From Nitrospira sp. (GTDB lineage Bacteria > Nitrospirota > Nitrospiria > Nitrospirales > Nitrospiraceae): a stretch of DNA of 33,403 bases. Under the pieces are notes generated by a model. That model was not told the DNA's origin. It worked only from the letters and a program-made list of their open reading frames with translations, and ran no database searches. The DNA lies in contig JARFPM010000035.1 of NCBI GenBank assembly GCA_030444405.1, forward strand, positions 1-33,403. Direction: 5' to 3'. Positions 1-33,403 of this stretch are shown one piece after another. Positions within the stretch are counted from its first letter, which is position 1. Each line of letters opens with the position of its first letter. The translations under genes and the position numbers were made by a program.

Positions 1-64
1 ACTCATCTCCATAGACGGAGGACCTTCAAAAAGGACGCAACGATGGAAAGGAAGGGATGAGGAT

Positions 65-688
65 TTATTTACGTGGTCTAGGCGATGGGCTCAGTGATGG
101 AGTTCTAATGTTCGCTCGCGTCTTGGCGAAACAGCTGTTGATATGGTCGTCCACCATACCCACCGCCTGCATGAAGGCATAGACGATCGTGCTGCCCACG
201 AAGCGGAATCCACGTTTCTTGAGATCCTTTGAGAGCGCATCGCCCTCTGAACTCGTGGCCGGTACGTCGGCCATCGTTCGCCGGCGATTCAACTTTGGTT
301 TTCCGCCGACAAATTGCCAGACATACCGATCGAAGGACCCGAATTCTTTCTGCACCGCCAGAAAGGCCTGTGCATTCGTCACCGCCGCGTCAATTTTCAA
401 CCGATTTCGGATGATGCCAGGATCGTTCAGGAGCCGCTTCTTGCGGTTGACGGTAAATTTGGCCACTTTGACCGGATCAAACCAAGCAAAGGCCTTTCGA
501 TAGCCTTCCCGTCGTCGAAGAATTGTGTCCCAGGTGAGGCCAGCCTGCGCTCCCTCAAGCAGTAACATTTCAAAAAGTCGGCGATCACTGTGCACCGGCT
601 TTCCCCACTCCCGGTCGTGGTAGCGAATCATATGAGGCTTGTCCCCCGCCCAGGAGCACCGAGCCACCGGCTTCTTCTCAATGGGCAT
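65..688 (-). CDS. tag: DNA-3-methyladenine glycosylase I
   Basis: Base-excision repair enzyme that removes 3-methyladenine from alkylated DNA in the cytoplasm. The 207-residue product shows the family hallmarks: an N-terminal RCSWAGDK segment, then YHDREWG, the LLLEGAQAGLTWDTIL helix and a C-terminal DDHINSCF with the His/Cys expected for the Tag zinc site. Length fits the family (about 190). I start at the ATG at 686-688 (MPIEKKPVARC) because an AAAGG lies about 8 bases upstream and family similarity begins there; the frame stays open to 724. The last 15 residues are a basic Ser/Pro tail beyond the conserved domain. It is last in a minus-strand series after a C39-like gene and a VapBC pair. 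Confidence 0.93.
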   Translation of the reverse strand: MPIEKKPVARCSWAGDKPHMIRYHDREWGKPVHSDRRLFEMLLLEGAQAGLTWDTILRRREGYRKAFAWFDPVKVAKFTVNRKKRLLNDPGIIRNRLKIDAAVTNAQAFLAVQKEFGSFDRYVWQFVGGKPKLNRRRTMADVPATSSEGDALSKDLKKRGFRFVGSTIVYAFMQAVGMVDDHINSCFAKTRANIRTPSLSPSPRPRK

Positions 689-749
689 TGCACAACCTTT
701 CATAGACTCTATGCCAGCTGACATAGAGGAGAAAGCGCAGGACCTCGTT

Positions 750-1226
750 TTATTGCTCCTTTGCCACTGCCATATACCACTTCGGTTTCATTCTCCCGAA
801 ATCCCTCCGCACATGATGGACGAGCAATCGTTTTGAGTCGAGGACCCGCTCCCCCTCCCGGTCGCGTACGAACACCACCCAGTGCCAGCAGGGCTGACCA
901 TGGTCACGATGCCACTTGATGGCAAGCAACGCCAGATCGGGCAGACTGCTCCAAGAACGGAAGGGACGCTCCGTCGAGGCCGGACGCAATCGATATTTCT
1001 GAAGAAGGCGGCGTACGTAAGCCGTCTCAGACCAGAGGAGCCGATCCATCGCAAAGATGCCGAGCCGATTGGCCGTTCGTTGAGCCTGCCGATAGGACAC
1101 GCCTGCTATCGCTGCTACAGCAGCAATTCCACAGCCGGTCCGTTCGAGTTGAAGAACTGGCTTCACTTCTTCAACAGCTTTCCTGCTTTGCCGAAGTACG
1201 CTACGAATTATCTCGGCGTTTTCCAC
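750..1226 (-). CDS. Papain-like (C39-type) cysteine peptidase-like protein
   Basis: The 158-residue protein has the layout of C39-like papain-fold domains: Cys32 in RTGCGIAAVAAIAGVSY, His115 in CWHWVVFV, and Asp130 in ERVLDSK, which together would form a Cys-His-Asp triad. C39 domains cleave double-glycine leader peptides, but here there is no ABC transporter part and no signal peptide, so the substrate is unknown and a non-catalytic role is possible. The start is a GTG inside the last codons of the PIN toxin gene (19-base overlap), so the two are probably translated as one operon. The fold call rests on by-eye motif matching and is moderate. Confidence 0.6.
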   Translation of the reverse strand: MENAEIIRSVLRQSRKAVEEVKPVLQLERTGCGIAAVAAIAGVSYRQAQRTANRLGIFAMDRLLWSETAYVRRLLQKYRLRPASTERPFRSWSSLPDLALLAIKWHRDHGQPCWHWVVFVRDREGERVLDSKRLLVHHVRRDFGRMKPKWYMAVAKEQ

Positions 1227-1636
1227 TCACGCAGCAACACCACATGTCCTTTTTGCTTGGCCCTTTTTACATAGGCGGTATCGGCTGTCACATACATGCC
1301 TTTTGTGCGTAGGGCAAGGACATGGTACGCCGAGTCATAAAAAGTGATCTGCTTGATTTCGCGCATATGCTCAAGTACAGACAGGGCATATTCGCTCCTG
1401 AGCGGAACCTCATCAAATTCATAGGCCAATAAGGCGCTCATCAGCTCTATTGCCACAGCAGGTTTCTTGAGGCCGAGGATATTTCCAACTTCATATCTCC
1501 AGAGCGTTGGGAGCCGAATCTCGATGGCTTCGTTGAGGAGGGCTTGTTGTAGGTTGGCGGCTTGCTGATAATCAGGCTCATGATCCTTTTCCAATACCCA
1601 TTTCAAGATGATGGAGGCATCAGGCACAACAATCAT
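1208..1636 (-). CDS. vapC: PIN-domain toxin of a VapBC-type system
   Basis: Small endoribonuclease toxin of the PIN family. The four acidic residues that bind divalent metal are visible: Asp6 in VVPDASIILKW, Glu49 in WRYEVGN, Asp101 in TFYDSAYHVLA and Asp119 in YVTADTAY. Its 142 residues match the family. The ATG overlaps the stop of the upstream antitoxin gene in a four-base ATGA, the classic sign of translational coupling in toxin-antitoxin pairs. The downstream C39-like gene overlaps its 3' end. The RNA target cannot be read from sequence. Confidence 0.88.
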   Translation of the reverse strand: MIVVPDASIILKWVLEKDHEPDYQQAANLQQALLNEAIEIRLPTLWRYEVGNILGLKKPAVAIELMSALLAYEFDEVPLRSEYALSVLEHMREIKQITFYDSAYHVLALRTKGMYVTADTAYVKRAKQKGHVVLLREWKTPR

Positions 1637-1866
1637 CGCTCGCCTCGCCCCCTATCTCGGCGCACGGCGGCGAGAATCTCTTTGCCACTCAGGGTCGCAC
1701 TTCGCTTTCTCAGCCGCTGCACAACCTCCGTGGCAAGCCGGCGTTTTCGCCGAAGCAATTCATGCCGGAGCGCTTCATTGACGACTTGACTTCGTCTTCT
1801 CGGAGGAACTAGCTTGAACAGTTCGTCTCTGAGTCGATCATCAATAGACACATTAAGCTTCGCCAT
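1633..1866 (-). CDS. vapB: Ribbon-helix-helix-type antitoxin
   Basis: 77-residue basic protein. Residues about 3-42 (KLNVSIDDRLRDELFKLV, then RRSQVVNEALRHELLRRKR) fit a MetJ/Arc-type ribbon-helix-helix DNA-binding domain. The C-terminal half (EVVQRLRKRSATLSGKEIL) is probably the toxin-binding arm. It precedes the PIN toxin with an ATGA overlap. An AGGAAG and a GCAGGA lie just upstream of the ATG. A promoter and a 17-base palindrome sit 24-74 bases upstream, consistent with the usual autorepression of such operons. Confidence 0.85.
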   Translation of the reverse strand: MAKLNVSIDDRLRDELFKLVPPRRRSQVVNEALRHELLRRKRRLATEVVQRLRKRSATLSGKEILAAVRRDRGRGER

Positions 1867-1889
1867 TCCTGCTCTTCCTTATATAGTAG

Positions 1890-1906
1890 GCACATATATA
1901 ATGTGC
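1890..1906. promoter_or_regulatory. Palindromic operator candidate upstream of vapB
   Basis: GCACAT-atata-ATGTGC, perfect 6-base arms around a 5-base AT centre, lies directly downstream of the proposed -10 box and about 24 bases before the vapB start codon. Position and symmetry suit the autoregulatory site of a dimeric ribbon-helix-helix antitoxin. Confidence 0.5.
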
Positions 1907-1910
1907 TATC

Positions 1911-1940
1911 AGTATGCGTGTATGTTAAGCGCCTAGTCAA
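1911..1940 (-). promoter_or_regulatory. Sigma-70-type promoter of the vapBC operon
   Basis: On the minus strand, TTGACT (1935-1940, five of six matches to the -35 consensus) is followed after 18 bases by CATACT (1911-1916, four of six matches to the -10 consensus). The predicted start of transcription is about 35 bases before the vapB ATG. Confidence 0.5.
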
Positions 1941-2005
1941 GGATTCTTGCTCGATTCACACATACATAGGTTTATCTTGTCGTCAGCCTATCCAGTTCTT
2001 ATGTC

Positions 2006-2377
2006 TTAGACTATGGGTTTGTGAGGGCCAAGCCGATTCAGCAGAAAACTCCGCAAGGCGACGGCCTGATTGTGCTGTTCGTCTTTGGTGGAATAGAGCA
2101 GCGTTATGGGGTTGGTCTTGGCCTGTTCTCTGATCGTTGCGAGGAGGGCCGTCTTCTCTTTTAGTTCGGCGTGGTAGCGGCACCGGAATTCTGCCCATCG
2201 GACGGGATCGTGATTGAACCACTTCCGCAGAGATGTGGATGGCCCGAGGTCGGGAAGCCAGAGATCGAGTTTGGCCACCTCTTTTGAAATACCACGTGGC
2301 CAGAGCCGATCGACCAACACACGGAACCCATCAGACTTGGACACTGGCTCGTAGACACGTTTGACCAGAATCTTCAT
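2006..2377 (-). CDS. DUF488 family protein (YeaO-like)
   Basis: The 123-residue protein starts MKILVKRVYEPVSKSDGFRV and continues LVDRLWPRGISKEVAKLD, the signature opening of the DUF488/YeaO family, with the conserved WFNHDPVRWAEF segment in the middle and TLLYSTKDEQHNQAVALR near the end. The biochemical role of the family is not established. The ATG follows the stop of the aldo/keto reductase gene by seven bases on the same strand, so the two are probably co-transcribed. No signal peptide or membrane segment is visible. Confidence 0.85.
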   Translation of the reverse strand: MKILVKRVYEPVSKSDGFRVLVDRLWPRGISKEVAKLDLWLPDLGPSTSLRKWFNHDPVRWAEFRCRYHAELKEKTALLATIREQAKTNPITLLYSTKDEQHNQAVALRSFLLNRLGPHKPIV

Positions 2378-2384
2378 TGGATGG

Positions 2385-3224
2385 CTAGAGGCCGATGATT
2401 TCGATCTGTCGAATTTCCTCCGAGAGCAAGGTGAATCGATCCGATTGCAGGTCTTCCTTCATATGCTGAGTATTCGTCGTGCCGGTCAAAGGCAGCATGC
2501 CGACTTGCATCGCAAACCGGAAAATGAGCTGAGCCAGGGTGACATCATACCGGGCTGCCATGGCTCGGATCTCAGGATTGATGAACACGTCGCGATTTGC
2601 GGTTAGGAGCGAGAATCCTTGATAGATAATATGGTGCGTCTGGCAAATTTCGCGCACCTCTTTGTCCCACCCGAATGCCGCATAGCAGCGGTTCTGCACC
2701 ACCATCGGCTTGTGCTTGGCTTTCATGCAGAGCAGGGTCAGTTGATCGGCTGTGACGTTACTGACCCCGATCATCTTCGTCTTGCCCGCGTCATAGAGGG
2801 ACTCGATCGCGGCCCAGACCTCCCAGTCCTCAGCCCCTAAACCACGTCGTGAATAGGGCCCATGCAGCACGTACGAGTCGAGATAGTCGGTATGGAGGTG
2901 GGCTAAGGAACTCGCGAAGGATTGCTGCACCTGCGTGGTGATCCTCGCCCGCGCATCGTAGGGCAGATGATGATCCTGGCCGTTGATCGGAGTGAACTTC
3001 GTCTGGAGAAACAGCTTGTCGCGGGTGATGCCCTGTGTTGCTAATTGGAGGAGCGCCTCCCCCACCCTCGCTTCATCGTAATGGACGAGTTGATTCGCTG
3101 TATCGATTGCGGTGAACCCGGATTCGACTGCTTGTAGCACCAGTCCAGTTGTGGCCTCCTTCTTCCAGGCCGTACCGTACATAAAGGATGGAACCGAGAC
3201 ATTATTATATGTGGTCAATGGCAT
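2385..3224 (-). CDS. Aldo/keto reductase
   Basis: NADPH-dependent carbonyl reductase of the AKR superfamily, a cytoplasmic TIM barrel. The catalytic tetrad is visible: Asp41 (TAIDTA), Tyr49 (LVHYDEARVGEAL), Lys76 (LQTKF) and His121 (YVLHGP). The 279 residues fit the family, and GVSNVTADQL plus the C-terminal GTTNTQHMKEDL match the usual cofactor-binding segments. The substrate cannot be inferred. The start at 3222-3224 is chosen because AAGGAGA stands nine bases upstream; the frame remains open to 3254. It heads a two-gene unit with the DUF488 gene. Confidence 0.92.
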   Translation of the reverse strand: MPLTTYNNVSVPSFMYGTAWKKEATTGLVLQAVESGFTAIDTANQLVHYDEARVGEALLQLATQGITRDKLFLQTKFTPINGQDHHLPYDARARITTQVQQSFASSLAHLHTDYLDSYVLHGPYSRRGLGAEDWEVWAAIESLYDAGKTKMIGVSNVTADQLTLLCMKAKHKPMVVQNRCYAAFGWDKEVREICQTHHIIYQGFSLLTANRDVFINPEIRAMAARYDVTLAQLIFRFAMQVGMLPLTGTTNTQHMKEDLQSDRFTLLSEEIRQIEIIGL

Positions 3225-3249
3225 CGGAGTATCTCCTTGGGATGCCTGT

Positions 3250-3279
3250 ACCATACACAGCTCACGCTGGCAGTCTCAA
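3250..3279 (-). promoter_or_regulatory. Candidate promoter of the aldo/keto reductase operon
   Basis: TTGAGA (3274-3279) and TATGGT (3250-3255) are separated by 18 bases on the minus strand, giving five and four matches to the sigma-70 consensus. The predicted transcript would have a leader of about 20 bases with a strong AAGGAGA. The -35 part lies inside the duplicated segment described at 3269-3353. Confidence 0.4.
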
Positions 3280-3353
3280 TGTGAGAATTGATAGAGCGCT
3301 CCGATGAAATCGGAAAACAATAATGATCACCGAACTCCGCCTCAACTACCGCT
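3269..3353 (+). pseudogene. Remnant 5' end of a paralogue of the gene at 6707
   Basis: About 85 bases match the upstream region and first codons of the hypothetical gene at 6707 (matching stretch 6672-6758). Shared blocks include AGAATTGATAGAG before the start codon and a stretch coding ITELRL-[N/S]-YR. Here the ATG at 3304 gives MKSENN, then a one-base shift of frame is needed to read ITELRLNYR, and a TGA follows at once. Similarity ends there. The copy is therefore truncated and frameshifted and cannot encode the protein. Confidence 0.65.
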
Positions 3354-3836
3354 GAAGCAGGAACGCCGCATAGGATCCCCGCCCTTGTCGAGGTGTTTGC
3401 CTGTGCCGCACAGTGCCAATCACGGTTGCGCGTCCAGTGAAACCCAGGTTGCCGTTGTGGTAACAGGGGGCTCTCCGCTGGTCTTACAACGACGTCACCC
3501 ATGGACATCACCCATGCCATTGCCGATGGAACAGCAACAGCTGTTGAGCACAGCAGTCGTATTGCGGGTTATGCAACCACCATCGGTTTCCTCGGAGAGC
3601 GATCGGTCGGAGGAATGAGGAGCTCAGAGGCTCTGATTGGTGCTACACCGGGCCAGGCTTCCTAATGGCGACCCGGAACATGGAATTGTTGCAGTCGTAC
3701 TTGAATTACGTTCTGCAGATAGTCCAGCCCATCACGCGCATGAGCCTTGGGCTTTTCCTTGCTCCCTTCTTGCCCCCGAAGAGGATGGAAGCAAAGACGC
3801 AACGGCGTATCGTCCTCACAAACAAAGAGCCCCCTT
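3354..3836. other. Intergenic stretch without a convincing gene
   Basis: This gap lies between the divergent aldo/keto reductase unit and the 3' end of the zinc-ribbon gene. Several frames are open, but none has a good ribosome binding site plus protein-like composition. One plus-strand frame runs from a stop near 3438 to a stop at about 3665 and contains MDITHAIADGTATAVEHS; it could be a relic, but I recognise no family. Confidence 0.4.
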
Positions 3837-4280
3837 CTACGTCTCCATCATTTCCAGCCTGGCATCGAACTCATGTCCGCAGGCTGTGCAGTGGATGCAG
3901 TCCGACTCGACGACAAATTCGTCGGTTCGAATTCCCATGCCTCCGCAATCTGGACAACGGGCAAGATGAACCCTCTCATCGTTCACCGTTTCGTATTGAG
4001 TTCCACGAAGACAATAGACCGGTTTCCCCTCCAGTAGCCATGGCCGCCCTTGTTTATCGACGACCGGCAGGACGAGATAATGATGGTTCACGTAGGCTTC
4101 AATGTCTTGCTGGTTTGTGAAACCGTCCTTGATCAACTTTCCCCCCAACGCTTCGTAGAGAGCATGTTCTTTCCACGATCGCTTTCGTCGGCCCCATAGT
4201 TCCCTCCCTTCGTTCAGGTTCAGATCGATCCAGCGATTGCTTATGGGCACACCCATCCTTTCGAATCCCATAGTCTTCAC
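3837..4280 (-). CDS. Zinc-ribbon protein of unknown function
   Basis: The C-terminal part has two Cys pairs, CPDC (in HLARCPDCGGMGIRTDEF) and CIHCTACGHEFDA, typical of a zinc ribbon. The central part (WKEHALYEALGGKLIKDGFTNQQDIEAYVNHHYLVLPVV) is a mixed alpha/beta region I do not recognise. I start at the GTG at 4278-4280 because GAGGGA is seven bases upstream; the next possible starts are ATGs at 4269-4271 and 4254-4256, and the frame is open to 4427. About 147 residues, no signal peptide. It follows two short ORFs on the same strand and may form one transcript with them. Confidence 0.65.
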   Translation of the reverse strand: MKTMGFERMGVPISNRWIDLNLNEGRELWGRRKRSWKEHALYEALGGKLIKDGFTNQQDIEAYVNHHYLVLPVVDKQGRPWLLEGKPVYCLRGTQYETVNDERVHLARCPDCGGMGIRTDEFVVESDCIHCTACGHEFDARLEMMET

Positions 4281-4332
4281 GATACAGTCCCTCACAGACT
4301 CGTACCTACAAGGATCGAGCCCACGCCGACCG

Positions 4333-4512
4333 TCATGCCGCTCGCCTGGTGATGATTGGCGCTTCTGGATGCGTGTCACTCGATCCGTCGGCACTCTGCC
4401 TCGATCCCTGTTGGCTCTCGTTGCCATTGGCGGAGAGCATGCGGATACATGCCATCAGCATCACCACCGCGGCTGCGAGGCCGATGACGATTCCCCAATA
4501 TGCCCATGACAT
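4333..4512 (-). CDS. Small single-span membrane protein (59 residues)
   Basis: ATG at 4510-4512 opens a frame reading MSWAYWGIVIGLAAAVVMLM, followed by ACIRMLSANG and a polar Ser/Gln-rich tail ending ITRRAA. Residues 5-25 form one clear transmembrane helix, with the tail predicted on one side of the membrane. The ATG comes three bases after the stop of the upstream 75-residue ORF, and GGGTGA lies just before it. The zinc-ribbon gene starts about 50 bases downstream. No family is recognised; the hydrophobic pattern and spacing are the evidence that it is real. Confidence 0.5.
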   Translation of the reverse strand: MSWAYWGIVIGLAAAVVMLMACIRMLSANGNESQQGSRQSADGSSDTHPEAPIITRRAA

Positions 4513-4515
4513 ATG

Positions 4516-4743
4516 TCACCCGCTCGCGCCATGGGACGCGAGTCCTTCGTGAGGTTGCCAACACTGGGCTCCGCCGTGGAATGGCATCCGATGTCTGCGG
4601 GTAATCTGGTTTCCCTGCTGCAGGCAAACGGCATCAGCGTGTTCTTGCACGAATGTGGCACGGTATAAGGAGAGAGCCTGTCTGGTGAGGAACCTATACC
4701 CGGCAGGTCCAGACCGTTGGAACTGTGCTCCACGGAGGACCAT
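4516..4743 (-). CDS. Hypothetical 75-residue protein
   Basis: The frame from ATG 4741-4743 starts MVLRGAQFQRSGPAGYRFL and is preceded by GGAGGTGG, with GGAGG eight bases before the start, the best ribosome binding site in this neighbourhood. The product is polar, with several His and two Cys residues (DAVCLQQG and GAQCWQPHEG), and has no membrane segment or known motif. It ends three bases before the next small ORF, implying translational coupling. No function is proposed. Confidence 0.4.
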   Translation of the reverse strand: MVLRGAQFQRSGPAGYRFLTRQALSLYRATFVQEHADAVCLQQGNQITRRHRMPFHGGAQCWQPHEGLASHGASG

Positions 4744-4957
4744 GATCACCACCTCCAAGACGAGGCGGTCGAGAAGTCATGCTGGTAGCCTACGCCTTGG
4801 AGAATAAGCAGGTCAAGGGCGAGAATCAAAGAACACTGTGTCACTCCATTGACAAGGCCGTTGGCCGGACGCTGTCCAAACATCTTGACCATTTACCCAT
4901 TTGCCAGGAACCAGTAAAATTGCCGCATCAATTGGAATTCGTGAACGAGGAGGACTC

Positions 4958-5524
4958 ATGGACAAGACAAAGCGGACATTGGGTTATGCAGTATCCGTGT
5001 TGGGAGTTGGTCTGATGCTCGGTCTCTGCATCCCGACACTGGAACTGGATGCACGAGCTGAGTTGCTCAACGTGAAACCCGGTGCATGGGAAATGACAGT
5101 GACAACCGTTGCATCGGGGATGAAGCTCTCACCGGAGATGGCGGCCAACATGACGCCGGCACAACGGGTTCAAATGGAGCAGATGATGAAAGCCCGCGAA
5201 GGCAAGCCTCACACGATGACCGCGCCATCCTGTCTTACAAAAGAAGATGTATCGCAGGACCGCATCATCAAGGAGATGGAAGACGAAGATGATGATACTG
5301 CGGGGCAATGCAAGGCTAAGGTGATCTCGAAATCCTCGTCGAAACTCGTCATCGATCAAATCTGCCCCGGCCCACCGGCGTCAACTGGACACCTCACGAT
5401 CGAAGCAAAGACACCCGAAAGTCTCGTGGCAACCGGTGACAGGAACCTAAAAGGATCGGGCAAGGCTCACCTGGACATCAAAGGCAAGTGGCTTCGCGCT
5501 AGCTGTGAGGGAATTGAGGAGTAG
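4958..5524 (+). CDS. Secreted DUF3617 family protein
   Basis: 188-residue exported protein. Residues 1-33 form a signal peptide (MDKTKRTLGYAVSVLGVGLM... ending near DARAE). The mature part opens LLNVKPGAWEMTVTT and carries the paired Cys segments of DUF3617 (SCLTKEDV; QCKAKV; QICPGP; SCEG near the end). The Met/Gln-rich stretch MTPAQRVQMEQMMKAREGKP is also usual in this family. The family is periplasmic and of unknown role. GAGGAGG lies seven bases before the chosen ATG at 4958. The 40-residue ORF and the SnoaL-like gene follow on the same strand. Confidence 0.85.
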   Translation: MDKTKRTLGYAVSVLGVGLMLGLCIPTLELDARAELLNVKPGAWEMTVTTVASGMKLSPEMAANMTPAQRVQMEQMMKAREGKPHTMTAPSCLTKEDVSQDRIIKEMEDEDDDTAGQCKAKVISKSSSKLVIDQICPGPPASTGHLTIEAKTPESLVATGDRNLKGSGKAHLDIKGKWLRASCEGIEE

Positions 5525-5529
5525 CACGG

Positions 5530-5652
5530 ATGTGTCTGCGATTTTCCACGTACCTCGCCAGCCAAGGTCCTGTCGTGGGGGTGGTCCCCCTCGGTGCGCT
5601 CGGTCTGTTGACGGTCCTGTCCTTTCTGGTCGGCTACCGATGGGAACGCTGA
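5530..5652 (+). CDS. Small single-span membrane protein (40 residues)
   Basis: A short frame fills the gap between two secreted-protein genes. It starts at ATG 5530, five bases after the DUF3617 stop, with GAGGAG eight bases upstream. The product begins MCLRFSTYLASQGP, has one hydrophobic helix (VVGVVPLGALGLLTVLSFLV) and ends GYRWER before TGA. Charge placement suggests a cytoplasmic C-terminus. The strong ribosome binding site and the helix support a real small protein; no family is recognised. Confidence 0.5.
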   Translation: MCLRFSTYLASQGPVVGVVPLGALGLLTVLSFLVGYRWER

Positions 5653-5689
5653 TTCGATTGTTCGAACTTCTTGGTGAAGGGAGTCATCC

Positions 5690-6562
5690 ATGATCAGTCT
5701 CAGACTGTGCGTGTGGTACGTCCTGACACTGTTCGTCGGTGTTTCGACCCCCGCCATCGCGTCGGAACCTTCTGATCCGGAGTCGGCGATCCGCCGTATG
5801 GTGCGCGCCAACGCCGAAAAAGACCTGCCCACCCTTTCACGACTGATGGCACACGACGCCGATATCATCAGTTACGCGGTCGCCGGCCGTAAGTATGTTG
5901 GCTGGACCGAGCTTGAGGAGGGCATGCGGGAGGAATTCATCAATTCCCAGAAACTCGAGATTCCGATTCATGAGCTCAAAGTGTGGACAAAAGGAGATCT
6001 GGCTTGGTATGCGATGGAACTCGATTACATCCGCTATGTTGCCGACGGACCTGAATTGAAACGGACCGTGCTTCCGATGCGGGAAACTGGGGTGCTTGAA
6101 CGTCGCAACGGCAACTGGCAATTGTTGTCGTGGCATGAATCATTTCGCTCCGCGCAACTCGGCGGACCACTCCCTTCACCGTCTGCATCAGCTTCGCAAC
6201 GTCTCGCCGGCAGCTTACAGACCTCGACCACACCCGACCTCAGCGGAGCATGGGAGATTCTCGAGGTCGAAGACGATAAACGGTATCAAGCGACATTGGA
6301 TAGGAACGGCAATGGACCATATACACAGCAGGGCGGACGCTTCACTACCACGAAGGTCGCCGATCGCCTCTGGCAGGGTACGTGGCAGCAGCCTGGCAAT
6401 GACCGTGAAGGAGGCTTTGAAGTGCTTCTCTCAGAGGACGGCGCGCAAGCCAACGGGGTGTGGTGGTACACGAGGGTCGGTAAACAGAAGAATATTCCCC
6501 CGCGCGAGCATGGCGGGACTTATCAATGGAAAAGACTCACGCCGCCGACCAGCGCCCGATGA
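5690..6562 (+). CDS. Secreted SnoaL/NTF2-like protein with C-terminal beta domain
   Basis: 290 residues. A signal peptide (1-25, cleaved near AIASEP) precedes a SnoaL-like/DUF4440-type domain at about 28-155: ESAIRRMVRANAEKDLPTL, then HDADIISYAV, a WTKGDLAWYAMELDY strand and ETGVLERRNGNWQLLSWHES, which is the typical end of such domains. After a Ser/Pro-rich linker (about 160-178), residues 180-285 (LSGAWEILEVEDD through GGTYQWKRL) look like a small beta-rich domain. NTF2-like domains can bind small ligands or act as enzymes; the ligand is unknown. GGGAG lies eight bases before the ATG. It follows the 40-residue ORF by 37 bases. Confidence 0.75.
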   Translation: MISLRLCVWYVLTLFVGVSTPAIASEPSDPESAIRRMVRANAEKDLPTLSRLMAHDADIISYAVAGRKYVGWTELEEGMREEFINSQKLEIPIHELKVWTKGDLAWYAMELDYIRYVADGPELKRTVLPMRETGVLERRNGNWQLLSWHESFRSAQLGGPLPSPSASASQRLAGSLQTSTTPDLSGAWEILEVEDDKRYQATLDRNGNGPYTQQGGRFTTTKVADRLWQGTWQQPGNDREGGFEVLLSEDGAQANGVWWYTRVGKQKNIPPREHGGTYQWKRLTPPTSAR

Positions 6563-6706
6563 TACTGCGCATATCTTCGCGCGAGACCAGTGAGCCGCAG
6601 TCCAGTCAGCAAACTACCCGATACACCTTCCGGTCCAGCTCGATCAAAAACAGACATTTCATGTCGGCAGTGGCAGCCTCATAGACAGAATTGATAGAGT
6701 GGAGCA

Positions 6707-7027
6707 ATGGAGTCCGAAGAGCCAACCACCATCACTGAACTCCGGCTCAGCTACCGCTATATCAAGGAATATCCCTGGGTGGTGCCGGCCGTGAACGGTT
6801 TTCTCTCCGCGTACTTCATGGAGCAGCCCAGCTTTCGCGTCCAGCGCCATTTCGACGAGCTGGAATCCGGCATGCATGTCTGGCTTTGCGAAGTGCCCAC
6901 CACGATGAAGATGACGACCCTCTTACGAAGACTGCAAGCCGATATTCCTCCCTGTCGATACAGTCAGATCACGACGGACCCGACCAACTGTCCGCAGTAT
7001 ATCGTTGATTCTCTTGATCAGCACTGA
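6707..7027 (+). CDS. Hypothetical 106-residue protein
   Basis: The product reads MESEEPTTITELRLSYRYIKEY, then WVVPAVNGFLSAYFMEQPSFRV, FDELESGMHVWLCEVPTT and a C-terminal half with CRYSQITTDPTNCPQYIVDSL. It is soluble, with no signal peptide and no motif I can name. A truncated and frameshifted copy of its 5' end lies at 3269-3353, so the family was duplicated in this neighbourhood. It lies 72 bases before the lysine-catabolism-like operon on the same strand and may be separately transcribed. Confidence 0.6.
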   Translation: MESEEPTTITELRLSYRYIKEYPWVVPAVNGFLSAYFMEQPSFRVQRHFDELESGMHVWLCEVPTTMKMTTLLRRLQADIPPCRYSQITTDPTNCPQYIVDSLDQH

Positions 7028-7088
7028 CGATTCCCGTCTGTCGGTTGCATCATTTCTCAAAGCAAGTGGTCAGAATTCTACGGTGGAG

Positions 7089-7108
7089 TATAATGCATCA
7101 TGATGCAT
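7089..7108 (+). promoter_or_regulatory. -10 box and start-codon palindrome of the dehydrogenase operon
   Basis: A perfect TATAAT (7089-7094) stands six bases before the ATG at 7100; the sequence 17 bases upstream (GTGGTC) is only a weak -35. A perfect 16-base palindrome, ATGCATCATGATGCAT (7093-7108), overlaps the -10 box and is centred on the start codon. If the -10 is used, the message would be almost leaderless and the palindrome would lie over the transcription start. Confidence 0.35.
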
Positions 7109-8191
7109 CGTGTGCTCGTCCTCGGTGCCGGCAAGATCGGGTCCCTCATTGCCTGCCTGCTCAATCAACGTGGCCAGTACGAGGTCCATCTGGGCGACAT
7201 GACCTTGGATGCTCCGAAGCATCTGGTCGAAGATCTCGGTTTGGAACGAGTAACTCCTTGCCTGCTCGATGTTCGGCACCCCGATGCCGTCAGCACCTAT
7301 CTTTCGGCTCATTCTTTTGACGCCATTCTGTCGAGCCTCCCCTACTTCTGCAATCCGACAGTCGCCGGTCTGGCCTTGACCCATAATCTGCACTACTTCG
7401 ACCTGACGGAAGATATCGAAGTGACGAACCAGATCAAGGTCTTGAGCACAGGCGCCTCGCATGCCTTTATGCCTCAGTGCGGTCTGGCACCAGGCTTCAT
7501 CAGTATCGTTGCACATGAGTTGATGACGCATTTTGAAACGCTAGACACGGTCAAGATGCGCGTTGGTGCGCTGCCCGTGCATCCCAGCAACGCGCTGAAG
7601 TATTCGCTTACGTGGTCGACCGATGGACTGATCAACGAATACGGCAACGTTTGCTACGGAATCGAGGAAGGCGAGAAAGTCCCCCTCCAGCCGCTCGAAG
7701 GATACGAAACGATCGAGCTAGACGGGCTGCTCTATGAGGCCTTCAATACCTCGGGAGGGCTGGGAACCTTGGCTGACAGTTTTGCCGCCAAGGTGCGAAC
7801 GATGAACTACAAGACCCTCCGCTATCCCGGCCACTGTGAGAAAATACAACTGTTGATGAAGGATCTCAAACTCAACGAGGATCGAGAGACCCTGAAGCGT
7901 GTACTTGAACATGCCATTCCGCAAACGCTGCAAGACGTTGTCTTGATCTATGCCTCGGTCACGGGGAAGAACGAGGACGGGTTCTTTGAGGAAAATTACG
8001 TGAAGAAAGTGTACCCGCAATGCATCAAGGGCAAACTCTGGTCGGCCATTCAAGTCACGACCGCATCCAGCGTTTGCTGTGTCATGGATCTTGTGTTGAC
8101 CCATCCATCGGCGTACCATGGGTTCGTCACTCAGGAATCCGTATTACTGAAAGATTTCTTGGCCAATGATTTTGGAGCATGCTTCCGATGA
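7100..8191 (+). CDS. Saccharopine dehydrogenase / lysine 6-dehydrogenase-type oxidoreductase
   Basis: 363-residue NAD(P)-dependent dehydrogenase. The N-terminus has the Rossmann motif HRVLVLGAGKIGSLIACLL (Gly-x-Gly-x-x-Gly), followed by the family segments DAILSSLPYFCNPTVAGLAL and YFDLTEDIEV. PQCGLAPGFISIVAHEL and the C-terminal domain (about 130-320) match the saccharopine dehydrogenase fold. Related enzymes oxidise lysine or saccharopine to aminoadipate semialdehyde. The next gene, overlapping by ATGA, encodes an ALDH7-type enzyme that would oxidise that semialdehyde, so lysine breakdown is the likely pathway. Substrate choice between lysine and saccharopine cannot be decided by eye. Confidence 0.8.
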   Translation: MMHRVLVLGAGKIGSLIACLLNQRGQYEVHLGDMTLDAPKHLVEDLGLERVTPCLLDVRHPDAVSTYLSAHSFDAILSSLPYFCNPTVAGLALTHNLHYFDLTEDIEVTNQIKVLSTGASHAFMPQCGLAPGFISIVAHELMTHFETLDTVKMRVGALPVHPSNALKYSLTWSTDGLINEYGNVCYGIEEGEKVPLQPLEGYETIELDGLLYEAFNTSGGLGTLADSFAAKVRTMNYKTLRYPGHCEKIQLLMKDLKLNEDRETLKRVLEHAIPQTLQDVVLIYASVTGKNEDGFFEENYVKKVYPQCIKGKLWSAIQVTTASSVCCVMDLVLTHPSAYHGFVTQESVLLKDFLANDFGACFR

Positions 8192-9582
8192 GCACCATTC
8201 ACACTGCCGTGTTACGAGATCTTGGCATTCAAGCCGTTAATTCCGGTGGGAGCACCGGTAACAACTGGTGGTCCGGCCGCAATGATGGGTCCCTCCTCCC
8301 CTCGATCAATCCCTCCACCGGCGAGCAGATCGCCGGTGTCTACCCTTGTTCATCGGATGATTATCAGCGGATTGTGAAAGAATCGGTTGAGGCTTTCCGA
8401 GCTTGGCGCATGGCTCCAGCGCCTAAGCGAGGCGAGATGGTTCGGCTCATCGGCCAAGCCCTGCGTGAGAAGAAGGATCAATTGGGCACATTGGTTTCGT
8501 TGGAAGTCGGCAAGATCAAGGCGGAAGGCGACGGGGAAGTACAAGAGATGATCGACATGGCGGATTTCGCCGTCGGTCAGTCGCGGATGCTCTACGGCGT
8601 CACCATGCAGTCGGAGCGGCCGGCCCACCGGATGAGCGAACAGTGGCATCCGCTGGGACCGGTAGGTGTCATCACTGCCTTCAATTTTCCCGTTGCGGTC
8701 TGGGGCTGGAACGCTTTCATTGCCGCTATCGCCGGCGATACCGTCATTTGGAAACCGTCGCCGAAGGCGCCGCTCTGTGCCGTGGCGGTGCAACAGATTT
8801 GTAATCGAGTCATGCAGCACCAGGGCTATTCCGGCATCTTCTCGCTCTTCATCACCGATCAACCGGCGCTTGCCGACCAAATGGTGCAGGATGAGCGGGT
8901 ACCGCTCATTTCCTTTACAGGATCGGTACCCGTCGGACGACGAGTTGCCGGAGCGGTCGGCCAGCGCTTGGGGCGATCGCTGCTTGAGCTCAGCGGCAAC
9001 AATGCCGTGATCGTCGATCAGAGCGCTGACTTAGAGATGGCTGCGCGTGCGATCTTGTTCGGAGCAGTTGGGACTGCCGGTCAACGATGTACGACGACGA
9101 GACGTCTGATCGTTCATGAGTCGCGCTACGAGGAATTGGTCGGCAGGCTTGTGAAGGCCTATGCCCAAGTGCAGATCGGCAATCCGTTGGAAAAGAACGT
9201 ACTGATGGGGCCGCTTATCGACCGGGTTGCCGTGGAAGGGTATCGAGCCGCATTGGACGAGATCAAGAAGGAAGGTGGTGAGATTCTCTACGGAGGCCAT
9301 GTCTTAACCCGTCCCGGATATTTTGTCGAGCCCACAATCGTCCGAGCACAAAACCAATGGCCCATCGTGCAACGAGAGACTTTCGCACCGATCCTGTACG
9401 TCATGACATTCCACACGATCGACGAAGCCATCAAGATGCAAAACGACGGTGGGGAGAAGGACACAGGAGGAGGACGCGAAGCAGGGTCAGACTCCTGGAA
9501 AGCCTATATGCGCCGTCAGACCAACACAGTCAACTGGGGTACGGAACTCCCGCTGGCTCAAGGCATTAAGTTCGGATCTTGA
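8188..9582 (+). CDS. ALDH7-type aldehyde dehydrogenase with internal deletion
   Basis: Resembles aminoadipate-semialdehyde (piperideine-6-carboxylate) dehydrogenase, which makes 2-aminoadipate with NAD. Catalytic residues are present: Asn166 (TAFNFPVAVWGWN), Glu267 (LLELSGNNAV) and Cys301 (GTAGQRCTTTRRL). The C-terminal ESGSDAWKAYMRRQTNT-type ending is also present (here GSDSWKAYMRRQTNTVNWG). However, about 45 residues are missing between DEAIKMQN (to about residue 419) and DGGEKDTGGGRE, a block that in this family includes the conserved NVNIGTSGAEIGGAFGG. The protein is 464 residues against about 510. The gap is in frame. Activity is doubtful unless this is an assembly error. The ATG overlaps the upstream stop. 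Confidence 0.85.
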   Translation: MSTIHTAVLRDLGIQAVNSGGSTGNNWWSGRNDGSLLPSINPSTGEQIAGVYPCSSDDYQRIVKESVEAFRAWRMAPAPKRGEMVRLIGQALREKKDQLGTLVSLEVGKIKAEGDGEVQEMIDMADFAVGQSRMLYGVTMQSERPAHRMSEQWHPLGPVGVITAFNFPVAVWGWNAFIAAIAGDTVIWKPSPKAPLCAVAVQQICNRVMQHQGYSGIFSLFITDQPALADQMVQDERVPLISFTGSVPVGRRVAGAVGQRLGRSLLELSGNNAVIVDQSADLEMAARAILFGAVGTAGQRCTTTRRLIVHESRYEELVGRLVKAYAQVQIGNPLEKNVLMGPLIDRVAVEGYRAALDEIKKEGGEILYGGHVLTRPGYFVEPTIVRAQNQWPIVQRETFAPILYVMTFHTIDEAIKMQNDGGEKDTGGGREAGSDSWKAYMRRQTNTVNWGTELPLAQGIKFGS

Positions 9583-9595
9583 ACGAGGTGTAACC

Positions 9596-10192
9596 ATGGA
9601 TCAGGCTCATGAACTCGATGGTCTCATGGAGAGGATGGTCGCCGATTATGTTGAGCATAACCGAGCGGCCAGTGTTCTGAAGGCGATGCTCGATGAGACC
9701 GGCGTGGGCTTCTCTCCGGTCATCGACCACGTTACCATCCGGACGCTCAATATCGACCGTGGGGCTGAACCACTCGTTAAGCTGGGCTACGCCTATGATG
9801 AAACCCTGCAGTACGATGATTGGTACGCGAAGGTCTACCGCAAGGTCGGCTACCCTGCCCTATTCGTAGACCAGGCCTATCCGGATGCACGAGGTAATAC
9901 CAGCATCATTCCGGGTTGGGTCAATAAATTCGGTGACAAGGTGTTTCACCATGTGGCCGTTCGGGTCGAGGATATCGAACAAGCCGTCGCTCGGCTGAAA
10001 CAAAAAGGCGTGGTGTTTGCCGGGAATATCGTCGGTGCTTCGGGTGGACCTCTCAGACAAATTTTTTCGGCGCCGGAAACCGTCGATGGACAGCCATTTT
10101 CCGTATTAGAGTTGGCCGAACGCCACCGAGGTTATCTGGGATTTCTCCCGCCTCAGGCCGACAGCCTCATGAAATCGTCTACCGGACGCTAA
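9596..10192 (+). CDS. VOC-fold (glyoxalase/dioxygenase superfamily) protein
   Basis: 198 residues with a glyoxalase/vicinal-oxygen-chelate core. Candidate metal ligands are His45 (PVIDHVTIRT), His118 or His119 (VFHHVAVRVED) and Glu172 (FSVLELAER), in the order and spacing expected for the two beta-alpha-beta modules. The N-terminal helix (about 1-35) precedes the fold. The start at 9596 is chosen for GAGGTG just upstream and lies 13 bases after the ALDH stop, so it is the third gene of the operon. A role in a later step of lysine breakdown is suggested by context only; known 2-oxoadipate dioxygenases of this superfamily (DUF1338) are much longer. Confidence 0.7.
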   Translation: MDQAHELDGLMERMVADYVEHNRAASVLKAMLDETGVGFSPVIDHVTIRTLNIDRGAEPLVKLGYAYDETLQYDDWYAKVYRKVGYPALFVDQAYPDARGNTSIIPGWVNKFGDKVFHHVAVRVEDIEQAVARLKQKGVVFAGNIVGASGGPLRQIFSAPETVDGQPFSVLELAERHRGYLGFLPPQADSLMKSSTGR

Positions 10193-10282
10193 GCCGCTCG
10201 GCTGCGTTCGGCCTTCGTATTTCCTTCTCTATTCCCGAATTCAGAGGGATGAAGCCACGCGTCGTTCGATAGTGATCAGCCG

Positions 10283-11887
10283 CTACCCCATGTCCCGCAG
10301 CACATGATCGGGATTCCGATCGCGTGCGATGGTTTTCATGAGCTGATCGCCGAAGAGGACGACGACTCGATTCCGTTTGTCCTTCACCATCATCGAGGCC
10401 GACGGTGACTTGAAGGTGGAAGGATCCCCGTCCAGCCACGCGCTGCAGGTAAAGGGTAGTGCATCCAAGATAGTTTCCACACGGTATTCGTGGCGCAGTC
10501 GGTATTGCAACACATCGAACTGGAGACGACCGACCGCGGCAATCAGGGCTTCCTGATCATTGAGACTTCGCATGATCTGCACAGTGCCCTCTTGTGCCAT
10601 CTGGGACAGGCCCTTGTCGAACGCCTTGCGTCTGCCGACATCCGTCGGTCTGAGACGCGCGAATATTTCCGGTTGGAATTGGGGCAGCGGTTTGAAATTG
10701 AATCCCCCTGTCAACGACACCGTATCACCTATGGCGAAGACCCCGGGATTGATGATGCCGATGATATCGCCTGGATAGGCCTCTTCGACCGTGCTGCGTT
10801 CCTGGGCCACCAAACTGTGCGGTCTCGCGAGTCGAATGTCCCGACCCAATCGGTGATGCTTGACCACCATATCCCGTTCGAACCGTCCGGAACAAATCCG
10901 AAGAAATGCCGTGCTATCTCGATGTTTGGGATTCATATTCGCCTGTAGCTTGAACACATAGGCGCTGAACGGCATCTCAATCGGGTTGACTGAGACTTCG
11001 GCCCCGTCCTCACGGTCGGCCGGCCGTGCGCCGGGACTTGGGGCTAGATCCACGAAGGCATCGAGAAAGGTTTCAACCCCAAAATTCGTGAGCGCGGATG
11101 CGAAAAAGACCGGGGTCACTTCACCGCTGAGAAACTGTGCCCGCGTGAACGGGTTCCCGGCAATCTCCAAGAGCTCCAGATCATGCTGAACCTGCGCCAA
11201 CATCTCCTCTGAGACTCGGCTGTGTGAGCCAAGCTCCGCGAGTGGCAACGTATTTGTCTCAACCCTGGTCGCTCCACCACGCACGGTCTTGCTGAACAGC
11301 TGCACCATGCTGTCGGCACGGTTGACAATGCCCACGAAGTCGCTACCAGACCCAATCGGCCAATTGATGGCACTCGCGTGAATGCTCAACGCCTGCTCGA
11401 CTTCAGTCATCAGGTCGAGCGGTTGGCGTCCAGGCAGATCCATCTTGTTGATCAACGTCAGGACCGGGATGCGGCGCATGCGGCACACGGCGAAGAGTTT
11501 GCGTGTCTGGGTTTCCACACCTTTGGCTGCATCGATGACCATGATGGCGCTGTCAGCGGCCGTTAAGGTGCGATAGGTGTCTTCGGAGAAATCCTGGTGG
11601 CCGGGCGTATCCAGTAAGTTCACCACAGCGTTTTTGTAGGGAAATTGCATGGCCGAAGCCGTGATGGAAATGCCACGCTCCTGTTCCATTCCCATCCAAT
11701 CCGAAGCGGTGGTCTTACCGCCCTTTCGTCCACGCACCATGCCTGCGGTTCGGATCAGACCGGAGTACAAGAGAAGCTTTTCGGTCAACGTCGTTTTACC
11801 GGCATCCGGATGGCTGATGATGGCAAAGGTGCGCCTCCGTGCGGTGGCGGCGGCAAGTTCGCTTAGCGGAGTCGTTTCAGTCGTCAT
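10283..11887 (-). CDS. prfC: Peptide chain release factor 3
   Basis: Translational GTPase that recycles release factors RF1 and RF2 from the ribosome after termination. 534 residues, the normal length. GTPase motifs: ISHPDAGKTT (G1, about 24-33), GISIT (switch I, 72-76), DTPGHQDF (G3, 93-100) and NKMD (G4, 147-150). The RF3-specific MVRGRKGGKTTASDWMGMEQERG segment follows G1. The C-terminal half contains the RF3 domain FEVLQYRLRHEY-type motif (here QFDVLQYRLRHEYRVETI). It stands alone on the minus strand, convergent with the VOC gene. Confidence 0.96.
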   Translation of the reverse strand: MTTETTPLSELAAATARRRTFAIISHPDAGKTTLTEKLLLYSGLIRTAGMVRGRKGGKTTASDWMGMEQERGISITASAMQFPYKNAVVNLLDTPGHQDFSEDTYRTLTAADSAIMVIDAAKGVETQTRKLFAVCRMRRIPVLTLINKMDLPGRQPLDLMTEVEQALSIHASAINWPIGSGSDFVGIVNRADSMVQLFSKTVRGGATRVETNTLPLAELGSHSRVSEEMLAQVQHDLELLEIAGNPFTRAQFLSGEVTPVFFASALTNFGVETFLDAFVDLAPSPGARPADREDGAEVSVNPIEMPFSAYVFKLQANMNPKHRDSTAFLRICSGRFERDMVVKHHRLGRDIRLARPHSLVAQERSTVEEAYPGDIIGIINPGVFAIGDTVSLTGGFNFKPLPQFQPEIFARLRPTDVGRRKAFDKGLSQMAQEGTVQIMRSLNDQEALIAAVGRLQFDVLQYRLRHEYRVETILDALPFTCSAWLDGDPSTFKSPSASMMVKDKRNRVVVLFGDQLMKTIARDRNPDHVLRDMG

Positions 11888-12028
11888 GGTGCAAGATGCA
11901 GCATAGCATATCGTGTTTGAAGTGGGATGATGCTCACGCGGTGAGTCAGTCGAGCCGTTGGGTCAGTCTGGTTGATTCGAGTTCGAACATGCTTGGAATT
12001 TTCTTGAACCTTCTCCTGACTCCGTTGG

Positions 12029-12556
12029 TCAGCGTGAATCCGAAACCAACGTATAACCGGCTCGCTCCAATGCACGGTGGACTGCACCAAGAACAGCCGG
12101 AGTATCGGAATGCGGGAGCACCGCCACTTCAGGGGTCGCGCGAAGTCTGGTCACCACTTGCTCGGCGTCAGCCCCTGCTAATCTATCACAGATGTCGTAC
12201 AAACCGTCAGGTCCTTCCTCAACGAGGTTATGCTGCTCCAAGATTTTGCGCAGCGTGGCTACGATGTCTGTCGTGGGTGTCGGCATGAGTAAGGCTGCAA
12301 TGGCCCCATGATCGAGCCGAAGCTTCGGCGCGAGCGACAGCGGTTCTCCTCCGCTCAATTTTTGAGCCATCGGCAAGAGAATCTTCTCTTCCATTCCGAT
12401 GTGGCGGAGCAGTCCGGCTCGAAATTGATCATACACCCCCTGCTCCACGTGGCCCATGGAGGAACGTGCTGATTGAAGCAAGTGCTCTAATCGCCGATGA
12501 TCCTCGACAAGAAAGCGACTGACAGGTCCGGCTGATCTAGGAACTTCTGGACTCAT
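12029..12556 (-). CDS. Hemerythrin-like HHE domain protein
   Basis: 175 residues. The four-helix metal site is visible: His20 (VEDHRRLEHLL), His52 and Glu56 (LLRHIGMEEKILLP), His83 (LRLDHGAIAAL) and His109 with Glu113 (ILEQHNLVEEGPDGLYDICD). Such proteins carry a di-iron centre and bind oxygen or nitric oxide, or act in iron homeostasis or stress defence. Residues 125-175 (ADAEQVVTRLRATPEVAVLP...) form a small C-terminal extension that I cannot place. It is upstream of prfC on the same strand with a 141-base gap, so probably separate. Confidence 0.82.
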   Translation of the reverse strand: MSPEVPRSAGPVSRFLVEDHRRLEHLLQSARSSMGHVEQGVYDQFRAGLLRHIGMEEKILLPMAQKLSGGEPLSLAPKLRLDHGAIAALLMPTPTTDIVATLRKILEQHNLVEEGPDGLYDICDRLAGADAEQVVTRLRATPEVAVLPHSDTPAVLGAVHRALERAGYTLVSDSR

Positions 12557-12894
12557 CTACCGTCTTGGACGAATACGTGCTGTCTTATCCCGCATTATTC
12601 ATGAACGCTTCTACTGCAACCGCCGATACGCCGCTGCGACAAGCCTGGCCGTGGTTGTCTCGCGGCCAGGCGGGCAGGCTCGCCCCTCGTGACTTCGACA
12701 TACTGTTTCAAGTATGCCTCGGTCTCTCAGGGCTCCGCGTGCCCGTCTCGCATGGCGTCTTGGCGGTTTCGTCACGAACCATCATGAATAATGCGGGTTA
12801 TCACAACTCACGTCGCGACATGGATATCCATGACCGATTCTGACAAAAAACACAAGATGCTGGCAGCGCGCTAGGCGTGAGAGCAGGGGGAGCG
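12557..12894. other. Intergenic stretch with a GC-rich stem-loop
   Basis: No supported gene. GCCTGGCCG (12643-12651) and CGGCCAGGC (12663-12671) form a perfect 9-base stem with an 11-base loop. No T-run follows on either strand, so it is not a standard terminator. A run of six T residues lies on the minus strand about 50 bases past the stop of the 66-residue membrane gene (12895). A plus-strand frame at 12565-12843 has unnatural composition and was not accepted. Confidence 0.4.
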
Positions 12895-13095
12895 TTAGCC
12901 CCAGACACCATGCGCATAGACCATCAACGCACTCATGAAGAAGATGGCCAAGGCGCCAAAGAATGATGCGGCGAATGAGAATGGACCGTAGGGTTGAAAC
13001 TGGGGACGCCGTGCGCGGGGAAACCGCATGAGACAGAATGTGATGAACGACGTCCCTGCTCCGATCACTGCCAGGAGAATGTGTTCAGCATCCAT
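12895..13095 (-). CDS. Small two-helix membrane protein (66 residues)
   Basis: MDAEHILLAVIGAGTSFITF forms the first transmembrane helix, the basic loop MRFPRARRPQFQPYGP would face the cytoplasm, and FSFAASFFGALAIFFMSALMVYAHG forms the second. No family is recognised. It lies 20 bases downstream of the L7/L12-like membrane protein gene on the same strand, suggesting one transcript and perhaps a shared membrane role. Confidence 0.6.
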   Translation of the reverse strand: MDAEHILLAVIGAGTSFITFCLMRFPRARRPQFQPYGPFSFAASFFGALAIFFMSALMVYAHGVWG

Positions 13096-13115
13096 CCTAT
13101 CGGCAACTCCCTTGC

Positions 13116-13436
13116 CTAGGTTAGGAGATACGCAAGCCCTGCCCCCCCGATGAGAAGGAACATCAGCCAGCGGAGCAATCCTTCTCGCGCATCTGCTTGA
13201 GCTTCGTCGATTTGATCCTTGAGGGCGGGCTGTGATCGGAGATACGTATCGATCAAGTCCTTGGCTTCATTCAAACCAATGTTCTGCTCCAGGCGAACAA
13301 GCTTAATGGCCTCGATAACCTGGCCTTTCCAAAGTGCCGTCACAGCCGATCGTGAGAGTACAGGGTACAGCGAAGGAGCTGTCGAGACTTCAGGCATTGG
13401 AGGCTGAAGAGATGAAAGAGGCATCGTCTGAAACAC
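13116..13436 (-). CDS. Membrane-anchored protein with an L7/L12 C-terminal-like domain
   Basis: 106 residues. The middle (about 34-72: ALWKGQVIEAIKLVRLEQNIGLNEAKDLIDTYL) resembles the C-terminal domain of ribosomal protein L7/L12, where an IxxIKxVRxxTGLGLKEAKDLV-type pattern is typical. A C-terminal transmembrane helix follows (LLRWLMFLLIGGAGLAYLLT). Short membrane proteins with this domain occur in many bacteria without a known role. The N-terminal 30 residues are Pro/Ser-rich. It appears to be the first gene of a pair with the 66-residue membrane protein. Confidence 0.6.
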   Translation of the reverse strand: MFQTMPLSSLQPPMPEVSTAPSLYPVLSRSAVTALWKGQVIEAIKLVRLEQNIGLNEAKDLIDTYLRSQPALKDQIDEAQADAREGLLRWLMFLLIGGAGLAYLLT

Positions 13437-13643
13437 AGACTAGCACCATCGTCCGAGCAGCCGAAGAAAAACCGAAGAATTGACGAAAGAGATCAACAGT
13501 CAGCCTACTCTACTCCCCTCGCGTCTCGACAGGTATTGAGGTGCAATCGGCATCAGGCGATGAGCTCCATCTGTTCCCATCCAAATTCCTTCTCTTGCTT
13601 CATATTTTCGAAGCCCGGTCGTAGAATGATTGTGGGAGGTCGT

Positions 13644-14483
13644 ATGCGTCTTCGATTAGTCTCGTTCCTCCTTGCTACTGTTTCGGGGAGCTTCTGGGAT
13701 GCGGCGGGTATTGCTGAGATAACCAGAATTACGAATGAGCTCAGTGGGCCCGTTCGCAGCGTGACGATCAAGAAGCTTGGCTACTCCGCGACCGAAACCT
13801 ATGATCGCGCCGGACGCCTCGTAGAGGCCGTCATCGACATCCCACATGCAAATACCGCCACCTATGCTCTGTTCCGGTACGACCAGAACGGACACCTCCA
13901 AGAAGAACTCGCCCTCGATCGGAGCGGCAGACTGATGTTTCGGAAACGGGTCGTCTATGCACGAGATTCAGAGGGCCGCGATACCGCTTCCGTGACGACC
14001 TCAGACGACGGCGATTTTCGCTATGCAGAATTTTCTCAGTATGACCAGCGGGGTCACCTGTGGGAACAACTGTGGGTCAGCCATTCGCATGCAGACAGGA
14101 GTCTGTTCGACATACTTGGACGGCGCATTTATTCCGCCAGATACAGCAAGGGCGAGTTGTTCAGTGAGTCAAAATACCAGTATGATGCGCAGGGACAGTT
14201 GCATGAACTCGTCATTTACAACGCGCAGAGGATTGTGGCCGGTCGGGTGGCGAACGACTATGACGAGATGGGAAGGCGTGTGCGAACGACGACCGAAACG
14301 TTCGGCGAAGATCAGCAGCGGAAGTGGATCACCACCTATGAGTATGATGACATGGGCAACTGGATCAAAGAACTGACCGAAGAACAGTCTTCCGCTTCAC
14401 GGAAAGCTTCAGCTTCCGCGGTTCCTATTGTGCAAGAACGCCAGATCCAGTACTACAATCTCGCCGAGAACAACGCCCAATAA
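13644..14483 (+). CDS. Secreted YD/RHS-repeat-like protein
   Basis: About 279 residues. The start MRLRLVSFLLATVSGSFWDAAG is a signal peptide; GGGAGG lies just upstream of ATG 13644, and an ATG at 13626 is an alternative. The mature protein is made of degenerate YD-type repeats: TYDRAGRLVEAV, FRYDQNGHLQEEL, QYDQRGHLWEQL, KYQYDAQGQLHEL, NDYDEMGRRVRTT and TYEYDDMGNWIKEL. Such repeats form beta-strand sheets and bind carbohydrate or build shells in larger RHS proteins; here they form a small stand-alone periplasmic or surface protein. No toxin domain is attached. Confidence 0.75.
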   Translation: MRLRLVSFLLATVSGSFWDAAGIAEITRITNELSGPVRSVTIKKLGYSATETYDRAGRLVEAVIDIPHANTATYALFRYDQNGHLQEELALDRSGRLMFRKRVVYARDSEGRDTASVTTSDDGDFRYAEFSQYDQRGHLWEQLWVSHSHADRSLFDILGRRIYSARYSKGELFSESKYQYDAQGQLHELVIYNAQRIVAGRVANDYDEMGRRVRTTTETFGEDQQRKWITTYEYDDMGNWIKELTEEQSSASRKASASAVPIVQERQIQYYNLAENNAQ

Positions 14484-14687
14484 CCGGCGTTTGTCGCATC
14501 GTGTCCAGCAAATTATGTCTCGCAGACCGGGCAATTCGCGCCTGAGCACCCGATTCGTAGTCGTACAGGATCGAGGCGTCACCCTATCGTGTTTCCGTTT
14601 GAGAATCGAGCCAGCGAATCACCTGGCTCCAAACGATGCGCGGACCACGTATGTTTCAGGACGAGCTTAAACAAACGCTTGCAGTAA

Positions 14688-15068
14688 TCAGATGGCGGAC
14701 AGGCTATGTTCGCTGCGAAGCGCGGTGGTGTTGCGGGAGGTCGCCAATCCCTCTTCTTGTTGCTGACGAAACGCGGATATGGCGATTGTTTTCTCGATGT
14801 CTGTAAGACCGGGAACTTGAGAAGCGGCACGCTCGAACTCAAGCACAGTCACTTTTCTGTGACGACAAAGCCATTGAATAAATGGTCTCCACACTGGCTC
14901 GAAGCCATGAAACCACCAGCCTGGGGCCGTCTGTCCTTCTGAGTCTCTCATGGATAACACAGGCAAGGACTGAATCTGTTTCACCGGGCTACAGTCAAAT
15001 TGATAATCCCCAGGCGTCGTCGGTTGATGGAAAATAAAAATTTGTTTTTTCTGCTTTAGCTTATCCAC
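14688..15068 (-). CDS. Orphan 126-residue protein behind a sigma-54 promoter
   Basis: GTG start (15066-15068) with GGGGAAA a few bases upstream. The N-terminus is basic (MDKLKQKKQIFIFHQPTTPG); the middle is protein-like (PGWWFHGFEPVWRPFIQWLC, then RHRKVTVLEFERAASQVPGL and TDIEKTIAISAFRQQQEEGL). There is no signal peptide or known motif. A good -24/-12 promoter lies 50 bases upstream and a sigma-54 activator gene is the next gene upstream on the same strand. I infer that this gene is expressed under that activator. The function is unknown. Confidence 0.5.
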   Translation of the reverse strand: MDKLKQKKQIFIFHQPTTPGDYQFDCSPVKQIQSLPVLSMRDSEGQTAPGWWFHGFEPVWRPFIQWLCRHRKVTVLEFERAASQVPGLTDIEKTIAISAFRQQQEEGLATSRNTTALRSEHSLSAI

Positions 15069-15117
15069 AATTTCCCCATCCCGTTACGTACCGCACATTG
15101 AATTGTTTCAAGACCCA

Positions 15118-15134
15118 AGCAATTCAGGTGCCCA
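15118..15134 (-). promoter_or_regulatory. Sigma-54 (-24/-12) promoter of the orphan gene
   Basis: On the minus strand the sequence reads GGGCAC-CTGAA-TTGCT. The GG and GC dinucleotides are exactly ten bases apart, and GGCAC plus TTGCT match the core of the sigma-54 consensus (TGGCAC-N5-TTGCW). Transcription would start near 15107, leaving a leader of about 40 bases before the GTG at 15068. Confidence 0.65.
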
Positions 15135-15162
15135 AGAGATAATATTTCTATTTGATGATGTG

Positions 15163-15180
15163 TTGTGAAATATTTCACAA
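15163..15180. promoter_or_regulatory. Perfect 18-base palindrome upstream of the sigma-54 promoter
   Basis: TTGTGAAAT immediately followed by ATTTCACAA. Its centre is about 65 bases upstream of the predicted sigma-54 transcription start. It could be an activator or repressor site; the position is somewhat closer than typical enhancer sites. Confidence 0.45.
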
Positions 15181-15511
15181 ACGGGCAGGAGCTCGATTGT
15201 AAGAAATTGTCTTCATTTGTATTATTCTGGGACAGTGATCTCATTCAAGCAAAGCTCCCCTCTCCTGATTGACCAGGCACCTCATTCAAGAAAGGTAATT
15301 GAATTGCCAAGAATTTTGAAAATCCGACGCTCATTTTTCACCAAGCGAAATTAATAGGATTCGTCGCAAGATGTTCTATCATGGGACACCACGAACCAGT
15401 TGTTGGCATGTGAGATGGTCCCTGCTCTGAGTTGATCTGATAAGTTCACCACATGGAATACGAATCATTGTGATGGCGCACCTAAATATTGCGGCAAAGT
15501 CTCCTCTTTAG

Positions 15512-15532
15512 AGTGTTTCATAATGAAACACT
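15512..15532. promoter_or_regulatory. Dyad with TGTTTC-N5-GAAACA core (site 1)
   Basis: Arms AGTGTTTCAT and ATGAAACACT are perfect inverted repeats around one A. The core TGTTTC-ATAAT-GAAACA is shared with the dyad at 15706-15726. It lies mid-gap, about 415 bases upstream of the predicted sigma-54 start. Confidence 0.5.
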
Positions 15533-15705
15533 TATGCGATGTATTCTCCAGTTGGGTCACTATTTCACGGATGAAGGAACCAATCACGTTGATCTACAAA
15601 TTTCCTCGTGTCACATGTCCGACTGAGGGATGGGTAGTCGCGCGCCCAGCGTCAATCATGCCCGCGCTTGGTCAAGTCTGGGAGACAGTCCTTTACATGA
15701 GAAAG

Positions 15706-15726
15706 GCTGTTTCACAGCGAAACAGC
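15706..15726. promoter_or_regulatory. Dyad with TGTTTC-N5-GAAACA core (site 2)
   Basis: GCTGTTTC-ACAGC-GAAACAGC, perfect 8-base arms. It begins four bases after the stop codon of the sigma-54 activator gene, and on that strand CTTTCTC follows, so it may also work as a weak terminator hairpin. The core is the same as in site 1. Confidence 0.5.
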
Positions 15727-15730
15727 TCTG

Positions 15731-16825
15731 CTAGACCGATTGAGGGATCCGATGTGCTGGCTCCAAGGAAAGGTCGACCGGTGTGAGTTCACGCGATATC
15801 CCGCCCCCACTCTCCTGAGGGGAGATTTTTTTCGATTTCTTAGACTTGGTTCTGGAGCCGAATGAAAGCGGAGTCGCGGTTGGCACAAATTTTTCAAGCC
15901 CGTAGGCCCGCAGTTTGCGGTACAATGTCGAGCGGCTCACCTTCAAGTCTCTGGCCATCCTGGTCATGTTCCCTCGATGCAAACTGATTGCCTTCACCAA
16001 CAGCTCCATCTCAATCCGGCGATGAGCCTCCCGCAGGGAATCCAATGAATCCACTGGTTGGGGTTCTTCACCAGCCAGGTCTAAGTCATGCGGAGTGATC
16101 TCCATCCCATCCGCCATGACCACCGCGCGTCGGACCCGATTGCTTAACTCGCGCACATTTCCCGGCCAGGAATAGGAACGCAGCACGCCGACTGCTTGGG
16201 GCGTATAGCCTCGGATCGGCTTGCGATAGGTCACGGCGGCCTGCTTCAGAAAGACCATTGCCATGAGTAGGGTGTCCTCGCCCCGGTCCCGCAGAGGTGG
16301 CAGGTGAATATGCAACACGCCGAGCCGATAATAGAGGTCTTCCCGGAAGAGATTCTTGTCGATTGCCTTTTTTAGGTCGACATTGGTCGCCGCAAGGACA
16401 CGTGCATCGACATGAAGCGTCTCTTGCCCCCCGACTCGTTCGAACGTGCCTTTCTGCAAGAACCGAAGCAGTTTGACCTGCAGAGCTGGCAGCAGATCGC
16501 CGACCTCATCAAGAAATAATGTGCCGCCGTCCGCCGCTTCCAGTTTGCCCTTCTTTTGTTGGACGGCACCCGTGAAGGCGCCACGTTCATGACCGAACAG
16601 TTCAGATTCCAATAAGGTTTCGGGGATGGCTCCGCAATTGATCGGCACGAACGGCCCGCGCTTCCGGAGGCTTCGCTCATGGATCGCTTGCGCGGTCAAT
16701 TCCTTTCCCGTGCCGGTCTCGCCGGTAATGAGCACCGGCATCTCGGTCTTCGCCATCTTGCGAACCAAGTCAAAGACTGCGGAGATGGCGGGACTTGCTC
16801 CCACCATTTCGTCCACGGTTTCCAC
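15731..16825 (-). CDS. Sigma-54-dependent transcriptional activator without receiver domain
   Basis: About 364 residues: an AAA+ domain followed by a Fis-type helix-turn-helix. Walker A is GETGTGKE, the sigma-54-contacting GAFTGA is intact (GHERGAFTGAVQQ), Walker B is GGTLFLDEVGDL, and WPGNVREL marks the end of the AAA+ part. The helix-turn-helix is GNMTRMARDLKVSRSTLYRKLRAYGL, followed by a Lys/Ser-rich tail of about 50 residues. The AAA+ part begins within ten residues of the start, so there is no receiver, GAF or PAS domain, as in PspF-type activators that are controlled by a partner protein. I prefer the GTG at 16823-16825, five bases after GGGGAGG; an in-frame GTG is at 16829-16831. No receiver sequence continues upstream. 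Confidence 0.9.
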   Translation of the reverse strand: METVDEMVGASPAISAVFDLVRKMAKTEMPVLITGETGTGKELTAQAIHERSLRKRGPFVPINCGAIPETLLESELFGHERGAFTGAVQQKKGKLEAADGGTLFLDEVGDLLPALQVKLLRFLQKGTFERVGGQETLHVDARVLAATNVDLKKAIDKNLFREDLYYRLGVLHIHLPPLRDRGEDTLLMAMVFLKQAAVTYRKPIRGYTPQAVGVLRSYSWPGNVRELSNRVRRAVVMADGMEITPHDLDLAGEEPQPVDSLDSLREAHRRIEMELLVKAISLHRGNMTRMARDLKVSRSTLYRKLRAYGLEKFVPTATPLSFGSRTKSKKSKKISPQESGGGISRELTPVDLSLEPAHRIPQSV

Positions 16826-17428
16826 AAACACCTCCCCGTGTCGACTACTACGATGACATCCCTGAGATCTTGCTTTTCATGAGGTATCTGTCCACTATGC
16901 GATCGGACATGGCCATGAGCTCAACAGATTCCAATGGCCTTATTCCCAATCTGAATATGGGTGATAAAATGAGTCATGCCGTGAAAGTTGCGACGATGCT
17001 GCCCGCATACGGCTCTAATTTGTACCACGGATAGGCACTATGGCTCTAGTCAAAATACTTGCGTTGTTCTACATATCACTCAGAATCTCAGGATAACGTC
17101 TCGTCTTGATACATAACATTGAATAGAAGGCAGTGATTAGTGCCTAATAGCCCTATTTTGTGTTTTTAGTTACGGATATATGGCTCCAGCTATGTCTCTG
17201 GCTGAGATCTGGCTCTTATATTTGACCATAGCACAGGGAGTTCTGTGCCACCCTCGAACATAGATCTATTGATTCGCGAGCGATTTGTCCAGGATCATGA
17301 GACGAAGAGGCAGATGTACGCGACCCGTTGTGCTGAATACGTGAGGATTGGTCCATCGACGGGGAAATAGCGCACGCGCCCTGAAGTCGATCCTGGATTC
17401 GCAGCTTCCTACATACGTGGATAATTGC
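16826..17428. other. Divergent intergenic region between activator and TerC genes
   Basis: About 600 bases with no supported gene, AT-richer around 17040-17220. GCACAG-ggagtt-CTGTGC (17231-17248) is an inverted repeat with 6-base arms. I see no clear -24/-12 motif and no tRNA-like fold here. The frame of the TerC gene is open back to 17348, but the conserved start is at 17429. Confidence 0.4.
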
Positions 17429-18202
17429 ATGTTTGACTGGATGGCTCATTCCGAGATGTGGATTGCGTTGGGCACCCTGACGGCGCTTGAAATTGTCTTA
17501 GGGATCGACAACATCATCTTTATCTCCGTCCTCGTTAGCCGGCTCCCTCAGCACCAGCGAAACGTAGCACGCCGCCTTGGGTTGGGCCTTGCGATGGTCG
17601 CACGACTGGGATTGTTATTCTCTATTTCATTCCTGATGGAGCTGACGACTCCCCTCTTCACCGTGCTGCATCAAGCCATCTCGGGACGAGATCTGATTCT
17701 CATCATCGGCGGCCTGTTTCTTCTCGCCAAAGCCACCCACGAGATTCACACCAGTTTGGAAGGCACCGACGGACGGTCGATCGCATCAGTTCCGGCCGGT
17801 CTAGGAATGATGTTGTTGCAGGTCGCCACGTTGGACATTGTGTTTTCGTTGGATTCCGTCATTACGGCCGTCGGCCTGGTGGATAAGGTGTCGGTCATGG
17901 CCATTGCGATTATTGTGGCCGTCCTGGTGATGATGTTTGCGGCTCGACCGATCGGAGATTTCGTCGATGCCCATCCAACGATCAAAATTCTCGCGCTCTC
18001 CTTCCTGATCCTTGTCGGGGTGACCTTGATGGTGGAGGGATTCGATGTACACGTGCCAAAGGGCTACATCTATTTTGCGATGGCCTTTTCCGTCGCCGTT
18101 GAGATGATCAACCTGCGAATCCGTGCGCGCACCGGTTCGCCCGTGAGGCTGCACAACCGCTACTCCCGAGGCAAGACGGAACCTTTCGACGGCAAACAGT
18201 GA
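17429..18202 (+). CDS. TerC family integral membrane protein
   Basis: 257 residues with about seven transmembrane helices. The two conserved acidic motifs of the family are present: LEIVLGIDNIIFISVL (about residues 18-33) and TLDIVFSLDSVITAVG (about 130-145), related by an internal repeat. TerC/Alx-type proteins act in metal (notably manganese) export or tellurite resistance; the ion cannot be read here. The start MFDWMAHSEMWIALG is the usual family N-terminus. The C-terminal tail is basic. It is convergent with the MFS transporter gene, 29 bases away. Confidence 0.9.
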   Translation: MFDWMAHSEMWIALGTLTALEIVLGIDNIIFISVLVSRLPQHQRNVARRLGLGLAMVARLGLLFSISFLMELTTPLFTVLHQAISGRDLILIIGGLFLLAKATHEIHTSLEGTDGRSIASVPAGLGMMLLQVATLDIVFSLDSVITAVGLVDKVSVMAIAIIVAVLVMMFAARPIGDFVDAHPTIKILALSFLILVGVTLMVEGFDVHVPKGYIYFAMAFSVAVEMINLRIRARTGSPVRLHNRYSRGKTEPFDGKQ

Positions 18203-18231
18203 TTTCCGGCTCTCACCCTGTCGAGCAAGTG

Positions 18232-19671
18232 TCAGGCCGACTTTCGCACAGACAACGGGGTCGCCAATTGCTCGAGAGACTGCCCTTCCGCATTGATTCC
18301 CAGCCACAGCTCAATTGCCGCACCGAGGAGCATCATGCCTCCACCTACCAGATATCCGTAGAAGACGCTCGTCGCTGATGTTTCGATGAGCATCCCATAG
18401 AGCCACGGCGCCGCCACGCCGGCTCCTTGCGCCACGATGAAGAAGAAGGCAATCGCCATCGCCCGGATCTCCATCGGAAACACCTCGCTCACCGTCAGAT
18501 AGGCGGCACTGGCCCCTGCCGAGGCAAAAAAGAAGATCGATGACCACAACAGCATATGCGTGGAGAGCGTCAAGGAACCAGTCCAGAACAGATATCCCGT
18601 AAGGCATAAAAGGATACCGGCAACACCGTAGGTGAGGCTGATCATCGGTTTGCGGCCGACTGTATCAAACAGTCGACCTAACAAGAGTGGTCCCAAAAAA
18701 TTGCCCAGTGCGAACGGGAGAATGTAGAGACCGATGACGGCACTGGGTACGGCATAGTATTTCGTCAGCAGCAGCGGATACGTAAACGACACGGCGTTGT
18801 ACATGAACGATTGCGTGACCATCAATCCTATGCCTAAGACTGTCCGCCGTGGGTAAGACTGAAATAGTTCTTGCGCCACGGTCGCAATCGTCGCATGGGC
18901 TCGGGCATGTACCGTGATCGTACCTTGGGGGGCCGCCAGTGATGTGCCTCGATCTTTCGCCACTTGTCGTTCAATGTGTGACACGATGGCTTCCGCATCG
19001 GGAACCCGACCGTGGGTCATGAGCCAGCGCGGGCTTTCTGGAATGACGCGCCGAACAATGATAATGGCGACTCCAAGCACAGCGCCGAGGACAAAGCAGA
19101 GCCGCCATCCGATGGATTCAGCAAAGATCGCCGGATTCAATAAGAGCAGCGTCATCAAGGCGCCGGCCGCCGAGCCCAGCCACCAGGTCCCGTTGATCGC
19201 CAGATCGGTGTGGCCGCGACTTCGGGCGGGAATCAATTCATCGATCGCGGAATTGATGGCTGCGTACTCGCCTCCGATGCCGGCGCCGGTCAGAAATCGG
19301 AAGAACATGAAGCTCAGGAGGTCCCATGAAAAAGCCGTCATGAGCGTTGCTGCGAGATACAACGCCAAGGTGATCATGAACCATTTCTTTCGCCCCTGCC
19401 GATCGGTGAGATACGAAAAGAGGAGCGCGCCCATGACCGAACCGGCCAAGTAGGCGGACGCTGTCAGTCCTACTTCCGATTGGGTGAGATGTAAGGTGTC
19501 CGGAAGGGTGAGCACCGGGCCGAGTGAGGCCACGATGGATACTTCAAGCCCGTCGAGCAGCCACGTGATCCCCAGTGCCCCGACGACCAGCCAATGCCAG
19601 CGTGCCCAGGGCAACCGATCCATGCGTTGTGGAATATTGGTGGTGATCGGAGTATCGGGATCGGCAGGCAT
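18232..19671 (-). CDS. MFS transporter, sugar-porter-like
   Basis: 479 residues with twelve predicted transmembrane helices. Motifs: DRQGRKKWF in the 2-3 loop, RFLTGAGIGGEYAAINSAIDELIPARSRG in helix 4-5, PESPRWL after helix 6, and DTVGRKP in the 8-9 loop, all typical of the sugar porter/organic acid branch. The start (MPADPDTPIT) at 19669-19671 has AGGA upstream. The substrate is unknown. It lies 51 bases downstream of the glucose-6-phosphate dehydrogenase gene on the same strand, which would fit uptake of a sugar or sugar acid, but this is only context. Confidence 0.85.
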   Translation of the reverse strand: MPADPDTPITTNIPQRMDRLPWARWHWLVVGALGITWLLDGLEVSIVASLGPVLTLPDTLHLTQSEVGLTASAYLAGSVMGALLFSYLTDRQGRKKWFMITLALYLAATLMTAFSWDLLSFMFFRFLTGAGIGGEYAAINSAIDELIPARSRGHTDLAINGTWWLGSAAGALMTLLLLNPAIFAESIGWRLCFVLGAVLGVAIIIVRRVIPESPRWLMTHGRVPDAEAIVSHIERQVAKDRGTSLAAPQGTITVHARAHATIATVAQELFQSYPRRTVLGIGLMVTQSFMYNAVSFTYPLLLTKYYAVPSAVIGLYILPFALGNFLGPLLLGRLFDTVGRKPMISLTYGVAGILLCLTGYLFWTGSLTLSTHMLLWSSIFFFASAGASAAYLTVSEVFPMEIRAMAIAFFFIVAQGAGVAAPWLYGMLIETSATSVFYGYLVGGGMMLLGAAIELWLGINAEGQSLEQLATPLSVRKSA

Positions 19672-19722
19672 GCGTCCTAGTATTACGGCAACGAGGCGCC
19701 GCCTGTCCAATGCCTGGAGTGT

Positions 19723-21189
19723 CTACCAACCCAATTGCCAGTTCAGACCGTCCCGTTCCACAAGCGCGTCCGCTTCCTGTGGCCCCCACGATCCAGCCGT
19801 GTAGACATGTACCGGTCGGGGGCCGAGCAACAGCGGGTCGTAGAGTCGCCAGGCCGTTTCTGTAAAGTCCGAGGTAACGAACAATGTTTGGTCGCCGATC
19901 ATGACATCGCGCAACAGTGTTTCGTAGGCTTCCGGCAGTTCCCCGCCGAAGGCTTGACCGTAGTCGAACCTCAACGCGTGATCAGTAAAATTGAAGGGGC
20001 GACCGGGAGTTTTCACGGAGAAGCAGAGAGAAAATCCTTCACTCGGCTGCAGAGTGATCAGCAACTTGTTGGGATTGAGGCTGCCTGGTTCCAATGATCG
20101 AAAGACTTGAATGGGTGCCGAGCGGAAAGTGACGGCCACCTGGGTGATCTTGCGCGGAAGCCGTTTGCCGGTTCGTAAATAAAACGGCACTCCCATCCAG
20201 CGCCAGTTGTGAATCTCCAATTTCAACGCCACGTAGGTTTCGGTTCTTGAATCTGGCGGCACGCCTTGTTCTTCCAGATAGCCCGGAATCCGCTGGCCGG
20301 CGACATTCCATGCCGCATATTGGCCGAAGACCACGTCCTGGGAGCGAATCGATGAAATAGAGCGGAGCACTTTCAATTTTTCAGCCTGGATCTCGGACGC
20401 TTCGAAGGAAGTCGGCACTTCCATGCCGATGACGGTCAGCAGTTGCGTCAAATGGTTCTGCACCATGTCGCGTAAGGCGCCGGCCCCCTGGTAATAGGCC
20501 CCGCGGTGTTCGACACCGAGGTCTTCCGCAACCGTGATTTCCACACTCTCCACCGTATCGCGATTCCACAGCGATTCAAAAATGGGGTTCGCGAAGCGAA
20601 AGGCCAACAGGTTCTGCACGGTCTCTTTACCGAGATAGTGATCGATGCGATAAATCTGCGACTCATCCAGGTAGCGGTGTAACAGGGTGTTGAGTGCACG
20701 GGCAGAATGAAAATCATGACCGAAGGGCTTTTCAAACACGACGCGCACCCACCCATGGCTCCTCAGTAATCCTGTTTGATCGAGCAGCTCCAGGGTTTCG
20801 GGCACAATCGTCGGCGGCAGCGCCAAGTAAAAAATTCGGTTTTGTGGGAGATTCCGTGCAATTTCAAGCCGGGCGATAAACGAGGCGAGACCTTCATAGT
20901 CCGCCAATCTGCCATCACGCAGGGCGTGATAATGCACGTGGTTCTCGCACCATTGTCGCAGGTCGGCAGCGTGACGCGCCCCGGAACTGGACAGCCCCTC
21001 GTAGGCCCATAAGCGAAAGGCGTCCTCACTGAGCTCCGGCAGTGCCGCTCCGACGATGAGCGTGTTCTGCTTGTCCAGCTCACCGTAGGTGCGCAAATGA
21101 AACAAGGCAGGCAGCAGCTTCCGCCTCGTCAAATCACCCGTCGCCCCTAGAATAATGAACAGGTGCGGTTGGACAGTTCGCTCTTTCAT
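19723..21189 (-). CDS. zwf: Glucose-6-phosphate 1-dehydrogenase
   Basis: First enzyme of the oxidative pentose phosphate pathway: glucose-6-phosphate plus NADP to 6-phosphogluconolactone. 488 residues, normal length. The nucleotide motif GATGDLTRRKL is at 15-25, EKPFG at 153-157, and the active-site signature RIDHYLGKE at 181-189, containing the catalytic His. The C-terminal domain continues through KRLPRKITQVAVTF and GPRPVHVYTAGSWGPQEAD. It is followed by the MFS gene. No gnd or pgl gene is adjacent. Confidence 0.97.
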   Translation of the reverse strand: MKERTVQPHLFIILGATGDLTRRKLLPALFHLRTYGELDKQNTLIVGAALPELSEDAFRLWAYEGLSSSGARHAADLRQWCENHVHYHALRDGRLADYEGLASFIARLEIARNLPQNRIFYLALPPTIVPETLELLDQTGLLRSHGWVRVVFEKPFGHDFHSARALNTLLHRYLDESQIYRIDHYLGKETVQNLLAFRFANPIFESLWNRDTVESVEITVAEDLGVEHRGAYYQGAGALRDMVQNHLTQLLTVIGMEVPTSFEASEIQAEKLKVLRSISSIRSQDVVFGQYAAWNVAGQRIPGYLEEQGVPPDSRTETYVALKLEIHNWRWMGVPFYLRTGKRLPRKITQVAVTFRSAPIQVFRSLEPGSLNPNKLLITLQPSEGFSLCFSVKTPGRPFNFTDHALRFDYGQAFGGELPEAYETLLRDVMIGDQTLFVTSDFTETAWRLYDPLLLGPRPVHVYTAGSWGPQEADALVERDGLNWQLGW

Positions 21190-21320
21190 GCTCTCCTTGT
21201 CCGACTATTCGCGAATGAGCTGATCCCGGAAGATCATGCCCGGATTGGCTCCCGCTATCGACAGTGTAGAAGGAGACCGTTCTGATACGCCTCGTAAGCC
21301 ACCGGTGAGACCCTATACGG

Positions 21321-21518
21321 TTACTCCTCCGGCTCCTCGATCGGGCCGGCCCATTCGCCGTTGGCGAGCGACACCTCTTGGAATCCACCATCCGGCCATT
21401 GGAACTCTCCCGCTTGATCGACAAGCACGATAAACGGGTCGGCTTCGTGGGCTAGTCCGCGGAACCAGTACCAGCCTGGCTTTGTCGGTTTGTTGTTGCT
21501 CCAACGATAGGGCGACAT
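21321..21518 (-). CDS. Small hypothetical protein (65 residues)
   Basis: The product (MSPYRWSNNKPTKPGWYWFRG, then DPFIVLVDQAGEFQWPDGGFQEVSLANGEWAGPIEEPEE) is rich in Trp and Gly and acidic at its end. The PGWYWFR segment resembles the opening of several small uncharacterised bacterial proteins of about this size. No signal peptide or membrane helix. It is upstream of zwf on the same strand by 131 bases and divergent from hrpB. Confidence 0.6.
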   Translation of the reverse strand: MSPYRWSNNKPTKPGWYWFRGLAHEADPFIVLVDQAGEFQWPDGGFQEVSLANGEWAGPIEEPEE

Positions 21519-21612
21519 CAGTTCTTTCTCACATCCTGAACGGTTGCGTCATTCCTCCCCGCCTCCATGTTCTGGTACAGTACGCAATCTCTATTTGTGA
21601 CCCTATCACGTC

Positions 21613-24138
21613 ATGTCCACACTTCCAATAGAAGATGTGCTGCCGTCAGTCTGCCGAGCATTGGGAGCCGCTCCGAATGCGTTGCTCACCGCCCCTCCCG
21701 GAGCTGGGAAAACTACTCGTGTCCCCTTGGCGCTCCTGAACGCACCCTGGTTATCGGGTAAAAAGCTCCTGCTGCTCGAACCCCGGCGGCTTGCTGCGCG
21801 AGCCGCCGCTCATCGTATGGCGGAAGGGCTGCACGAACATGTCGGGGAGACCGTCGGCTATCGGATGCGCCTCGAAACGAAGATCGGACCGACGACTAAA
21901 ATCGAGGTAGTCACCGAAGGGGTTCTGACGAGGCTGCTCCAACAAGACCCGTCGCTCGACGCCTACGGTATCGTGCTGTTCGACGAATTCCATGAGCGAA
22001 GCCTGCAAGCGGACGTAGGACTCGCTCTGTGCCTTGAAACCCAACGCCTCTTCCGTCCCGACCTTCGTCTCTTCGTCATGTCAGCGACTCTGGACTGCGG
22101 TCCGGTTGCCGAGTTGTTGGGTCGAGCTCCCCTCATCACCTGCGAAGGCCGGCTGTTTCCGGTGGAGACCCGGTACCTTGATCGGCCGCTGACCGGACCG
22201 CTTGATGTGGCCGTATCCCAGCTCATCCGGCAATCGCTCGCAAGAGACCACGGGAGTCTGTTGGTCTTCCTCCCGGGGATGGCCGAAATCCGTCGGGTCG
22301 AACGACTCCTGTTGGACTCCAACCTAGACCATTCCGTACAGATCGCGCCGCTGCACGGCGATCTTCCTCAGGATATGCAGGATGTAGCGATTCGACCGAC
22401 GGCTCCCGGGCGGAGAAAGGTCGTGCTTGCCACCTCCATCGCCGAAACCAGTCTGACGATCGACGGCATCCGCGTGGTGATCGATGCAGGCCGTGTACGT
22501 ATTCCTCGGTACGACACCCGATCTGGTCTGACTCGATTGGAGACCATGCATGTCACAAGAGATTCTGCGGAACAGCGCCGTGGCAGAGCCGGACGACTTG
22601 AAGCAGGCCTGTGTTACCGGCTGTGGACTGAAAAAGAACAGGCTCTGCTTGCTCCCCGTCGTCCACCGGAAATCCTGGATGCAGATCTCACTCCTCTCAT
22701 GCTCGATCTTGCACAATGGGGCGCGCATGATCCGTCGGAATTGTCGTGGCTCACTTCGCCACCTGCCGGTGCGGTCGCTCAGGCCAGAGACTTATTGGTT
22801 CAACTCGGAGCCTTCTCGGCTGATGGCCGGCCGACCGACCATGCCCGACGAATGGCCGAGCTTCCCCTGCATCCACGCCTAGCGCACATGATGCTTCGGG
22901 CAGTGCCGTTAGGTCTTGCCGATCTCGCTTGCGAGGTGGCGGCGCTGTTGAGTGAACGCGACATCCTTCACGGGCCACGCGAACGGCAGAACGCTGATGT
23001 GCGGGTCAGGCTGGACGTTCTCCGGGGGCAGTACGATTCCATCGGTCTAGTGGTGAATCGAGCTGCGGTTGACCGAGTGAGGCGAACGGCTCGTTTGTCG
23101 CGGAGACAGCTCATCCGCGAACAATCTCGTGAGACCGAAGGCAATGGGTATGATTGTTCAAGCTCCGTCGGACGGTTACTTGCATTGGCCTATCCCGATC
23201 GGATTGCTTGGCGGCAGTCGGATCATGAAGGCCGTTACCGCCTTGTGAATGGCAGAGGTGCTCGGTTTAGGACGGCCGATCCCTTGGCCATGGAACCTTT
23301 CCTCGTGATCGCCGACTTGGACGGAGGCGGTCAGTGGTCCGAGATCAATCTCGCTGCTCCGATCACACCAAAAGATATTGAATCTCTTTACAAGGACCGG
23401 TTGGTTGAGGAAGAAGAGGTGGTCTGGGATGAGGCACTCGGCGCGGTTCGAGCCGTACGCCGCCAACGACTTGGAGCTCTGATCCTTTTTGAAGAGGCCG
23501 CTTCATCGCCAGATGCAGAAAAAATAAAAACCAGACTCTTAGATGGTATTCATAAAGTCGGACTTGAGGTTTTACCATTCGGTCATTTACTTCAACAATG
23601 GCGTGCTCGCGTGATGTGGCTTAGACGTGTTGATGATCCCCAATCAGAATGGCCTGATCTTTCCGATCAGGCATTGCTTCAGACATTGGATCAGTGGCTT
23701 GGTCCTTACTTGACCGGTATGACCACACTCGATCGGGTGAAACGGCTGGATCTGACGGCACCACTCCATGCCTTGCTGACGCACGAACAACTGCGTCGCC
23801 TTGACCGGCTGGCCCCGACTCACATCATTGTTCCGAGTGGCTCCCGCCTTCCCATCGATTACGACTCTGAGTCTCCGGTGCTGGCGGTACGCTTGCAAGA
23901 GATGTTTGGTTGCAAGGATACACCGTGCATAGCGGACGGAAAGATTCCTTTGATCTTGCATCTCCTGTCCCCTGCTAAACGGCCGGTGCAGGTGACCCAA
24001 GATCTCGGTGGTTTTTGGAAGAGGGCCTATCCAGATGTCCGCAAAGAACTACGCGGCCGCTATCCCAAGCACCATTGGCCTGAAAACCCGCTTTGCGCTG
24101 CCCCGACGGCCAAGGCGAAGCAAGGAAATCGAAGCTAG
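21613..24138 (+). CDS. hrpB: ATP-dependent DEAH-type helicase HrpB
   Basis: 841 residues. Walker A is TAPPGAGKTTR (26-36), the DEAH-box variant is DEFH (124-127, VLFDEFHERS), motif III is SAT (157-159), and motif VI is QRRGRAGR. The HrpB-specific C-terminus is complete (LAVRLQEMFG, then LHLLSPAKRPVQVTQDLGGFW and GRYPKHHWPENP). HrpB is a putative RNA helicase whose cellular role is not settled. The start at 21613 agrees with family N-termini. It is divergent from the 65-residue gene. Confidence 0.95.
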   Translation: MSTLPIEDVLPSVCRALGAAPNALLTAPPGAGKTTRVPLALLNAPWLSGKKLLLLEPRRLAARAAAHRMAEGLHEHVGETVGYRMRLETKIGPTTKIEVVTEGVLTRLLQQDPSLDAYGIVLFDEFHERSLQADVGLALCLETQRLFRPDLRLFVMSATLDCGPVAELLGRAPLITCEGRLFPVETRYLDRPLTGPLDVAVSQLIRQSLARDHGSLLVFLPGMAEIRRVERLLLDSNLDHSVQIAPLHGDLPQDMQDVAIRPTAPGRRKVVLATSIAETSLTIDGIRVVIDAGRVRIPRYDTRSGLTRLETMHVTRDSAEQRRGRAGRLEAGLCYRLWTEKEQALLAPRRPPEILDADLTPLMLDLAQWGAHDPSELSWLTSPPAGAVAQARDLLVQLGAFSADGRPTDHARRMAELPLHPRLAHMMLRAVPLGLADLACEVAALLSERDILHGPRERQNADVRVRLDVLRGQYDSIGLVVNRAAVDRVRRTARLSRRQLIREQSRETEGNGYDCSSSVGRLLALAYPDRIAWRQSDHEGRYRLVNGRGARFRTADPLAMEPFLVIADLDGGGQWSEINLAAPITPKDIESLYKDRLVEEEEVVWDEALGAVRAVRRQRLGALILFEEAASSPDAEKIKTRLLDGIHKVGLEVLPFGHLLQQWRARVMWLRRVDDPQSEWPDLSDQALLQTLDQWLGPYLTGMTTLDRVKRLDLTAPLHALLTHEQLRRLDRLAPTHIIVPSGSRLPIDYDSESPVLAVRLQEMFGCKDTPCIADGKIPLILHLLSPAKRPVQVTQDLGGFWKRAYPDVRKELRGRYPKHHWPENPLCAAPTAKAKQGNRS

Positions 24139-24287
24139 GGTTCTTCCTTTCGGCAGGCTCAATACATCCCCGCTGAATCACGGTTCAGCCCTTTCCTCCG
24201 TCACCCCGTAACGCAATTGACAGACATTGAGTAAGGTGATCGCCCATCTTGTACTTGCCGTGATTTTCGGTAGAATATACCCCGATC

Positions 24288-24707
24288 ATGGCAAGCGACA
24301 CCCTCGTTGATATGCGAAGCAGCCTCCGGGCGCCACTGGTTCTTTTCCTGGTTCTTCTCGTTAATCTTCTGTGCGTGCCCCTTGGCAACGCCAACCTGCT
24401 CCAGATGACCGACCTCATGGCCCATCCCGAAGTGTATGATCAGAAAGACGTGGTCGTCATCGGCTTGGTGAAAGATGTTCAACTGGTCATCGATCAGCAG
24501 GGTGAACCGACGTTCAAGTTTTTACTGGCCGACGCCGTCGGCACGCTCAAAGTGACCAGTCGAATCCAAGTTCAGAATGGGGATCAAATCATCGTCGAAG
24601 GTACGTTTACCCGTCGTCGGCAAGGCGGTCGCCTCTCTGTGTACAACGAAGTGAACGCACTCACCATACGGCCACTCAATCAGCTCAACTCCGACTTGGT
24701 AGGATAA
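24288..24707 (+). CDS. Secreted OB-fold-like protein
   Basis: 139 residues. A signal sequence (RSSLRAPLVLFLVLLVNLLCVPLGNA) leads to a domain with the five-strand look of an OB fold: VVVIGLVKDVQLVID, FKFLLADAVGTLKVTS, GDQIIVEGTFTRRRQGGR and NEVNALTIRPL. It may start at 24288 or at the ATG at 24312; the latter gives the more usual signal peptide. TAGAAT at 24271-24276 could be a -10 box, which would favour the downstream start. The ligand is unknown; CcmE-like or nucleic-acid-binding folds are possible comparisons. Confidence 0.6.
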   Translation: MASDTLVDMRSSLRAPLVLFLVLLVNLLCVPLGNANLLQMTDLMAHPEVYDQKDVVVIGLVKDVQLVIDQQGEPTFKFLLADAVGTLKVTSRIQVQNGDQIIVEGTFTRRRQGGRLSVYNEVNALTIRPLNQLNSDLVG

Positions 24708-24784
24708 GCAGCGCCCGGTCGCCTTCTCAGACGAGGCTAAGCGGCGATCTCATATGGGGGTATATTCTCTGTTGGTGTGGCCCG

Positions 24785-25090
24785 TCATACCTTGACGCGG
24801 CTTTGCTCCCAGACTCGAAAGGCTGCTAAGTCCTGCGCCATGCTGTGCAAAAGGAAAACCAGCACCGCCGCATCATCCATCAAGCCGATACCGGGAATAA
24901 AGTCCGGCAGGAAATCGACGGGGCTCAACACATAGATCAGTGCGGCGACCAGCGAGGCGAGTGTGCGCGCGGACAGGCCCCGATAGTCGCCGTCTTTCCA
25001 CGCCTTCAATAGCCGAAACAAGAGGGGAAGATCCGTCCAGAGATGACCGATCATGCGCAATAACTCAAAGAACCTTGTCGATATCTTCAT
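24785..25090 (-). CDS. DUF1232 (YkvA-like) membrane protein
   Basis: 101 residues. The signature LIYVLSPVDFLPDFIPGIGLMDDAAVLVFLL identifies the DUF1232 family, whose members have a central hydrophobic segment and unknown role. The start at 25088-25090 is chosen for GGAGGTG five bases upstream; the frame is open to 25138. It is the last gene of a same-strand series after the RuBisCO-like protein, about 100 bases downstream of it. Confidence 0.85.
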   Translation of the reverse strand: MKISTRFFELLRMIGHLWTDLPLLFRLLKAWKDGDYRGLSARTLASLVAALIYVLSPVDFLPDFIPGIGLMDDAAVLVFLLHSMAQDLAAFRVWEQSRVKV

Positions 25091-25192
25091 GTTCACCTCC
25101 GTGAGGACTGGTCTTGTGCTACAAGCCCGCAGTGTCATCTAGAATACCAAGGGACGACGATTTTAGGAAGCCGTGCGGCCTGGGGTGTTGGA

Positions 25193-26326
25193 TCATTCTC
25201 CCAGGACACGATGAAACTCCTTCATTGCGGCAACGACACCTCCAGGGAATTGTTGGATACGACTCCCCAAGATAAAAATCATCTCCTTGCCTAAGGCAGA
25301 GCTCAACTCCTCCAGACGACCAGGGCCGATGCGTCCACCGACCGCGGGCATCATAGATCTGAGACAACCCCAAGACCGCCGACAGTGCTCTGCTACCAAG
25401 ACACAGTCTTCTCGCGACATCGGATAGTCTGAACCGAACGTCGGATAGATGCTCAGGTCCGAGCCGACCAATCGAGGCAGGAGCCCATAGATGACAGGAG
25501 AGGTGAGCCCGCCCCCGCCTCGATCGACAGAGGTTCCGAGCATGGACGGATGGCTCGCGATCGGCAGAGCAATCGCTTCGTCCGACCGAAGCGCTCTCAA
25601 GGCATCCAAGCCGGTTAAGCCAGGCGCGACCAAGAGGCCTGATGCGCCCAGATTCCTGGCCTGTGCTGCTCGCCGCCGCATGGTATCCAAGGATCCACTG
25701 ACGTGCGCAAAATACAGACAGGGTCTTCCTCGACATGCGCTTGCCCGCGCAATGGCTTCGGCACAGCGAGAGACTCGTTCTTCAAAGCGACACCATCGTT
25801 GATCGACCAGACTCTGGTCGTCCTTGATCAAATCGACGCCTCCCTCGACAAATTGAACAGCCAACTCGGCGAGCTCCTGAGGAGTGCGGCCTAACGGCTT
25901 CAGGACCGCGCAGAGTAGTGGGCGACGGGAAACGCCGATCGCCTGCCTGAGTCCATCGATTCCCAATCGTGGTCCCGGCCACGACGAAAGCAGTCCGTTC
26001 GTCATCTCGAACGACAGCAACGTCACGTCTCCACGAAGACTGCTGGTCCCAAACAAGACATTGAGCAAATCGCTGCATTCGCCGCTGAGCAGGTCGCCGC
26101 GGAAGCGGATGTTGGCTTGATATCGACCTCCGGCAGTTGCCTTCAAATCTTCTACGCGGCCGAGAATCGTGGAATGAAGCGAAGGCGGAAGGAGATTGCT
26201 CTCTGCTTCAATGGTCTGGTCATAACAGATACGCTCCGCCCTGCTTCGAGCCATCGACTCAGGTCCATCGACCTCGTAGATCGCCGTGAGAAACTCCGAG
26301 GCATCATATTCATGACCGTGCCTCAT
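25193..26326 (-). CDS. RuBisCO-like protein (form IV type)
   Basis: 377 residues with the RuBisCO large-subunit fold: an N-terminal domain opening FLTAIYEVDGPESM and a barrel with AVLKPLGRTPQELAEL (Lys143) and GGVDLIKDDQSLVDQ. By-eye alignment keeps the carbamylated Lys (168) and the two following Asp, but the metal-binding Glu is Gln171. His259 (ASHPSML) replaces the His-Arg pair, the later His and the loop-6 Lys are not found, and the phosphate-binding Ser-Gly-Gly reads Val-Gly-Gly (PAVGGRI). It should not fix CO2; relatives act as enolases, isomerases or sugar-acid phosphate decarboxylases, and the KPLG and KDDQ variants look closest to that last group. ATG follows the OPT stop directly, with AGGAG upstream. 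Confidence 0.88.
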   Translation of the reverse strand: MRHGHEYDASEFLTAIYEVDGPESMARSRAERICYDQTIEAESNLLPPSLHSTILGRVEDLKATAGGRYQANIRFRGDLLSGECSDLLNVLFGTSSLRGDVTLLSFEMTNGLLSSWPGPRLGIDGLRQAIGVSRRPLLCAVLKPLGRTPQELAELAVQFVEGGVDLIKDDQSLVDQRWCRFEERVSRCAEAIARASACRGRPCLYFAHVSGSLDTMRRRAAQARNLGASGLLVAPGLTGLDALRALRSDEAIALPIASHPSMLGTSVDRGGGGLTSPVIYGLLPRLVGSDLSIYPTFGSDYPMSREDCVLVAEHCRRSWGCLRSMMPAVGGRIGPGRLEELSSALGKEMIFILGSRIQQFPGGVVAAMKEFHRVLGE

Positions 26327-28124
26327 CTATGGTTGCTCCTGCGACGCCGCTTCAATCGGAGTTGTCTGGTCACGCCCCACCGCGATCCGATAGAGCGCGA
26401 ATCCTACGATGGCCACCATACCAAGCCCAGGCCACCCGCCGAACGGAGGAACGGCAAACATCGTAAAGGGATCGGCGCTGAAGCCGGGCCACAGTGCGGA
26501 GAGGGCGATCGGCATCGCGAGCATGATGCCCATTAAGGCTTCACCGGTGATCAGTCCGGCGGCAAAGAGCAACCCCCGCTGCGACGGCTCATGCGCCCCG
26601 CCCGGTCGTCTATTTGCCAAAGCCCCAATCATGCCGCCCAGCAAGATGGCCGCCGACAGTTTCAGCGGCAGGTAGATCCCAAGTGCCACAGCAAGTACAG
26701 GTAACCTCAACGTACTGCCACGGAGTTCTTGCCGTCGATCCGCCAGAATGATCAGAACCCCGATCACGGCACCCAGTCCTACGAGAGGCCAGGGCAATCC
26801 TGCTCCGAACACGCTCCGCGTCAGGTTGGCGATCAATGTGGCCTGCGGCGCAGCAGACGACTGCTCCGATCACCAATGCGGCCGCCGGTCCTGCCGGATG
26901 CCCGGATCCCATGAAGAGCACGAGCAGCAGGGCGGCGACCATAGTAGTGGCGACCGTCACCCCTGAGACGGGATTGCTGGAACTTCCGACCATCTCCGCC
27001 ATATACGCGGCGACCGACGAGAAGAGGAAGGCGGCAAGTGCCATCACGATCGTCATCAGAAGGCCGAGAAGGGAATTGCCCACGACCGTCGAGTAGATCC
27101 AGACCATCGGCAGGAGTGACAGGCCGAATGGCAAGACGATCCATAGGAATGGAGCGTCCTGTTCTGTCCGTAACAGTTTCGCGGTATGTTCTTGCGCCGC
27201 GGATGCACGATAACTTGCTCGGAGCGTCTGAAGACTCTTCCAGACCGGCTCACGCAATTTCGTGAGTGTCCACAGCCCGCCCGTCAGCATTGCTCCGATG
27301 CCGACGTATCGAATCTGCCCGCTCCAGATCGACATCGCCGCCGCTAGTCCTGTCCGATCGGGTGGTAGGCCATGGACGAGTCCATAAGCGGGCATCAGGA
27401 TGACCCATCCGATGACCCCTCCAAGAAAGACCACCACAGCTGTCTGTAGACCGACGATGAATCCAACGGCAAGAAGCGCCGGCGAGAGGTTGAGTCCTGC
27501 GTAGAACACGGTGTGCCAAACCTGGGTAGCCCCTTCCAGCGATTCTGTCCACACACGCAGGCCGCTCTCGCCGAACTTCACCAGGCCACCGAGCAGAGCG
27601 GCTGAGAAAAGCGACCGAGAATTGCGCGTGGATTCCCGTGAGCCGGCCGTGCTCCGTTCAACCGTGCCGATCTTGAGGACTTCCGCCGTCGCCACTCCTT
27701 CAGGAAACCGCAATCGTGTCGTCACGATCAGCGCCCGCCGCAACGGGATCGTAAAGAGCACGCCGAGCAACCCACCGACCACAGCGATGAGAACGGTCTG
27801 CCAGTAGTCAAATGCAGACCAATATCCGACCAGCAGGAGTGCGGGAATCGTGAAGATGACGCCGGCCGCCAACGCTTCACCCGATGAAGCCGCGGTTTGA
27901 ACGATGTTGTTTTCAAGAATATTCGACTCCCGGAACAACCGTAGAATCGCCATAGAAGCGACTGCCGCAGGAATAGACGCAGACACCGTCATGCCGGCAA
28001 ACAAGCCTAGGTAGGCATTGGCAGCTGCCAAGACCGCTGCCAGGATGACCGACAACACGACCGCTTTGACGGTAATCTCAGGGAGTATGACTGTGGCAGG
28101 GACGAGAGGCTGGGAATCCTTCAT
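26327..28124 (-). pseudogene. OPT-family oligopeptide transporter, disrupted by deletion and frameshift
   Basis: The first part (28124 to about 26851; MKDSQPLVPATVILPEITVK...) is a polytopic OPT transporter, with ENNIVQTAASSGEALAAGVIFTIPALLL and NPVSGVTVATTMVAALLLVLFMG. It is in frame up to ALVIGAVVCCAA and then runs into nonsense, stopping at 26610. The real C-terminus is in another frame from about 26845 (QATLIANLTRSVFGAGLPWPLVG, then GIYLPLKLSAAILLGGMIGA and GLITGEALMGIML) and ends at 26327. Family members normally have an AIAGDxxQDLKxGxLVGATP segment and following helices between these points; here they are missing. I estimate 70-85 residues lost, with the frame shifted. Substrates of relatives are oligopeptides or metal chelates. 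Confidence 0.8.
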
Positions 28125-28165
28125 GATAGCCGGTCATGATAGTCAGCCTTTCGTGATCACACAAG

Positions 28166-29905
28166 CTACTCGCGAAACAGTCGTACGGGCACTCTCCGGC
28201 CCTTGATGCGAGCGCGACCAAGTACTTCGATAATGTCCGAGGCCATGGAGGCCGGGACATCGACGATGGAAAACCGTTCTTCGATTTCAATCGAACCGAT
28301 CACGTTGGAATGAACCTTCGCCTCATTGGCGATGGCCCCCACGAGATCACCCGGTCTGATGCCCGCCTCGTGCCCGGCTCCCACATACACTCGCGCCATA
28401 CCCGCTTCCCGCCCACCTCGCTGCAATCGTCTCGCTGGCTGGCGGTCGATTCCGGCGGATCCTCCGCGAGACGGACCACCAGCTCGACCAGCATGCTGAA
28501 TCGATCGTGCCATGTCCGGCGATCTTGGTGGTGCGACCGGGATTTCCTGTTCCGGGCGATCCCAGCCCTGCGCGCGGACCAATAACTTGATCGCTGCTGC
28601 TGCGATGTCTGCTGGCGGATGGGCGGAAAGTCGCTCGACAAGGGGCTTGAAGGCATCCAGTTGTCCATCGAGTAACACCTCATCCATCATGGCTTGCACA
28701 CGATCTAACTGTTTGGCACGAAGGTCGGCCACGCGTGGAAGCGGTAAAACAACGACGCGAGCTTTTGTGTGCTGCTCAATTGTCCGCAGCAGCCGTTGTT
28801 CGCGAGGATCGAGGATCGTGATGGCCACGCCTTCCCGACCAGCTCGGCCAGTCCGGCCGATCCGATGTACATAGACCTCAGCAGAGGACGGAAGGTCGTA
28901 GTTGATCACGTGTGACACCTGTGGAATATCCAGCCCGCGTGCCGCCACATCGGTTGCCACCAGCAATTCCGTTTGCCCTGTCTTGAAAGCCTGCATCACA
29001 CGTTCACGCTGCCCCTGGCTCATGCCACCGTGGATCGCCTCAGCTCGATGACCGCGGCCGATCAGCATCGCCGTTACTTCGTCCACTTCCAGCCTGGTTC
29101 GGCAAAAGACGAGCGCTGACTTTGCACCCGCTACATCGACCACGCGGGCCAGTGCGGCAGCTCGGTGCGATCTCACTACGACATAAGCCGTCTGCTGGAC
29201 GCGCGGGGCCGTGCCGGCCTTAACCGGTTCTTTCGCAATCGTGATCTCGGCCGGATTGCGGAGATGCCGGTGGGCAATCGAGCGAATCCTTGGAGGCATC
29301 GTCGCCGAGAATAATGCAGTCTGTTTGGTCTTGGGCGTCTGCTCGAGAATCGCATCCAGATCATCCGCGAACCCCATGTCGAGCATTTCATCCGCTTCAT
29401 CCAAGACGACGAACCTCACCTCTTGTAATTTCAACGTTCCACGACGGATATGGTCCAGCGCACGCCCAGGTGTCGCGACGACGACATCCACTCCCCGCTT
29501 CAACGCGTACAGCTGTGGACCGATGGCCTGTCCACCGTACACCGGTAACACACTTATCCGTAATTCCTTTCCGTACCGCTGCACTGCTTCCCCGACTTGG
29601 ATCGCTAACTCGCGGGTCGGCACGAGCACAAGCGCCGATGGACGAACCTTCCCGTCATGACCGATTCGTTGCAGCATCGGCAGCGCGAAGGCTGCGGTCT
29701 TGCCCGTACCGGTCGCCGCTTGCCCAAGCAGATCTCGACCCGCTAAGAGCGGTGGAATGGCTTCGCGTTGGATCGGCGTGGGTTCTTCGTAGCCCAATGC
29801 CTCCAGCGTCGCGAGGAGCGGCGCTTCGAGACCTAGCGACACGAACCCGGGCGAAAATCCTTTCGCGGTCGGCCCGACGTTTACTGAAGGATGGTGCTGT
29901 TTCAT
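28166..29905 (-). CDS. DEAD-box RNA helicase with C-terminal DbpA-type RNA-binding domain
   Basis: About 579 residues. Q motif GYEEPTPIQ (about 38-46), Walker A ATGTGKT (64-70), DEAD (169-172, FVVLDEADEMLDMG), SAT (200-202), and HRIGRTGRAGR in the second RecA domain. A linker rich in Arg and Gly follows, then ARVYVGAGHEAGIRPGDLVGAI... to RVPVRLFRE, a DbpA/CsdA-type RNA-binding domain. Function: RNA unwinding in ribosome assembly or cold adaptation, inferred from the family. The start MKQHHPSVNV at 29903-29905 is chosen; the frame is open to 29986. It is 41 bases upstream of the OPT gene on the same strand. Confidence 0.92.
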   Translation of the reverse strand: MKQHHPSVNVGPTAKGFSPGFVSLGLEAPLLATLEALGYEEPTPIQREAIPPLLAGRDLLGQAATGTGKTAAFALPMLQRIGHDGKVRPSALVLVPTRELAIQVGEAVQRYGKELRISVLPVYGGQAIGPQLYALKRGVDVVVATPGRALDHIRRGTLKLQEVRFVVLDEADEMLDMGFADDLDAILEQTPKTKQTALFSATMPPRIRSIAHRHLRNPAEITIAKEPVKAGTAPRVQQTAYVVVRSHRAAALARVVDVAGAKSALVFCRTRLEVDEVTAMLIGRGHRAEAIHGGMSQGQRERVMQAFKTGQTELLVATDVAARGLDIPQVSHVINYDLPSSAEVYVHRIGRTGRAGREGVAITILDPREQRLLRTIEQHTKARVVVLPLPRVADLRAKQLDRVQAMMDEVLLDGQLDAFKPLVERLSAHPPADIAAAAIKLLVRAQGWDRPEQEIPVAPPRSPDMARSIQHAGRAGGPSRGGSAGIDRQPARRLQRGGREAGMARVYVGAGHEAGIRPGDLVGAIANEAKVHSNVIGSIEIEERFSIVDVPASMASDIIEVLGRARIKGRRVPVRLFRE

Positions 29906-30275
29906 GATGGATGCAGCTACCTTTCTCTTCCTACTGGGGATGAGCGCGTAATCGCAGAGCTTGAGACGCGATGACTCACGAGACACCGATGTTACGTTGA
30001 ATGAAGCGGAAGCGCAAGGTTGGTACGAATGAGTCCAAGGGAAACGCCGTCACGCAAATCTATCGGGTGCTAGCTCCAATCGAGGATGACCGGAGAGAGA
30101 TTCTGACCCCTTCGGAAGAAATCTGTTTCGCTGAGGTGATCGCTCTTGAAGCCTGGGCGGACGGGATATTCTACACCAGCCCGCCCAGATGAAGTCAGCA
30201 GCTCACACAGAGACGTTCACGATCCACACCGCCGCACCACAGAGATCCGTACACAGCCATCCGCCCGCGCGATCT
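29906..30275. other. Intergenic stretch, possible short ORF
   Basis: Upstream region of the helicase gene. A plus-strand frame at 30001-30192 would encode 63 residues (MKRKRKVGTNESKGNAVTQI... ending ADGIFYTSPPR) with protein-like composition, but no ribosome binding site is visible and I do not accept it as a gene. Nothing else is seen. Confidence 0.3.
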
Positions 30276-30596
30276 TTAGTATTTCGGCAAGGCCAAGGCG
30301 CGCACCTGCACTAACTGATTCTGTCCCGGCATCAGGAACATCATCTGTGCCAGCGCGCGATACGTTGCCTCTAACTCACGACACCGATCGACGAATCGAC
30401 TGGCGGACAGCCGGGGAAAGTATTCGCGGTGCCGCTCGTAAAAGAGCGCTCGGCGTCCCCAACGTTCGGCCTTGAAGATGCACAACCGGGTGACCAATTC
30501 CAAAAGATGGTTCGGTGACAACCGCTTAGAGCCCCGTCTCACGGAAGGAGAGATCACAGAGGTGGATGTAGTCAGTCCTTTTGTCACTTCTTTCAT
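30276..30596 (-). CDS. Basic hypothetical protein (106 residues)
   Basis: AGGAGG stands seven bases before the ATG at 30594-30596. The product is strongly basic (VRRGSKRLSPNHLLELVTRL, then KAERWGRRALFYERHREYFP and ASRFVDRCRELEATYRALAQ), mostly helical in appearance, with no signal peptide. A nucleic-acid-binding role is possible from charge alone; no family is recognised. Its start codon overlaps the stop codon of a 29-codon ORF upstream, suggesting coupled translation. Confidence 0.65.
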   Translation of the reverse strand: MKEVTKGLTTSTSVISPSVRRGSKRLSPNHLLELVTRLCIFKAERWGRRALFYERHREYFPRLSASRFVDRCRELEATYRALAQMMFLMPGQNQLVQVRALALPKY

Positions 30597-30682
30597 AACG
30601 CGTCCTCCTTGTGCGATGTGTCTGAACTTTCGCCTCGAGCAACGTGACTCAAGCGCCTCGCGCGCTCACAGTCTCGGCTCAT
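30593..30682 (-). CDS. 29-residue leader ORF coupled to the downstream gene
   Basis: ATG at 30680-30682 is preceded at eight bases by AAGGAG. The frame reads MSRDCERARRLSHVARGESS, then DTSHKEDAL, and ends in TGA, which overlaps the next gene's ATG as ATGA. Both ORFs have strong ribosome binding sites. It could be a regulatory leader peptide or a small protein; it has no membrane segment. Confidence 0.45.
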   Translation of the reverse strand: MSRDCERARRLSHVARGESSDTSHKEDAL

Positions 30683-30806
30683 TCTGGTATCTCCTTATAG
30701 TCCCGCAACATGAAGAGATCATTAGGAGAAGATGAAAACTTTTTCATAGAGGGCCGAAAGTCGTGTATCACCGCCATCCCGAACTGGCGAGACGGCTTGG
30801 GGGCTC

Positions 30807-30885
30807 TAGCAGGCTGCGGAAAGACTCATTTGGCCCCCTATAGCCGTCACGAATTTCGAGGGTTGAGACGACGCTGAACAACCAT
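30807..30885. repeat. Possible decayed arm of the same repeat family
   Basis: TAGCAGGCTGCGGAAAGAC at its left end resembles the right end of the adjacent element read on the minus strand (TAGCAGGATGCGGAAAAAAC). The rest has no clear partner arm. It may be a truncated second copy. Confidence 0.4.
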
Positions 30886-31010
30886 GCAGGATGCTCAAAA
30901 AGGCCGTCCAGCAAGGCCGCAGCGAGCGAAGGGCGAATCGTACTCTGTGCCGTACGTTGAGCCTCTGAGTGATGCGAGAACGCCGCTGGCGGGTTTTTTC
31001 CGCATCCTGC
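30886..31010. repeat. About 125-base imperfect inverted-repeat element
   Basis: The ends GCAGGATGC (30886-30894) and GCATCCTGC (31002-31010) are perfect inverted repeats. The complementarity continues imperfectly inwards, for example CCGTCCAGC against GCTGGCGGG, with AAAAAG and TTTTTT at matching places, down to CGTAC-tctgtgc-CGTACG at the centre. The whole unit could form one long hairpin. No ORF. I recall near-identical sequences scattered between genes in Nitrospira genomes, but could not check. Its right end touches the stop codon of the lipoprotein gene, so it may end that transcript. Confidence 0.6.
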
Positions 31011-31474
31011 TAGTCGGCGCAGGTACAGTCCGGAAGGACTTCGGTGGCAATGTAGGTCAGGTTGTTGGCGTAGGAGACAAACCCCTTCTGGCGTCCAAAG
31101 AGTGTCAGCACACAGTCTGCCCCCTTACGGTCGATAAAAAATCGGTAGTCGGTACCGGATGGAGCCGCAATGGCGAAGGGGCGTGGTCCGAGATCGTGGG
31201 TGGTAAGGGTGGAGACCGTTTTGCCTGCCAGAGCGTCCGCAGCTTCAGGTTTTTCACCCTCGTGAGTGAGAATTGTCGACAGTTGACGAGTAAACGAAGT
31301 GCGACAGGATTCCTCCGAAAGATTCGTTACCTTGGCCACCGTGGCGCAGCCGGCTGTCGTAAGGACAATCGCCAGGAATAATGCCCGGGACCGGTGGACC
31401 GGGTACACCGACTGCCCCATGGGAAGCAGGCTGGCCATGGAGCGGAAGTGTAGCCTCCACCAGTCCGATTGCAC
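31010..31474 (-). CDS. Putative lipoprotein
   Basis: The N-terminal hydrophobic segment ALFLAIVLTTAGC carries a lipobox ending at Cys43, so the mature protein would be anchored by lipidation and continue ATVAKVTNLSEESC. The rest (about 110 residues) has a TSFTRQLSTILTHEGEKPEA helix and strands such as TDYRFFIDRKGADCVLTLFG; no family is recognised. The first ATG (31474) has AGG upstream and is 12 bases after the previous gene, but gives an unusually long n-region; ATGs at 31438 and 31420 give more typical signal peptides. The stop codon overlaps the repeat element. Confidence 0.6.
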   Translation of the reverse strand: MQSDWWRLHFRSMASLLPMGQSVYPVHRSRALFLAIVLTTAGCATVAKVTNLSEESCRTSFTRQLSTILTHEGEKPEAADALAGKTVSTLTTHDLGPRPFAIAAPSGTDYRFFIDRKGADCVLTLFGRQKGFVSYANNLTYIATEVLPDCTCAD

Positions 31475-31486
31475 AACCTGATTCTC

Positions 31487-32266
31487 TTACCGCTCAGGGG
31501 GTGCAAAGCCGACGTCGGCGATGGCAATGGCTTGGACTGGAGGAGAGGCCCCCTCGAATCTCGCCGGAAACACATACAAGCGCTCCCCAACCGACAACAG
31601 CAGCCGATATTCCTTTTCGGCATCACTGCGCAAATACAACGTGGGCAACGAGGATGTCGGTTGTTTATCGACCCGTGCCCAATTCAGGCCGAGCTGCGCA
31701 GGGATCACATAGAGAGCGGCGGCAATCACGGCGAATGCGATATACGTCATCGACAGATCAATGAACCGGCCCCGTGTATAGAACCGCACTACAACCAGCT
31801 CGAGTGCAGAACTGAACAAGAGCAGAATCGAGGCGACACCGATAATGGATAGAACGATAGCCGAAGCGACATAGCTGAATGCGCTCAAGAGCTGGGTCAT
31901 CACTAAGAGGGCGAGCAAGAACCAAGGACCATACTGAACCAAGACCACGGAGAGCCTGAACTGAAAGCCCGCAGTCACGTCGTATTGACTCCCGATCACC
32001 ACGAGGTTCGTAGTAGCCAGATACCCGAAGTAAAGCATCAGTAACAGCGGCACCCAGCTTTGACTAAAATAGGTCGTCGCCGGAGCCTCCTCTAAAATCC
32101 AAGAGGCTCCAAATTCTGAAAAATAGGCCTTCGTGTAAATCGATCCGGCGAGATATGCCACCCCAGTAACGGCGGCCAACCCAGCCAATGCTTTCGGCGT
32201 CTGCTCGATGAGTCGTCGGGCCCCGGCTCGGGAAGATTTGTTCTTGTCAGGGTCGTTGCGTGGCAT
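31487..32266 (-). CDS. Polytopic membrane protein of unknown function
   Basis: 259 residues. About five transmembrane helices: ALAGLAAVTGVAYLAGSIY, WVPLLLMLYFGYLATTNLVVI, YGPWFLLALLVMTQLL, SYVASAIVLSIIGVASILLLF and DLSMTYIAFAVIAAALYVIP. A soluble C-terminal part follows (about 207-259, SLPTLYLRSDAEKEYRLLLSVGERLYVFP). The N-terminus is basic and cytoplasmic (MPRNDPDKNKSSRAGARR). No family recognised. It is 12 bases or more upstream of the lipoprotein gene, probably in one operon. Confidence 0.65.
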   Translation of the reverse strand: MPRNDPDKNKSSRAGARRLIEQTPKALAGLAAVTGVAYLAGSIYTKAYFSEFGASWILEEAPATTYFSQSWVPLLLMLYFGYLATTNLVVIGSQYDVTAGFQFRLSVVLVQYGPWFLLALLVMTQLLSAFSYVASAIVLSIIGVASILLLFSSALELVVVRFYTRGRFIDLSMTYIAFAVIAAALYVIPAQLGLNWARVDKQPTSSLPTLYLRSDAEKEYRLLLSVGERLYVFPARFEGASPPVQAIAIADVGFAPPER

Positions 32267-32739
32267 GGGTCACGACGGAGATGCTGAAATGGCCGGTCAT
32301 CCCTGCTTGTCTTTCGACATCAACCGGTGTGGATTAAGCTACTCTTCCGGACGGCCCAACACAAGGGAGGGAGATGGGTGGAGATTCAGGAGAAATAGGA
32401 ATCGAACCGACGCCGGCGGTCGGCGCCGTACCTCGTTCTAACCGCAACCGGGTATCAAGGTGACGTTCACGCTCAGCTCGCGGGGGCCATCGAGTTCGAC
32501 GGATGTCTTCTTACGTAAAGGTCCTGAGAAGATCGCGACAACCTTGCATAAAGGAGTCTGGTCTTTGGGGGGCGGAATGAGAATCCATCGGAATATTCAT
32601 CGATGACACAGGAAAACGGGGCTCTTGTAAAGGAAGTAGGGCTGGTGTCAACCGATTTGAGGCGGAGATGTTTTCTCAGTACGAGGGCTAATCGAGTGAG
32701 GTGGGACTGCAACAATCATCATTGCTAATCGATGGCGAC
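32267..32739. other. Intergenic stretch without a supported gene
   Basis: Minus-strand and plus-strand frames of 50-80 codons occur (for example minus 32473-32715), but they lack ribosome binding sites and family resemblance. Short GC palindromes near 32413-32430 are of no clear function. Confidence 0.4.
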
Positions 32740-33345
32740 CTAGGCTTTAGAAGCGGCGGCAGCCGCTCCTTCCGTGTTGCACAATTGAATATCTTCCCCA
32801 TACACGCGGTTCAGTAGGTGAAAGCCGCTTGCCTTTTCCGTCACCCGACAGTTTCCGTACGCGATGTTCCAGGCTCCGAGCGTGAGGAGGAGGATGTTCA
32901 GTGCCACGATCCCCACAACCGACAGCACAAAGAACAGCACATCATACTGGAGATCAATCGGCTGGTGGACCGCCGTCATGCTGGAGAAATGGGTCAGGCT
33001 CATGCAGGCGCCAATCAGCATTCCCCCGGAGACGAGTCGCATGTGACTGTCGGCATGGCTGCTGATCAGGTATACGGCCACGGCTCCTGTCGCCCCCGCG
33101 GACAGAAGGGAAAGAACGGCGAGCACTGAATCCTGGGCTGGAGAGACCGGCGGACAGAATGTCAGATTGCCGATGTAGTGAATCGCCCATATTTCAAGAC
33201 CGGCTGCGACGGCACCGATAGTCAGCCAGCGGAACTTGAATGGACCTGGATCGGAAGTGCGCATCCGTTCGGCGATGCTGAGGATGACATAGGCCGCCGC
33301 GCCACCCAGCAGCATCGAGGAAACGGCAAGTGAGGGATCGCACAT
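32740..33345 (-). CDS. Stand-alone MHYT-domain membrane protein
   Basis: About 201 residues. MHYT domains are membrane sensors with paired short motifs proposed to bind a metal, usually joined to signalling domains. Here the motifs are degenerate: WAIHYIGNLTF in place of MHYTGM, and SLTHFSSMTAVH for the second. Six hydrophobic segments are visible, including SSMLLGGAAAYVILSIA and VLFFVLSVVGIVALNILLLTLG. No GGDEF, EAL or kinase domain follows; the C-terminus is a 40-residue polar tail ending in Ala residues. The start may be ATG 33345 or an upstream GTG or TTG (to 33381). Confidence 0.6.
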   Translation of the reverse strand: MCDPSLAVSSMLLGGAAAYVILSIAERMRTSDPGPFKFRWLTIGAVAAGLEIWAIHYIGNLTFCPPVSPAQDSVLAVLSLLSAGATGAVAVYLISSHADSHMRLVSGGMLIGACMSLTHFSSMTAVHQPIDLQYDVLFFVLSVVGIVALNILLLTLGAWNIAYGNCRVTEKASGFHLLNRVYGEDIQLCNTEGAAAAASKA

Positions 33346-33403
33346 TCCGAGCACGGTGAAACCCCGCTCAGGTGACTTCAATGGGTGTCGTGCATATCAT
33401 GGC

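Follow-up and report, generated by a model that had tools for sequence, protein, structure and literature searches.

A predicted local sigma-54 switch in Nitrospira: a conserved promoter, enhancer-like palindromes and a receiver-less activator beside a small genus-restricted gene

What drives a short gene of no recognised family that is preceded by a sigma-54-like box and, one gene further upstream on the same strand, by a sigma-54 activator? The locus lies in Nitrospira, a genus of key nitrite oxidisers in which manipulation is difficult; the literature searched yielded no paper on their sigma-54 circuits. The window analysed here, a stretch of 33,403 nucleotides, is contig C1 of a 3.46-Mb Nitrospira sp. 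genome (G000) that is 99.6% complete and contains one rpoN gene; the relatives with the same locus are also Nitrospira, with few exceptions in the naming of records. The best reading of the locus is that a Nitrospira-specific small protein, here called WWF, is driven locally by a receiver-less, PrsR-derived enhancer-binding protein.

The putative promoter, GGGCACCTGAATTGCT at positions 15118-15133 of the minus strand, has exactly the sequence given in the first-pass annotation: a -24 element GGGCAC and a -12 element TTGCT, with ten bases between the GG (15132-15131) and the GC (15120-15119), 50 bp before the gene of a 126-aa protein. Its predicted +1 lies near 15107. It differs from the consensus TGGCAC-N5-TTGCW by one mismatch, the first base of the -24 box, which is T, A or G in the orthologs. 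By itself the motif was discarded as evidence, as it occurs at chance level: at one mismatch or fewer, the whole genome has 112 matches versus 125 for the reversed control. The significance of the promoter thus comes from its conservation among orthologs. The box is found in all 36 WWF loci compared, with TTGC intact in every one and GG in 35, and the single locus with a damaged GG also lacks most of its intergenic region; a separate set of named Nitrospira contigs gave the same answer (27/27). The earlier proposal had named loss of the GG/GC pair in relatives that keep the gene as the result that would count against it, and 35 of the 36 loci retain both dinucleotides. Over these loci the box holds 1.59 bits/column (1.95 at the GG and GC positions), compared with 0.25 in the 30 bases downstream and 0.73 in the 45 bases upstream. 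Because the identity of the WWF proteins to that of the window falls to 26% and the leader lengths vary, this pattern argues for constraint on a regulatory site and not for mere close kinship.

The conserved upstream flank (15135-15180) is A+T-rich and could be a bending site or a site for another regulator. It includes TTGTGAAATATTTCACAA (15163-15180), a perfect palindrome that fits the CRP-type pattern TGTGA-N6-TCACA and of which close relatives keep only the core. The intergenic region between the activator and the WWF gene has no Rfam match.

The WWF gene (14688-15068, minus strand) starts with a GTG at 15068. Its product has the conserved core PxWWFxxFxPxWxP...EF...IEKxIxxSxF, with 12 invariant columns over 20 sequences that are 26-67% identical to the protein of the window, and dN/dS is mostly 0.17-0.42 (0.64 in one pair), in line with purifying selection; WWF is therefore a real protein. 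The gene occurs in 38 of 77 Nitrospira genomes; in a sample of 295 genomes covering the phylum, none of the 134 genera besides Nitrospira has it. Membership of a known family was rejected, as no Pfam match above noise was obtained with 20 WWF proteins, no NCBIfam match with the three tested, and no plasmid-borne relative was found; the same Pfam and NCBIfam comparisons gave no PEP-CTERM sorting signal. An AlphaFold model of poor quality (mean pLDDT 57, reaching 73-82 only in a helical core) predicts, at low confidence, a small helical protein and yielded no function. Two other candidates were dismissed: a degenerate winged helix akin to a small HTH protein of loci L142 and L143 (hhalign probability 0.4%), and a DnaA-box-like sequence, TGTGGATAA, at the start codon, which is simply the start GTG-GAT-AA and varies in relatives.

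The activator gene (15731-16831, minus strand) is the upstream neighbour on the same strand. It encodes a Walker A motif GETGTGKE, an intact GAFTGA loop and a Walker B motif FLDE, and its Pfam match (Sigma54_activat, AAA lid and the Fis-type HTH_8) begins at residue 9. No N-terminal receiver, GAF or PAS domain was detected by Pfam or in the ortholog frames, and the stop-to-stop frames of the orthologs span at most about 411 aa, which leaves no room for a sensor domain. The earlier description of an activator with an intact GAFTGA and no sensory domain was thus confirmed, and the architecture, an AAA+ domain with Walker A/B and GAFTGA followed by a C-terminal Fis-type HTH, is that of the PspF-like class. 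The closest family by sequence is another one. The best NCBIfam match is PrsR (TIGR02915), at 383.1 bits and over profile positions 139-444 only; the absence of a receiver keeps this score below the curated cut-off of 502.6, and the protein is not a PrsR member. The PspF model scores 275 bits (cut-off 443.55). The nearest receiver-bearing relatives are true PrsR proteins (575-638 bits), and in a maximum-likelihood tree 20 receiver-less activators form one clade (100/100) that joins the PrsR group with a support of 91/92, a node at which long branches were flagged. The clade probably shares ancestry with PrsR and seems, judging from sequence comparison, to have shed the receiver of a PrsR-type regulator. 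The window genome itself holds no PrsR-grade relative of the activator, the next-best matches being 48-49% identical. Since a receiver is lacking, control must come from the level of the activator or from a partner acting in trans, and by analogy the protein may be governed as PspF is by PspA or HrpS by HrpV, the trans control found so far in receiver-less activators (PMC7057263).

Activator and WWF gene are syntenic, separated in the window by a gap of about 660 bp, and they occur together. Among 77 genomes, 34 have both and 34 neither, while nine are discordant (34/4/5/34; Fisher p 3.6e-12, a value overstated because related genomes are not independent). One of the nine, G064, is explained by an assembly gap. 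An activator-family gene without a WWF gene was seen in five genomes, some of these being paralogs or lying at contig ends, and a WWF gene with its promoter and no activator in three (G003, G061 and G068).

Within the gap lie enhancer-like palindromes, a feature additional to those noticed in the first-pass annotation. The 3.46-Mb genome has exactly two copies of the pattern TGTTTC-N5-GAAACA, each of them in the gap that separates activator and WWF gene, and the reversed control gave none. One, site A (TGTTTCATTATGAAACA, 15514-15530), is located 397 bp upstream of the promoter; the other, site A' (TGTTTCGCTGTGAAACA, 15708-15724), is equally perfect, stands just past the activator stop codon and is present in this genome only. 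Two weaker copies are on the minus strand: site B (TGTCCCATGATAGAACA, 15372-15388), with an A-B spacing of 142-143 bp in the nine genomes where both matched at these places, and site C (TGTCCCAGAATAATACA, 15218-15234), about 84 bp before the -24 box, whose asymmetry makes it a candidate copy of the same site type with weaker support. In 79 genomes the extended palindrome occurs at most once per genome, mostly at the WWF locus, and site A is placed at -378 to -407 relative to the promoter in 27 loci, with one further locus, in G088, having it at -173. Of the 30 loci that carry the activator and extend far enough upstream, 28 contain site A, and all three genomes without activator lack it, G064 being set aside since a stretch of N in the record breaks up its activator; Fisher's test by hand gives p of about 0.002, weakened by shared ancestry. 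Site A is the probable main enhancer site of the WWF promoter. Its form, TGT-N11-ACA, fits the TGT-N10-12-ACA usual for sigma-54 activators, which commonly have several sites per target (PMC6615313). Enhancers usually lie 100-250 bp from the promoter (PMC6615313, PMC7057263); site A, at about 390 bp, is beyond this range and site C is near the classical distance.

Natural variants support a link between activator, site A and promoter. In LK70 (G047, L084), where the activator-WWF gap has shrunk to about 227 bp, site A has been lost and the promoter is a decayed GGACAC..TTGCC. In RSF12 (L092, G346) activator and site A are both gone, and the promoter and site C remain, a site pattern shared by G068. 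In G059, G088 and G074 a C39 peptidase gene comes between activator and WWF gene, all on one contig and strand, and in G059 and G088 the palindrome, the promoter and the WWF gene stay together downstream of the C39 operon. Other products of this operon are a protein with glycine-rich repeats and several small double-glycine proteins; the operon was rejected as a target in the window genome, from which it is absent.

Very probably, then, the neighbouring activator drives the WWF gene locally through sites A-C and sigma-54. The enhancer-binding protein, lacking a sensor domain, would bind the palindromic sites of the gap of about 660 bp, with B and C bound less strongly than A; it would loop to the RNA polymerase-sigma-54 held at the 15118-15133 box and use ATP to open the promoter, so that transcription would start near 15107 and cover the WWF gene alone. 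A solid prediction, for a genus that has received little study, is that the locus is a dedicated switch of a fairly ordinary kind, in which a receiver-less and probably PrsR-derived activator serves a single conserved target nearby, and not a new kind of system. The idea of a self-contained unit is supported by synteny, by co-occurrence and by the palindromes that track the activator. Its limits are G003, G061 and G068, and two other genomes in which the palindrome occurs at an exopolysaccharide locus, so that in some species the unit is not strictly self-contained.

That the box is a chance match and no promoter at all is very improbable: the chance-level genome frequency and the GGG with which the -24 box begins would allow it, but they are hard to reconcile with a box retained in 36 of 36 loci whose proteins have diverged so far, whose leaders differ in length and whose downstream flank is poorly conserved. 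A real promoter might instead be served mainly by a different enhancer-binding protein, such as PrsR or another response regulator, with the neighbour being auxiliary or devoted to other genes. The three genomes that keep the promoter without the neighbour, two of which (G061 and G068) also keep site C, mean either that another activator can act there or that the promoter is a recent relic; the genomes hold many further sigma-54 activators, and the palindrome occurs once at the exopolysaccharide locus of G062 and of G073. Site A, however, is lost where the neighbour is lost and kept where an inserted operon separates the two genes (G059, G088, G074), and the window genome has nothing closer to PrsR than the 48-49% matches, which makes a principal role for another activator unlikely.

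The palindromes, for their part, could belong to a different DNA-binding protein, as a repressor or autoregulatory site. The distance of site A is unusual, A' is found at the 3' end of the activator gene itself, and binding of the activator to these sites is predicted from sequence; but the presence of the palindrome follows that of the activator across genomes, and the order of activator, palindrome-like site, sigma-54 box and target recurs at loci L150-L152, so this assignment is quite unlikely. Compatible with local activation, and possible though not favoured, is that WWF chiefly regulates the activator as trans feedback, as in the PspA-PspF or HrpV-HrpS pairs, and is not an effector. The trans control of the known receiver-less activators (PMC7057263), the tight pairing and the small helical protein predicted at low confidence would suit such a role; against it, no sequence similarity to known anti-activators was found with Pfam and NCBIfam, and each gene occurs without the other, the activator family in five genomes and WWF in three.

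Local activation by the neighbour, the preferred reading, has its nearest parallel in PrsR, a response regulator that acts in PEP-CTERM/exopolysaccharide systems. It has been proposed to control PEP-CTERM genes that form units of one gene behind long intergenic regions, with a 17-nt motif upstream and, some 70 nt ahead of the start codon, a -24/-12 box (PMC1569441); pepA has been shown to be RpoN-dependent (PMC9850573). PrsR is the nearest characterised family by sequence and a tree neighbour of the activator, and the WWF locus resembles this layout in its long intergenic region, upstream motif, -24/-12 box and predicted single-gene unit. The differences are that the activator has no receiver domain, that its recognition helix reads RSTLYRKL and not RPTLYQLL, that the main site TGTTTC-N5-GAAACA is farther upstream, and that WWF is not a PEP-CTERM protein as far as Pfam and NCBIfam show. 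PspF and HrpR/HrpS share the sensor-less combination of AAA+ and Fis-type HTH domains (PMC7057263) but are not the closest by sequence, the activator having probably arisen from the PrsR side. The sites resemble those of the NifA/FhlA type (PMC6615313) in form and in their number per target, yet have longer fixed arms, AGTGTTTC/GAAACACT, and a more distant main site.

The probable PrsR ancestry of the activator and the location beside secreted-protein/C39-peptidase operons in some species loosely suggest a cell-surface or matrix-linked task for WWF, or feedback regulation. WWF is a lineage-specific protein with a possible place in a floc or biofilm surface programme, and its locus offers a clean, testable unit of activator, enhancer, promoter and target, of which several species are natural knock-outs.

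Similar arrangements with other targets are headed by receiver-less paralogs of the activator (73-80% identity): at L150 and L151 the target is a C39-peptidase operon preceded by AGGCATTTGGATTGCT, and at L152 it is another small gene, preceded by GGGCATCTGAATTGCT. Judged by the order of the genes and by inspection of the motifs, the unit seems to be a module that has been used more than once. A more speculative and rather unlikely reading is that a Nitrospira-specific PrsR branch lost its phosphorylation switch and became a movable local module, made up of the activator, a distant enhancer of three sites, a sigma-54 promoter and a target that varies. Such a module would serve the WWF gene, operons for secreted glycine-rich proteins and C39 peptidases, and perhaps genes for exopolysaccharide, and the WWF protein would be its missing trans partner.

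Several further observations were made at these and other loci. The operons at L150 (189-6048), L151 (3-5802) and L107 (703-5509), which adjoin paralogous receiver-less activators or the WWF gene, carry genes for a secreted protein with glycine-rich repeats, for small double-glycine proteins and for a stand-alone C39 peptidase, as well as one whose product may be an outer-membrane protein; they resemble a secreted-fibre (Fap-like) system, and no Fap model matched. At L142 (2640-2852) and L143 (1693-1923) a small winged-helix-like protein (CPELTWNQVFLAIDHLSR) comes directly after other paralogous activators, followed at L142 by an apparent outer-membrane efflux gene. The exopolysaccharide-locus palindrome lies between a regulator gene and an RfaH/NusG-like gene with a polysaccharide-export cluster (L062 1501-1521, G062:C12; L070 1501-1521, G073:C2); it is AGTGTTTCATTGTGAAACACT in G062 and differs by one base in G073, and no clear -24/-12 box was seen nearby.

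In the window genome, AGTATCATTATGAAACA is found at L184 (1994-2190; G000:C66:4393 and following), 178 bp before AGGCATTTAACTTGCT and a small gene pair, the second member zinc-ribbon-like, which is a possible second target of the window activator or of a paralogous one. Closer to the WWF gene, a small protein encoded at 13116-13436 on the minus strand matches the C-terminal domain of ribosomal L7/L12 below threshold and adjoins the WWF locus in many Nitrospira. The region 12570-12800 contains inverted repeat-like arms, CCCGCATTATTCATGA near 12590 and TCATGAATAATGCGGG near 12785, possibly an interspersed repeat element.
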